Positions 1 through 48,609 of a DNA stretch of 48,609 bases are shown here, piece after piece. The stretch is from an uncultured Lachnospiraceae bacterium (GTDB lineage: Bacteria; Bacillota; Clostridia; Lachnospirales; Lachnospiraceae), in assembly GCA_947179245.1 (NCBI GenBank), contig CAMXBD010000005.1, positions 1 to 48,609 of the forward strand, in the 5' to 3' direction. Position numbers and translations under genes: made by a program. The first letter of the stretch is position 1, and every line of letters begins with the position of its first letter. Under the pieces are notes generated by a model that saw nothing but the letters and a program-made list of their open reading frames with translations, was not told the DNA's origin and searched no databases.

Positions 1-516
1 GCTCATGTGACCCATCTTTATAATGCCATGCCGCCCTTTACACATAGAAAGCCGGGAGTAATCGGTGCAGCAGCGGAAGATACGAAGACGGAGGCGGAGC
101 TGATCTGTGACGGTATCCATATTCATCCCAGTGTTGTCAAAAGTACTTTTAAACTTTTTGGAGCTGAGCGCATGGTGCTCATCAGTGATAGTATGATGGC
201 GACAGGAATGGAGGACGGAGAGTATGCACTTGGCGGTCAGCCTGTGCATGTTCAGGGAAACAGGGCGACTCTTGCGGACGGGACTATCGCGGGCAGCGCG
301 ACGAATTTATACGATTGCATGCACACAGCAGTCAGAATGGGCATATCCAAGGAAGAAGCTGTCAGAGCGGCATCTTTCAATCCTGCCAAGGCAGTCGGAA
401 TGGAGGATGAATGCGGAATGCTTAAGGAAGGCAGGAAAGCAGATATACTCATTGCAGACAGAGAGTTTAATCTACGGGAAGTGATCAAATCCGGCATAAC
501 GGTGACGGAACAATAA
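1..516 (+). CDS. nagA: N-acetylglucosamine-6-phosphate deacetylase, C-terminal part (5' end outside window)
   Basis: The reading frame is open from base 1 and ends at the TAA at 514-516, so the N-terminal half lies outside the window. NagA removes the acetyl group from GlcNAc-6-P to give GlcN-6-P in the cytoplasm, feeding amino-sugar use and cell-wall recycling. The start of the visible part holds the THLYNAM motif typical of the family, followed by a metal/substrate-side region (DGIHIHP), the SDSM segment carrying the catalytic Asp, and the C-terminal SATNLYDCM and AASFNPAKAVGM blocks followed by the usual KGRKAD-type beta-sandwich strand. Nothing in the visible part looks broken. The next gene begins about 185 bases later behind its own promoter. 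Confidence 0.9.
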   Translation, partial: AHVTHLYNAMPPFTHRKPGVIGAAAEDTKTEAELICDGIHIHPSVVKSTFKLFGAERMVLISDSMMATGMEDGEYALGGQPVHVQGNRATLADGTIAGSATNLYDCMHTAVRMGISKEEAVRAASFNPAKAVGMEDECGMLKEGRKADILIADREFNLREVIKSGITVTEQ

Positions 517-547
517 AGGGCAGATATTGATCAAATAAAAAGTTCTT

Positions 548-576
548 TTGCTTTTTTCCATTGAGTATGATAGAAT
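548..576 (+). promoter_or_regulatory. Sigma-A-type promoter with extended -10
   Basis: TTGCTT at 548-553 and TAGAAT at 571-576 are separated by exactly 17 bases, and TGA just before the -10 gives an extended -10 element. It points into the GerMN lipoprotein gene at 702, leaving a leader of roughly 120 nt. Confidence 0.6.
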
Positions 577-595
577 AGACCCGATTTAGATGAAC

Positions 596-687
596 CTGAT
601 GTTTAATACCCCGCAATCAGTGGTGGTGTTGTTGATTTAAGTCAGCCGGAGCGAATGTGCGATGTTCGATAGGGGACGTGAGCTCCG
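596..687 (+). promoter_or_regulatory. Possible structured 5' leader
   Basis: Between the promoter and the ribosome site are two potential hairpins. One is CTGAT (596-600) with ATCAG (616-620). The other has an outer CGGAG/CTCCG stem (647-651 with 683-687) and an inner CGAA/TTCG stem (652-655 with 665-668). The second ends immediately before the GGGGGAGA ribosome site, so its folding could affect translation of the lipoprotein. I do not recognise a named RNA family. Confidence 0.3.
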
Positions 688-701
688 CAGGGGGAGAGAT
701 T

Positions 702-1367
702 ATGAAAAATGGAAAAAAGGCTGCTTTAGCGGCGGGCATAGCAGTAGTGTTTCTGGCAGCATGTGGCAGTAAGGCAGATGAAACTGTGGCTTCCGGAGAA
801 ATGGTAGTACCGGAGATGTCTTCAGAGGATTTATTAGTGAGTTCATTGGAATATCTGTTGATAGATGATACGGAAGAGCAGCAGGAATCTCAGAATCAGG
901 ATGGTGAGCAGGAATCCGGAAATATCATAAATGAAGAAGTTGAGAAAACGGAGGATCCGAAGCAGGAGCCAGATGAGGAACAGGGCGAGAAGGCGGTCAT
1001 CTACTATGGGAACGGGGGTTCTTCTGAGCTGAAAGAGGAAACCGTTGTTCTTCAGGAAAAAACAGCGGATGAACTGATTAGTGCGCTTGCAAAACATAAT
1101 ATCGTGTCGTTGGACACGAAAGTTCTTTCCTTTGAAGAGAAAGAGGAGGATGGTGTTAAAGTACTGTATCTGGATTTGTCCAAGTCGGCAGGTGAATATC
1201 TGCGGACAATGTCTAAAGAGGCAGAGAGCATCATCATTGCGTCTATTACAAATACGTTTATAGAAAATTATGACGCTGAAGCCGTTTACCTCATGATAGA
1301 AGGAGAGGCATTTGCTGCATTCAATGGAGAGCAGAGTAAACTTCCTCTGATACAGGAGAAAGAATAG
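702..1367 (+). CDS. Lipoprotein with GerMN-type domain
   Basis: This is a 221-residue predicted lipoprotein. The start at 702 is chosen over an upstream in-frame codon because GGGGGAGA precedes it at the right distance and it opens directly into a signal peptide: KNGKK, a hydrophobic stretch, then the lipobox LAAC with the lipidated Cys at residue 21. Residues about 60-100 are an acidic, Gln/Glu-rich low-complexity linker. Residues about 100-210 look like one GerMN domain (VIYYGNGG strand, a helical TADELISAL segment, then VLYLDLSKS and the SIIIASITNTF helix), a fold found in GerM of spore formers and in other surface lipoproteins. Expected location is the outer face of the membrane. The role is not known from sequence; a sporulation/germination or envelope role is inference. 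Confidence 0.75.
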   Translation: MKNGKKAALAAGIAVVFLAACGSKADETVASGEMVVPEMSSEDLLVSSLEYLLIDDTEEQQESQNQDGEQESGNIINEEVEKTEDPKQEPDEEQGEKAVIYYGNGGSSELKEETVVLQEKTADELISALAKHNIVSLDTKVLSFEEKEEDGVKVLYLDLSKSAGEYLRTMSKEAESIIIASITNTFIENYDAEAVYLMIEGEAFAAFNGEQSKLPLIQEKE

Positions 1368-1400
1368 GAACAAAGAAGACTTATGGAAAGAAGGGATAGC

Positions 1401-2024
1401 ATGGCGGACATTAGTGCGCGGGAGCAGCTTATTTTTGATATAGCGCAGACAGAGTGGGAATTATTTCAGCATGTATATAATACAGGCGGAAGAGCATCCT
1501 GTCAGGATGATCCCGATACATTTTTTAAGATGCGCATGAGCCAGTGGATGGTCTATTCTGACGAAGTGCTTTACAGTTATCAGGAAGACTGCAGGAAAGC
1601 TATGGAGGAAGGAAGAAATCTTGTATTTGAGAAGTACGGCAGGATGATGGAAAGTACCTTCCCGGAAGAATATGAGGAGATCAAAGATCATCTTCCCGAT
1701 GTGTCTGAGAAAACGGATATCGTGGAGAAGATTGTGAAGATCAATCTGGAATGGGATGCCCAGATGCTTCGGGATTATCCGAATCTGAGAAGCAGGGGCA
1801 GAGTGCTTACTACGGCAGAGGACGGCATTATGGCGGGTTCCTCCATGGAGAGCTATCTGAGAGGTGAATTGCTGACATATTCCATGCATACACTGGAGTT
1901 GATCTGGCAGGAGACAGAAGAAGCTCATAAGAAAGGCGAGAGCCTGCTAAAACAGACTATCGCCAATGAAACACTATTTTACGGTTACAGTTCTCTTGAA
2001 GAAGCGGAAGAGAAGCACAGTTAG
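1401..2024 (+). CDS. DUF4125 family protein
   Basis: A 207-residue soluble, acidic, mostly helical protein without signal peptide or membrane segment. The start at 1401 is preferred to the ATG at 1383 because GAAAGAAGGG lies five bases before it. The pattern [17 protein letters not shown], a run of Glu/Lys-rich helix ending in [17 protein letters not shown], and a central [10 protein letters not shown] match my recollection of the DUF4125 family, whose function is unknown. It follows the lipoprotein gene by 33 bases and is probably cotranscribed with it. Its stop overlaps the stop of the opposing DUF6320 gene by four bases, and a strong terminator lies directly after it. Confidence 0.65.
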
Positions 2025-2725
2025 AAATGCAGGCGTCTGCGCACTTCGTTGCGCAGGCGTTTTTTAGCGAGTATTGTGATCAAGGCGATATCAATGATCA
2101 CGCATACAGTCAGAACCACCGCTGACCAAGTGATTCGGTAAGGGCGTTCTAATATGCGCCGGATCAATAGTTCCAAAGTCACGCAGAAAGCGGGAATCTC
2201 CACAAATATGCAGAGGGCGCATGACAGGATTGTAAGCGGGAAGAATTTTGATAACAGGGGAAACAATTCCGCAAGTATTGTCAGGATGGTTACGATGGGA
2301 AGTCCCATCTGCCAGAACCATGTATTCGATCTGGTTAAAAAGGTAATCAGATATAGATAGACCGCTACCGATAAGCCGTCAGCGAGCAGAGACAGATAGA
2401 TAGGGGTCTTGCAGTGAAACACTGCCGGAAAACTGAATACGAAAAGGCATAAGCAGCTTCCGATCACGAGCAGCGACCAGAGTGAAGAATTAAATACTAA
2501 CAGATTCAGCAGAAGACAGGTCACTCCGGTGGCAGTCAATACTACGCTGATCAGGATTCCCAGATCTTTTCTTTTCACTACTTCCACCTGACCCTTGTCG
2601 GTAGGATAAGGAGAAGGCGGTATTTTTTTATTTAATTCGTTAGGATTGATAACAGGTGTATGGCAGAGAGGACATTCTGTCAGGGATGCCTCCAGCTCGA
2701 CGCCGCAGTTTACGCAGTAGGACAT
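2021..2725 (-). CDS. Zinc-ribbon multi-pass membrane protein (DUF6320-like)
   Basis: A 234-residue protein that opens with a zinc ribbon (Cys4, Cys7, Cys18, Cys21 in CVNC...CPLC) followed by a Pro/Lys-rich linker (residues about 25-50) and then about six hydrophobic segments starting at [10 protein letters not shown] and ending at ALITIL, with a basic C-terminus. The arrangement fits the DUF6320 family of Clostridia, function unknown. It lies 73 bases downstream of the condensation-fold acyltransferase gene on the same strand, so the two are probably cotranscribed and may form a membrane complex (inference). The last codons also form the terminator hairpin of the opposing DUF4125 gene. Confidence 0.7.
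2034..2065 (+). terminator. Intrinsic terminator shared by convergent genes
   Basis: CGTCTGCGCA (2034-2043) pairs with TGCGCAGGCG (2050-2059) around a CTTCGT loop and is followed by six T. It ends the lipoprotein/DUF4125 transcript and lies wholly inside the last codons of the opposing gene. Confidence 0.85.
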
Positions 2726-2798
2726 ATTGTTTTCCTTCTTTCTTTGTTTTCAGGGTATGGCGGACGTGTTATGTCAACCATATTGAATGCTATGAATC

Positions 2799-4139
2799 TT
2801 ATTCGATACTTAGGTCGCGATTACTTTCAATTTTTACATGAATACCATCCTGTACCAGCTTACGGAAGAAATAACGTTCTACGTCAGCTTCCACAATACT
2901 GCTGGCGAAGTTGATGGTCAGGATGTCTTCAAAGCTGATAATGGCACAATTGGTACGTGATGAAAAGGGTTGGCCCATATAGATGTCAAACCGTTCTATA
3001 TAAGGCTTCATGTCTTCGGGCACATGCAGGGCGCCCATATTGGTCAGTCCGGCGGATGAATTTTTATCCTGTACTTTTGTATAAAAGGTGCGCACCACGA
3101 AATCCTTAATGAAAAGCGGCACAACGCGGATGAATGGGTTACGCTGGGTTGAGGCATTGGTAGTGATATCACCCCGCAGGAATTTATCATTGATATGATA
3201 ACGCATGTGATTGTGCACATGTTCTACGATTTCTTCAAAAGTATAGTCGCCCAGCCGGGGATCAACAAAAGGATACACCATAGTGATAAAATTGCGCAGT
3301 GTTTTGGATGGGAAAAAACGGCGCAGGTTTACAGGCATGGCGATACGTACCGGACGCAGTCTGATATGGAAATCGGTAGTCTGCTTCTGCAGCAGTGCAT
3401 AGAGCAGAACTGAGTTTAAATATTCCGTGATGCTGGCGTTATATTTCTTGGCAACAGCCATGACTTCACGCACGGACAGAATCCCGTCTATGATGTTCAG
3501 CGTATAAAACGGCTCCTTGGTTCCCCGTACACGATAAGTTTTTTCAGCGGGCCGGGGCGGGCATACCTGAGCGTTGGCATAACGCATATATGCGTCCTCC
3601 AGTTCTTCGGGATCGGGTTCCTCATTGATATTTAAGACGAAACCTTCGGGTTTCACAGGGTGTCCGAGCAGTCCAAGATAAGTGGCAGTCAATGTCTGTA
3701 AGAGGCACATGCCTCCGGTGCCGTCACCGAGACAGTGGTGTGCTTCTAACGCGATGCGGCTGCCGTAGTAATATACCCGAATAAGATAACGATTGTTACC
3801 TTTAAAGTGCATGGGCATACAGGGATTCTTGATATCTTTTTTCACGTAAGGACCGGGGCGGTTATTAGGTTCTAAATAACGCCAGAACAACCCTTTACGA
3901 ATTGCCACTTTGTAAGTGGGAAAACGGACAAGCGTCATGTCGAGAGCCTTTTGCAGCAGTTCCGGATCAATGGGCTCCTTGAGTACAACGGACAGCCGAT
4001 ACACGGAGGAAAAGTCACGGCGCTGCAAAGTAGGATAGACGATGGCGGACAAATCCAGCTTATACCAGACGTCTTTCCTGTTTTTGACAGAAGGTTTCAC
4101 TATTTGATTTAACGTATTTTGATGTCTTGTTTTTTTCAT
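2799..4139 (-). CDS. Condensation-fold (alcohol acetyltransferase-like) acyltransferase
   Basis: A 446-residue cytoplasmic protein of the chloramphenicol-acetyltransferase/condensation superfamily. The HHxxxD active-site motif is His134-His135-Cys-Leu-Gly-Asp139, followed by GTGG, inside the strand LEAHHCLGDG. The N-terminal half has the usual opening (SVVLKEPIDPELLQKALDMTL, a donor-side helix) and the C-terminal half has a GALHVPEDM segment and a final SFEDILTINFASS strand like the DFGWG-side strand of the fold. It is the length of alcohol acetyltransferases rather than of an NRPS domain, and no carrier-protein domain is attached. Donor and acceptor cannot be told from sequence. The DUF6320-like gene follows on the same strand and an HSL-type esterase is divergent 76 bases away, suggesting one acyl-ester pathway. 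Confidence 0.75.
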   Translation of the reverse strand: MKKTRHQNTLNQIVKPSVKNRKDVWYKLDLSAIVYPTLQRRDFSSVYRLSVVLKEPIDPELLQKALDMTLVRFPTYKVAIRKGLFWRYLEPNNRPGPYVKKDIKNPCMPMHFKGNNRYLIRVYYYGSRIALEAHHCLGDGTGGMCLLQTLTATYLGLLGHPVKPEGFVLNINEEPDPEELEDAYMRYANAQVCPPRPAEKTYRVRGTKEPFYTLNIIDGILSVREVMAVAKKYNASITEYLNSVLLYALLQKQTTDFHIRLRPVRIAMPVNLRRFFPSKTLRNFITMVYPFVDPRLGDYTFEEIVEHVHNHMRYHINDKFLRGDITTNASTQRNPFIRVVPLFIKDFVVRTFYTKVQDKNSSAGLTNMGALHVPEDMKPYIERFDIYMGQPFSSRTNCAIISFEDILTINFASSIVEADVERYFFRKLVQDGIHVKIESNRDLSIE

Positions 4140-4215
4140 ATCATAGATATAATATCATAAATATAGAGTTTTATGTCAGAGTATTTACATATTTTAATGA
4201 AGAGAGGGAGAGTAT

Positions 4216-5133
4216 ATGGCAATTTCGGATAAAAAAAATGCGAATTTAATGAATCTGATCAAGAGGATGCATGGTGTGGTGGAGAATACGGATATTGAGA
4301 AACATCGTCAGTCTCAAGATCATTTCGGGGCGCTGTTAGGAACGAATAAAGATGTGCTGACACAGGTTTTGGATATCCCAGCCCAATCTCCCGGAGAGAA
4401 TGCAATTCATGCGGAATGGAATTATGTAAACCGGGCGCATATGAAAAAATATGTGATCTTATATTGCCACGGCGGTGGTTATTCCACCGGAAGCAGCCTC
4501 TATGCCAGAACGCTGACAGGTAAACTTGCAATGTCAACTTCCATGGATGTACTCAGCTTTGACTATCGTCTGGCGCCTGAAAATCCATATCCGGCAGCCA
4601 CGGAAGATGCCATGCGTGTGTGGAACTTTTTGATGCTGCTTGGCTATGGTGCGAGGGATATTATTCTGGCGGGAGATTCCGCAGGAGGTAATCTGGCATT
4701 GTCTCTGACTTTGCAGCTGAAAGCGGAGGGAAGGCTTCTTCCACGCGGACTTGTGTTGATGTCGCCGTGGACTGATCTCACATCATCGGGTAAATCCCAT
4801 GAGACGAAAGCCGGGATCGATCCTGTTCTCAATGCGGGTTATCTGGCGGACATGATTCACAACTATGCGCCGGAACAGAACCTTGAAGATCCTTTTATCT
4901 CCCCGCTTTTTGGCGATTATGACGGTTTTCCGCCAACTTACATCCAAGTGGGAGATAATGAGATTCTTCTTGACGATTCCGTCATGCTCTATAAGAAGCT
5001 GTTAAAAGCAAATGTATCAGTCAAATTGGACAAGTTCGACGGGATGTGGCATGTTTTTCAGATGTCGCCTTTTAAGACGGCTTATGAGGCGATGGATAAG
5101 AATGCGGAGTTTATTTATGATATTTGCCGGTAA
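4216..5133 (+). CDS. Alpha/beta hydrolase, hormone-sensitive-lipase type
   Basis: A 305-residue esterase of the HSL (family IV) group, with no signal peptide. The oxyanion-hole motif is His85-Gly-Gly-Gly (YCHGGGYSTG). The nucleophile is Ser155 in GDSAGG. Asp247 (VGDNEILLDD) and His279 (MWHVF) complete the triad, in the usual order and spacing. The first 60 residues form the flexible cap common in this family. The family cleaves short-to-medium acyl esters. Divergent transcription from the acyltransferase gene, with a short AT-rich shared promoter region (4140-4215), suggests that the two act on related esters (inference). The ribosome site GAGAGGGAGAG is strong. Nearby hairpin repeats begin just after the stop. 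Confidence 0.85.
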   Translation: MAISDKKNANLMNLIKRMHGVVENTDIEKHRQSQDHFGALLGTNKDVLTQVLDIPAQSPGENAIHAEWNYVNRAHMKKYVILYCHGGGYSTGSSLYARTLTGKLAMSTSMDVLSFDYRLAPENPYPAATEDAMRVWNFLMLLGYGARDIILAGDSAGGNLALSLTLQLKAEGRLLPRGLVLMSPWTDLTSSGKSHETKAGIDPVLNAGYLADMIHNYAPEQNLEDPFISPLFGDYDGFPPTYIQVGDNEILLDDSVMLYKKLLKANVSVKLDKFDGMWHVFQMSPFKTAYEAMDKNAEFIYDICR

Positions 5134-5151
5134 CAGAAGTAAATTCCTTCG

Positions 5152-5275
5152 GAATTAACTTCGCGAGATTCGCTGCGCGAACTCGGAATATATGGTGAAT
5201 TAACTTCGCGGGATTCGTTGCGCGAACTCGGAATATATGGTGAATTAACTTCGCGGGATTTGTTCCGCGAACTGG
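5152..5275. repeat. Three tandem copies of a 45-bp hairpin repeat
   Basis: The unit starts GAATTAACTTCGCG and ends CGGAATATATGGT. Copies lie at 5152-5196, 5197-5241 and 5242-about 5275 (last one truncated and diverging). Each contains an inverted repeat TTCGCG...CGCGAA about 22 bases long. In copy 3 two changes extend the stem by one pair (TTCGCGG with CCGCGAA). A further small hairpin, AATTC/GAATT, lies just upstream (5142-5156). It fills the gap between the esterase gene and dgt. Confidence 0.9.
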
Positions 5276-5363
5276 GAGAAGGTAGTATTTTCATAGACAA
5301 AACTCTTTATCTGGCAATTAAGGTAACTCCTTTTAAGAATAATTTTGTGGTAGAAAAAAGGAT

Positions 5364-5391
5364 TTGGCTGACAGGCATAGAATAATATAAG
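5364..5391 (+). promoter_or_regulatory. Possible promoter for the dgt-dnaG-rpoD operon
   Basis: TTGGCT (5364-5369), a 16-base spacer, then TATAAG (5386-5391), about 38 bases before the dgt start. The match is moderate and the hexamers are not decisive. Confidence 0.3.
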
Positions 5392-5428
5392 TAGAACGGT
5401 TGTTTTGCGTAGGAAGAAAGGCAGTACC

Positions 5429-6433
5429 ATGAATATACGTGAAAGTTTGGAGCAGTGGGAGAAAGAGTACTTAAGCCCCTATGCCATGCTCAGTATGGAT
5501 TCAAAGGGAAGGCTCAGACCGGAAGAGCAGTGTGATATCAGACCGGTATTCCAGCGGGATAGAGACAGAATCATACATAGTAAGTCTTTCAGACGCCTGA
5601 AGGACAAGACACAGGTTTTTCTGACACCGGAGGGTGATCACTACAGAACCCGTCTGACCCATACACTGGAAGTCAGCCAGACGGCAAGGACAATCGCTAA
5701 GGCGCTTCAGCTCAATGAAGATCTGGTGGAGGCGATTGCGCTGGGTCATGATCTGGGACATACGCCTTTCGGGCATGCCGGGGAACGCGCGCTCAACCGG
5801 GTATGTACTTACGGTTTTAAACACAATGAACAGAGTGTGAGAACGGTAGACCTGCTGGAAAAGGATGGACAGGGAATCAATCTTACCATGGAAGTCCGTG
5901 ACGGTATTCTGAATCATCAGACCTCCAGTATGCCGGCGAGTCTGGAGGGTAAGATTGTAAGATTAGCAGACAAGATAGCATATATTCATCATGATATGGA
6001 CGATGCTGTCCGCGGCGGTATCCTAAGAGAAAGTGATGTGCCGGAGGAGATTAGTTCCGTCATCGGGTACACTTGTGGACAGAGGCTGGATTTTTTTATT
6101 CATAATATTGTAACGAACAGCAGAGGTAAGAATGATATCTGTATGTCGCCGGAGGCGGCACAGGCAATGCAGAAGATGCGGGAATTTATGTTCCGCAATG
6201 TCTATAAGAATCCTATAGCCAAAGGGCAGGAAAATAAGGCGGAGAGTCTGATTATTACGCTGTATGAGTATTATATGAGCCATACGGAGAAATTACCGGA
6301 CTTCTTAAACAGACTTTACCTGAATGGGGAGCCGATTGAAAAGATCGTGTGTGATTACATTGCCTCTATGACGGACCGGTTTGCCATAGCGCAGTATCAG
6401 GAAATCTATATTCCGAAGACTTGGCATGGCTAG
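5429..6433 (+). CDS. dgt: dGTPase-like dNTP triphosphohydrolase (HD domain)
   Basis: A 334-residue cytoplasmic HD-domain enzyme that hydrolyses dGTP or other dNTPs to the deoxynucleoside and triphosphate. The start at 5429 is preferred over the in-frame TTG at 5405 because AGGAAGAAAGG precedes it. Seen: HSKSFRRLKDKTQVF near residue 50, the metal-binding His in RLTHTLEVSQ (His78), the His107-Asp108 pair in LGHDLGHTPFGHAGE, NEQSVR, and the second Asp in LADKIAYIHHDMDD. Length is normal for the shorter Gram-positive members. It is the first gene before dnaG and rpoD, a common order in Clostridia, linking dNTP supply to replication (inference). Confidence 0.92.
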   Translation: MNIRESLEQWEKEYLSPYAMLSMDSKGRLRPEEQCDIRPVFQRDRDRIIHSKSFRRLKDKTQVFLTPEGDHYRTRLTHTLEVSQTARTIAKALQLNEDLVEAIALGHDLGHTPFGHAGERALNRVCTYGFKHNEQSVRTVDLLEKDGQGINLTMEVRDGILNHQTSSMPASLEGKIVRLADKIAYIHHDMDDAVRGGILRESDVPEEISSVIGYTCGQRLDFFIHNIVTNSRGKNDICMSPEAAQAMQKMREFMFRNVYKNPIAKGQENKAESLIITLYEYYMSHTEKLPDFLNRLYLNGEPIEKIVCDYIASMTDRFAIAQYQEIYIPKTWHG

Positions 6434-6475
6434 GCGGGCATAAGAGATTATAATTAAAGAACAAGAAGGGATATA

Positions 6476-8245
6476 ATGTATTATCCGGAAGAACTGATTG
6501 AAGAGATCAGGATGAAAAATGATATAGTAAACGTGATTTCGGGATATGTCCGTATGCAGAAGAAAGGAAGCAGTTATTTTGGGCTGTGTCCGTTCCATAA
6601 TGAGAAATCGCCTTCCTTTTCGGTATCTCCGGCAAAACAGATGTATTATTGCTTCGGGTGCGGGGCAGGCGGCAATGTCATAACGTTTGTTATGGAATAT
6701 GAGAATGCCACTTTTCAAGAAGCGGTCAAGATGCTTGCAGACAGGGCGGGCGTCAATCTTCCTGAAATGGAGTATACCGAGGAGACGAGACAGAGGGAGA
6801 GCAAACGCACCAGACTGCTTGAAGTCAATAAGGAGGCGGCTAAGTATTATTACTATATGCTGCGTACCCCCAGAGGGAAGACGGGATATCAATACCTGTC
6901 AGGACGGCAGTTGTCGGAAGAGACTATGAAGAAGTTTGGGCTCGGCTACGCTGACGGTGCAGGATCTGATCTGACGGCATATCTTAAGTCCAAGGGATAT
7001 TCCGATGAATTGATTAACGAATCCGGGCTGATTGCCTTTGATGAGAAGAGGGGAATGCATGATAAGTTCTGGAACAGAGTCATGTTCCCGATTCAGGACA
7101 GCAATCACCGGGTGATCGGATTCGGCGGACGGGTGATGGGAGATGCCAAACCAAAGTATCTCAACTCGCCGGAGACAATGATTTTTGATAAAAGCCGTAA
7201 TTTATACGGATTAAATTTTGCCAGAACATCGCGCAAAGGCAATATTATTCTGTGTGAAGGATATATGGATGTGATCGCCATGCATCAGGCGGGATTTACA
7301 CAGGCGGTCGCGTCGCTGGGAACAGCTTTTACGATGGGACAAGCCGGACTGCTCAAGCGTTACACCGAGGATGTACTGCTTGCTTACGACAGTGATGGTG
7401 CCGGTGTAAATGCGGCGCTTCGAGCTATCGGGATATTGAGACAGTCGGGGCTTCGGGGCAGGGTCATAGACATGCAGCCTTACAAAGACCCCGATGAATT
7501 TATGAAGAATATGGGTGCCGATGCCTTTCAGGAGAGAATCGATCAGGCGCAGAACAGTTTCTTTTTTGAGCTTAAGATACTGGAGCGGGATTACCGCATG
7601 GAGGATCCTGAATCCAAGACCGCATTCCACAGAGAAATCGCTAAGAAGCTGTGCGGTTTTGAGGAAGAGGTGGAGCGGGAGAATTATATAGAATCCGTGG
7701 CGCAGAAGTATAATATCGGATTTGAAAATCTGCGTAAACTGGTAAGTTCTTACGCGGCAAGAACGGGGCTGGTGCAGCCGGTGGAACGGCCGAAGAGTAC
7801 TGTTGCGAAGAAGAATACACCGGAGGAGAATGTGAAGAAATCTCAGAGACTGCTGCTGACATGGATTACGGAGGAACCTGACGTTTATCCAAAGGTCAAG
7901 CCTTACATTACGGCACAGGATTTTACGGAAGAGTTATACCGGCAGGTGGCGGACAAGCTGTTTGCGGACTTAGAGCGGGGGCAGTATAATCCGGCGGCGA
8001 TCATCAGCGCATTTGAGGAAGAAGAGAAACAGCGTGCCGTGGCTGAGATCTTTAATACGAAGCTTGAGGAGCTTCCCACGGACAAAGAGCGGGGAAAGGC
8101 ATTCCACGATATTCTCTGCGCCGTGAAACAGAGCAGCTTCGACTATTATTCGGAAAGAATGGGCTCTGACATGAGTGCTTTAAATCAGGTAATATCCGGT
8201 AAAAAGGCGCTGGAAGAACTTAGAAAAACGCATATTTCCCTGTAA
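6476..8245 (+). CDS. dnaG: DNA primase
   Basis: DnaG makes RNA primers at the replication fork. The 589-residue protein has the N-terminal CHC2 zinc finger (Cys38, His41, Cys59, Cys62 in CPFHNEKSPSFSVSP and CFGCGAGGN), the central basic primase domain with the YLSGRQLSEETMKKFGLGYA block, the TOPRIM core (LCEGYMDVIAMHQAGF, then YDSDGAGVNAALR with the acidic metal-binding residues), and a C-terminal helicase-binding region of about 140 residues. The start ATG at 6476 has AGAAGGG just upstream. It lies 42 bases after dgt and 96 before rpoD. Nothing is missing. Confidence 0.97.
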   Translation: MYYPEELIEEIRMKNDIVNVISGYVRMQKKGSSYFGLCPFHNEKSPSFSVSPAKQMYYCFGCGAGGNVITFVMEYENATFQEAVKMLADRAGVNLPEMEYTEETRQRESKRTRLLEVNKEAAKYYYYMLRTPRGKTGYQYLSGRQLSEETMKKFGLGYADGAGSDLTAYLKSKGYSDELINESGLIAFDEKRGMHDKFWNRVMFPIQDSNHRVIGFGGRVMGDAKPKYLNSPETMIFDKSRNLYGLNFARTSRKGNIILCEGYMDVIAMHQAGFTQAVASLGTAFTMGQAGLLKRYTEDVLLAYDSDGAGVNAALRAIGILRQSGLRGRVIDMQPYKDPDEFMKNMGADAFQERIDQAQNSFFFELKILERDYRMEDPESKTAFHREIAKKLCGFEEEVERENYIESVAQKYNIGFENLRKLVSSYAARTGLVQPVERPKSTVAKKNTPEENVKKSQRLLLTWITEEPDVYPKVKPYITAQDFTEELYRQVADKLFADLERGQYNPAAIISAFEEEEKQRAVAEIFNTKLEELPTDKERGKAFHDILCAVKQSSFDYYSERMGSDMSALNQVISGKKALEELRKTHISL

Positions 8246-8341
8246 TAAGGGCAAGCTATTCGCAGAAGACTGTCAAAGAATAGACTTAGGTTACGGCGGA
8301 TGGAATATAGAACTTGAAACATAGGAAGGATGGACCAAGTA

Positions 8342-9454
8342 ATGGACGAAAATGTACAGGCAAAGTTTGAAGAGCGTCTCAAAGACCTCTTGGCGATTGC
8401 GAAGAAGAAAAAGAATGTTTTGGAATATCAGGAGATCAATGATTTCTTCGCTGACCTTTCATTGGAGGAAGAGCAGTTTGACAAGATACTGGAAACATTG
8501 GAGCAGAATAATGTAGATGTGCTGCGCATCACAGAAGATGATGATGTGGACGACGAGGAGATCATACTGACCGAGGAAGACGAGGTGGATGTGGAGAACA
8601 TCGATTTGTCTATACCGGACGGTATCAGTATTGAGGATCCGGTCAGAATGTATCTGAAAGAGATCGGCAAAGTACCTCTTTTAAGTGCGGAAGAGGAGAT
8701 TGAGCTGGCTAAGAAGATGGAGATGGGTGATCAGGAGGCGAAGAAACGTCTTGCGGAGGCTAACTTACGTCTGGTAGTCAGTATAGCTAAGAGATATGTA
8801 GGCCGTGGTATGCTGTTTTTGGATTTGATTCAGGAAGGTAATCTCGGTCTGATTAAGGCGGTCGAGAAATTTGATTACCGTAAGGGATATAAGTTCTCAA
8901 CTTATGCTACATGGTGGATTCGTCAGGCAATCACCAGAGCGATAGCAGATCAGGCGAGAACAATCCGCATACCGGTGCATATGGTGGAAACGATTAATAA
9001 ACTGATTCGTGTCAGCAGACAATTATTGCAGGAGTTAGGCAGGGAACCTACCCCGGAAGAGATTGCGGAACAGATGAACATGCCCCCGGAGCGTGTGCGT
9101 GAGATTCTCAAGATTTCTCAGGAACCGGTATCTTTAGAAACGCCTATCGGAGAAGAGGAAGACAGCCATCTTGGCGATTTTATTCAGGACGATAATGTAC
9201 CTGTGCCCTCCGATGCGGCGGCATTTACCCTGCTGAAAGAACAGCTTGTGGAAGTACTCGGAACACTGACGGAGAGAGAGCAGAAGGTACTTAGACTGCG
9301 TTTCGGTCTCGATGACGGACGTGCCAGAACACTTGAGGAGGTCGGCAAGGAGTTTAATGTCACCCGTGAGCGTATCCGTCAGATCGAAGCAAAAGCGCTT
9401 AGAAAGCTGCGTCATCCGAGCAGAAGCCGTAAGCTGAAGGATTATCTGGACTAA
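8342..9454 (+). CDS. rpoD: RNA polymerase primary sigma factor
   Basis: The housekeeping sigma factor (RpoD/SigA), 370 residues from this start. It contains an N-terminal region 1.1-like helix bundle, then an acidic stretch (residues about 65-95), region 1.2 ([17 protein letters not shown]), region 2 with the -10 recognition helix ([17 protein letters not shown]), region 3, and region 4.2 with the -35 helix ([24 protein letters not shown]). I prefer the ATG at 8342 because AGGAAGG ends at 8329, leaving no room for the ATG at 8330; the earlier start would add four residues. The stop overlaps the trmK start (TAATG), so the two are translationally coupled. Confidence 0.97.
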
Positions 9455-10263
9455 TGAAGCCTGTGATGCTGTCTAAAAGGCTGCAGGCGGTAGTCTCGAT
9501 GGTTACGGCCGGAAACCGGATATGCGATGTGGGATGTGATCACGGATTTGTATCTATTTATCTGATAGAGCAGAAAATCAGTCCGGGTGTATTGGCGATG
9601 GATGTAAGAAGCGGACCTCTCAGTGCCGCAAAAGAACATATAGCAGAGCGCGGGCTGAATGAAAAGATTGAGACGCGCATATCAGATGGTTTACATAATT
9701 ATAATATCGGTGAGGCGGATACTTTAATCTGTGCCGGTATGGGCGGCAGGCTGATGATGCGGATTCTGTCAGATGATAAGACGAAGACGGAATCTTTTCG
9801 GGAAATGATCTTACAGCCGCAGTCTGAGATAGAGAGTTTCCGTGCATGGCTGCGCAGACAGGGATATTATATCACGGATGAGATTATGATAGAGGAAGAC
9901 GATAAATTTTATCCGATGATGAGGGTCATGGCAGTTGGGGCAGTATCAGATGGTGAGGTATCTCAGGATAAATTGGATTTATGTAAACCATGCAGTGCGA
10001 AAGTCGAATTATGTAAACTATATGATGACGAGGAATTATGTAAACTTGCCGACCGTTATGGCTTACTTTTATTACAAAAAAAAGACAGGACGCTGGCAGA
10101 ATTCCTGAGACGGGAAGAGAGAATTTATCAGGAGATATTGACAGGACTCTGTGCAAACGGTTTGTCAGATGAAAAGCGTGAAATTAGGTATGCGGAGGTG
10201 TCGGAGCTGCTTGCAGACTGTCGTAAAGCGATGGAAATCGTATTACTGGATGAAAAAGACTAG
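9454..10263 (+). CDS. trmK: tRNA (adenine(22)-N1)-methyltransferase
   Basis: TrmK methylates A22 in tRNA using S-adenosylmethionine. The SAM site CDVGCDHGFVSIYLIE lies near residues 23-38 and the conserved CAGMGG motif near residue 91, with QPQSEIESFRAWL following. The protein has 269 residues, longer than I expect for the family (about 230-240). The excess lies in residues about 165-200, where the LCK motif occurs three times (DLCKPC, ELCKLY, ELCKLA) between the catalytic domain and the C-terminal coiled-coil; it is encoded by three copies of the TTATGTAAAC element. The gene overlaps rpoD by one base, a common arrangement in Gram-positive bacteria. Confidence 0.88.
   Translation: MKPVMLSKRLQAVVSMVTAGNRICDVGCDHGFVSIYLIEQKISPGVLAMDVRSGPLSAAKEHIAERGLNEKIETRISDGLHNYNIGEADTLICAGMGGRLMMRILSDDKTKTESFREMILQPQSEIESFRAWLRRQGYYITDEIMIEEDDKFYPMMRVMAVGAVSDGEVSQDKLDLCKPCSAKVELCKLYDDEELCKLADRYGLLLLQKKDRTLAEFLRREERIYQEILTGLCANGLSDEKREIRYAEVSELLADCRKAMEIVLLDEKD
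9979..10047 (+). repeat. Three copies of TTATGTAAAC inside trmK
   Basis: TTATGTAAAC occurs at 9979-9988, 10009-10018 and 10036-10045 (the last two extend to TTATGTAAACT, ending at 10019 and 10046). The same 10-mer occurs at 13574-13583 and 13692-13701 and inverted at 18368-18377. Confidence 0.85.
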
Positions 10264-10286
10264 TAGAGGGGAAGGAGAGTGTTCTT

Positions 10287-11942
10287 ATGGTGACAGTGAA
10301 GATTAACGGGAAAGAAAGAGTGTTTGAAGATGGTGTTCAGTATGAGCTGATAGCCGAAGAATATCAGAATGAATGTACAAGCCAGATCGCACTTGTTGTA
10401 GTGGATGGCAAGATACAGGAGTTGATGAAGCGTGTAAACCATGACTGTGAACTGGAATTTCTTACATATGAGGATGTGATTGGGCATAAGGCATATGTGC
10501 GCTCTGCGGTCATGTTGATGATGAAAGCTATCAAGGATGTAGCCGGTATGGAGGCGGCAGTCAATGTAAAGGTAGATTTTACCATTGGGGCAGGGTATTA
10601 TTGCTGCTTCAAGAACGGGTTGAAGCTGGATGATAAGACCATCGAGAAGATTAAAGACCGTATGGGTGAATTGGCTGACATGGACATGCTTGTGACTAAG
10701 AAAGCGTATCCGGCAGATGAGGCAGTGGCGCTTTTCAAAGAGCTTGGCATGAAAGATAAAGTTTCACTTTTCAGATATCGCAGAAGTTCCACAATCAACG
10801 TGTACTGTCTGGGTGATTATTATGATTATTACTATGGCTATATGCTGCCGAGTACAGGATATATCAAGTATTTTGATCTTTTCCCTTATGAGGACGGTAT
10901 GATTCTTCTACTTCCGGAGAAGGAAGAACCGGAGAAACTTCCGGAGTTTGTACCGAAGGAGAAATTGTTCCGCACGCTGATGACTACGGCAGAGTGGGGC
11001 ATAGAGATGGGAATCGACACAGTTGGAGACTTAAATGACAGGATCTGTCAAGGCGATATCGCAGACTTGATTCTTGTACAGGAGGCGCTTCAGGAGCGCA
11101 GGATTGGTGAGATTGCCAGAGATATTTCGAGGCGTGAGGGCGTCAAATTTGTCATGATCGCGGGACCATCTTCATCAGGAAAGACGACTTTCTCGCACAG
11201 ATTGTCTATACAGTTACGGACATACGGTTTAAAACCTCATCCGATCGGGCTGGACAATTATTATCTGAATCATGATAAGACGCCGCTTGACGATCAGGGC
11301 AAGCCGGACTATGAATGTCTGGAAGCACTGGATGTTGAACAGTTTAACAAAGACATGAGCGATCTTCTTGCCGGAAAAGAAGTACAGCTTCCCACATTCA
11401 ATTTCAAGACCGGTAAGAGAGAATACAGCGGTAAGATTACGAAACTGGGGAAGGATGATATTCTTGTAATTGAAGGAATCCACGGACTCAATGAGAAGAT
11501 GTCTTATTCGCTTCCGGCTGAGAGCAAATTTAAAATTTATATTAGTGCGCTCACAAGTTTAAATATTGACGAACATAACAGAATCCCTACCACTGACGGC
11601 AGATTGCTGCGCCGTATGGTCAGAGATGCCAGAACGAGAGGGACATCTGCTGAGAAGACGATTGCCATGTGGTCTTCCGTCAGACGGGGAGAAGAGAAAT
11701 ATATTTTCCCGTTTCAGGAGGAAGCGGATGCGATGTTTAACTCCGCTATGATTTATGAGCTTGCGGTGATCAAACAGTATGCCGAGCCGCTTCTGTTCAA
11801 TATCAGGAAAGGCGAGCCGGAGTATCATGAGGCAAAAAGACTCTTGAAATTCTTAGAGTATTTTCTGGGAGTCAGCAGCGAGGAACTTCCGCAAAATTCC
11901 CTGTGCAGAGAGTTTGTGGGTGGAAGCTGTTTCGATGTTTAA
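10287..11942 (+). CDS. TGS-domain nucleoside (uridine-type) kinase fusion
   Basis: A 551-residue cytoplasmic protein. The N-terminus (residues about 1-65) looks like a TGS domain, followed to about residue 230 by a region resembling the ThrRS/AlaRS second-additional domain (GAGYYCCF and YPADEAVALFKELGM-type segments). From about residue 285 it is a P-loop kinase of the uridine kinase/phosphoribulokinase group, with Walker A GPSSSGKTTFSHRL, the substrate segment GLDNYYLNHDKTPLD, and VIEGIHGLN as the Walker B-like strand. Such fusions are widespread in Clostridia and are usually called nucleoside kinase; the substrate of this one is not established by sequence. It follows trmK by 23 bases with GGGGAAGGAGAG as ribosome site, and is followed at once by rnpB. 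Confidence 0.85.
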   Translation: MVTVKINGKERVFEDGVQYELIAEEYQNECTSQIALVVVDGKIQELMKRVNHDCELEFLTYEDVIGHKAYVRSAVMLMMKAIKDVAGMEAAVNVKVDFTIGAGYYCCFKNGLKLDDKTIEKIKDRMGELADMDMLVTKKAYPADEAVALFKELGMKDKVSLFRYRRSSTINVYCLGDYYDYYYGYMLPSTGYIKYFDLFPYEDGMILLLPEKEEPEKLPEFVPKEKLFRTLMTTAEWGIEMGIDTVGDLNDRICQGDIADLILVQEALQERRIGEIARDISRREGVKFVMIAGPSSSGKTTFSHRLSIQLRTYGLKPHPIGLDNYYLNHDKTPLDDQGKPDYECLEALDVEQFNKDMSDLLAGKEVQLPTFNFKTGKREYSGKITKLGKDDILVIEGIHGLNEKMSYSLPAESKFKIYISALTSLNIDEHNRIPTTDGRLLRRMVRDARTRGTSAEKTIAMWSSVRRGEEKYIFPFQEEADAMFNSAMIYELAVIKQYAEPLLFNIRKGEPEYHEAKRLLKFLEYFLGVSSEELPQNSLCREFVGGSCFDV

Positions 11943-11966
11943 AAACTTAGACTAAATGGATATATA
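11938..11966 (+). promoter_or_regulatory. Likely promoter of rnpB
   Basis: TTTAAA (11938-11943), 17 bases, TATATA (11961-11966), with an alternative TATAAT at 11963-11968. The start point falls at about 11972, at the 5' end of the RNase P RNA. It overlaps the last codon and stop of the kinase gene. Confidence 0.45.
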
Positions 11967-11970
11967 ATTA

Positions 11971-12316
11971 AGTAGAATAAATGATCGCGGCTGTACAGAC
12001 GCAAGGGTACAGGTGAGGAAAGTCCGGGCTTCACAGGGCAGGATGCCGGATAACATCCGGTGGAGGTGACTCCAAGGCTAGTGCAACAGAAATAATACTG
12101 CTACGCAACGCTGCGTAGTGATGGTGGAATGGCAGTGTAAGAGACTACCGCTGCAACGGTAACGGTGCAGGCTGTGTAAACCCCATCCGAAGCAAGACCA
12201 AAACGAAAGCGACAGATTTGCCCGATCTGCTTTCAGGTGGGTCGCTTGAGGTATCCGGTAACGGATATCCTAGATAGATGATCATTCACGACATAACCCG
12301 GCTTATCGTTCTGCTT
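11971..12316 (+). ncRNA. rnpB: RNase P RNA, bacterial class A
   Basis: The catalytic RNA of RNase P, which trims the 5' leaders of pre-tRNAs. The conserved 5' core GAGGAAAGTCCGGGCTTC with CAGGGCAGGATGCC starts at about 12014. The 3' core includes ACATAACCCGGCTTAT near 12290-12305. P1 is formed by 5' AAGTAGAA (11970-11977) and 3' TTCTGCTT (12309-12316), which closes the molecule at about 346 nt. The arm sequences CTACGC/GCGTAG (12101-12118) and the loop GTGTAAACCCC are in the expected places for class A. Ends are approximate to a few bases. Confidence 0.95.
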
Positions 12317-12333
12317 AATTTCTATAAATTTAT

Positions 12334-12362
12334 TTGAAAAAAAGTGCAAAAAGGGGTATATT
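12334..12362 (+). promoter_or_regulatory. Strong-looking promoter after rnpB
   Basis: TTGAAA (12334-12339), exactly 17 bases, TATATT (12357-12362). Start expected near 12369, only about 20 bases before a strong terminator hairpin at 12388. Confidence 0.55.
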
Positions 12363-12387
12363 ATTACTTAGAGTTTTTGTACTTATG

Positions 12388-12416
12388 AAAATCTCTCCTT
12401 ACAGGGGGAGATTTTT
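12388..12416 (+). terminator. Intrinsic terminator
   Basis: AAAATCTCTCC (12388-12398) pairs with GGGGGAGATTTT (12404-12415, with a G-U pair) around a short loop; the T run is part of the stem and its end. It can end the rnpB transcript about 70 bases beyond the mature 3' end, or act on a transcript from the promoter at 12334. Confidence 0.75.
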
Positions 12417-12436
12417 GTGTATATATATGCATTTTG

Positions 12437-12470
12437 CTTTTGCATATTCGGGACTTTTGCATATTCGGGA
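12437..12470 (+). repeat. Perfect 17-bp tandem duplication
   Basis: CTTTTGCATATTCGGGA occurs at 12437-12453 and again at 12454-12470, without a mismatch or gap, 34 bases before the protease start codon. Its place in the leader suggests an operator or a recent slippage event. Confidence 0.85.
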
Positions 12471-12504
12471 AATTGTATGTTGACAGAAAGGTAGGAGCGT
12501 TTAT

Positions 12505-13317
12505 ATGGGATGCAGTATATTTCCAACTATCACGCTGCCTGTGTTTGCGCTGATAATCGCCATTACCGGGTCACCGCTGTCTGTACAGGCAAGGGAAAGT
12601 GAGATGCCGCATTTGATTCAGACGGTGACAGAGCAGGATGTTTTTGAAGGTATGCTGGCGCTTGATCTATTTAAAACTCCGGTTCTGGAGACGGAAGATT
12701 GCGCCAAAGCATATGAAAATGTGAAAAGCTGTGTTGTTCGGATTCAGATGGGGAATGCTCATGGAAGTGGGATTATATGGGAGATAACGCCGGAGAAAAT
12801 CGTGGTTGCCACTAATAAACATGTGTTGGAATATTGGCGAGATGAGGACAGCTATGTGTATTTTGAGCAGGGACATTACGCGGATGCAGCTATACTCGGT
12901 GTGTCGGACCAGTACGATGTAGGCTTTCTTGCAATAGACACTTATCAGTTTTCTTATGAAGATATCGAGAAATTTAGAACCGCCCGGATCAATGAAGAGA
13001 TTTATGAAAAGTTACGTCTGGGGGATGAGATGTTTTCTGTAGATTCTGCGTCAGATACGGAAGAAGCGGAGTATTTTGAAGCTACGGTTGGCGATACACA
13101 CATGTATATTGAATATTTTGATGCGTATATGCTCTACGGATATGGATTTGCAAAGGAGGGCATGTCGGGCGGTGGCACATTCGATGGGCGGGGATATCTG
13201 ATTGGAATGACCACGGGCGGAACATACTGGAATGAGACTGCCGGAGTACCGCTGCCGGATATTGTGGAAGCATACGAAGAAATCGTGCAGATGAAGTCGG
13301 AAAATATGGCGGAATAG
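12505..13317 (+). CDS. Secreted or membrane-anchored trypsin-like serine protease
   Basis: A 270-residue protein with an N-terminal hydrophobic signal (residues about 8-28, possibly cleaved after VQA) and a trypsin-like fold. The triad reads His106 (VATNKHVLE), Asp138 (QYDVGFLAID) and Ser221 (EGMSGGGTFD). The usual GNSGGP around the nucleophile is changed to GMSGGG but the serine stays. AHGSGIIWE matches the GSG strand that opens the fold in DegP-type proteases. No PDZ domain follows. It acts outside the membrane, with an unknown substrate. The start has GGTAGGAG eight bases upstream. The next gene begins 14 bases on and is probably cotranscribed. Confidence 0.8.
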   Translation: MGCSIFPTITLPVFALIIAITGSPLSVQARESEMPHLIQTVTEQDVFEGMLALDLFKTPVLETEDCAKAYENVKSCVVRIQMGNAHGSGIIWEITPEKIVVATNKHVLEYWRDEDSYVYFEQGHYADAAILGVSDQYDVGFLAIDTYQFSYEDIEKFRTARINEEIYEKLRLGDEMFSVDSASDTEEAEYFEATVGDTHMYIEYFDAYMLYGYGFAKEGMSGGGTFDGRGYLIGMTTGGTYWNETAGVPLPDIVEAYEEIVQMKSENMAE

Positions 13318-13331
13318 AGGAAAAGATATAG

Positions 13332-14342
13332 ATGGATATGGAATGGGAAGACGGAATTAAATTTCAGGTCAGGGAAAATCGCGCGGAACTTGTATGCGGA
13401 GTGTTTGCTATAGGTATTTCCGTTTTTACTTTTATTATGTGGATGTTTCATCCGTCGGGCGAGGGTGGCGGAGTCCTCTTGTACTTGCCGCTGTTATGTA
13501 TGATCGCCGCAGGAGTGTTATTTCTGGTAATATATTTTCATAGAAGACTGATCGTAGATGATATGAATATATGTTATGTAAACTGGATTGGGAAACGGAA
13601 AGAGTTCACTCTGGATGAGATCGGTTTTTGCAAAATAGGCGGCAGAGGGGCAAACAACATGATCGTGCTGTACGACCTGCTTGGAGAAAAGTTATGTAAA
13701 CTTGGGATTGATGTGCGCGGATTTGAGGAACTTCATCAATATCTTGTGGATAATCAGGTGAGAGTAGAGTGGAACAAGAGCCGGATGAGCAGCGAATCGG
13801 CGCTTTTGATCGATACGCTTCAACAGGAGAGTGCTGTGTGTGAGGAAGAAATCCGTAAGTGCTCAGAGAAATTTTACGAAGAAATTGAACGCATTTTTCG
13901 GGAGTGGGAGAAGCGGAATAAAAAATTCGATGTACAGTGGGAAATCGGATTTGTGGAGTATACGCTGGAGGACATGGAGAAGAAATGCAGGTTCAGAGAC
14001 CGGACAAGTTCTATTGGGGAAAACTTAAAGACCTTACCATTATCTTATGAATGTCTGCTGGAAGCATATTTGAAGTGCGGTGAGGAGTACATCGTGGGCA
14101 GGAAAGGGGAGGAAATCAATGTCATACTGCCATATCTGGTCAGAAGCAAGTCTTATCGGATTGGGGAGGGAACACGGATACGAAAGGTGGACGAGCAGGG
14201 GATGAAAGAGTGGCTTGAGATGCGTCTGGAGGGGCTTGCCAAAGAGCTTCCGAGGCACAGATACCACACGGAGACATTCACGATACAGCATAGTTTGCGG
14301 AAAACGGCAGGACTGGCGGAAAGCATTCGGGATATACACTGA
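13332..14342 (+). CDS. Membrane protein of unknown function
   Basis: A 336-residue protein that I do not assign to a known family. Two hydrophobic segments lie near residues 21-38 (LVCGVFAIGISVFTFIMW) and 47-68 (VLLYLPLLCMIAAGVLFLVIYF). They are followed by a basic, strand-rich region (RRLIVDDMNICYVNWIG, KEFTLDEIGFCKIGG) with the pattern of a bacterial PH-like domain, and a charged C-terminal half rich in Glu/Arg with probable helices. The C-terminal part lies on the cytoplasmic side if the hairpin topology is right. It contains two copies of the TTATGTAAAC element (13574, 13692), read in different frames. The gene lies 14 bases after the serine protease gene and may be its partner or target (inference only). 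Confidence 0.6.
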   Translation: MDMEWEDGIKFQVRENRAELVCGVFAIGISVFTFIMWMFHPSGEGGGVLLYLPLLCMIAAGVLFLVIYFHRRLIVDDMNICYVNWIGKRKEFTLDEIGFCKIGGRGANNMIVLYDLLGEKLCKLGIDVRGFEELHQYLVDNQVRVEWNKSRMSSESALLIDTLQQESAVCEEEIRKCSEKFYEEIERIFREWEKRNKKFDVQWEIGFVEYTLEDMEKKCRFRDRTSSIGENLKTLPLSYECLLEAYLKCGEEYIVGRKGEEINVILPYLVRSKSYRIGEGTRIRKVDEQGMKEWLEMRLEGLAKELPRHRYHTETFTIQHSLRKTAGLAESIRDIH

Positions 14343-14384
14343 TAACAAAATATGATAAGATGAAACAATAGGAGGACGATGACT

Positions 14385-15257
14385 ATGGCGCTATTTCAGA
14401 TCAGTAACGACAAAATTACAATACAGGTTGACAGCATAGGAGCAGAGCTTAAATCGCTCAAGGATGTTGGTTCGGGCAGGGAGTATATGTGGAATGCAGA
14501 TCCGAAGTACTGGAAAAGGACATCACCGGTACTTTTCCCACTGGTGGGAGGAGTAAAAGACGGTGTCTATCGCGTAGATGGCAGAGAGTATCCGATGGGA
14601 CAGCATGGCTTTGCCAGAGATATGGAGTTTAAGTTAAAGAGTCAGGTGGCTCATGAGATATGGTTTACATTGGAATCAGACAGGGAGACGATGGACAAAT
14701 ATCCCTATCCGTTCCAACTGGAGCTGGGATATGAACTGTCGGACAAGACAGTGATTGTTAAGTGGCGAGTGAAAAATCCTGCGAAGGAGCGCATGTATTT
14801 TGCTATTGGCGGACATCCCGCGTTTCTGTGTCCTATCGAGGACGGTACGAAACAGACCGACTATAAAATACGGTTTGATGTGAAGGAGCAGGTGATTTCT
14901 TCCTGTCTGGAAAACGGACTTATCATCGATAAGAATATTACATATACATTACAAAACGGCATCCTTCCCGTGACAGAGCATTTGTTTGACGGTGACGCGC
15001 TTGTGATCGAACATGATCAGGCACACAGCGTTTCGCTTGTTAAGCCCGACGGTACGGATTATCTGACGGTCGAGTTTGATGCGCCGCTGTTCGGAATCTG
15101 GTCTCCGCCGCAGAAACAGGCGCCTTTTATCTGCATAGAGCCGTGGTATGGCAGATGTGACAGAGCTGGTTACGAGGGAGAATGGAAAGATAGAGAGTGG
15201 ATTCAGGTTTTGGATGCTGGAGAAATGTTTGCGGCTGATTATAAAGTGACGGTTTAG
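14385..15257 (+). CDS. Aldose 1-epimerase family protein (galactose-mutarotase-like)
   Basis: A 290-residue cytoplasmic beta-sandwich protein of the aldose epimerase family, YeaD/LacX-like group. Seen: the opening strand ISNDKITIQVDSIGAELKSL, WNADPKYWKRTSPVLFPLVG, the catalytic-side HGFARDMEF, the IGGHPAFLCP segment with the conserved His, and the C-terminal FICIEPWYGRCD, where the Glu is the general base in this family. The start at 14385 is preferred to the ATG at 14379 because AGGAGG is nine rather than three bases away. Substrate is unknown; members interconvert anomers of hexoses or hexose phosphates. Only 42 bases separate it from the preceding gene. Confidence 0.85.
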   Translation: MALFQISNDKITIQVDSIGAELKSLKDVGSGREYMWNADPKYWKRTSPVLFPLVGGVKDGVYRVDGREYPMGQHGFARDMEFKLKSQVAHEIWFTLESDRETMDKYPYPFQLELGYELSDKTVIVKWRVKNPAKERMYFAIGGHPAFLCPIEDGTKQTDYKIRFDVKEQVISSCLENGLIIDKNITYTLQNGILPVTEHLFDGDALVIEHDQAHSVSLVKPDGTDYLTVEFDAPLFGIWSPPQKQAPFICIEPWYGRCDRAGYEGEWKDREWIQVLDAGEMFAADYKVTV

Positions 15258-15341
15258 TGTACATTTGATTACATGGTGCATTATGGATAAAAACCTGAAT
15301 TTGGATTAAATTAAAATAGTATTAAATCATTAGAGCGTTTC

Positions 15342-15370
15342 TTGACATATCGATTAAAAAGTTAGAGAAT
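15342..15370 (+). promoter_or_regulatory. Promoter of the CobW-type GTPase pair
   Basis: Consensus TTGACA (15342-15347), 17 bases, GAGAAT (15365-15370). It lies about 115 bases before the first GTPase gene; the region between holds a nested hairpin. Confidence 0.5.
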
Positions 15371-15391
15371 AATAAAGTATGTTAAATAGTT

Positions 15392-15423
15392 GCTGTAATT
15401 AGGTAAAAAGCCTAAATGACAGC
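15392..15423 (+). promoter_or_regulatory. Nested inverted repeat in the GTPase leader
   Basis: GCTGT (15392-15396) pairs with ACAGC (15419-15423) and, inside it, TTAGG (15399-15403) pairs with CCTAA (15411-15415). It lies within the predicted 5' leader, so could be an RNA hairpin or an operator. It has no T run, so is not a terminator. Confidence 0.4.
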
Positions 15424-15459
15424 ATACAGGCAGATTGAAAGAAAGGCTGGTGTATTATA

Positions 15460-16536
15460 ATGACTAAGATTGACATTGTTTCCGGATTCCTCGGCGCTGG
15501 TAAGACCACACTGATCAAGAAGCTGTTAAAAGAAGCTTTGTCAGATACAAAAGTAGTGTTAATAGAGAATGAGTTCGGTGAGATTGGTATTGACGGAGGA
15601 TTCCTGAAAGAAGCAGGAATTGAGATTAAGGAGATGAATTCGGGCTGTATCTGCTGCTCTCTGGTAGGTGATTTCGGTACTTCTCTGCGGGAAGTGCTGG
15701 ATACTTATGCGCCGGAGCGGATACTGATCGAGCCTTCGGGAGTGGGTAAACTGTCCGATGTTATGAAAGCGGTACAGGATGCCATGGCTGACAGGGATGT
15801 GGAGCTTAACAGTGCCGTGGCAGTTGTTGATGCTTGCAAATGTAAGATGTATATCAAGAATTTCGGCGAGTTTTTCGTCAATCAGATTGAACATGCCGGC
15901 ACCATTGTTTTGAGTCGGACAGACAAGCTGAGTGAAGAAAAATTAGCGGTTTGTGTGGATATGATACGTGAACACAATGCGAAGGCAACAATCATCACAA
16001 CGCCTTGGGATGCGCTTGAAGGTAAGGATATCCTTGAGACGATCGAGGGAGCCAAAGATCTGGAAGCAGAGCTGATGCGTGAAGTGATGGAACATCACGA
16101 CGAACATGAACACCATCATGATCACGGTCCGGATTGTACCTGTGGCTGTCATGACCATGAGCATCATCATGACCACGATGCGCATGAACATCATCATCAT
16201 GACCACGACGAGCATGAACATCATCATGACCACGATGGGCATCACCACCATCATCATGCAGATGAGATATTCACAAGCTGGGGATTAGAAACTCCCGCAG
16301 TATATACGAAAGAAGAAATCGGGCATATTCTTGCAGAACTTGACAAAGAAGAAGTCTATGGCATTGTTCTGCGGGCTAAAGGTATGGTCCCAGCTGCGGA
16401 CGGCGGTTGGATATATTTCGATTATGTTCCGGAGGAGAGCAATGTCAGGGATGGCAAGCCGGATGTTACCGGTAAGTTCTGTGTGATAGGTTCCAAACTG
16501 AATGAAGGTAAATTAGCAGAATTGTTTAAAAAGTAA
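15460..16536 (+). CDS. CobW/ZNG-type G3E GTPase with His-rich metal-binding insert
   Basis: A 358-residue cytoplasmic G3E GTPase of the COG0523 group, which deliver or store metals, chiefly zinc and cobalt. Walker A is SGFLGAGKTTLI (residues 8-19), the metal motif is Cys63-Ile-Cys65-Cys66 (GCICC), and LSRTDKL near 151 is the guanine-specificity region (SRTD in place of NKxD). Residues 211-266 are a run of His/Asp/Glu with more than 30 histidines and a CTCGC patch, a metal reservoir. A CobW C-terminal domain follows (VYGIVLRAKGMVP, FDYVPEE). The insert is unusually long. The second GTPase gene begins 26 bases after it. Confidence 0.9.
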   Translation: MTKIDIVSGFLGAGKTTLIKKLLKEALSDTKVVLIENEFGEIGIDGGFLKEAGIEIKEMNSGCICCSLVGDFGTSLREVLDTYAPERILIEPSGVGKLSDVMKAVQDAMADRDVELNSAVAVVDACKCKMYIKNFGEFFVNQIEHAGTIVLSRTDKLSEEKLAVCVDMIREHNAKATIITTPWDALEGKDILETIEGAKDLEAELMREVMEHHDEHEHHHDHGPDCTCGCHDHEHHHDHDAHEHHHHDHDEHEHHHDHDGHHHHHHADEIFTSWGLETPAVYTKEEIGHILAELDKEEVYGIVLRAKGMVPAADGGWIYFDYVPEESNVRDGKPDVTGKFCVIGSKLNEGKLAELFKK

Positions 16537-16562
16537 GAAAAATAGGAAGGCGGGAATGCTAT

Positions 16563-17492
16563 ATGAAACCGGTCTATGTGATTAATGGATTTCTGGAAAG
16601 CGGTAAAACAGAGTTTATTACCTATACGCTGTCACAGCCTTATTTTCAGGTGAGGGGAAAAACCTTGCTGATTCTGTGTGAAGAAGGTGAGAATGAGTAT
16701 GATGAGAAACTTCTTAAGTTAAGCCGGACAGAACTGGAATTGATTGAGGATGAGCAGGAATTTACTTCTGCCAGACTAATCGAATTAGAGAAAAAGCATA
16801 AGCCGGAGCGCATCATCATCGAATATAACGGAATGTGGAATTATAAGGCGGTGAAGCTGCCTTGGCATTGGAGAATCGAGCAGCAGATTACTACGATTGA
16901 TGCCTCGACGTTTCCTATGTACTTTACGAACATGAAGTCATTGCTTGCAGAGCAGATACGCGCATCGGAGATGATTATCTTCAACCGTTGTGACGGAGTG
17001 GAGGATTTGAGCAGCTATAAGCGCAATATTAAGGCAATCAACCCGAAAGCGGAGATTATATTTGAGGATTCCAACGGTGAAATCAATGAGATTATGGAGG
17101 ACGATCTTCCATATGATTTAAAATCACCTGTTATTGAACTGAATAATGAAGGATACGGGATATGGTATCTGGATTCATTGGACCACTTGGAGCGTTATGA
17201 GGGCAAGACTATTAAGTTTATCGGTATGGTATTGAAACCTAAGGATTTCCCTAAGGGATATTTTGTGCCGGGAAGAATGGCGATGACTTGCTGTGCGGAG
17301 GATATGGCGTTTCTGGGATTTGCCTGTGAATATGATAAGACGGATACTTTGACTGATAAACAGTGGGTAAAGGTGACTGCCAAGGTAGAGAAAGAGTATT
17401 TTGCGGATTATCAGGGAGAAGGCCCTATACTCCATGCGATCAGTGTGGAGCAGACGAAGGCGCCTAAAGATGAGATCATTAGTTTTACTTAG
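16563..17492 (+). CDS. CobW-N-type GTPase fused to a DUF1980-like domain
   Basis: A 309-residue protein. Residues 1-170 form a CobW-type P-loop domain with Walker A GFLESGKT (residues 9-16), EYNGMWN in place of the usual Walker B EPSG, and NRCDGVED as the nucleotide-specificity segment. The CxCC metal motif of COG0523 proteins is absent. Residues about 195-300 (YEGKTIKFIGMV, GYFVPGRMAMTCCAEDMAFLGF, DKQWVKVTAKVEKEY) resemble the C-terminal beta domain of the TIGR03943/DUF1980 family, whose partner is a DUF318-type permease; no permease gene is next to it. The pair with the His-rich GTPase suggests a role in metal or cofactor handling (inference). Confidence 0.7.
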   Translation: MKPVYVINGFLESGKTEFITYTLSQPYFQVRGKTLLILCEEGENEYDEKLLKLSRTELELIEDEQEFTSARLIELEKKHKPERIIIEYNGMWNYKAVKLPWHWRIEQQITTIDASTFPMYFTNMKSLLAEQIRASEMIIFNRCDGVEDLSSYKRNIKAINPKAEIIFEDSNGEINEIMEDDLPYDLKSPVIELNNEGYGIWYLDSLDHLERYEGKTIKFIGMVLKPKDFPKGYFVPGRMAMTCCAEDMAFLGFACEYDKTDTLTDKQWVKVTAKVEKEYFADYQGEGPILHAISVEQTKAPKDEIISFT

Positions 17493-17535
17493 CAGGCAGT
17501 CATAGACAGTTAAAGTAATGTATACCAATAAAACA

Positions 17536-17568
17536 GGGCACATAAACCTAATCGTTATGTGCTCTTTT
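17536..17568 (+). terminator. Intrinsic terminator after the GTPase pair
   Basis: GGGCACATAA (17536-17545) pairs with TTATGTGCTC (17555-17564; one G-U pair) followed by TTTT. It ends the two-gene unit. Confidence 0.8.
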
Positions 17569-17595
17569 ATATAGTATTAGTGAAAGATAGAAGAT

Positions 17596-18360
17596 ATGGC
17601 AGACGATAAAGAATTACAACTTTTGCGGAAGAGACTGCTGGAACTTGCAGAGCGCTCTTACAATAATAATGTTTACACATTTACGCCTTTCCTAGGGCTG
17701 TCTGAGCAGCAGGTTTTTTATGAGGTACAGCGGGATGTGGCGTATGCAGGTTATGACATGGAAGGCGGCAGTCCTTTGTGCGAACGCAGGATGATACGTT
17801 TTGGTTCACCGGAGACGCTGGGATATGAGGAAGCGTATCCGATACAATGTCTGAAAATCCAACCGTTGACTCCTAAATTTGCAGAGCACCTCACTCACCG
17901 CGATTTTTTGGGAGCAATCATGAATCTGGGAATCGAGCGGAGTACTGTGGGAGATATCTTTGTGGAAGATAAGGAAGCTGTCATTTTTTGTCAGGACAGT
18001 ATTGCAGTTTATCTGTCAGAAAATCTGGAACAGGTCAGGCGGACACGTGTTAAGTGTGTCGTAAGCGATGCAGCGGAACAGCTTCGTGCTCCTGTTACGG
18101 AGCAGGTGTCGCTGTCTGTAGCATCTGCCAGAATTGACACGGTGATATCGAAATTATACAATATAGCAAGAAGCCAGAGCGTGGAATTGTTAAAGAGTGG
18201 TCGGGTTTATGTGAATGGTAGGACAACAGAGAATAACAGTTATTTGCTTAAGAAGGATGATACGGTGACTGCGAGGGGCTTCGGCAGATTTGTTTATATT
18301 GGTGAACAGGGGGAGACCCGTAAGGGTAAGGTACGCATCGGAGTTGAAGTGTATCGATGA
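17596..18360 (+). CDS. ylmH: YlmH-type S4-domain RNA-binding protein
   Basis: A 254-residue cytoplasmic protein of the YlmH family. Residues 1-170 hold the alpha/beta domain with FTPFLGLSEQ, RMIRFGSPE and HRDFLGAIMNLGIERSTVGDI; residues 180-240 are an S4 RNA-binding domain (ARIDTVISKLYNIARSQSVELLKSGRVYVNG). YlmH-type proteins bind ribosome-associated peptidyl-tRNA in quality control and often lie near division genes; here it does not. The ribosome site upstream is weak. It lies 27 bases past the terminator of the preceding unit, so probably has its own promoter, which I cannot place. Confidence 0.85.
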   Translation: MADDKELQLLRKRLLELAERSYNNNVYTFTPFLGLSEQQVFYEVQRDVAYAGYDMEGGSPLCERRMIRFGSPETLGYEEAYPIQCLKIQPLTPKFAEHLTHRDFLGAIMNLGIERSTVGDIFVEDKEAVIFCQDSIAVYLSENLEQVRRTRVKCVVSDAAEQLRAPVTEQVSLSVASARIDTVISKLYNIARSQSVELLKSGRVYVNGRTTENNSYLLKKDDTVTARGFGRFVYIGEQGETRKGKVRIGVEVYR

Positions 18361-18398
18361 AATATAGGTTTACATAATGTTACAAAGGAGTTATGATT

Positions 18399-19310
18399 AT
18401 GATTCACTATAAGGCATTTCAATGGTTATTTTTCTTTTATGTGTATTGTTTTCTCGGTTGGTGTTTTGAGTCAGCATATGTGTCTGTCAAATCGAGGAAA
18501 CTTGTCAACAGAGGATTCATGAGAGGACCCTTTCTTCCGCTATACGGAAGCGGCGCCATTATGATGCTAGTCGTGTCCATGCCTTTTCGGGACAATGTAT
18601 GGCTTACTTATATAGCTGGAGTGATTGGCGCTACAGCTTTAGAATATGTAACAGGTGTTACGATGGAGGCGCTTTTTAAAGTCAGATATTGGGACTACTC
18701 CAATAAGCATTTTAATTTTCAAGGGCATATATGTTTATCTTCGTCTCTGGCGTGGGGATTTTTTACAATCCTGATGACAAGGGTGATACATCGGCCAATC
18801 GAGCAGTTTGGGTTATCGATTCCGGGCAGTGTGCTTTTTTATATGACTGCATTGCTCACGGTCTATATCGTAATAGACTTCACGTTGTCCTTCAAGGCCG
18901 CGCTGGATTTGAGAGATATCCTGATCAAAATGCAGAGAATAAGGGAAGAGATGGAACGTATGCAGCGTCGTCTGGACGTGATCGTTGCATTCAATAACGA
19001 GGAAAAAGAACAGAAAAAACAGGAGAGAGAACTTACACTCTCTGAACTCAGCTTTAATTTAAAACAGAAGTTTGCAGGTTTAAAAGAGAGTATACAGAAG
19101 AAACCTTCAGCGTATGGGGAAGGAATCAGGGAAGAGATTGCAGAACTCCGCGGCAGATTCAGCCACTATCCTGACCCTCAGAACAATTATACAGACATGT
19201 TAGATTTCTATAAGCGCGACATGATCCGCAATAATCCGACCATGGCATCCAAGAAGTTTAAGGGCGCTTTGGAAGAGTTGAAGAATATTGCAGGTAATAG
19301 GAAAAGGTAA
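18399..19310 (+). CDS. CmpB-like multi-pass membrane protein (putative ABC-transporter type IV family)
   Basis: A 303-residue membrane protein. The start at 18399 gives AAAGGAG an eight-base spacer; the ATG at 18393 would leave only two. It opens with a hydrophobic segment (FQWLFFFYVYCFLGWCFESAYV) and the conserved SRKLVNRGFMRGPFLPLYGSGA loop, with further hydrophobic segments near residues 45-60, 65-80, 107-127 and 138-160. Residues 165-300 are a charged helical cytoplasmic tail rich in Glu, Lys and Arg. The family is annotated as CmpB-type ABC permease although its function is uncertain. A TTATGTAAAC element (inverted, 18368-18377) lies directly before the ribosome site. Confidence 0.8.
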   Translation: MIHYKAFQWLFFFYVYCFLGWCFESAYVSVKSRKLVNRGFMRGPFLPLYGSGAIMMLVVSMPFRDNVWLTYIAGVIGATALEYVTGVTMEALFKVRYWDYSNKHFNFQGHICLSSSLAWGFFTILMTRVIHRPIEQFGLSIPGSVLFYMTALLTVYIVIDFTLSFKAALDLRDILIKMQRIREEMERMQRRLDVIVAFNNEEKEQKKQERELTLSELSFNLKQKFAGLKESIQKKPSAYGEGIREEIAELRGRFSHYPDPQNNYTDMLDFYKRDMIRNNPTMASKKFKGALEELKNIAGNRKR

Positions 19311-19320
19311 AGCAAATAAT

Positions 19321-19355
19321 GACGGGTAAGTATGCTGGAAGCATATTTACTCGTC
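19321..19355. terminator. Hairpin between convergent genes
   Basis: GACGGGTAAGTATGCT (19321-19336) pairs with AGCATATTTACTCGTC (19340-19355). It overlaps the stop and last codons of the minus-strand PHP gene and is followed on both sides by T-rich sequence without a clean T run; a bidirectional terminator is likely. Confidence 0.6.
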
Positions 19356-20183
19356 TTCTCTTTCGATTAAAATATATTTTGTCTTTTTTCGCCGGGTTGC
19401 ACGGATGGATTCGATAATATGATTTTCCATCAATTCTATGTTTCTGGCTTTGCGGCGAAGCAGTGCCGAGGCCCTGTTGTAAAACCAGAAAGAATATACG
19501 AGTACTTTGTTAACTTTGCCCAGCTTGGCTTTCGTCGTATGTTCATAATGAGTGCCGCCAACTATGGTTGCTTTGCCGGAACGGATATAGTTGATCAAGT
19601 CGGTTTCGTTTGATATGTTTTCCTGCAGGATTGTGTATCCGAAACCAACACCGTCTGCTCTATGCGAGTCGCTTCCGCCGAAGCATGGCAGATCATGTTC
19701 TTTGGCGAGTCTCATGGCACGCATATTGGAATCAGCATCTTCACATGCATTATAACCTTCTATAAAATCAAATTTATTGTAGATATTTACTGATATTCTG
19801 TCACGCAGAGTATTACGTATGCTTAAAAACTTCTCGCCGCATGGATGAGCGGGACCTATAATGCCGCCATAGTGGTGAACAATTTCGATCAGAAGCATGA
19901 CGGGCAGCCCACGCAGTTCCAAAATCGGCAATTTGACATTGGATGGCATAATGATCAGCATGTGTCCGGCATCTATGGTGTCATATTCTATACCCTTTAA
20001 AACAACGAAATTATCAGGTTTATGGGGTAATTTCAGATAGTAGCGATATGCCTTGTATGAATCGTGATCCGTGATCAGCATACCATGAAATCCTTTTTGT
20101 TTTAAGATTTCTATATTTTCCAGCAATTCCAGCTTACAGTCTGGTGAGCCTTCCTTGGTGTGACAGTGCATGTCCAGCTTCAT
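19347..20183 (-). CDS. PHP-domain metal-dependent phosphoesterase
   Basis: A 278-residue cytoplasmic protein of the PHP family. The metal-binding motif HCHTKEGSPDC is at the N-terminus (MKLDMHCHT), followed by LITDHDS, the GPAHPCGEKF region, a conserved ACEDADSNMRA segment and GGSDSHRAD near the C-terminus, all in the order expected for TrpH/YciV-like PHP proteins. The start at 20183 is chosen because AAAGGGG lies nine bases upstream; the longer reading frame has no ribosome site. The C-terminus has a basic tail. Substrate unknown. The gene faces the Trp T-box transcript, head to head. Confidence 0.8.
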   Translation of the reverse strand: MKLDMHCHTKEGSPDCKLELLENIEILKQKGFHGMLITDHDSYKAYRYYLKLPHKPDNFVVLKGIEYDTIDAGHMLIIMPSNVKLPILELRGLPVMLLIEIVHHYGGIIGPAHPCGEKFLSIRNTLRDRISVNIYNKFDFIEGYNACEDADSNMRAMRLAKEHDLPCFGGSDSHRADGVGFGYTILQENISNETDLINYIRSGKATIVGGTHYEHTTKAKLGKVNKVLVYSFWFYNRASALLRRKARNIELMENHIIESIRATRRKKTKYILIEREDE

Positions 20184-20353
20184 GTATAGCATCCCCTTTA
20201 ACTTAACAACATATTGGTATCGATAACATATATCGGTACACAAAATGTATTCTACCCTTTTTGAAAAGAAATTTCTATAGATTTCATAGAATTTTAAAGG
20301 AATATCAGAGGGATTTTTTGGAAACATTAGAATTTTTTTGAATAATTATAGTA

Positions 20354-20382
20354 TTGACAATTCATTTCAGATGGATTATTGT
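20354..20382 (+). promoter_or_regulatory. Promoter of the T-box/trpXYZ transcript
   Basis: TTGACA (20354-20359), 17 bases, TATTGT (20377-20382). It lies about 45 bases before the T-box core. A second TTGACA at 20412 has no fitting -10. Confidence 0.5.
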
Positions 20383-20424
20383 AATAAAAGTAAATAAGCT
20401 TGTTTACAATATTGACAATAAATA

Positions 20425-20709
20425 TTAAACCTGTGAGAAAGAGTAGTAGAGGCAGTGAAACTGGTACAGAGAGCCGCAGTTGGTGGGAAGCGGTACAGTG
20501 ATCGTCTTGAATGGGCTTTCGAGGCTGACCTGAAATAACAGTAGGAGTCGGCGGGAACCGTACCCGTTATCAATGCGGCATATATACATCGACATCGATT
20601 TGTATGTGATAAGAGGTGGACGTCATCTTATGATGCGTCAAGTTGAGTGGTACCGCGATAATAAGTTTAGTTTATTACCGTCTCAGACATTTGTCTGGGG
20701 CGGTTTTTT
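20425..20709 (+). promoter_or_regulatory. T-box riboswitch, tryptophan specifier (UGG)
   Basis: A leader that senses uncharged tRNA. Stem I begins with GAGAAAGAGTAGTAGAGGCAG near 20436, includes the distal loop region AGAGAGCCGCAGTTGGTGGGAAG, and holds the specifier in CTTGAATGGGCTTTCGAGG, where TGG (20512-20514) follows the conserved GAA: tryptophan. The T-box sequence GTGGTACCGCG lies at 20647-20657. The terminator hairpin ACCGTCTCAGAC...GGGGCGGT with six T runs from 20677 to 20709. When Trp-tRNA is uncharged the antiterminator should form and the ABC importer genes be transcribed. Known Trp T-boxes precede trp and trpXYZ genes. The start of the leader is approximate. Confidence 0.92.
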
Positions 20710-20778
20710 GCGCGTATGAGCTCATATACGCAAAGATTAATTATAATGTGTGTTGTGTTTAGAATGGAGGAGAAGAAT

Positions 20779-21837
20779 ATGAAAAAGAAAGCAGCAACAT
20801 TAATAGCAGCAGTAATGGCAGTAACAGCACTTGCCGGATGTGGAGGTTCGCAGGGCACAGATGGCGCAGCAGCGGGTGAGGCAGTCGATGGTGCAAATAG
20901 TGGTACGGTCTATAAGGTTGGTATCGTACAGTTTGTAGATGATGCTTCATTGAATCAGATTGAGGCGGCCATTGAGAAAGAGCTGGACGCTAAGGCGGCG
21001 GAACTGGGAGTTACATTTAATTATGGAGATTACACTTATAACGGGCAGGCGGATTCCACAGTACTGAATCAAATTGCTTCCGAATTGGTTGCATCCGAAG
21101 TGGATGTGATCGTACCTATTGCGACGCCGGCGGCAATGATCATGCAGAATGCTACGGAAGAAAACCAGATTCCTGTAGTTTTTTCAGCGGTATCCGATCC
21201 TGTGGGAGCCGGACTCGTGGCAAATATGGATGCACCCGGTTCTAATATAACAGGAACATCCGACGCATTGAATACCGAGGCGGTTATGGATCTGATCTTT
21301 GCGGCCAATCCGGATATCAAGACACTGGGTCTTTTGTATAATAAGAGTGAGGATGCGTCGAAAGCTCCCGTTGAGGCAGCTAAGAATTACTGCGCATCCA
21401 AGGGAGTCGAGGTGATTGAGAAGACCGGAACGACCAATGATGAGATTTCTCTTGCGGCTGATGCTTTGATTTCAAGTGGTGCGGAAGCAGTTTTTACACC
21501 TACGGACAATACAGTTATGACGGCGGAATTAGCAATCTATGAGAAGTTTATCGATGCAGGGGTTCCGCATTACGGCGGTGCAGATTCTTTTGCACTTAAC
21601 GGGGCGTTTCTCGGTTACGGAGTGAATTATGAGGAATTGGGAACTGCGACAGCGGATATGATCGTGGAGGTTCTAGTGAATGGCGCCGATCCGGCATCCA
21701 CCGCGGTTGTTACCATGGATAACGGTATCGCCACAGTCAACACGGAGACGGCAGAGACAATTGGCTTGGATTACAGTATGTTTGCGGATATGTGTACAGA
21801 ATTGAAAGAAATTGTTACGGCAAAAGAGTTTGAGTAG
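20779..21837 (+). CDS. trpX: ABC transporter substrate-binding lipoprotein, probable tryptophan (TrpX type)
   Basis: A 352-residue lipoprotein with signal peptide and lipobox LAGC (Cys21), of the ABC_sub_bind family (periplasmic-binding fold type I). Seen: VGIVQFVDDASLNQIEAAIEKEL, the IVPIATPAAM strand, FSAVSDPVGAGLV, the GTSDALNTEAVMDLI block, TLGLLYNKSEDASK and the EAVFTPTDNTVM segment. The start at 20779 has GGAGGAGAA upstream; the earlier ATG at 20716 would add 21 non-signal residues. It is preceded by the Trp T-box, so the ligand is inferred to be tryptophan or a precursor; the binding residues were not checked. The permease gene follows. Confidence 0.85.
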   Translation: MKKKAATLIAAVMAVTALAGCGGSQGTDGAAAGEAVDGANSGTVYKVGIVQFVDDASLNQIEAAIEKELDAKAAELGVTFNYGDYTYNGQADSTVLNQIASELVASEVDVIVPIATPAAMIMQNATEENQIPVVFSAVSDPVGAGLVANMDAPGSNITGTSDALNTEAVMDLIFAANPDIKTLGLLYNKSEDASKAPVEAAKNYCASKGVEVIEKTGTTNDEISLAADALISSGAEAVFTPTDNTVMTAELAIYEKFIDAGVPHYGGADSFALNGAFLGYGVNYEELGTATADMIVEVLVNGADPASTAVVTMDNGIATVNTETAETIGLDYSMFADMCTELKEIVTAKEFE

Positions 21838-21876
21838 TCATGTTATAAGAATTATTATCAATAGAAAGAGGTTAGC

Positions 21877-22833
21877 ATGGGAGCTATATTCACGTTTTCA
21901 ATTTTTCAAAGCGCGCTGGAATTAGGATGCATCTATTCTTTGGTGGCATTGGCTTTGTTTATATCTTTTAGCATTTTAAATATAGCGGATCTGTCTACGG
22001 ATGGTTGTTTTACGCTCGGCTGTGCCGTGGGCGCTATGGTCACCATGTCCGGACATCCGTTTCTGGCATTTCCGGCGGCTATGGCGGCGGGTGTGTGTTC
22101 CGGATTTGTGACTGCATTTTTGCAGACAAAGATGGGAGTTCCGTCTATTCTTGCCGGTATTATCGTTAATACGGGATTGTATACCATTAATATTGCGGTC
22201 ATGGGATTTTCATCAAATATAAATCTTTTTGGCTGTGATACGATATTCAGCCTTGCAAAGGAAGTATCCGAAACTGAATGGTACGGTAACTGGTATAAGA
22301 TTGTGATTGTAGCGGCTATTGTTTTAATTACGGGTGTTATCCTTGCATGGTTCCTCAACACGAGATTAGGATTGTCTATTCGTGCTACGGGCGACAATGA
22401 ATATATGGTGCGTGCATCCAGCATTAATCCTGTTTTTACAATTACAGTGGGACTGTGTGCAGCTAATTCCCTGACGGCTTTGTCCGGGGCAGTTCTTGCG
22501 CAGTATCAGAAATCATGTGATATTAATCTGGGTACGGGTATGGTGACGATTGCGCTTGCCAGTCTGATTATTGGCGAGACATTGATCGGTAAGGGCGGAA
22601 TGTTTAAGAAAGTTGTGGGTGTTATTCTCGGAAGCTGTCTGTATCGTTTCATTGTAGCGATAGCCCTGCGCCTGAGTGTGCCGGCAGAATGTTTGAAACT
22701 CGTATCGGCACTAATCGTTGCATTTGCTATTGCTTTCCCTTACCTGAAAGGACAGGCAGCGTTCTACAAGACGCGCAGAATGCCGCTTGGAATAGGAGAA
22801 AGGAACGGGAAAGGCGGTGATAACATATGTTGA
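21877..22833 (+). CDS. trpY: ABC transporter permease (TrpY type)
   Basis: A 318-residue membrane protein with about eight hydrophobic segments, of the branched-chain-type permease family (BPD_transp_2). Seen: LGCIYSLVALALFISFSILNIADLSTDG, where the DLS(T/V)DG loop is typical, GVPSILAGIIVNTGLYTINIAVMG, the cytoplasmic loop RLGLSIRATGDNEYMVRASSIN corresponding to the EAA region, and SALSGAVLAQYQ-like and IGETLIGKGG blocks. It follows the binding protein by 39 bases and its stop overlaps the start of the ATPase gene by seven bases (ATATGTTGA), so the two are coupled. Confidence 0.87.
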   Translation: MGAIFTFSIFQSALELGCIYSLVALALFISFSILNIADLSTDGCFTLGCAVGAMVTMSGHPFLAFPAAMAAGVCSGFVTAFLQTKMGVPSILAGIIVNTGLYTINIAVMGFSSNINLFGCDTIFSLAKEVSETEWYGNWYKIVIVAAIVLITGVILAWFLNTRLGLSIRATGDNEYMVRASSINPVFTITVGLCAANSLTALSGAVLAQYQKSCDINLGTGMVTIALASLIIGETLIGKGGMFKKVVGVILGSCLYRFIVAIALRLSVPAECLKLVSALIVAFAIAFPYLKGQAAFYKTRRMPLGIGERNGKGGDNIC

Positions 22834-23627
22834 AACTTAAGATGATCTCTAAAGTTTTTAATCCCGGAACAGTGAATGAGAAAAAGGCGTTAGACCATGT
22901 GAATCTGGAACTGGCGGATGGAGATTTTGCAACGATAGTCGGGAGCAACGGTGCGGGAAAATCCACACTATTTAATGCGGTCACGGGTTCCTTTTATGTG
23001 GATGAGGGTCAGATTATTCTGGCTGGAGAGGATATTACTTACAGAAAGGAGCATATCCGGAGTAAAGAGATCGGTCATCTTTTCCAAGATCCGTTAAAAG
23101 GCTCAGCGCCTCATATGACTATTGAGGAAAATATGGCGTTGGCATATCTGCGTGCATCTACTGCTTCTCATGCATATTTCAGCCGGATCAGCAGGAAAGA
23201 AAAGCAGATGTTTAGAGAACAGCTTTCTTTGCTGGACATGGGGCTGGAGGATCGCATGAAGCAGCCGGTAGGACTTCTCTCTGGAGGACAGAGGCAGGCG
23301 CTGACTTTATTGATGGCGACTATGGTGACACCGAAAATATTATTGCTTGATGAGCATACGGCAGCGCTTGATCCTTCAACGGCTCAGAAGGTGCTGGAAC
23401 TGACACGCAGAATCGTAGCTGAGCGGAGAATTACCTGCCTTATGGTAACTCATAACATGCATCAGGCATTGGAACTTGGCAACCGCACGCTGATGATGGA
23501 CGGCGGGCGCATTGTTCTCGATGTTCAAGGGGAGGAACGGGAGAAAATGACGGTGGATGACTTGCTGGCAAGGTTTAAGGATCAGGCTGGCAGGCAGTTA
23601 GATAATGACAGGATATTGCTGTCATAA
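22827..23627 (+). CDS. trpZ: ABC transporter ATP-binding protein (TrpZ type)
   Basis: A 266-residue ATPase. Walker A is VGSNGAGKSTLFNAVTG (near residue 40), the Q loop is in HLFQDPLKGS, the signature is LLSGGQRQALTLL (residues 150-162), Walker B is PKILLLDEHTAALDP with the acidic Glu following Asp, and the H loop is MVTHNMHQ. The LSGGQ motif and D loop are intact, so it should be active. It forms the third gene of the T-box-controlled operon and ends before an intrinsic terminator. Confidence 0.92.
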   Translation: MLKLKMISKVFNPGTVNEKKALDHVNLELADGDFATIVGSNGAGKSTLFNAVTGSFYVDEGQIILAGEDITYRKEHIRSKEIGHLFQDPLKGSAPHMTIEENMALAYLRASTASHAYFSRISRKEKQMFREQLSLLDMGLEDRMKQPVGLLSGGQRQALTLLMATMVTPKILLLDEHTAALDPSTAQKVLELTRRIVAERRITCLMVTHNMHQALELGNRTLMMDGGRIVLDVQGEEREKMTVDDLLARFKDQAGRQLDNDRILLS

Positions 23628-23673
23628 CGGGAATATTTTTGATAATTATATAAGAGAGTTAGAGTAATGGTGA

Positions 23674-23702
23674 AGAGTCTGCTTTTTTGCGGGCTCTTTT
23701 TG
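23674..23702 (+). terminator. Intrinsic terminator after trpXYZ
   Basis: AGAGTCTGC (23674-23682) pairs with GCGGGCTCT (23689-23697), with G-U pairs, and is followed by five T. Confidence 0.85.
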
Positions 23703-23715
23703 TATCCTTTTTTGT

Positions 23716-23744
23716 GTCATAACTTGGACAAAGGTTCATATATT
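23716..23744 (+). promoter_or_regulatory. Possible sigma-E promoter of the spoIIIA operon
   Basis: GTCATAA (23716-23722), 14 bases, CATATATT (23737-23744). The -10 matches six of eight positions of the sigma-E consensus CATACAMT, and spacing is as expected. In B. subtilis spoIIIA is sigma-E dependent. It lies 19 bases before the first start codon. Confidence 0.5.
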
Positions 23745-23763
23745 GAGATAAGGGGGAATGGGG

Positions 23764-24714
23764 ATGAGGCAGGAAGAGGTACTTTATATGTTCCCTGAAT
23801 CCATGCGCAGCCAATGGGAATGTACGGCAAAACAGGCGGACAAACTACAGGAGATCAGACTTCGGGTAAATGTACCCGCGGCGGTACTGATCAATAACAG
23901 AGAGTGGTTTCTGGATACAGAAGGCCGGCTGGTGGACATGCCGCCACATGGAGCCCAAAATAGACCGGAGGAATTGGAGCAGATATTAAAACATTTGTGC
24001 CAATATTCGGTATATGCTTTTGCAGATGAGATACGGCAGGGGTTTTTGACGATACAGGGCGGGCATCGTGTGGGGCTTTCCGGGCAGGTTATTCTGGAAG
24101 GAGACGGCAAAGTGCGAAATTTAAAATACATACGTTATTTAAATATCCGTATGGCACATGAAATCAAAGGAGTGTCAGATGTTATTCTTCCGCATCTTTA
24201 TAATAAGAGCGGACAGGTACTCAATACCTTGTTGATTTCACCGCCGGGATGCGGAAAGACTACTATGCTGCGTGACATGATCAGAAATCTGTCTGATGGA
24301 ACAAAGTACGGTAAAGGAGTAAATGTCAGCGTGGTGGATGAGCGGTCGGAGATAGCGGGCAGTTACCTCGGAGTTGCACAGAACGATGTAGGAATACGGA
24401 CGGATGTATTGGACGGCTGCCCGAAGAGGGAAGGCATGATGATGTTGATCCGTGCCATGGCGCCACAGGTTCTGGCAGTGGATGAGCTGGGAAATGAAGA
24501 TGATATTCAGGCACTTCGGATGGCAAGTGGATGCGGATGTAAGCTGATTGCTACGGTTCATGGCGGTTCGTTGGAAGAAATTAAACATAAAAAATACATG
24601 CGTAATGTTATCGAGGATGGATTGTTTGACCGTTATCTGGTACTTACAAAACGAAACGGGCGCTGTGAAGTGGAAGGTATCTATGATGGAGAAGGAGAGA
24701 GATGCTTAAATTAG
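23764..24714 (+). CDS. spoIIIAA: Stage III sporulation protein AA (secretion-type ATPase)
   Basis: A 316-residue cytoplasmic ATPase of the type II/IV secretion superfamily that powers the SpoIIIA-SpoIIQ channel between mother cell and forespore. Walker A is SPPGCGKTTMLRDM (near residue 158), Walker B MAPQVLAVDELG, and the conserved Asp/Glu box VVDERSEIAGSYLG is present. The start at 23764 is chosen because AGGGGG leaves seven bases to it and one to the ATG at 23758. The N-terminal part (RLRVNVPAAVLI, GLSGQVIL) matches the family. It overlaps spoIIIAB by 13 bases. Confidence 0.95.
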   Translation: MRQEEVLYMFPESMRSQWECTAKQADKLQEIRLRVNVPAAVLINNREWFLDTEGRLVDMPPHGAQNRPEELEQILKHLCQYSVYAFADEIRQGFLTIQGGHRVGLSGQVILEGDGKVRNLKYIRYLNIRMAHEIKGVSDVILPHLYNKSGQVLNTLLISPPGCGKTTMLRDMIRNLSDGTKYGKGVNVSVVDERSEIAGSYLGVAQNDVGIRTDVLDGCPKREGMMMLIRAMAPQVLAVDELGNEDDIQALRMASGCGCKLIATVHGGSLEEIKHKKYMRNVIEDGLFDRYLVLTKRNGRCEVEGIYDGEGERCLN

Positions 24715-25220
24715 CGGGAATCCTATGCATTCTGGCAGGATGCATAGGATTGGGAGGCAGTAAGATCAGGGAGGAGCGGTGCAGAGTGGAGCATTTGCGT
24801 GAACTGATCCGTATTATTAAGAGGATTCAGAACGAGATCAGCTATGGCAAGCATACCTTACCGGAAATATGCCATATCCTGTCAGAATATAGTGATGTAC
24901 TGTATCAACCGCATTTTAGGATAATCTATGAGCAGATGGAACAGGGAAACGGCATTTGTCTGGCACAGGTGTGGCAGCAAGAGATGGAACAGTGTCTGAA
25001 GGAGATTCCTCTTTTGAAAGAGGAAAAGTATATTCTCATTAATTTACCCCGGAATCTGGGAATGCCGGAGGAGAAACAGCAGGCAGAGAGTATCGGTCAG
25101 TCTCTGGATTTGCTTATGAGAAGATGCAGACAGGCTGAGGATGCCTATGATAATAAGTCCAGAATGATATTCAGCGTCAGTCTGCTTGCCGGAATTTTTT
25201 TGACAATTCTGTTGTTATAG
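24702..25220 (+). CDS. spoIIIAB: Stage III sporulation protein AB
   Basis: A 172-residue membrane protein: N-terminal hydrophobic segment (LAGILCILAGCIGLGGSKI), a helical cytoplasmic domain with LRELIRIIKRIQNEISYGKHTLPEI and a C-terminal hydrophobic segment (IFSVSLLAGIFLTILLL). This matches the SpoIIIAB family, GspF-like part of the SpoIIIA channel. It starts inside spoIIIAA. Confidence 0.9.
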   Translation: MLKLAGILCILAGCIGLGGSKIREERCRVEHLRELIRIIKRIQNEISYGKHTLPEICHILSEYSDVLYQPHFRIIYEQMEQGNGICLAQVWQQEMEQCLKEIPLLKEEKYILINLPRNLGMPEEKQQAESIGQSLDLLMRRCRQAEDAYDNKSRMIFSVSLLAGIFLTILLL

Positions 25221-25264
25221 CGGGAAGACACAAGAGTATGAAACACTTCAGAATGGAGGATAAG

Positions 25265-25459
25265 ATGAGTGTAAGTCTTATATTCAAGATTGCGGCGGTC
25301 GGTATCTTGGTTACAATATTAAATCAGGTTTTAAAGCATAGCGGCAGAGAAGAACACGCTTTCCTGATCAGCCTTGCCGGATTAATTCTTGTTTTAACAT
25401 GGATCATTCCCTATATCTATGATTTGTTTGTGATGGTACAGGATCTGTTTACTCTATAA
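25265..25459 (+). CDS. spoIIIAC: Stage III sporulation protein AC
   Basis: A 64-residue membrane protein with two hydrophobic segments (IFKIAAVGILVTILNQVL and LISLAGLILVLTWIIPYIYDL), as expected for SpoIIIAC. The start at 25265 has GGAGG well placed; the longer frame to 25238 adds nine residues without hydrophobic character. It ends with a stop overlapping the region of spoIIIAD's ribosome site (TAATG). Confidence 0.9.
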   Translation: MSVSLIFKIAAVGILVTILNQVLKHSGREEHAFLISLAGLILVLTWIIPYIYDLFVMVQDLFTL

Positions 25460-25473
25460 TGACAGGGGTGAGA

Positions 25474-25863
25474 ATGATGGAAATGGTCAAAATAGGGCTG
25501 ATAGGAGTGATCGGGATACTGCTTGCCGTACCTTTAAAGAGCTATAAGGCGGAATTTGGCACTTACATAGCAATTGCGGTATGTCTGGTCATCTTAGGGT
25601 ATGCACTGCAATATTTCTCCGGGATACTGTCGGCGATAGAGCAGCTTCGAGGATATCTGCAGGATAACTACAGTTATTTAACGGTGCTGCTGAAAGCTGT
25701 GGGAGCTACCTATGCTTGTGAGTTCTGCGCGGGAATCTGCAAAGATGCGGGTTACGGCGGCATTGCGGGACAAGTTGAGATGATTGGTAAACTATATATA
25801 TTGTTGACCGGAATGCCTGTGCTTATGGCACTGCTTGAGAGTATACAATCGATTGCGGGATGA
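25474..25863 (+). CDS. spoIIIAD: Stage III sporulation protein AD
   Basis: A 129-residue membrane protein with several hydrophobic segments: VKIGLIGVIGILLAV, GTYIAIAVCLVILGYALQYF, and LYILLTGMPVLMALLESI. The middle region YLTVLLKAVGATYACEFCAGICKDAGYGGIAG is characteristic of SpoIIIAD. The start at 25474 follows GGGGTG; an ATG at 25459 overlapping spoIIIAC's stop is possible but has no ribosome site. Confidence 0.9.
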   Translation: MMEMVKIGLIGVIGILLAVPLKSYKAEFGTYIAIAVCLVILGYALQYFSGILSAIEQLRGYLQDNYSYLTVLLKAVGATYACEFCAGICKDAGYGGIAGQVEMIGKLYILLTGMPVLMALLESIQSIAG

Positions 25864-25882
25864 AAGAAAGGCAGGGTTGTGA

Positions 25883-26950
25883 ATGGGAGTTGAGGGAAGC
25901 AGTCTGCTTTGGGATGAGATGGGGATGGATGCTGTTACAATTGATTTCAAGCAGCTGTTTCCGGAATATACATTCGATGGTAAGACTGTTATGGAACTGA
26001 TTCTGACAGGGAGGCTTTGGGACGCGGTAAAAGAACTCGGAAGTGGGATAACTGGTGCAATTTATTTTCAGACAGAAGAGATTAAGACATTATTTTTTAC
26101 GATTCTTGTGCTGGGAATTGTGGCGGCGCTTTTTGTAAACTTTGCGGATTTGTTTCAAGATCATCAGGTATCTGATATTGCTTTCTATTTTGTATACCTG
26201 CTTATGATCGCGGTGCTTTTAAAATCATTTGTCAGTGCGGCTTCTGTCGTACAGGAGATATTGGAGACAGTCACAACATTTATGAAGCTTTATATTCCTA
26301 CTTATATTGTGGCGGTGGGAAGTGCGTCGGGTATTGCATCAGCATCGGTTTATTATCAGATATTATTGTTTATCGTTTATCTCATAGAATGGGGATATCT
26401 GTCCATACTTCTGCCTGTAGTGTATGGTTATATACTGCTGACAATCATTAACGGTGTGTGGATGGAGGAGAAACTGACGCTTCTTTTGGAACTGCTGGAT
26501 AAGATAATCAGTGTATGTCTTAAGGTTACTTTAGGTATTATAACCGGCTTTAGTATATTACAGGCAATGATATCTCCTGTTATTGATTCTTTGCAATCCT
26601 CGGCGGTCAAGAAGGCGATGTCGGCAATTCCCGGAATCGGCGGGTTGACTGAGGGAATGTTTGAGATGGTTGTCGGGTCAGCGGTTCTTGTCAAAAACAG
26701 TATCGGGCTGTATATCACGTTTGTATTGATCGTTTTGTGCTGTATACCTGTTTTAAAACTCGTGATGTTTATGGGGGTCATCAAAATCAGCGCGGCATTG
26801 ATCGGTATAGTCACTGATAAACGTATGACCAACTGTGCTGACCGGGTGGGAAACGGTAACATGATGCTGTTAAAAATCGCACTGTCCTCTATCGGAATGT
26901 TTGTGATACAGATTGCAATCATTACCTATACGACGAGCGGAGGAATGTAG
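25883..26950 (+). CDS. spoIIIAE: Stage III sporulation protein AE
   Basis: A 355-residue multi-pass membrane protein with about seven hydrophobic segments, matching SpoIIIAE (core membrane component of the channel). Seen: FFTILVLGIVAALFVNFADLF, KLYIPTYIVAVGSASGIASASVYYQ, and the C-terminal GIVTDKRMTNCADRVGNGN loop. The B. subtilis protein has an N-terminal signal peptide; here residues 1-60 carry no hydrophobic stretch and an upstream in-frame TGA rules out a longer protein. Whether that matters is unknown. Its stop overlaps the GTG start of spoIIIAF. Confidence 0.92.
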   Translation: MGVEGSSLLWDEMGMDAVTIDFKQLFPEYTFDGKTVMELILTGRLWDAVKELGSGITGAIYFQTEEIKTLFFTILVLGIVAALFVNFADLFQDHQVSDIAFYFVYLLMIAVLLKSFVSAASVVQEILETVTTFMKLYIPTYIVAVGSASGIASASVYYQILLFIVYLIEWGYLSILLPVVYGYILLTIINGVWMEEKLTLLLELLDKIISVCLKVTLGIITGFSILQAMISPVIDSLQSSAVKKAMSAIPGIGGLTEGMFEMVVGSAVLVKNSIGLYITFVLIVLCCIPVLKLVMFMGVIKISAALIGIVTDKRMTNCADRVGNGNMMLLKIALSSIGMFVIQIAIITYTTSGGM

Positions 26951-27633
26951 TGGTGAACATGTTAGAGAATATCAGGCGTATTGGTATATTTATGATTGCG
27001 GCGCAGACGGTAATGCATTTTGCAGCGGGAAAGCAGTATGAGAAATATATGAAAATAATATCTGGCGTTATTGTACTGCTGCTGTTTATTGCTCCTTTTG
27101 TTTCATCCACTGAGGACATCGCTGCAAAATGGCAGGAAGAAGTAGAGAAAATGACGGAACAGACAGCACGTATAAACAGTATGTGGCAGTCGGAGGAATA
27201 CACTGTCAATTATGCGCAAACAGCGGCTTTGAGGCAGATTGAGAGAGAAGTTAAAACAAGACTAAATGAGATGATTGCGGATTGGGAATATTATGTTGAA
27301 GACATATCGATTGAATTGGAAGAAACTGATCAAAATGCGGGCTTTTGGACAAAGGAAGGTGAGTATGGCAGGGAGTTTCAATGTGTCAGAATCACACTGC
27401 GGAAACAGATGAGTGGTGAAGATGGCATGCAGAATCAAGATGTGGCAAATAAAATACAGAGTATACAGATAGAAGAGATTGAGATTGGAGAGACGAAGAC
27501 GCCAGATGCAGAACATGAAGAAGAGAGGGATTCAGCTTATGATATGGAGATAGAAGAGTATAGGCATTTTTTTGCACAGACACTAGGTATAGCTGAGGAC
27601 AGAGTGGAGGTGTCATATTATGGAGAACAGTAA
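26950..27633 (+). CDS. spoIIIAF: Stage III sporulation protein AF
   Basis: A 227-residue membrane protein with two N-terminal hydrophobic segments (IGIFMIAAQTVMHFAAG and ISGVIVLLLFIAPFV) and a long soluble part. The segment INSMWQSEEYTVNYAQTAALRQIEREVKTRLNEMI followed by VEDISIELEE is the ring-building-motif-like domain of the family. The start is GTG at 26950, six bases after GGAGG; a second GTG at 26953 is possible. It overlaps spoIIIAG by 14 bases. Confidence 0.88.
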   Translation: MVNMLENIRRIGIFMIAAQTVMHFAAGKQYEKYMKIISGVIVLLLFIAPFVSSTEDIAAKWQEEVEKMTEQTARINSMWQSEEYTVNYAQTAALRQIEREVKTRLNEMIADWEYYVEDISIELEETDQNAGFWTKEGEYGREFQCVRITLRKQMSGEDGMQNQDVANKIQSIQIEEIEIGETKTPDAEHEEERDSAYDMEIEEYRHFFAQTLGIAEDRVEVSYYGEQ

Positions 27634-28264
27634 GGCGCTGCCGGAGAAACTGACAGAAAAGCTGACAGGTGGAAAAAAACTCAGAAAGGACCAGTGTCTG
27701 ATCATTATATTAGCAGGGGTACTGTTATGTGTGATCGCTCTTCCTGTCAAACAAAAAGAGTCAGAGTCCAATTTATCGAACATCATTAATGATACAATCG
27801 ATAATCATATTCCCGCAGACGTGGCGGATGCCTATCCGGAGACGGCAGGTACAGTGTCTTCCTATGCAGGATATTGGGAAGATAAGCTGGAAGATGCATT
27901 GAAGGATGTAGAGGGAGTCGGTAAGGTATAGGTTTTGATTAATTTAAAAGAATCAGAACAGAAGATTGTGGAGAAGGACGGACCCGAAGAGTATTCTGAG
28001 ACGGCGGAGACAGATGCGGCGGGCGGTAACCGTACGATTGGCGAGACGAAGGTGGAGAAGAATACAATCTATACTGCGGATGACAGAGGACAGAATGTAC
28101 CGTATGTGGTAATGACCATAGCCCCTACGGTGGAAGGTGTGGTAGTGATCGCACAGGGGGCGGGACAGCAAAGTGTACAAGAGAATATAATCGAAGCAAT
28201 TCAGGTATTATTTGATATAGATGCGAATAAGATAAAAATAGTAAAGATGAAAAATAATCAGTGA
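27620..28264 (+). pseudogene. spoIIIAG: Stage III sporulation protein AG, interrupted by in-frame TAG
   Basis: SpoIIIAG forms the large ring of the feeding-tube channel in the intermembrane space. The frame at 27620 gives the basic N-terminal tail, the membrane segment (IIILAGVLLCVIALPV), the linker, and WEDKLEDALKDVEGVGKV, then TAG at 27929-27931. The same frame then continues without a shift: V-L-INLKESEQKIVEKDG, the expected next strand of the ring-building motif, through PYVVMTIAPTVEGVVVIAQGA to the end at 28264. Intact family members read through here (GVGxVxVMI). Together the two parts would make about 214 residues, the normal length. Either a nonsense mutation (CAG or GAG to TAG) or a sequencing error; a TTG at 27935 could restart the C-terminal part, but it would lack its membrane anchor. 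Other genes here end with TAG, so recoding is unlikely. Confidence 0.85.
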
Positions 28265-28277
28265 AGGGGAGAAAGAA

Positions 28278-28994
28278 TTGAAAAATATGATCAAGAAGAA
28301 CCAGATGATGATCACGGCGCTGGCTATCATGATTGCCGTAGCAGGCTATTTGAATTTTGCAGGCACCAAAGTAACAGATGAGGATATTATGTCCGTGAAC
28401 GGCACGATTACTACCGATGATATGGGGAATCCGACACTGGACGGTGAAGAGACGGACTATGCAGCTTTTACGGATCTGTCGGATGAGGATATTGAACAGG
28501 CTTCCGGAGATATCAACAGTCTGGATCTGGATGTGACCATGGCGGAGAACAGCGGTGTTGATGAGGAACTGGCAGAAGCGCTTGCTGAGGAACAGATGGA
28601 GGAGGTACCGGGGGAGGCTGTGTTTACCTCTGCAGGTACAATCTCTGAATTATCGGGCGCTAAACTACAGAAAGAGCAGACACGTGCGCAGAATAAAGAA
28701 ACACTTTTAGAGATTATCAACAATACGAATATCAGTGAGACACAAAAGCAGGAAGCGGTAAACAGTATGATCTCCATGACAGATATTGCAGAGAAAGAAA
28801 CTGCTGCGGAGATTTTATTGGAAGCAAAAGGATTCGAGGATGCGATCGTGAGCATAGACGGAGACAGCGTAGATGTGGTTGTCAATACTACAGAATTAAC
28901 GGAGGCACAGCGGGCGCAGATCGAAGATATCGTCATACGTAAGACAGGCGTCAGTGCGGAATCAGTCATTATCAGTACAGTCAATTCAAATTGA
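28278..28994 (+). CDS. spoIIIAH: Stage III sporulation protein AH
   Basis: A 238-residue bitopic membrane protein whose extracellular domain binds SpoIIQ. A single hydrophobic segment (MMITALAIMIAVAGYLNF) is followed by a long acidic region and a C-terminal ring-building-motif domain with LLEIINNTNISETQKQEAVNSMISM, LEAKGFEDAIVSIDGDSVDVVV and a final ESVIISTVNSN. The start is TTG at 28278, six bases after AAGGGGAG; the next ATG at 28287 is too far from the site. It is the last gene of the spoIIIA operon. Confidence 0.9.
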   Translation: MKNMIKKNQMMITALAIMIAVAGYLNFAGTKVTDEDIMSVNGTITTDDMGNPTLDGEETDYAAFTDLSDEDIEQASGDINSLDLDVTMAENSGVDEELAEALAEEQMEEVPGEAVFTSAGTISELSGAKLQKEQTRAQNKETLLEIINNTNISETQKQEAVNSMISMTDIAEKETAAEILLEAKGFEDAIVSIDGDSVDVVVNTTELTEAQRAQIEDIVIRKTGVSAESVIISTVNSN

Positions 28995-29014
28995 GTGCAA
29001 GAAAAGAAATTTTG

Positions 29015-29023
29015 TGATATAGT
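29015..29023 (+). promoter_or_regulatory. Extended -10 promoter candidate for deoB
   Basis: TG (29015-29016), one base, TATAGT (29018-29023), without a convincing -35 at the right distance. A similar AAGAAATTTTGT run precedes it and precedes the Asp23 gene's -10. Confidence 0.4.
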
Positions 29024-29064
29024 GTACTATGGTGCATTAAGAAATACAGAGAGAGAGGCTAATG

Positions 29065-30216
29065 ATGAAAAGAGTTTTTTTGATTGTTTTGGATAGTTTT
29101 GGAATCGGAGAGATGGAGGACGCGGCTGAGTATGGCGACAAGGGCACGAATACTATCAGATCCGCAGCATCAAGTCCGAAATTTAATATGCCTAATATGG
29201 GTGCACTTGGACTTTTCAATATTGATGGGGTAGACTGCAGGGAAGCTGTGAAGCAGCCTGTAGCAAGAATAGCCCGTATGAAAGAGGCATCCAAAGGTAA
29301 AGATACTACTATAGGACACTGGGAGATTTCGGGAATCTTATCCAAGCAGCCGCTGCCCACCTATCCTAATGGATTTCCTAAGGAAGTGCTGGATGCTTTC
29401 AGCGCTGCAGTGGGCAGAGGAGTGCTGTGTAACAAACCCTACTCAGGGACGGAAGTAATCAAAGATTACGGAGATGAACATGTAAAAAGTGGCGATCTGA
29501 TTGTATATACGTCGGCAGACAGCGTGTTTCAGATCGCGGCACACGAGGATGTCGTTCCGGTGGAGACATTATATGAGTATTGTAGGATTGCAAGAGGCAT
29601 TCTTCAGGGGAAACATGGTGTAGGAAGAGTGATTGCAAGGCCGTTTATAGGTACAAGCGGCAGTTATACCAGAACGTCGGGGCGCCATGATTTTTCTCTG
29701 GAGCCTCCGGCGGTCACAATGTTAGATCAGCTTAAGGATGCCGGTAAAGCCGTGATTTCTGTAGGTAAGATTAAAGATATCTTTGCGGGCAGGGGAATCA
29801 CAGAATATGTGTATACCAAAGGTAATGCAGAGGGAATCGATAGGACGCTGGAATATCTGGATCGTGATTTTGAGGGACTCTGCTTTATCAATCTGGTTGA
29901 TTATGACATGCTGTACGGGCATCGTAATGATATAGACGGTTATGCCGCCGCCCTTACTTATTTCGACGAGAAACTTCCTAAGATCCTCGGTAAACTGAGA
30001 GACGAAGATGTTCTGATGATCACGGCGGATCACGGATGCGATCCGGGCTATACGGTGTCTACGGATCATTCGAGAGAGCATACACCTTTTATTATGTACG
30101 GCAAGACAGTGGCGCCTGCGAACCTCGGAACAAGGGATACTTTTGCGGATATCGGAGCGACCGTTCTTGACTATTTTGGAATTAAACCGGAGTTTGCCGG
30201 TACATCTATGTTATAG
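29065..30216 (+). CDS. deoB: Phosphopentomutase
   Basis: Interconverts (deoxy)ribose-1-phosphate and -5-phosphate in nucleoside salvage. A 383-residue cytoplasmic enzyme of the alkaline phosphatase superfamily: N-terminal metal site RVFLIVLDSFGIGEM, the active-site region GKDTTIGHWEISG with the phosphorylated Thr, cap domain with RPFIGTSGSYTRTSGRHDFSLEPP, and C-terminal VLMITADHGCDPGYTVSTDHSREHTPF with the Asp/His metal ligands. The start at 29065 is six bases after GAGAGAGG. It is followed by prfC with an 18-base gap. Confidence 0.97.
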   Translation: MKRVFLIVLDSFGIGEMEDAAEYGDKGTNTIRSAASSPKFNMPNMGALGLFNIDGVDCREAVKQPVARIARMKEASKGKDTTIGHWEISGILSKQPLPTYPNGFPKEVLDAFSAAVGRGVLCNKPYSGTEVIKDYGDEHVKSGDLIVYTSADSVFQIAAHEDVVPVETLYEYCRIARGILQGKHGVGRVIARPFIGTSGSYTRTSGRHDFSLEPPAVTMLDQLKDAGKAVISVGKIKDIFAGRGITEYVYTKGNAEGIDRTLEYLDRDFEGLCFINLVDYDMLYGHRNDIDGYAAALTYFDEKLPKILGKLRDEDVLMITADHGCDPGYTVSTDHSREHTPFIMYGKTVAPANLGTRDTFADIGATVLDYFGIKPEFAGTSML

Positions 30217-30234
30217 AGGCTGGAGGATAAAGAC

Positions 30235-31827
30235 GTGGGCAATTATGCAGACGAGATTAACAAAAGAAGAACTTTTGCGATCATATCGCACCCGGATGCG
30301 GGTAAGACAACTTTGACAGAGAAATTTCTTCTGTACGGTGGAGCAATTAATCTGGCGGGCAGCGTAAAAGGTAAAGCTACTGCAAGACATGCGGTTTCCG
30401 ATTGGATGGAGATAGAGAAGGAGAGAGGTATTTCCGTTACTTCTTCTGTGCTTCAGTTTGAGTATGACGGTTTTTGTATCAATATTCTGGATACGCCGGG
30501 CCATCAGGATTTCTCGGAGGACACATACAGGACTTTGATGGCTGCGGACTCTGCAGTCATGGTGATTGATGCATCCAAAGGTGTGGAGGCGCAGACGCGC
30601 AAATTATTTAAGGTCTGCGGCATGCGGCATATCCCGATTTTTACGTTTATCAATAAGATGGACAGGGACGCCAACGATACCTTTACCCTGCTTGATGAGA
30701 TTGAGAAAGAACTGGGGATCGCCACATGTCCGATCAACTGGCCGATCGGATGCGGCAAGAACTTCAAAGGTGTTTATGAACGTGAGAGCAGATGTGTTAT
30801 CACCTATACAGACACAGAGAAAGGAACTAAGGAAGGACATGCTACGCGTATTCCAGTCACGGAAGAGGATACGCTGCTTGCGCAGATAGGAGAAGAATAT
30901 AAGGCGCAGCTTACTGATGAGATAGAGCTTCTGGACGGAGCCAGCGCAGAGTATGATCTGGAGAGGATTCAGGCTGGTGAGCTTACACCCGTATTTTTTG
31001 GGTCGGCTCTTACGAATTTCGGGGTAGAGATTTTCTTACAGCATTTCTTGAAAATGACTACGAATCCTCTTCCGAGAAAAGCGGATATTGGTTTGATCGA
31101 TCCGGTGGAACATGATTTCTCGGCGTTTGTATTTAAGATTCAGGCAAATATGAACAAGGCGCATAGGGACAGAGTTGCATTTATGCGTATCTGTTCAGGC
31201 AGGTTTGACGCAAATGCTGAGGTGAAGCATGTTCAGGGTGGTAAAGTAATGCGCCTGTCCCAGCCACAGCAGATTATGGCGGATGAACGCAAAATCTTAA
31301 ATGAGGCGTATGCGGGGGATATTATCGGTGTGTTTGATCCGGGAATATTTTCTATTGGAGACACGATCTGTATGCCGAAGGAACAGTTTGAATATGAAGG
31401 TATACCGACGTTTGCGCCGGAGCATTTTGCCAGAGTACGGCAGATTGATACAATGAAAAGAAAGCAATTTGTGAAAGGAATATCGCAGATCGCGCAGGAA
31501 GGCGCTATTCAGATTTTTCAGGAATTTAATACCGGTATGGAAGAAATCATTGTGGGTGTAGTGGGTGTGCTGCAGTTTGATGTGTTAAAATACAGACTTG
31601 AGAATGAGTATAATGTAGAGATCAAGCTGGAGAATCTTCCCTATGAACATATCCGCTGGATTGAGAATAAGGATATTGATCTGGACAAACTGACCGGAAC
31701 ATCCGATATGAAGAAAATTAAGGATTTGAAGGACAACCCCCTCTTGCTGTTTGTCAATCAATGGAGTATCGGTATGACGATAGAGCGTAACGACGGATTG
31801 ATCTTATCAGAGTTTGGAAGGAACTGA
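30235..31827 (+). CDS. prfC: Peptide chain release factor 3
   Basis: RF3 is the GTPase that recycles RF1/RF2 at termination. The 530-residue protein opens with G1 HPDAGKTTLTEKFL, then the switch region (ARHAVSDWMEIEKERGISVTSS), G3 DTPGHQDFSEDTYR, NKMDRDAND as G4, and GSALTNFGVEIFLQHF, followed by domains II and III with the FVNQWSIGMTIERN end. It starts with GTG at 30235, nine bases after GGAGG. Many Clostridia carry RF3. Confidence 0.95.
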   Translation: MGNYADEINKRRTFAIISHPDAGKTTLTEKFLLYGGAINLAGSVKGKATARHAVSDWMEIEKERGISVTSSVLQFEYDGFCINILDTPGHQDFSEDTYRTLMAADSAVMVIDASKGVEAQTRKLFKVCGMRHIPIFTFINKMDRDANDTFTLLDEIEKELGIATCPINWPIGCGKNFKGVYERESRCVITYTDTEKGTKEGHATRIPVTEEDTLLAQIGEEYKAQLTDEIELLDGASAEYDLERIQAGELTPVFFGSALTNFGVEIFLQHFLKMTTNPLPRKADIGLIDPVEHDFSAFVFKIQANMNKAHRDRVAFMRICSGRFDANAEVKHVQGGKVMRLSQPQQIMADERKILNEAYAGDIIGVFDPGIFSIGDTICMPKEQFEYEGIPTFAPEHFARVRQIDTMKRKQFVKGISQIAQEGAIQIFQEFNTGMEEIIVGVVGVLQFDVLKYRLENEYNVEIKLENLPYEHIRWIENKDIDLDKLTGTSDMKKIKDLKDNPLLLFVNQWSIGMTIERNDGLILSEFGRN

Positions 31828-31870
31828 CGAACAGGCAACAGGGTGTTTAAGTGGTAAAGGGTGGGTGCAT

Positions 31871-33046
31871 ATGAAGAAAACAGGCTTATTATTGACCGGA
31901 ATGCTGATACTTACGGGATGTCTGGCGTACGCATGGCAGACAACTCCCCATCGACAGAGTGATTTATATATGCAGGCAGATCTGGGCGCTATGCAGGAAG
32001 ATGCTGAGCAGCCGGAACAGATTGTAAAGCGTGCGGAAGAGAAGGGATATGCTTACAGTATGCTTTCAGAAAATGAGCAGGTTCTATATCTGGAGATCAG
32101 AGACGCTCTTGTTCAGTTTGAGGAAGATGTGAAGTTGTCCAGTTGTGATAAAAGTGAGATATCACATGCTTTTCAGTGTGTATTGAATGATCATCCAGAA
32201 ATTTTTTATGTGGATGGATATACTTATACAGAATATACACTTGGTGATATTCTCAAAAAGATTACATTTACAGGTACTTACCGATTCAATCAGGATGAAA
32301 TAATTCAGAGACAGGCACAGATTGATAGTTATGTCAACCAATGCCTCGCTGATATGCCAGAAGGTGCGGACGATTATACGAAAGTAAAATATATTTATGA
32401 ATATCTGATTCATCATACAGAATATGATGCTGCGGCAGAAGATAACCAAAATATCTGCTCCGTATTTATAGAGGGGAGATCTGTCTGTCAGGGATATGCC
32501 AAGGCAACGCAGTATCTTCTGGATAAGGCGGGGATATTCTCAACGCTGGTGCTGGGACGCGTGATCGGCGGCGAGGGACATGCATGGAATCTTGTGCAGA
32601 TTAACGGCAAATATTATTATGTTGACACCACATGGGGAGATGCTTCCTATCAGGCGGTAGGTGGCGCTGCCAGCTATCCCGGTGAGAGGATTCCGACTAT
32701 CAATTATGACTATCTGTGTGTATCTACTGAACAGATGAATCTGACTCATACGGTAGACAATGTGGTGGATCTGCCCTTGTGTGATTCGATGGAGAATAAT
32801 TACTATGTCCGGGAAGGACTATATTTCACGCAGTGGGATGAGGATCAGATTAAACGTATCTTTGAGGAAGAGTATGAGAAGGGAAGCGCTTACGTGACGT
32901 TGAAGTGTGCTGACTATGATGTGTATCGGCAGATGCAGGAAGCATTGATTGAGCGTCAGGAAATATTCAGATATCTGGACTGCCCTGACGGGGTAGTATC
33001 TTACTCGGATGATGAGAAACAGTACAGTATGAGCTTTTGGCTTTAA
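31871..33046 (+). CDS. Lipoprotein with transglutaminase-like domain
   Basis: A 391-residue lipoprotein: signal peptide with the lipobox LTGC (Cys17), start at 31871 because GGGTGGG lies upstream and it opens the signal sequence. Residues about 165-260 form a transglutaminase/protease-like core with Cys206 (GRSVCQGYA), His237 (GEGHAWNLV) and Asp252 (YYYVDTTWGD), the normal triad order. Residues 65-160 are helical (SENEQVLYLEIRDAL). The region after 300 has no recognised domain. Expected to act on proteins or peptidoglycan-linked peptides outside the membrane; substrate not known. It lies between prfC and Asp23. Confidence 0.8.
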   Translation: MKKTGLLLTGMLILTGCLAYAWQTTPHRQSDLYMQADLGAMQEDAEQPEQIVKRAEEKGYAYSMLSENEQVLYLEIRDALVQFEEDVKLSSCDKSEISHAFQCVLNDHPEIFYVDGYTYTEYTLGDILKKITFTGTYRFNQDEIIQRQAQIDSYVNQCLADMPEGADDYTKVKYIYEYLIHHTEYDAAAEDNQNICSVFIEGRSVCQGYAKATQYLLDKAGIFSTLVLGRVIGGEGHAWNLVQINGKYYYVDTTWGDASYQAVGGAASYPGERIPTINYDYLCVSTEQMNLTHTVDNVVDLPLCDSMENNYYVREGLYFTQWDEDQIKRIFEEEYEKGSAYVTLKCADYDVYRQMQEALIERQEIFRYLDCPDGVVSYSDDEKQYSMSFWL

Positions 33047-33058
33047 TGGGAATGGGAC

Positions 33059-33087
33059 TATGCAAAAATAAGAAATTTTGTTATACT
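33059..33087 (+). promoter_or_regulatory. Promoter candidate for the Asp23-nusB cluster
   Basis: TATACT (33082-33087) with TGT before it (extended -10); the -35 at 33059-33064 (TATGCA) is weak. Confidence 0.4.
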
Positions 33088-33121
33088 TATCCCAAATGAA
33101 AGAAAGGCGTGGAAGATTACT

Positions 33122-33508
33122 ATGGAACAGGAATCAGCTAAGAACACATATTTATTGCAGGAAGATGAGAAATTTGGTACGGTAAAGATTGCAGATGATG
33201 TAGTGGCGATGATAGCGGCGCTTGCAGCGACCGAGGTTGATGGTGTTGCAGCGATGAACGGTAATGTGGCGAATGAACTCTTAAGCAGAGTCGGGGTTAA
33301 AGGACTTGCCAAAGGAGTCAGAGTGGAGATATTCAATAAGAAAGTGAAAGTCGAGCTTGCCATTACCATAGAATACGGATACAATATTCCGGCAACCTGT
33401 CAGCGTGTTCAGAGTAAAGTAAAGAATGCGATCGAAAACATGACAGGATTGGAAGTGACGGATGTTAATATCCGTATTGCGGGCATTAATGTAGCAAAAG
33501 ACAGATAA
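33122..33508 (+). CDS. Asp23/Gls24 family protein
   Basis: A 128-residue Asp23-family envelope stress protein. Seen: FGTVKIADDVVAMIAALAATEVDGVAAMNG near residues 17-46, VRVEIFNKKVKVELAITIEYGYNIPATCQRVQSKVKNAIENMTGLEVTDVNIRIAGI. It sits directly upstream of nusB, a very conserved order in Firmicutes. No membrane segment; it associates with the membrane through partner proteins in other species. The start has GGCGTGGAAG upstream. Confidence 0.9.
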   Translation: MEQESAKNTYLLQEDEKFGTVKIADDVVAMIAALAATEVDGVAAMNGNVANELLSRVGVKGLAKGVRVEIFNKKVKVELAITIEYGYNIPATCQRVQSKVKNAIENMTGLEVTDVNIRIAGINVAKDR

Positions 33509-33535
33509 GACTAATGAGACAAAACGGGAGCCACT

Positions 33536-33931
33536 ATGAGTAGAAGAGAGTTGCGGGAGCAGATATTTAAATTGCTGTTTCGGGTAGAGTTTAACAGTTT
33601 AGATGACATGTCGGAACAGGAACGCCTGTTTTTTGAGGAGGAGGATGCTGCTCAGGGGGCGGATGCCGATTACATTTCGGAGAAATACCATAAGATTCAG
33701 CAGAAACTCTCGGAAATAGACGGACAGTTGAATGAGAAGGCTGAAGGTTGGGATACTGCCAGAATGGGCAAGGTGGATCTGACGATTCTCAGATTAGCGG
33801 TCTATGAAATCAATTATGATGATTCAGTACCTACGGGTGTTGCCATTAATGAGGCGGTAGAACTTGCCAAGAAGTTCGGACAGGATGCTTCATCCGGATT
33901 TGTCAACGGCATTTTAGCAAAATTTGCGTAA
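33536..33931 (+). CDS. nusB: Transcription antitermination factor NusB
   Basis: A 131-residue NusB that binds boxA with NusE (S10) in rRNA antitermination. Seen: SRRELREQIFKLLFRVEFN, KVDLTILRLAVYEINYDDSVPTGVAINEAVELAKKFGQDASSGFVNGILAK, the conserved C-terminal signature. The middle (SEQERLFFEEEDAAQ) is acidic, as often seen in Clostridia. It lies 27 bases after Asp23 and 11 before xseA. Confidence 0.95.
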   Translation: MSRRELREQIFKLLFRVEFNSLDDMSEQERLFFEEEDAAQGADADYISEKYHKIQQKLSEIDGQLNEKAEGWDTARMGKVDLTILRLAVYEINYDDSVPTGVAINEAVELAKKFGQDASSGFVNGILAKFA

Positions 33932-33942
33932 CAGGTGTCGGT

Positions 33943-35139
33943 ATGCAGAATGTATATACAGTTGCACAGGTTAATTCTTACATTAAAAATATGTTCACGC
34001 AGGATTATATGTTGCAGTCAATTATGGTAAAAGGTGAAGTTAGTAACTGCAAATATCATTCCTCTGGACATATTTATTTTACATTAAAGGATGCTAAAGG
34101 AACAATAGCGTGTGTTATGTTTTCTTCCAGCCGCGCAGGGTTGAGATTTCGTATGTCGGAGGGGCAGCAGGTTGTCGTAAGCGGAAGCATAGATGTTTAT
34201 GAGCGGGATGGCAAATATCAGTTGTATGCCAGAGAAATCAGCCTTGACGGTGCCGGAGCGCTCTATGAAAAATATGAGCGGTTAAAGCGGGAATTGGAAG
34301 AGCGGGGAATGTTTGCACCACAGTATAAGCAGCCGATTCCCAAATATGTCAGAACATTGGGAGTAGTAACCGCAGCAACAGGTGCTGCCGTGAGAGATAT
34401 CATTAATATTGCAGGCAGAAGAAATCCTTATGTACAGATTATTCTGTATCCTGCCATTGTTCAGGGTGAGGCGGCAGCGCCGAGCATTGTTAATGGTATT
34501 CGTGCTTTGGAGCGCATGGGTGTGGATACGATTATTGTCGGAAGAGGCGGCGGTTCCATTGAGGATTTATGGGCATTCAATGAAGAAATAGTGGCGCAGG
34601 CTATTTTTGACTGTTCAGTACCGATCATATCGGCAGTCGGACATGAGACCGATACAACAATCGCCGATTTTGTGGCTGATCTGCGGGTACCGACTCCTTC
34701 AGCAGCGGCGGAACTGGCAGTATATGACATAGAACAGTTACAGGACAAGCTGACGGAATATGCCTATACTATGCAGCATCTGTGCCGGAGGACGATTGGA
34801 CGTTACCGTCAGATCACGGATCAATATCATGTCAGAATGAGGTATTTAAGCCCGGTTAATACAATCCGCATGAAAAGGACGCAGGCACTGTCTTTGGAAG
34901 AACATCTGCAGGATGCGATGGAGAGCCGTCTGCGTGACTGCAGGCACAGACTGGAGATTTACGTGCAGCAGATGAAGGGATTGTCTCCACTTGATAAGCT
35001 TAATCAGGGATATGCCTATGTATCAGATGACAAAGGGGCGACGATGACTTCGATTGATCAAGTGGCGGTAGGAGATATAATGACGGTCTACTTGAAGGAT
35101 GGCAGATTGAGTGCACAGGTAACGGATAAGCATCGGTAG
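33943..35139 (+). CDS. xseA: Exodeoxyribonuclease VII large subunit
   Basis: The large catalytic subunit of exonuclease VII, which degrades single-stranded DNA. The 398-residue protein has an N-terminal OB domain (residues 1-95; VKGEVSNCKYHSSGHIYFTLKD), then the catalytic region GVVTAATGAAVRDI with RRNP, VQGEAAAPSI, IIVGRGGGSIEDLWAFNEE, SAVGHETDTTIADFVADLRVPTPSAAAELAV, and a coiled-coil C-terminus that ends NQGYAYVSDDKG. Length is slightly shorter than in E. coli (456) but usual in Clostridia. Confidence 0.96.
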   Translation: MQNVYTVAQVNSYIKNMFTQDYMLQSIMVKGEVSNCKYHSSGHIYFTLKDAKGTIACVMFSSSRAGLRFRMSEGQQVVVSGSIDVYERDGKYQLYAREISLDGAGALYEKYERLKRELEERGMFAPQYKQPIPKYVRTLGVVTAATGAAVRDIINIAGRRNPYVQIILYPAIVQGEAAAPSIVNGIRALERMGVDTIIVGRGGGSIEDLWAFNEEIVAQAIFDCSVPIISAVGHETDTTIADFVADLRVPTPSAAAELAVYDIEQLQDKLTEYAYTMQHLCRRTIGRYRQITDQYHVRMRYLSPVNTIRMKRTQALSLEEHLQDAMESRLRDCRHRLEIYVQQMKGLSPLDKLNQGYAYVSDDKGATMTSIDQVAVGDIMTVYLKDGRLSAQVTDKHR

Positions 35140-35152
35140 AATGAGAGGAAGT

Positions 35153-35413
35153 ATGAAGAAGGAAGAAAAAGGGCAGGATATTGTACAACAGCAGGCAGAG
35201 GAAGAACAGTTCACAGATCTTTCTCTGGAAGAAACCTTTGAGCAGATCGAGGAAGTGATTGCTCTTCTTGAAACAGAGGAGATCACACTGGAACAGTCAT
35301 TTCAGGAATATAACAGGGGAATGAAGCTGTTACAGCATTGTAACGAAGCGATAGACAGAGTGGAGAAGAAAGTACTTCAGATCAATGAAGACGGTGGATT
35401 AGATGAATTTTAA
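35153..35413 (+). CDS. xseB: Exodeoxyribonuclease VII small subunit
   Basis: A small helical subunit, 86 residues, of exonuclease VII. Seen: LSLEETFEQIEEVIALLETEEITLEQSFQEYNRGMKLLQHCNEAID, the family core, with an N-terminal acidic extension of about 20 residues. I prefer the start at 35153 because GAGAGG lies at 35143-35148; an upstream ATG at 35141 would add four residues. It overlaps ispA by 11 bases. Confidence 0.92.
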   Translation: MKKEEKGQDIVQQQAEEEQFTDLSLEETFEQIEEVIALLETEEITLEQSFQEYNRGMKLLQHCNEAIDRVEKKVLQINEDGGLDEF

Positions 35414-36386
35414 AGAAGAACTCGAACATAAAGCAAAGCAGATAGAAACCATGCTCGGCATATATCTTCCGACAGAGGAAGGGTATCAGAAGGTGGTTCT
35501 TCAGGCGATGAATTATTCGATTATGGCAGGAGGCAAGAGACTGCGCCCTATGCTGATGGCGGAGAGCGCCGCGTTGTTTACGCATGTGGAAGAAGTGTGG
35601 AGAATATCGGAGTCCGGATTGTCGGAGAGTGCTTTGACAGAGCAGAGGAATCCAGAGTATACGGTGTTAGGCAGAGCGTTGTCACTGTTCATGTCTGCGT
35701 TAGAGATGATTCACAATTATTCCCTTGTACATGACGATCTTCCGGCAATGGATAATGATGAGTACCGCAGAGGACGCAAGACCACGCATGTAGTGTATGG
35801 TGAGGGTATGGCAGTCTTAGCGGGCGATGGGCTTCTCAACTATGCCTTTGAGACGGCGGCGCAGGCGTTTGATGGCGTGGAAACAGTAGAAGAATATCGC
35901 AGAATAGCGGCGTCTTTGCAGATACTTGGACGCAAGGCGGGGATATATGGCATGATCGGCGGACAGTGTGCAGATTTGGAAGCCGAGCAAATGGGTGATG
36001 ATGTGACAGAGGAAATGCTTCTGTTCATCCATGAGCATAAGACCGCAGCGCTGATTCAGGCGGCTATGATGATTGGAGCAACACTGGCGGGTGCAGGAGA
36101 AGAAGAAATTGGCAGGTTGGAAAAATGTGCTTATAATATCGGCATTGCTTTCCAAATACAGGATGATATTCTTGATGTGACAAGTAGTCTTGAAGTACTC
36201 GGCAAACAGGTCGGCAGTGACGAGAAGAATCATAAGCTGACATATGTGACCATGCATGGAATTGAGAAATCTAAGGAACAAGTGGAAGAATTGTCCAGAG
36301 AGGCAATAACAATTTTATCCTCTTTTTCCAGACGAAATTTGTTTCTGGAGCAGTTGGTAGAACAGTTGATCTCCAGAGAAAAGTGA
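35403..36386 (+). CDS. ispA: Geranylgeranyl/farnesyl diphosphate synthase (polyprenyl synthetase)
   Basis: A prenyl transferase that condenses DMAPP and IPP into GPP/FPP, 327 residues. The first aspartate motif is DDLPAMD (residues 111-117) and the second QIQDDILD (251-258). KRLRP near residue 45, the GDGLLNYAFE helix and the KT motif EHKTAAL are present. The protein is longer than the usual 290-300 residues because of an extra segment at about residues 62-95 (VEEVWRISESG to LGRALSLF) between the ESAALF and EMIHNYSLVHDD helices. It overlaps xseB and is followed by dxs, so the three cluster genes serve isoprenoid supply. Confidence 0.94.
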   Translation: MNFKEELEHKAKQIETMLGIYLPTEEGYQKVVLQAMNYSIMAGGKRLRPMLMAESAALFTHVEEVWRISESGLSESALTEQRNPEYTVLGRALSLFMSALEMIHNYSLVHDDLPAMDNDEYRRGRKTTHVVYGEGMAVLAGDGLLNYAFETAAQAFDGVETVEEYRRIAASLQILGRKAGIYGMIGGQCADLEAEQMGDDVTEEMLLFIHEHKTAALIQAAMMIGATLAGAGEEEIGRLEKCAYNIGIAFQIQDDILDVTSSLEVLGKQVGSDEKNHKLTYVTMHGIEKSKEQVEELSREAITILSSFSRRNLFLEQLVEQLISREK

Positions 36387-36442
36387 TTTCTCCTTACGAA
36401 AAGAAAAGTATGTTCTGTATTGGACAGACATGGAGGATTACA

Positions 36443-38329
36443 ATGTTTTTAGAGAAGATAGAACAGGCAAATGATATTAAGAAGCTGACAGAGTCAGATT
36501 ATGGTGTGCTGGCAGATGAGATCAGAGAGTTTTTGATCCGGTCAATCAGTGAGACGGGAGGGCATTTAGGATCTAATCTGGGTGCTGTGGAGTTGACGAT
36601 GGCGCTGCATTTGTTCTTGGACTTACCGGAAGACAAGATCATATGGGATGTGGGGCACCAGTCTTATACGCATAAGATTCTGACCGGAAGACGGGACGGA
36701 TTTGTGAATCTGCGTAAATTCGGTGGTATGAGTGGGTTTCCGAAACGCAAGGAAAGTGATTGCGACTGTTTTGATACCGGACACAGTTCTACTTCTATCT
36801 CCGCGGGACTTGGTATGGTGAAGGCGAGAGATATTAAAGGTGAGAAAAATACTATCGTTTCTGTGATTGGTGACGGATCACTGACCGGAGGCATGGCATA
36901 TGAAGCACTCAATAATGCTTCCCGTCTGGAAACAAATTTCATTATCATATTGAATGACAATAATATGTCTATATCAGAGAATGTAGGCGGTGTATCTAAA
37001 TATCTGAATAATATCAGAACGGCGGATATGTATCTGGATTTAAAGGAAGGCGTTTACAATTCCCTTCACGGTAAATCCAAATACGGGGATAAGGTAGTGT
37101 CTCAGATCAGACGTGTTAAGAGCAGTTTTAAGAATCTGGTTGTGCCGGGAATGCTTTTTGAGGATATGGGAGTCACATACCTTGGACCGGTGGATGGCCA
37201 CGATATTTCGGCAATGGTACATATGCTGGGAGAAGCCAGAAAAATCAAGGGCGCGGTACTATTACACGTTATAACTCAGAAGGGCAAAGGATATGCGCCG
37301 GCTGAGCGGCATCCTGCCAGATTTCATGGGGCGGAACCGTTTGATATCGAGACGGGTATACCGAGCAAACCGCAGAATAAAGCCAGTTATACAGATATTT
37401 TTTCCACAGTTATGTGTAAGCTTGGACAACGTGAGGAACAGGTGGTGGCAATTACGGCGGCTATGCCGGATGGCACTGGATTAAAACGTTTTCGGAACAT
37501 GTATCCGGATAGATTTTTTGATGTGGGAATCGCGGAGGAGCATGCGGTGACTTTTGCCGCAGGACTGGCGGCGGGCGGGTTAAAGCCGATTGTAGCGATT
37601 TATTCTTCTTTCCTGCAAAGAGCTTACGATCAGATACTGCATGATGTGTGTCTTCAAAATCTGCCGGTGGTGTTTGCTATAGACAGAGCAGGACTGGTAG
37701 GCAGCGACGGGGAGACCCATCAGGGTATTTTTGACCTGTCCTATTTATCTTCTATACCGAATATGCATATTATGGCGCCCAAGAACAAGTGGGAGCTTTC
37801 CGATATGATGAAGTTTGCAGTCGCTTCTGACATGCCGATTGCACTCAGATATCCGAGAGGTGAGGCGTTTGACGGGCTTAGGGACAATCGTGCGCCTATC
37901 GAATACGGTAAGAGCGAAGCAATCTACGAGGAGGAGGATATCATTCTGTTTGCGGTGGGCAGTATGGTCAAAGTGGGGCTTGCTGTGCGTGAACAACTCA
38001 AGGAGCGGGGATATTCCTGTTCGCTGACGAATGCAAGATTTGTGAAACCTATTGACGAGCAGGCAGTGCGAGAGGCGTGCAGAGAACATAAGCTGATCGT
38101 GACGATGGAAGAAAATGTGTTGAGTGGTGGTTATGGTGAGAAAGTCAGAGCATATGTGGACGGAATCGGTGCGCCGGTGCAGGTACTTAACATAGCAATT
38201 CCGGATGAGTATGTGGAGCACGGCAATGTAGAACTGCTGAAAAGAGAAATTGGAATCGATGAAGATTCCATTGTAAAGAAGATTATGACCTGCTATGTAT
38301 CTATGGCAGCCGATAAAGGAAAGCTATGA
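36443..38329 (+). CDS. dxs: 1-Deoxy-D-xylulose-5-phosphate synthase
   Basis: The first enzyme of the MEP isoprenoid pathway, joining pyruvate and glyceraldehyde-3-P with thiamine diphosphate. 628 residues: the GGHLGSNLGAVELTMALH start block, IWDVGHQSYTHKILTGR, TPP motif GDGSLTGGMAYEALNN...NDNNMSIS, VDGHDISAMV, then the transketolase-type pyrimidine domain (DVGIAEEHAVTFAAG, QRAYDQILHDV, RAGLVGSDGETHQGIFDLSYL) and the C-terminal transketolase domain. Start at 36443 after TGGAGGA; the frame continues upstream to 36383 without a ribosome site. Its stop overlaps tlyA by four bases (ATGA). Confidence 0.97.
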   Translation: MFLEKIEQANDIKKLTESDYGVLADEIREFLIRSISETGGHLGSNLGAVELTMALHLFLDLPEDKIIWDVGHQSYTHKILTGRRDGFVNLRKFGGMSGFPKRKESDCDCFDTGHSSTSISAGLGMVKARDIKGEKNTIVSVIGDGSLTGGMAYEALNNASRLETNFIIILNDNNMSISENVGGVSKYLNNIRTADMYLDLKEGVYNSLHGKSKYGDKVVSQIRRVKSSFKNLVVPGMLFEDMGVTYLGPVDGHDISAMVHMLGEARKIKGAVLLHVITQKGKGYAPAERHPARFHGAEPFDIETGIPSKPQNKASYTDIFSTVMCKLGQREEQVVAITAAMPDGTGLKRFRNMYPDRFFDVGIAEEHAVTFAAGLAAGGLKPIVAIYSSFLQRAYDQILHDVCLQNLPVVFAIDRAGLVGSDGETHQGIFDLSYLSSIPNMHIMAPKNKWELSDMMKFAVASDMPIALRYPRGEAFDGLRDNRAPIEYGKSEAIYEEEDIILFAVGSMVKVGLAVREQLKERGYSCSLTNARFVKPIDEQAVREACREHKLIVTMEENVLSGGYGEKVRAYVDGIGAPVQVLNIAIPDEYVEHGNVELLKREIGIDEDSIVKKIMTCYVSMAADKGKL

Positions 38330-39222
38330 AAGAAAGATTGGATGTCATCTTAGTCAAACAGGGGTTCGCACCGTCCAGAGAAAAGGCGAAAGCTATACTC
38401 ATGGCGGGAAATGTGTTTGTAGACGGACAACGGGAAGACAAGGCAGGAACGACTTTTGATGAGAATAAAATTCATATAGAGGTAAAAGGCACTACACTAA
38501 AGTATGTGAGCCGGGGCGGCTTGAAACTGGAGAAAGCGATGGGAGAGTTTCCCATTGTGCTCACCCATGCGGTCTGCATGGACATTGGTGCGTCCACGGG
38601 CGGTTTTACCGATTGTATGCTGCAAAATGGGGCGGACCGTGTGTACTCCATTGATGTAGGACATGGTCAGCTGGACTGGAAACTTCGCAATGATGAACGC
38701 GTAGTCTGTATGGAAAAGACGAATTTCCGATATGTGACGACGGATGACATCAGTGAGCAGATTGATTTTGCGTCAGTGGACGTTTCTTTTATCTCATTGA
38801 CTAAGATCTTACTGCCGGCAAGGAATTTATTGTGTGGCCGGGGCAGTATGGTGTGCTTGATCAAACCGCAGTTTGAAGCGGGGAAAGACAAAGTAGGTAA
38901 GAAAGGTGTTGTCAGAGAGCCTAAGGTGCATGAGGAAGTGGTGCATAAGGTGATTGACTACGCTGATATGGTTGGATTTGAGGTGAAGGGACTGACTTAT
39001 TCACCGATCAAGGGACCGGAAGGAAATATAGAATATCTGGTCTATATAGTTAAAAAATCAGAGATTCCGGAAGAAGTCGAAGCAATGACAGAGGCGGAAG
39101 CGGAGGGTGAACTGCGCAGTCTGATAGAAGTAAAAAGCGGAAGATCGTATGATGAGGATATGGAGAAGCTGATTTCAAGTGTTGTAGCACAGGCACATAA
39201 CACTCTGGATGCGGCGAAATAG
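38326..39222 (+). CDS. tlyA: TlyA-family rRNA methyltransferase (S4 plus FtsJ domains)
   Basis: A 298-residue protein with an N-terminal S4 RNA-binding domain (ERLDVILVKQGFAPSREKAKAILMAGNVFVDG) and a FtsJ/RrmJ-type SAM methyltransferase domain with DIGASTGGFTDCMLQNGADRVYSIDVGHGQL and LIKPQFEAGK. In mycobacteria TlyA methylates ribose in 16S and 23S rRNA; the target here is inferred. It begins inside the dxs stop and nadK starts five bases after its end. Confidence 0.9.
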   Translation: MKERLDVILVKQGFAPSREKAKAILMAGNVFVDGQREDKAGTTFDENKIHIEVKGTTLKYVSRGGLKLEKAMGEFPIVLTHAVCMDIGASTGGFTDCMLQNGADRVYSIDVGHGQLDWKLRNDERVVCMEKTNFRYVTTDDISEQIDFASVDVSFISLTKILLPARNLLCGRGSMVCLIKPQFEAGKDKVGKKGVVREPKVHEEVVHKVIDYADMVGFEVKGLTYSPIKGPEGNIEYLVYIVKKSEIPEEVEAMTEAEAEGELRSLIEVKSGRSYDEDMEKLISSVVAQAHNTLDAAK

Positions 39223-39226
39223 GCAG

Positions 39227-40027
39227 ATGAAGTATTTTTACCTGATTACGAACGAGGTGAAAGATCCACAGGGACTTTACACTGAGAGAATAACTGCATA
39301 TCTGGAGAAACATGGCGGAAGTGTATGTCATGATAAGGAGGAAGCGGAGTGTATTCTTGTTCTGGGTGGTGACGGTACTCTGTTACGTGCGGCAAGAAAC
39401 GTGATGGGAAGTGACACCCCTCTGATCGGCATCAATCTCGGCACATTGGGATATTTGGCGGAAGTGGATATCGGTACGATAGAACCGGCATTAGATAAGC
39501 TGCTTGCAGATGATTATACAAGGGAAGAGCGGATGATGCTGGAAGGGCATGTTAAGAAAGCTGATGAGACAGAAGAGAATTTTGCCCTGAACGATATTGT
39601 AATCTCCCGAAGTGGTCCGCTGCAGATATTGACTTTTCATATCTATGTCAATGGGCAGTTTTTAAATAGCTACAGTGCAGATGGAATGATTGTTGCGACT
39701 CCCACAGGCTCTACGGGTTATAATATGTCGGCGGGTGGTCCAATCGCCAGCCCGGGTGCGAGTCTTCTGCTATTGACGCCGATCTGTCCGCACACTTTGA
39801 ATACGAGGAGCATTGTTCTGGCGTCAGAGGATGAGATCAGAATAGAGATTCCGCAAGGCAGAGACGGGCGCAGACAGACGGTGGAAGCTAATTTTGACGG
39901 CAGCTATAAGATTACTTTGAAAACAGGGGATAGCATTGTAATCCGCAAAGCGGTAAAGACTACCGGAATACTGAAACTCAACACAGAGAGTTTCCTTACA
40001 GTTTTACATAAAAAAATGAGCGAGTAG
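39227..40027 (+). CDS. nadK: NAD kinase
   Basis: Phosphorylates NAD to NADP in the cytoplasm. 266 residues with the GGDGT motif (LVLGGDGTLLRAAR), GINLGTLGYLAEVD, the substrate loop NDIVISRSGPLQIL, and DGMIVATPTGSTGYNMSAGGPI and an HTLNTRSIVL segment. The start at 39227 agrees with the family; the 18-base longer frame from 39209 overlaps tlyA and lacks a ribosome site. Confidence 0.94.
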   Translation: MKYFYLITNEVKDPQGLYTERITAYLEKHGGSVCHDKEEAECILVLGGDGTLLRAARNVMGSDTPLIGINLGTLGYLAEVDIGTIEPALDKLLADDYTREERMMLEGHVKKADETEENFALNDIVISRSGPLQILTFHIYVNGQFLNSYSADGMIVATPTGSTGYNMSAGGPIASPGASLLLLTPICPHTLNTRSIVLASEDEIRIEIPQGRDGRRQTVEANFDGSYKITLKTGDSIVIRKAVKTTGILKLNTESFLTVLHKKMSE

Positions 40028-40041
40028 AAGATAGAAATATT

Positions 40042-40506
40042 ATGAATAATAATATCAAAAAAAGAAGACATGAAAAAATAATCGATCTGATCGATCAATA
40101 TGAGATTGAGACACAGGAAGAACTGGCGGATAGATTATGCGGAGCGGGATATCAGGTTACGCAGGCGACGGTGTCGCGGGATATAAGAGAGTTGAAACTC
40201 TCGAAAGTTCCTTTTGGCAAAGGAAGGCAGAAATATGCTGCTTTTACGCATGATGAGACTCATCTTGGGGATAAGTACATCAGGGTGCTTAAGGAAGGTT
40301 ATGTTTCCATGGCGCCCGCACAGAACCTCCTTGTTATGAAAACGGTATCCGGTATGGCTATGGCGGTAGCGGCGGCAGTGGATGCGCTGAAGATGGAGGA
40401 AGTCGTGGGATGCATTGCAGGAGATAACACGATTATGATGGCAATGCGCAGTGAAGCGGCAGTGGCTGCCGTTATGGATAAAATTGAGAGAATGATAGAA
40501 CATTGA
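40042..40506 (+). CDS. argR: Arginine repressor
   Basis: A 154-residue arginine-responsive repressor. The N-terminal winged helix carries KIIDLIDQYEIETQEELADRLCGAGYQVTQATVSRDIRELKLSKVP. The C-terminal hexamerisation/arginine-binding domain has AVAAAVDALKMEEVVGCIAGDNTIMMAMRSE. ArgR beside recN in this cluster is a conserved feature of Firmicutes; there are no arginine genes in the window. Confidence 0.95.
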   Translation: MNNNIKKRRHEKIIDLIDQYEIETQEELADRLCGAGYQVTQATVSRDIRELKLSKVPFGKGRQKYAAFTHDETHLGDKYIRVLKEGYVSMAPAQNLLVMKTVSGMAMAVAAAVDALKMEEVVGCIAGDNTIMMAMRSEAAVAAVMDKIERMIEH

Positions 40507-40579
40507 CAATTATGTATTTGCATATTTTGCCTTGAAAGGAACAGAATATGCCCGGAGAGAATACATAAGAGGTGGAAAA

Positions 40580-42262
40580 ATGTTACAAAGTTTACATGTG
40601 AAAAATCTGGCACTGATTGACGAGGCGGAGGTCACTTTTGGAGAGGGACTGAATATTCTTACCGGTGAGACAGGAGCCGGTAAGTCTATTATCATCGGTT
40701 CCATTAATCTGGCGCTTGGTGGCAAAGCTGACAAAGATATGATTCGTACTGGGGCAGAGTATGCGCTGGTTGAACTTATCTTTACGGTAGACCATCCTAA
40801 ACAGCTTGAGGCGATACGCGGGATGGAGCTTATCGTAGAAGACGGACAGGTCATTTTGCAGCGCAAGGTCATGCAGGGACGTAATGTATGCAAAGTGTGT
40901 GGCGAGACGGTCACAGCCAGACAGCTGAAACAACTGGCGGAGATACTGATTGATATTCACGGACAGCATGAACATCAGTCATTACTACAGCCCGGCAAAC
41001 AGCTGGAGATCTTGGATGCCTATGCGGGCGCAGAGATTTTGACGCATAAGGAAACGTTAAAGCAGGTGTATCAGCAATATCGTCATGCAGTGGACGAATT
41101 ATCCAGCAACGATGTGGATGAGGAGACCCGCAGGAGAGAGACAGCGCTGGCGGAGTTTGAGTGTCAGGAGATTGCGGATGCGGAGCTGAAAGCGGGCGAG
41201 GACGAGGAGATCGAGCAGACCTATCAGAAACTGTTGAACGGACAGAAGATCAAAGAAGCAGTGATGGCGGCACATGCTTTATGCGGATATGAGGAGAATG
41301 GCAGTGGCAGCGGTGTGGGACGTGCGCTTAGGGAAATCCGGTCTGTATCAGCATTTGATGAAGAACTGAAAGAATTGGAGAGCCAGTTATTAGATATCGA
41401 CAGCCTTTTAAACGATTACAACAGAGCGGTGGCGGATTATCTGTCCGGTCTGGAGTTTGACGCTGAATTGTTTGACCGCACGGAGAGACGGCTGAATCTG
41501 ATCAATCATTTAAAATCAAAATATGGCAAATCGATTGAAGAGGTTCTTGCGTATCAGCAGAAATCAGAAGAGATGCTTGATAAATACCGCGATTATGATG
41601 CATACCGTATGGAATTGACCAAAAAGGCAGATACTTTAAGAGGAAAAGCTCTTTCTATCTGCAAAGAAATATCGGATATCCGGCGTAAAAGCGCAGAGGC
41701 ATTGTCCGATGAAATGAAAAAAGCTCTTGTCGAGCTTAATTTTCAAGAAGTATCCTTTGAAATCAGGGTGACTTCTGCGGAAGAGGCGATAAGCAGTAAC
41801 GGTTATGACAAAGTAACGTTTCTGATATCGACTAACACAGGAGAAGCTCTGAAAGAACTGGCACAGGTGGCAAGCGGAGGTGAATTGTCGCGCATCATGC
41901 TGGCACTGAAAACCGTATTGGCGGATAAGGATGAGATTGAAACTCTTATTTTTGATGAGATAGATACAGGTATCAGCGGGAAAACCGCATGGAAGGTATC
42001 AGAAAAAATGGGAATACTTGGAAAAGAACATCAATTAATCTGTATTACTCATCTTCCGCAGATTGCCGCGATGGCGGATCATCATTTTTGCATTGAAAAG
42101 CATGTGGAAGACAACCGGGCTGTTACAAATATCAGATATTTAAGTGATGAGGAGAGTACCGGAGAAGTGGCAAGGATGCTCGGAGGCGCCAGCATCACGG
42201 AAAATGTTATGAATAATGCCAGAGAAATGAAAGATTTGGCAAGAAATACAAAACAATACTAA
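40580..42262 (+). CDS. recN: DNA repair protein RecN
   Basis: An SMC-like ATPase for double-strand break repair, 560 residues. Walker A is GETGAGKSIIIGSINLALGG (near residue 30), a long coiled-coil region lies between residues about 150 and 400 with the DIHGQHEHQSLL motif just before it, the signature is QVASGGELSRIMLALK, and Walker B/D loop is TLIFDEIDTGISG. The start at 40580 follows GAGGTGG. A terminator lies 30 bases after it. Confidence 0.96.
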   Translation: MLQSLHVKNLALIDEAEVTFGEGLNILTGETGAGKSIIIGSINLALGGKADKDMIRTGAEYALVELIFTVDHPKQLEAIRGMELIVEDGQVILQRKVMQGRNVCKVCGETVTARQLKQLAEILIDIHGQHEHQSLLQPGKQLEILDAYAGAEILTHKETLKQVYQQYRHAVDELSSNDVDEETRRRETALAEFECQEIADAELKAGEDEEIEQTYQKLLNGQKIKEAVMAAHALCGYEENGSGSGVGRALREIRSVSAFDEELKELESQLLDIDSLLNDYNRAVADYLSGLEFDAELFDRTERRLNLINHLKSKYGKSIEEVLAYQQKSEEMLDKYRDYDAYRMELTKKADTLRGKALSICKEISDIRRKSAEALSDEMKKALVELNFQEVSFEIRVTSAEEAISSNGYDKVTFLISTNTGEALKELAQVASGGELSRIMLALKTVLADKDEIETLIFDEIDTGISGKTAWKVSEKMGILGKEHQLICITHLPQIAAMADHHFCIEKHVEDNRAVTNIRYLSDEESTGEVARMLGGASITENVMNNAREMKDLARNTKQY

Positions 42263-42291
42263 ATTAAATTGAAAGATTTATCACATACTAC

Positions 42292-42321
42292 AAAGGACAT
42301 GCTTAATGTGTGTCCTTTTTT
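42292..42321 (+). terminator. Intrinsic terminator after recN
   Basis: AAAGGACA (42292-42299) pairs with TGTCCTTT (42311-42318) and is followed by further T. It separates recN from spoIVB. Confidence 0.85.
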
Positions 42322-42397
42322 CTATGCCATTTCATATGACAAAGAATGCATGTGGCAGAAAAGATATACACAATAGGAAAGGTAAGGATGTGATAAA

Positions 42398-43747
42398 GTG
42401 GGCAGATTAATCTATATGACAAAACAGCAGGAAAGAATATATAGAGTTTTTTTGTATTTGGTGCTCATAGCAGCAGTGGCGGCGCTTACAGTATTGGTTT
42501 ATCTAAACTACTGGGATAAAATACCGTCAAGTATTAAAATACGTGCCGGTGTGGAACAGGAACTGGATTTCAAAGTACCTGTTTCTGGGGAAATATATAG
42601 AATTAAGGATGATGCGGCGCAGGCAGCTTATATACCGGAAACTTCAGGTGCAGAAACGCCGGATCAGGCAGTTGAAAGCATATCGGACAGCGTGGAAAGC
42701 ATTCATGTAGATTTCACACATACGGTAAAAGTCAAGGCAAACGAACTTGATACTTATCAGATGAATCTTAAGCTGTTTGGCATTCTTCCTTATAAAAGTG
42801 TAGATATAGAAGTTATTCAGGATAAAATGCTGATTCCTTCGGGCATTCCGATCGGCATCTATGTCAAAACGGATGGAGTGCTGGTGGTGGGAATTGGAGA
42901 ATTTGAGGATAGTGAGGGAAGAAAAGTGTCTCCAGCAAAATATGTGTTGCAAAAGGGAGATTATATATTGAAAGTAAATGGCGAAGAGATTGAGAATAAA
43001 AAGCAGTTTATCAGAATGGTCGAGGAATCAGAGGGCGAAGATATTGTACTGACAATAAAAAGAAATGGTGAAGTTACAGATGTTATGGTCAAACCTGAAA
43101 GCAATCAGAATAAAGATTGGAAGCTGGGAATATGGATCAGGGATAACGCGCAGGGAATCGGAACGATGACCTATGAGGACACAGATCACACCTTTGGCGC
43201 GCTAGGACATGGTATTAATGATGTGGACACCTCGGTGCTGATGAATCTCGACGAGGGAACGCTGTATAAGACGGAGATCGTTGGAATCACCAGAGGCTCA
43301 AACGGTGCGCCGGGTGAGCTGACAGGATATATCGAATACGACAGCGAAAATGTGATCGGTGAAATTACGGAGAATACTTCGGAGGGAATATTCGGGGTTT
43401 GTGATATGGAGGATGAGACAACATCAGGCTTTGAGCCGATACCAATTTCATTAAAGCAGGAAATCGAACTGGGACCGGCACAGATCATCTGTTCTGTCAC
43501 CGGCGAACCGGAGTTCTATGATGTAGAGATTGTTGAAATCAATTTGGAGCGGGATAACATTAACAGGGGAATCGTCGTACAGGTGGTGGATGAGAAACTG
43601 CTTACGCTGACAGGAGGAATCATACAGGGCATGAGCGGCAGCCCCATCATCCAGAACGGTAAGCTGGTGGGCGCGGTGACTCATGTGCTGGTTCAGGATT
43701 CCACGAAGGGGTATGGTATTTTTATTGAGGAGATGCTGAGTCATTAG
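42398..43747 (+). CDS. spoIVB: SpoIVB peptidase (S55 family)
   Basis: A forespore-secreted serine peptidase that triggers pro-sigma-K processing in B. subtilis. 449 residues: an N-terminal membrane anchor (VFLYLVLIAAVAALTVLVYL), a PDZ domain (residues about 150-240; VSPAKYVLQKGDYILKVNGEEI), and the S55 peptidase domain with the catalytic His in FGALGHGINDVD and Ser in the C-terminal GMSGSPIIQNGKLVGAVTHVL. The start is GTG at 42398, eight bases after AAGGATG; an ATG at 42416 is also possible. In many Firmicutes spo0A is next; here the AraC-type regulator follows on the other strand, so that order is broken. Confidence 0.93.
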   Translation: MGRLIYMTKQQERIYRVFLYLVLIAAVAALTVLVYLNYWDKIPSSIKIRAGVEQELDFKVPVSGEIYRIKDDAAQAAYIPETSGAETPDQAVESISDSVESIHVDFTHTVKVKANELDTYQMNLKLFGILPYKSVDIEVIQDKMLIPSGIPIGIYVKTDGVLVVGIGEFEDSEGRKVSPAKYVLQKGDYILKVNGEEIENKKQFIRMVEESEGEDIVLTIKRNGEVTDVMVKPESNQNKDWKLGIWIRDNAQGIGTMTYEDTDHTFGALGHGINDVDTSVLMNLDEGTLYKTEIVGITRGSNGAPGELTGYIEYDSENVIGEITENTSEGIFGVCDMEDETTSGFEPIPISLKQEIELGPAQIICSVTGEPEFYDVEIVEINLERDNINRGIVVQVVDEKLLTLTGGIIQGMSGSPIIQNGKLVGAVTHVLVQDSTKGYGIFIEEMLSH

Positions 43748-43767
43748 GCTAAAGGTTTATGAGCAGC

Positions 43768-44730
43768 TTAGGAAAGCCCCCGGTATTCAGCAGGGGAACA
43801 ATCATATTTTTCCCGGAAGATGCGGTAGAAAAAACTGCTGTTATGATATCCTACCGTACTAATAATGGCATCAATGGTCAGATTTGTCTGCGTCAGCAGA
43901 TATACGGATTGCTGGAGTCTTTGCTGCTGCAGCAGTTCCTTAAAGCTGTGTCCGGTATATTTTTTCAGTATACGGCTTACTTGATAATCAGGGAGCCTTA
44001 TCATTGCAGAAATATCTGCGAGTGTTCCGGATTTATAATGGGTCTCAATGTATTTTAAGATGCGGAAAATCATGTCCTGCTCATAGCTGTCGGGATATTT
44101 TTGGATGATAGATTCGGCAAATACGGACAGGTTCATGAAAACCAGCCCCATTGTGATCTGATTAATGGTATTTGTGTTGGGTTTCTTATCGATCAGGGTC
44201 CAAAGCATATTTTCAATCAGATTTTGAATCGGAAGGATATCTTTAGTTGCAAAATGCAGGCAACTGATTTGTGAAGTGTCTTCCGATAAAGTGGAAATTA
44301 GGAAACTGCGCAGTACATTATCCCGTTCAATCATTGTGAGTGCCCTGTCAAAAAATTCCGGAAGAATAATGAAGTTGACTGCGATATCAGCTTCCCCAGC
44401 GGGGAAAATCTCATGGCTTGCCGTCTGGTTTAAAAAGAGAAGGTCGCCGGGATTTAAGACAATCCGGTCTGTGTCATTGATAAGATGCGTGGTGGTTCCG
44501 CTGCACATATATACCATTTCCACATAATTGTGGCGGTGTCTGGGGAAATGAATAAAGCGTGTATGGGGACGGATTTCAATCAAACGTCCCTTTTCTAACA
44601 ACTTGGCATTATCGATTACAAATTCCTTTTTTGATGTGTAGAGCTCTTTTTGTACATTTGAATTTCCGCGCAGGATGGCGGATTCTTCTTCCGTAATTTT
44701 TCTTAAACTCTCTAAAAGTGTCTGATTCAT
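43768..44730 (-). CDS. AraC-family transcriptional regulator, likely of the rhamnose genes
   Basis: A 320-residue regulator. Residues about 45-130 contain a cupin-type ligand domain (FIHFPRHRHNYVEMVYMCSGTTTHLI, GDLLFLNQTASHEI). Residues about 220-318 hold two helix-turn-helix motifs of the AraC type (LADISAMIRLPDYQVSRILKKYTGHSFKELL and LTIDAIISTVGYHNSSFFYRIFREKYDCSPAEYR). Start at 44730 after GAGGTAGG; the frame upstream to 44745 lacks support. It is divergent from rhaB with an inverted repeat in the shared gap, so is the obvious regulator of rhaBAD. The inducer is inferred. Confidence 0.88.
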   Translation of the reverse strand: MNQTLLESLRKITEEESAILRGNSNVQKELYTSKKEFVIDNAKLLEKGRLIEIRPHTRFIHFPRHRHNYVEMVYMCSGTTTHLINDTDRIVLNPGDLLFLNQTASHEIFPAGEADIAVNFIILPEFFDRALTMIERDNVLRSFLISTLSEDTSQISCLHFATKDILPIQNLIENMLWTLIDKKPNTNTINQITMGLVFMNLSVFAESIIQKYPDSYEQDMIFRILKYIETHYKSGTLADISAMIRLPDYQVSRILKKYTGHSFKELLQQQRLQQSVYLLTQTNLTIDAIISTVGYHNSSFFYRIFREKYDCSPAEYRGLS

Positions 44731-44750
44731 AATCCTACCTCGCAAAATGC

Positions 44751-44789
44751 AAATAAGGTCCCTGTTTTTGTCCGGGTATGACCTTATTT
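44751..44789. promoter_or_regulatory. Large inverted repeat between araC-type gene and rhaB
   Basis: AAATAAGGTC (44751-44760) and GACCTTATTT (44780-44789) are perfect inverted repeats of 10 bp with a 19-base spacer, followed by T on the plus strand. The right arm abuts the rhaB -35 region (44784-44789). It could be an AraC-type operator or, as RNA, a terminator-like hairpin, but no plus-strand gene ends here. Confidence 0.6.
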
Positions 44790-44812
44790 TTTTGTATAGT
44801 TTTCTTTATAAT
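44784..44812 (+). promoter_or_regulatory. Probable rhaB promoter (perfect -10, weak -35)
   Basis: TATAAT at 44807-44812. With a 17-base spacer the -35 would be TTATTT (44784-44789), which is poor, as expected for an activator-dependent promoter. Leader of about 45 nt before rhaB. Confidence 0.5.
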
Positions 44813-44861
44813 AAGGCTGAAAGAAGGAAAAGTCTATATTACATTTTAAGGAGGGGTGAAC

Positions 44862-46286
44862 GTGAGCAGGTATTTTCTCGCCGTAGACATAGGGGCATCC
44901 AGTGGAAGGCATATATTAGGACATCTGGACAATGGGAAACTTAAGATTGAAGAAATCTACCGGTTTGAAAATGGAATGGTAAATAAGGGCGGCAGACTGT
45001 TGTGGGACGTGGAGCGACTTTTTGAAGAGATTAAAAATGGTATGAAAGAATGCGTAAAGCTTGGGAAGATTCCGGAGAGCATGTCTGTTGATACATGGGC
45101 GGTGGACTATGTGCTGCTGGATGAAGAGGATCGGGTTTTAGGAGATACCTTCGGTTACCGGGATGAACGGACAAAGGAGTGTGATGCCAAAGTGTACCGT
45201 CTGATTCCAGAGAAAGAACTGTATGCAAGGACAGGAATCCAGAAGCAGATATTTAACACTGTATACCAGTTAATGTCTGATAAAATCCAGCAGCCGGAAG
45301 TACTCATGCGTGCAAAAACATTTCTAATGCTTCCTGATTATTTCCAGTTCCGGCTGACAGGTAAGAAGATGTCAGAGTATACCAATGCCACTTCCACGCA
45401 GCTGGTAAGCCCCGATACAAAACAGTGGGATAAAGAACTGATCCGCAGGCTGGGCTATCCGGAAGAAATATTTCTCCCGTTACAGACACCGGGGACGGAG
45501 GCAGGCTGTCTGACAGAAGAAGTTGCAGGAGAAGTCGGATTTGATTGCAAGGTAGTTCTCTGTAGCAGCCATGATACGGCATCTGCCGTTATGGCGCTTC
45601 CCAAAGAAAAGGGGGACGGGCTTTATATCAGTTCAGGGACATGGTCGCTCATGGGGGTGGAACTGCCGAAAGCGGACTGCAGTGAAGGGAGCAGGCAGGC
45701 AAATCTAACGAACGAAGGCGGCTATAACTACCGATTCCGGTATCTAAAAAATATTATGGGTCTGTGGATGATTCAGTCTGTGAGGCATGAACTGAACGAT
45801 GAATATTCCTTTGCACAGTTGTGCGGTATGGCGGAAGAAAATGAGAATTTTCCGTCTCGCGTAGATGTAAATGATGGCTGTTTTCTGGCTCCGGCGGATA
45901 TGAGATGGGAAATACGGGATTACTGCCGCAGAACCGGTCAGAAGGTGCCGCAGACACTGGGAGAACTGGCAACAGTGATTTACCATAGTCTGGCGGACTG
46001 CTATGGCAGGACGACAGAGGAATTAGAGGAGCTTACAGGGAAGACATATGACAGTGTTTATGTTATCGGCGGCGGCGCCAACGCAGGGTATCTGAATCAG
46101 CTTACAGCAGATGCTACCGGGAAGACGGTTTTTGCGGGTCCGGTAGAAGCAACTGCAATCGGAAACCTGATGGCACAGCTTATCCGGGCAGGAGAACTTT
46201 CCGATTTGACATTCGCAAGAAAATGTATTTATGAGTCGTTTGATATCAAGAAGTATCAGCCGCAGCAGTTATTGAAGAATCCGTAA
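44862..46286 (+). CDS. rhaB: Rhamnulokinase
   Basis: Phosphorylates L-rhamnulose to rhamnulose-1-P. 474 residues of the FGGY kinase family: N-terminal phosphate-binding loop YFLAVDIGASSGRHILG, DTWAVDYVLLD, GYRDERTKECD, and the C-terminal ISSGTWSLMG and VYVIGGGANAGYLNQLTADATGKTVFAGPVEATAIGN motifs. GTG start at 44862, six bases after AAGGAGG; a GTG at 44856 overlaps the ribosome site. First gene of the rhaBAD set, 67 bases before rhaA. Confidence 0.95.
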   Translation: MSRYFLAVDIGASSGRHILGHLDNGKLKIEEIYRFENGMVNKGGRLLWDVERLFEEIKNGMKECVKLGKIPESMSVDTWAVDYVLLDEEDRVLGDTFGYRDERTKECDAKVYRLIPEKELYARTGIQKQIFNTVYQLMSDKIQQPEVLMRAKTFLMLPDYFQFRLTGKKMSEYTNATSTQLVSPDTKQWDKELIRRLGYPEEIFLPLQTPGTEAGCLTEEVAGEVGFDCKVVLCSSHDTASAVMALPKEKGDGLYISSGTWSLMGVELPKADCSEGSRQANLTNEGGYNYRFRYLKNIMGLWMIQSVRHELNDEYSFAQLCGMAEENENFPSRVDVNDGCFLAPADMRWEIRDYCRRTGQKVPQTLGELATVIYHSLADCYGRTTEELEELTGKTYDSVYVIGGGANAGYLNQLTADATGKTVFAGPVEATAIGNLMAQLIRAGELSDLTFARKCIYESFDIKKYQPQQLLKNP

Positions 46287-46353
46287 CAGTACATGGCTTA
46301 ACTTTGAAATATCAGGAAATGTAAATTGAAAAATAAAAGAAAAGGAGCGAAAA

Positions 46354-47616
46354 ATGATGACAGTTACAGAGAGATATGAATCTGCGAGGGAGATGTTTCG
46401 CAATGCAGGTGTTGACACGGACGCGGCAATGGAGACATTACGGAATGTACCGGTTTCCATGCATTGCTGGCAGGGAGACGATGTGACGGGATTTGACCAT
46501 GACGGACCTCTGACAGGCGGGATTCAGACCACGGGAGATTATCCGGGGAAAGCCAGAACTCCTGAAGAACTGATGGCGGATATGGATAAGGCGATGTCTC
46601 TTATTCCGGGGAAGAAGAAAATTAATGTCCATGCCAGCTATGCAATCTTTGAGGCGGGGGAGTTTGTGGACAGGAACCAGTTAGAATCGAAACACTTTGC
46701 AAAGTGGGCAGAATTTGCAAGAAAGCGTGGTATGGGACTGGATTTTAACCCGACATTTTTCTCACACCCGAAGATTAAGGATGGTCTGACCCTTTCAAGT
46801 CCGGATCCGGATATACGTAGATTCTGGATAGAACATGGCAAGGCATGTATCCGTATCTCACAGTATTTTGCAGAAGAGACCGGCGTCCCCTGCGTTATGA
46901 ACATCTGGACTGGGGACGGATTCAAGGATATACCGACGGACCGCATGGGCCCCAGAATGAGGTATAAGGAGGCAATTGAAGAAATCCTATCGGAGCCGTA
47001 TGACAGAAACAAAGTAAAACCATGTGTGGAATCGAAGGTGTTCGGCATTGGTGTAGAATCATATACTGCCGGCAGCGCGGAATTCTCACTTTCTATGGCG
47101 GCAATGAATGAGGGCTGTCTGCCGCTTATGGACAACGGACATTATCATCCGACGGAGGTTGTGTCAGATAAGATTCCGGCATTGCTCTGTTTCTATCCGG
47201 AGATTGCCCTGCATGTTACCAGAGGGGTGAGATGGGATTCCGATCATGTGTTGCTTTTAGATGATGAGACAAAGGAAATTGCAAAAGAAATCGTGCGTTG
47301 CAATGCGCTGAACCGCGTTTATATTGCGCTGGATTATTTTGATGCCAGCATCAACCGGATTTCAGCGTGGGCAGTCGGTATGAGAAGTATGCAGAAAGCT
47401 CTTCTGACGGCACTGTGTATGCCGAATGATGAACTGAAGAAACTGCAGGATGAAGGCAGGTTCACCGAGTTAATGGTGAGACAGGAAGCGATGAAAATGA
47501 TGCCTTTTGGAGACGTATGGAACTATTACTGTGAACAGGGCGGCATCGTGGGTGATTTCGGGTTGTTTGCGGAGGTTGACAAATACGAAGCTGAGGTGTT
47601 GAGCAGGCGGGCGTAG
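46354..47616 (+). CDS. rhaA: L-rhamnose isomerase
   Basis: Converts L-rhamnose to L-rhamnulose. The 420-residue (beta/alpha)8 metal enzyme has VPVSMHCWQGDDVTGFDHDGPLTGGIQTTGDYPGKARTP, LDFNPTFFSHPKIKDGLTLSSPD, NIWTGDGFKD, the metal-binding DNGHYHPTE and WDSDHVLL segments. The start at 46354 is six bases after AAGGAG. Normal length. Confidence 0.97.
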   Translation: MMTVTERYESAREMFRNAGVDTDAAMETLRNVPVSMHCWQGDDVTGFDHDGPLTGGIQTTGDYPGKARTPEELMADMDKAMSLIPGKKKINVHASYAIFEAGEFVDRNQLESKHFAKWAEFARKRGMGLDFNPTFFSHPKIKDGLTLSSPDPDIRRFWIEHGKACIRISQYFAEETGVPCVMNIWTGDGFKDIPTDRMGPRMRYKEAIEEILSEPYDRNKVKPCVESKVFGIGVESYTAGSAEFSLSMAAMNEGCLPLMDNGHYHPTEVVSDKIPALLCFYPEIALHVTRGVRWDSDHVLLLDDETKEIAKEIVRCNALNRVYIALDYFDASINRISAWAVGMRSMQKALLTALCMPNDELKKLQDEGRFTELMVRQEAMKMMPFGDVWNYYCEQGGIVGDFGLFAEVDKYEAEVLSRRA

Positions 47617-47696
47617 AGATTTTGGGGAACTATTAACTTTAAGAGTATAAGAAGCTGTCGTCATAGTGAAGAAAAGTGGAAAGGAATGTAAACGAG

Positions 47697-48524
47697 ATGA
47701 AAATATTAGAAGCAGGATTTGTGCAGGGGTTTATCCGCATGTGTAATGACGGATGGGAGCAGGGATGGCATGAGAGGAACGGCGGTAACTTGACCTACCG
47801 TGTGAAAAAAGAAGAAGCAGAAGCAGTGAAAGAAGAACTACGCACGGACGGTGAGTGGCATGAGATTGGAACCAGTATCCCACTTCTTGCAGGGGAATAT
47901 TTTCTGGTAACGGGAAGCGGAAAATATTTCCGTAATGTAATCCTTGAACCGGAGGATTCGCTGGCAATCGTGGAACTTGATGAAAAGGGTGAAAAATACC
48001 GGATATGCTGGGGGCTTGTAAATGGCGGAAAACCTACCAGCGAACTGCCGAGCCATTTGATGAACCATGAAGTGAAGATGACGGCAACCGGAGGAAAGCA
48101 CAGGGTCATTTATCATGCCCATCCGACGAATGTGATTGCCCTCACTTTCGTTTTGCCGTTAAAAGATGAAGTATTTACACGGGAGCTATGGGAGATGGCG
48201 ACAGAATGTCCGGTAGTATTCCCAGACGGCATAGGTGTGGTCGGCTGGATGGTGCCGGGCGGAAGAGATATCGCGGTGGCGACCAGTGAACTGATGAAGC
48301 AGTATGATGTGGCAATCTGGGCGCACCACGGCATGTTTGCATCCGGAGAGGATTTTGACCTGACGTTTGGACTGATGCACACGGTAGAAAAATCTGCGGA
48401 GATTCTGGTAAAAGTGCTGTCCATAAGACCGGATAAGCTGCAGACAATCTTACCGCAGAATTTCAGGGATCTGGCAGTGGATTTTAAGGTGACGCTTCCA
48501 GAGAAGTTTTTGTATGAGAAGTAA
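47697..48524 (+). CDS. rhaD: Rhamnulose-1-phosphate aldolase
   Basis: Cleaves rhamnulose-1-P to DHAP and lactaldehyde. A 275-residue class II zinc aldolase: FVQGFIRMCNDGWEQGWHERNGGNLTYRV, TGSGKYFRN, TSELPSHLMNHEVK, the zinc site IYHAHPTN, and the third His in AIWAHHGMFASGEDFDLTFGLMHTVEKSAEI. The start at 47697 is closest in length and sequence to E. coli RhaD; an in-frame GTG at 47676 overlaps the ribosome site region. No lactaldehyde reductase or rhamnose transporter gene is in the window. Confidence 0.95.
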   Translation: MKILEAGFVQGFIRMCNDGWEQGWHERNGGNLTYRVKKEEAEAVKEELRTDGEWHEIGTSIPLLAGEYFLVTGSGKYFRNVILEPEDSLAIVELDEKGEKYRICWGLVNGGKPTSELPSHLMNHEVKMTATGGKHRVIYHAHPTNVIALTFVLPLKDEVFTRELWEMATECPVVFPDGIGVVGWMVPGGRDIAVATSELMKQYDVAIWAHHGMFASGEDFDLTFGLMHTVEKSAEILVKVLSIRPDKLQTILPQNFRDLAVDFKVTLPEKFLYEK

Positions 48525-48575
48525 TGCAGGAAAGTGTTCAGCTCTTTTTTACGGAAACCGACTGGAAAACGCATG

Positions 48576-48609
48576 CTAAAGCTTTATATTCTGCTCCCGG
48601 TATTCACTG
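48576..48609 (-). CDS. Possible C-terminal end of an AraC-type regulator (continues outside window)
   Basis: Read on the minus strand the edge of the window ends SEYREQNIKL-stop, closely like the SPAEYRGLS ending of the regulator at 43768. This is only eleven codons, so the call rests on the EYR motif and on a location next to the rhaD end; it may be chance. Confidence 0.35.
   Translation of the reverse strand, partial: SEYREQNIKL

Follow-up and report, generated by a model that had tools for sequence, protein, structure and literature searches.

The spoIIIAG gene of an uncultured Lachnospiraceae bacterium is interrupted by an in-frame amber codon and is otherwise intact. The gene lies in the window, by which we mean the whole stretch of 48,609 nucleotides analysed here (positions 1-48609 of contig C5 of the draft genome G000). 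What we see is either a gene broken very recently or an error in the sequence, and not a new biological system. The reading we prefer, to which we give a little over an even chance, is a single, very young nonsense substitution that would turn spoIIIAG into a null allele and block the strain at stage III. The codon is read here from the draft assembly; its presence in the living strain is an inference.

The reading frame starting with the ATG at 27620 contains 103 codons, is then interrupted by the TAG at 27929-27931 and continues for 110 further open codons to the terminal TGA ending at 28264 (27620-28264, forward strand). The TAG is codon 104 of a 214-codon frame, and no frame change was found across it. 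This confirms the nonsense codon in the middle of the gene that the original prediction had reported. For search purposes only, the TAG was read through to give a 214-residue query, which in the NCBIfam scan matched positions 6-186 of the 186 positions of TIGR02830 with 123.5 bits (6.4e-36). This score is below the curated cut-off of 147.7, but only three of the 259 matching genomes of the family pass that value; the cut-off thus fails to separate the gene of the window from its relatives. Residues 76-210 of the query aligned with the ring structure 5wc3 (1.8e-15), and the TAG is inside the matched stretch, which places it near the start of the ring domain. Since both matches span the TAG, the earlier statements that the two halves belong to the same family and that the break falls near the beginning of the ring domain hold. 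Homology and coding signal are present on either side of the TAG, which rules out a chance pairing of unrelated frames. The gene resembles SpoIIIAG (TIGR02830, 5wc3) in its nearly full-length profile match, in the ring-domain alignment and in its position between a spoIIIAF-like and a spoIIIAH-like gene, both of which are named by order. It differs in the stop at codon 104, which leaves it without a single uninterrupted frame for N-terminal anchor and ring domain, and in its score under the cut-off.

The spoIIIA operon comprises bases 23758-28994 of the window and is encoded on the forward strand, as is spoIVB. The remaining frames of the operon and spoIVB are all open, in line with the original prediction that the neighbouring genes are intact. 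Two of them score over the cut-off of their family: spoIIIAA (23758-24714, 318 amino acids; TIGR02858, 329 bits) and spoIVB (42398-43747, 449 amino acids; TIGR02860, 372 bits). The matches of spoIIIAB (24702-25220, 172 amino acids; TIGR02833, 3.1e-22) and spoIIIAE (25883-26950, 355 amino acids; TIGR02829, 4.9e-38) are below the cut-offs. The spoIIIAC-like (25238-25459, 73 amino acids) and spoIIIAD-like (25459-25863, 134 amino acids) genes were assigned by order and size only. The spoIIIAF-like (26950-27633, 227 amino acids) and spoIIIAH-like (28278-28994, 238 amino acids) genes gave no NCBIfam hit and were assigned by order. DNA identity with a relative locus (L032) is 80.9% over 23672-32266. 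Sigma-70 matches around the operon did not rise above chance, and a search for terminator-like sites gave none. At the gathering threshold, the Rfam search of the window returned only RNase P and a T-box, namely an RNase P RNA of class A at 11969-12321 and a T-box leader at 20424-20688.

The TAG is private to this genome. A comparison with close relatives had been proposed together with the original prediction, and a TAG shared by the relatives, together with read-through, had been named as one of the observations that would speak against it. spoIIIAG was present in 76 of the 77 genomes of the genus searched, and a stop was found in one of these 76, the window's own; in the other 75 the gene contains no stop, and we therefore reject a TAG common to the relatives. 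An earlier draw of the genus gave the same picture, with the gene in 59 of 60 genomes and the stop again in the window's genome only. The family-wide scan with TIGR02830 covered 397 genomes, 259 of which matched; among the best 150 match rows, on which this count rests and which give no rate, only the window's row contains a stop. At the protein level, 37 relative loci were found, mostly from metagenome-assembled genomes of Lachnospiraceae. One of them misses the stop column, and the other 36 carry arginine (19), lysine (14), glutamine (2) or glutamate (1) there. The column is occupied similarly in a further 29 loci, partly from the same genomes (14 lysine, 13 arginine, one glutamate and one glutamine). 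No second genome of the window's species was found. A 21-residue match of 100% had raised the suspicion that contig C322 of genome G025 (L068) stems from a second strain of the species; identity over 28199-32229 is 79%, so the contig belongs to a different species and is most simply G025's own continuation. The stop region had no match in viral contigs, and no report of such a stop was found in those parts of the spoIIIAG literature that were accessible.

The sequence downstream of the stop shows no sign of decay. The nearest relative available for a comparison of rates was G012, with 78% protein identity (L003). Against it, dN and dS are 0.087 and 0.757 after the stop, and 0.202 and 0.977 before it. 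Among the 95 conserved columns after the stop, two were changed on the window side only and five on the G012 side only; among the 63 conserved columns before it, the respective numbers are four and eight. Neither dN and dS nor the one-sided changes thus reveal relaxed evolution downstream of the stop, which means that the stop is either very young or a sequence error. As in nonsense pseudogenes of bacteria, one stop interrupts a frame that the orthologues keep intact; the missing decay sets the gene apart from them, and it would hence be newborn or not real.

An error would leave precisely such a decay-free region past the stop, and in that case a wrong base call, or a base of a minority strain, was fixed in the metagenome draft while the main allele is intact. 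We regard such a consensus error as a serious possibility, at somewhat less than an even chance. The conservation of spoIIIAG elsewhere in the genus is compatible with it, as is the state of the draft, which is fragmented into 233 contigs (3,398,149 bases, 87.56% complete, 1.53% contamination). We sampled 1,229,708 bases (1.23 Mb), about 36% of the G000 genome, for nonsense codons. We aligned the proteins encoded in 800,000 bases of G012 with the sampled DNA and also ran the search in reverse. In the forward direction, two genes contained an in-frame stop flanked by homology on either side, spoIIIAG and a histidine kinase gene. The latter contains a TAG (L238, 84-86, reverse strand) on contig C24, 86 bases from the contig end. 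This stop is at residue 398 of 428 and inside the HATPase domain (the Pfam domains are HisKA and HATPase_c); identity to G012, the only genome compared, is 23/25 before and 16/25 after it. A codon scan revealed a further gene, HlyD-like with Pfam matches below the cut-offs, that is split by an in-frame TAA (C8:6500; L176, 6500-6502) and forms one continuous frame of 438-485 residues in all 11 relatives. The spoIIIAG stop is thus one of at least three in-frame nonsense codons in about 36% of the genome, and the existence of at least two others in 1.23 Mb also fits a consensus error.

Other results of the same survey speak against an error. By the criteria of the script, none of the 144 forward pairs showed a frameshift under either filter, and none was seen with G000 proteins on G012 DNA (139 or 148 pairs). 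The reverse alignment yielded a single stop in 148 pairs, at residue 12 of a 648-residue query, which we read as a difference in start site; the stop at L221:4017 looks like another such difference. In the codon scan, same-frame pairs lacking an obvious start signal numbered 11 in 1.23 Mb of G000 and nine in 0.8 Mb of G012. The 11 pairs of G000 comprise spoIIIAG, the HlyD-like gene checked against relatives, one pair that was scanned (L176:16916) and eight unproven ones. For L176:16916 and two pairs from the first codon scan (L174:458 and L180:9202), the scanned halves did not show a single family on both sides. Five of the nine G012 pairs were scanned: in L271, L290 and L265 the two sides belong to different families, in L260 neither side has a family, and in L295 only one side has. 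No split gene was demonstrated among these five, of which L260, L271 and L295 remain candidates. By these counts, the control genome G012 does not appear clearly cleaner, and G000 does not seem to stand out. Three nonsense codons per 1.23 Mb would, by our estimate, also be an ordinary load of pseudogenes, for which a share of 3-10% is given for families of Bacilli in the consulted part of PMC10868615. The other nonsense codons of the draft would suit young pseudogenes and scattered consensus errors alike. Some features of the alignments have to be considered when these numbers are read. Rows with multiple stops were treated as shadow frames of the wrong strand and removed by eye, and the second filter removed alignments with more than two stops, spoIIIAG among them. 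The spoIIIAG pair occurs twice, because the query set contained L003 besides L293, and its rows show additional stops at 27584 and 27590, before the ATG, because the query frame of G012 starts upstream.

The intact selection signature after the stop would also be expected if the TAG were decoded as an amino acid, by a suppressor tRNA, as pyrrolysine or through a change of code, leaving the protein whole. Of the three nonsense codons noted, two are TAG, but one is TAA. TAG is also an ordinary terminal stop in this genome: of 883 coding-like segments in the 1,229,708 bases, 268 end in TAG, 391 in TAA and 224 in TGA. The tRNA search gave 21 matches, of which ARAGORN read 20 as distinct genes and left one unread. 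The anticodon CTA occurs in none of the 20, which is weak evidence when taken alone since the draft is incomplete. The relatives have sense codons at the stop column, and taken together we hold recoding to be very unlikely.

Translation of the interrupted gene would end after 103 residues. By eye, the N-terminal fragment (27620-27931, 103 amino acids) contains a membrane segment; it also includes the beginning of the ring domain but would form no ring. As the original prediction had noted, a TTG is located at 27935 with an AAGG eight bases upstream. A restart there would give a frame of 109 amino acids (27935-28264) with most of the ring domain and without the membrane anchor. The start codon lies only six bases after the first base of the stop, which together with the AAGG could be taken to suggest that SpoIIIAG is made in two pieces, the restart yielding a useful second polypeptide. 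The duplex energies argue against this, as the ribosome-binding match of the restart is the weakest of the three starts compared: between a typed anti-SD 10-mer and stretches of 19-22 bases, the value is -6.4 for the TTG restart versus -11.1 for the spoIIIAG start and -8.6 for the spoIIIAH start. Moreover, the second fragment has no membrane segment by eye, and among the 75 other genomes of the genus that have spoIIIAG, not one shows this arrangement. We consider a two-piece protein the least credible of the alternatives, with hardly any chance of being correct. The earlier assessment that truncation would cost most of the ring domain and that a restart product would be unanchored is retained. 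Such a product would be a cytoplasmic fragment, probably unable to replace the anchored ring protein.

With a real stop, the mechanism should be that of an ordinary null allele. According to the parts of PMC4605598 and PMC6934232 available, B. subtilis requires ring formation by SpoIIIAG, and in both this species and C. difficile transcription of spoIIIAG and spoIIIAH also starts at an internal promoter. For a real stop, these two points together argue for a null spoIIIAG allele and a possibly still expressed spoIIIAH. The strain would then be blocked at stage III, while the start signals of spoIIIAH itself might still allow SpoIIIAH to be produced. In the window, a block conserved at the DNA level (28199-28300, forward strand) runs from the last part of spoIIIAG into the first codons of spoIIIAH. 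In its spoIIIAG part, 15 of 20 codons keep their third position at 0.89 or more, compared with three of 26 immediately upstream (up to 36 relatives were compared); for the first codons of spoIIIAH (28281-28302), this is true of only three of seven. The block may be an internal promoter or a translational coupling element.

In weighing the young nonsense substitution, we counted in its favour that the stop is private, that decay and frameshifts are lacking and that TAG is ordinarily used as a stop. The fragmented draft, the other nonsense codons and the single genome of the species were counted against it, as was the region past the stop, which an error would leave in the same state.

The original prediction had further proposed a possible early step in the loss of sporulation. 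This is not what the other genes suggest. The frames of the other operon genes and of spoIVB are uninterrupted, and the matches to SigE (271-residue frame), SpoIVA (510 residues) and Spo0A_C (two copies) contain no stops. spoIIIAG is retained in 76 of the 77 genomes of the genus, and it shows no decay after the stop. The portion of PMC8340488 consulted documents that gut Firmicutes, Lachnospiraceae among them, have lost sporulation, which makes an ongoing, lineage-wide loss conceivable. The former spore-formers described there share with this bacterium that they are gut Firmicutes with lesions in sporulation genes. They have fewer signature genes of all stages, whereas here a single codon is affected and the other tested genes are uninterrupted. 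Lineage-wide loss is a wider form of the young nonsense substitution and overlaps with it in probability; judged from these gene contents it is not supported, and we rate it as unlikely.

An additional observation concerns Spo0A. In 56 of 60 genomes of the genus, the best match to Spo0A_C is a frame of only 175-226 residues; the remaining four have other or partial Spo0A_C copies only. Genome G038 contains an additional weak copy in a frame of 276 residues, and in another genus member (G045, contig C25, 92757-93067) the match is split over two frames. The copy of the window's genome on contig C9 has 172 residues (L120, 1480-1998, reverse strand), and Pfam detected no receiver domain in it. The Pfam check for the receiver was applied to the copies of the window's genome, and those of the relatives (L122-L150) were judged by length and eye. 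The best copies of the genus thus look as if they contain the DNA-binding domain and are too short for a receiver domain. In G012 and several other genomes, the short spo0A gene adjoins spoIVB, whereas in the window's genome it does not. There, the region adjoining spoIVB (43768-46286) contains an AraC-type regulator and a rhamnulokinase gene in place of spo0A; how far spoIVB and spo0A lie apart varies within the genus. In the draw of the family, 82 genomes had a match, and the best copy has at least 260 residues in 66 of them (E up to 3.3e-43) and 177-223 residues in 11; five have weaker matches only. In a different genus of the family, a short Spo0A-like copy (G096, contig C88, 34639-34950) contains an in-frame TAG. 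The literature search for a receiver-less Spo0A gave nothing on point among the matches listed.

A lone private stop in one draft matters little beyond calling for caution when sporulation is scored from metagenome-assembled genomes. spoIIIAG is among the 16 genes that weigh in a published sporulation predictor, as far as the accessible text of PMC12536801 describes it. Should the stop be real and common within the species, it would mark a fresh loss of sporulation. It is improbable, in our judgement, that the stop is already fixed and that the species is at the first step of sporulation loss in a genus whose main Spo0A is already without a phosphorylation (receiver) domain. If this were true, developmental control would have been rewired before the machinery decays. 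The short and apparently receiver-less Spo0A of this genus may merit more attention than the stop in spoIIIAG.
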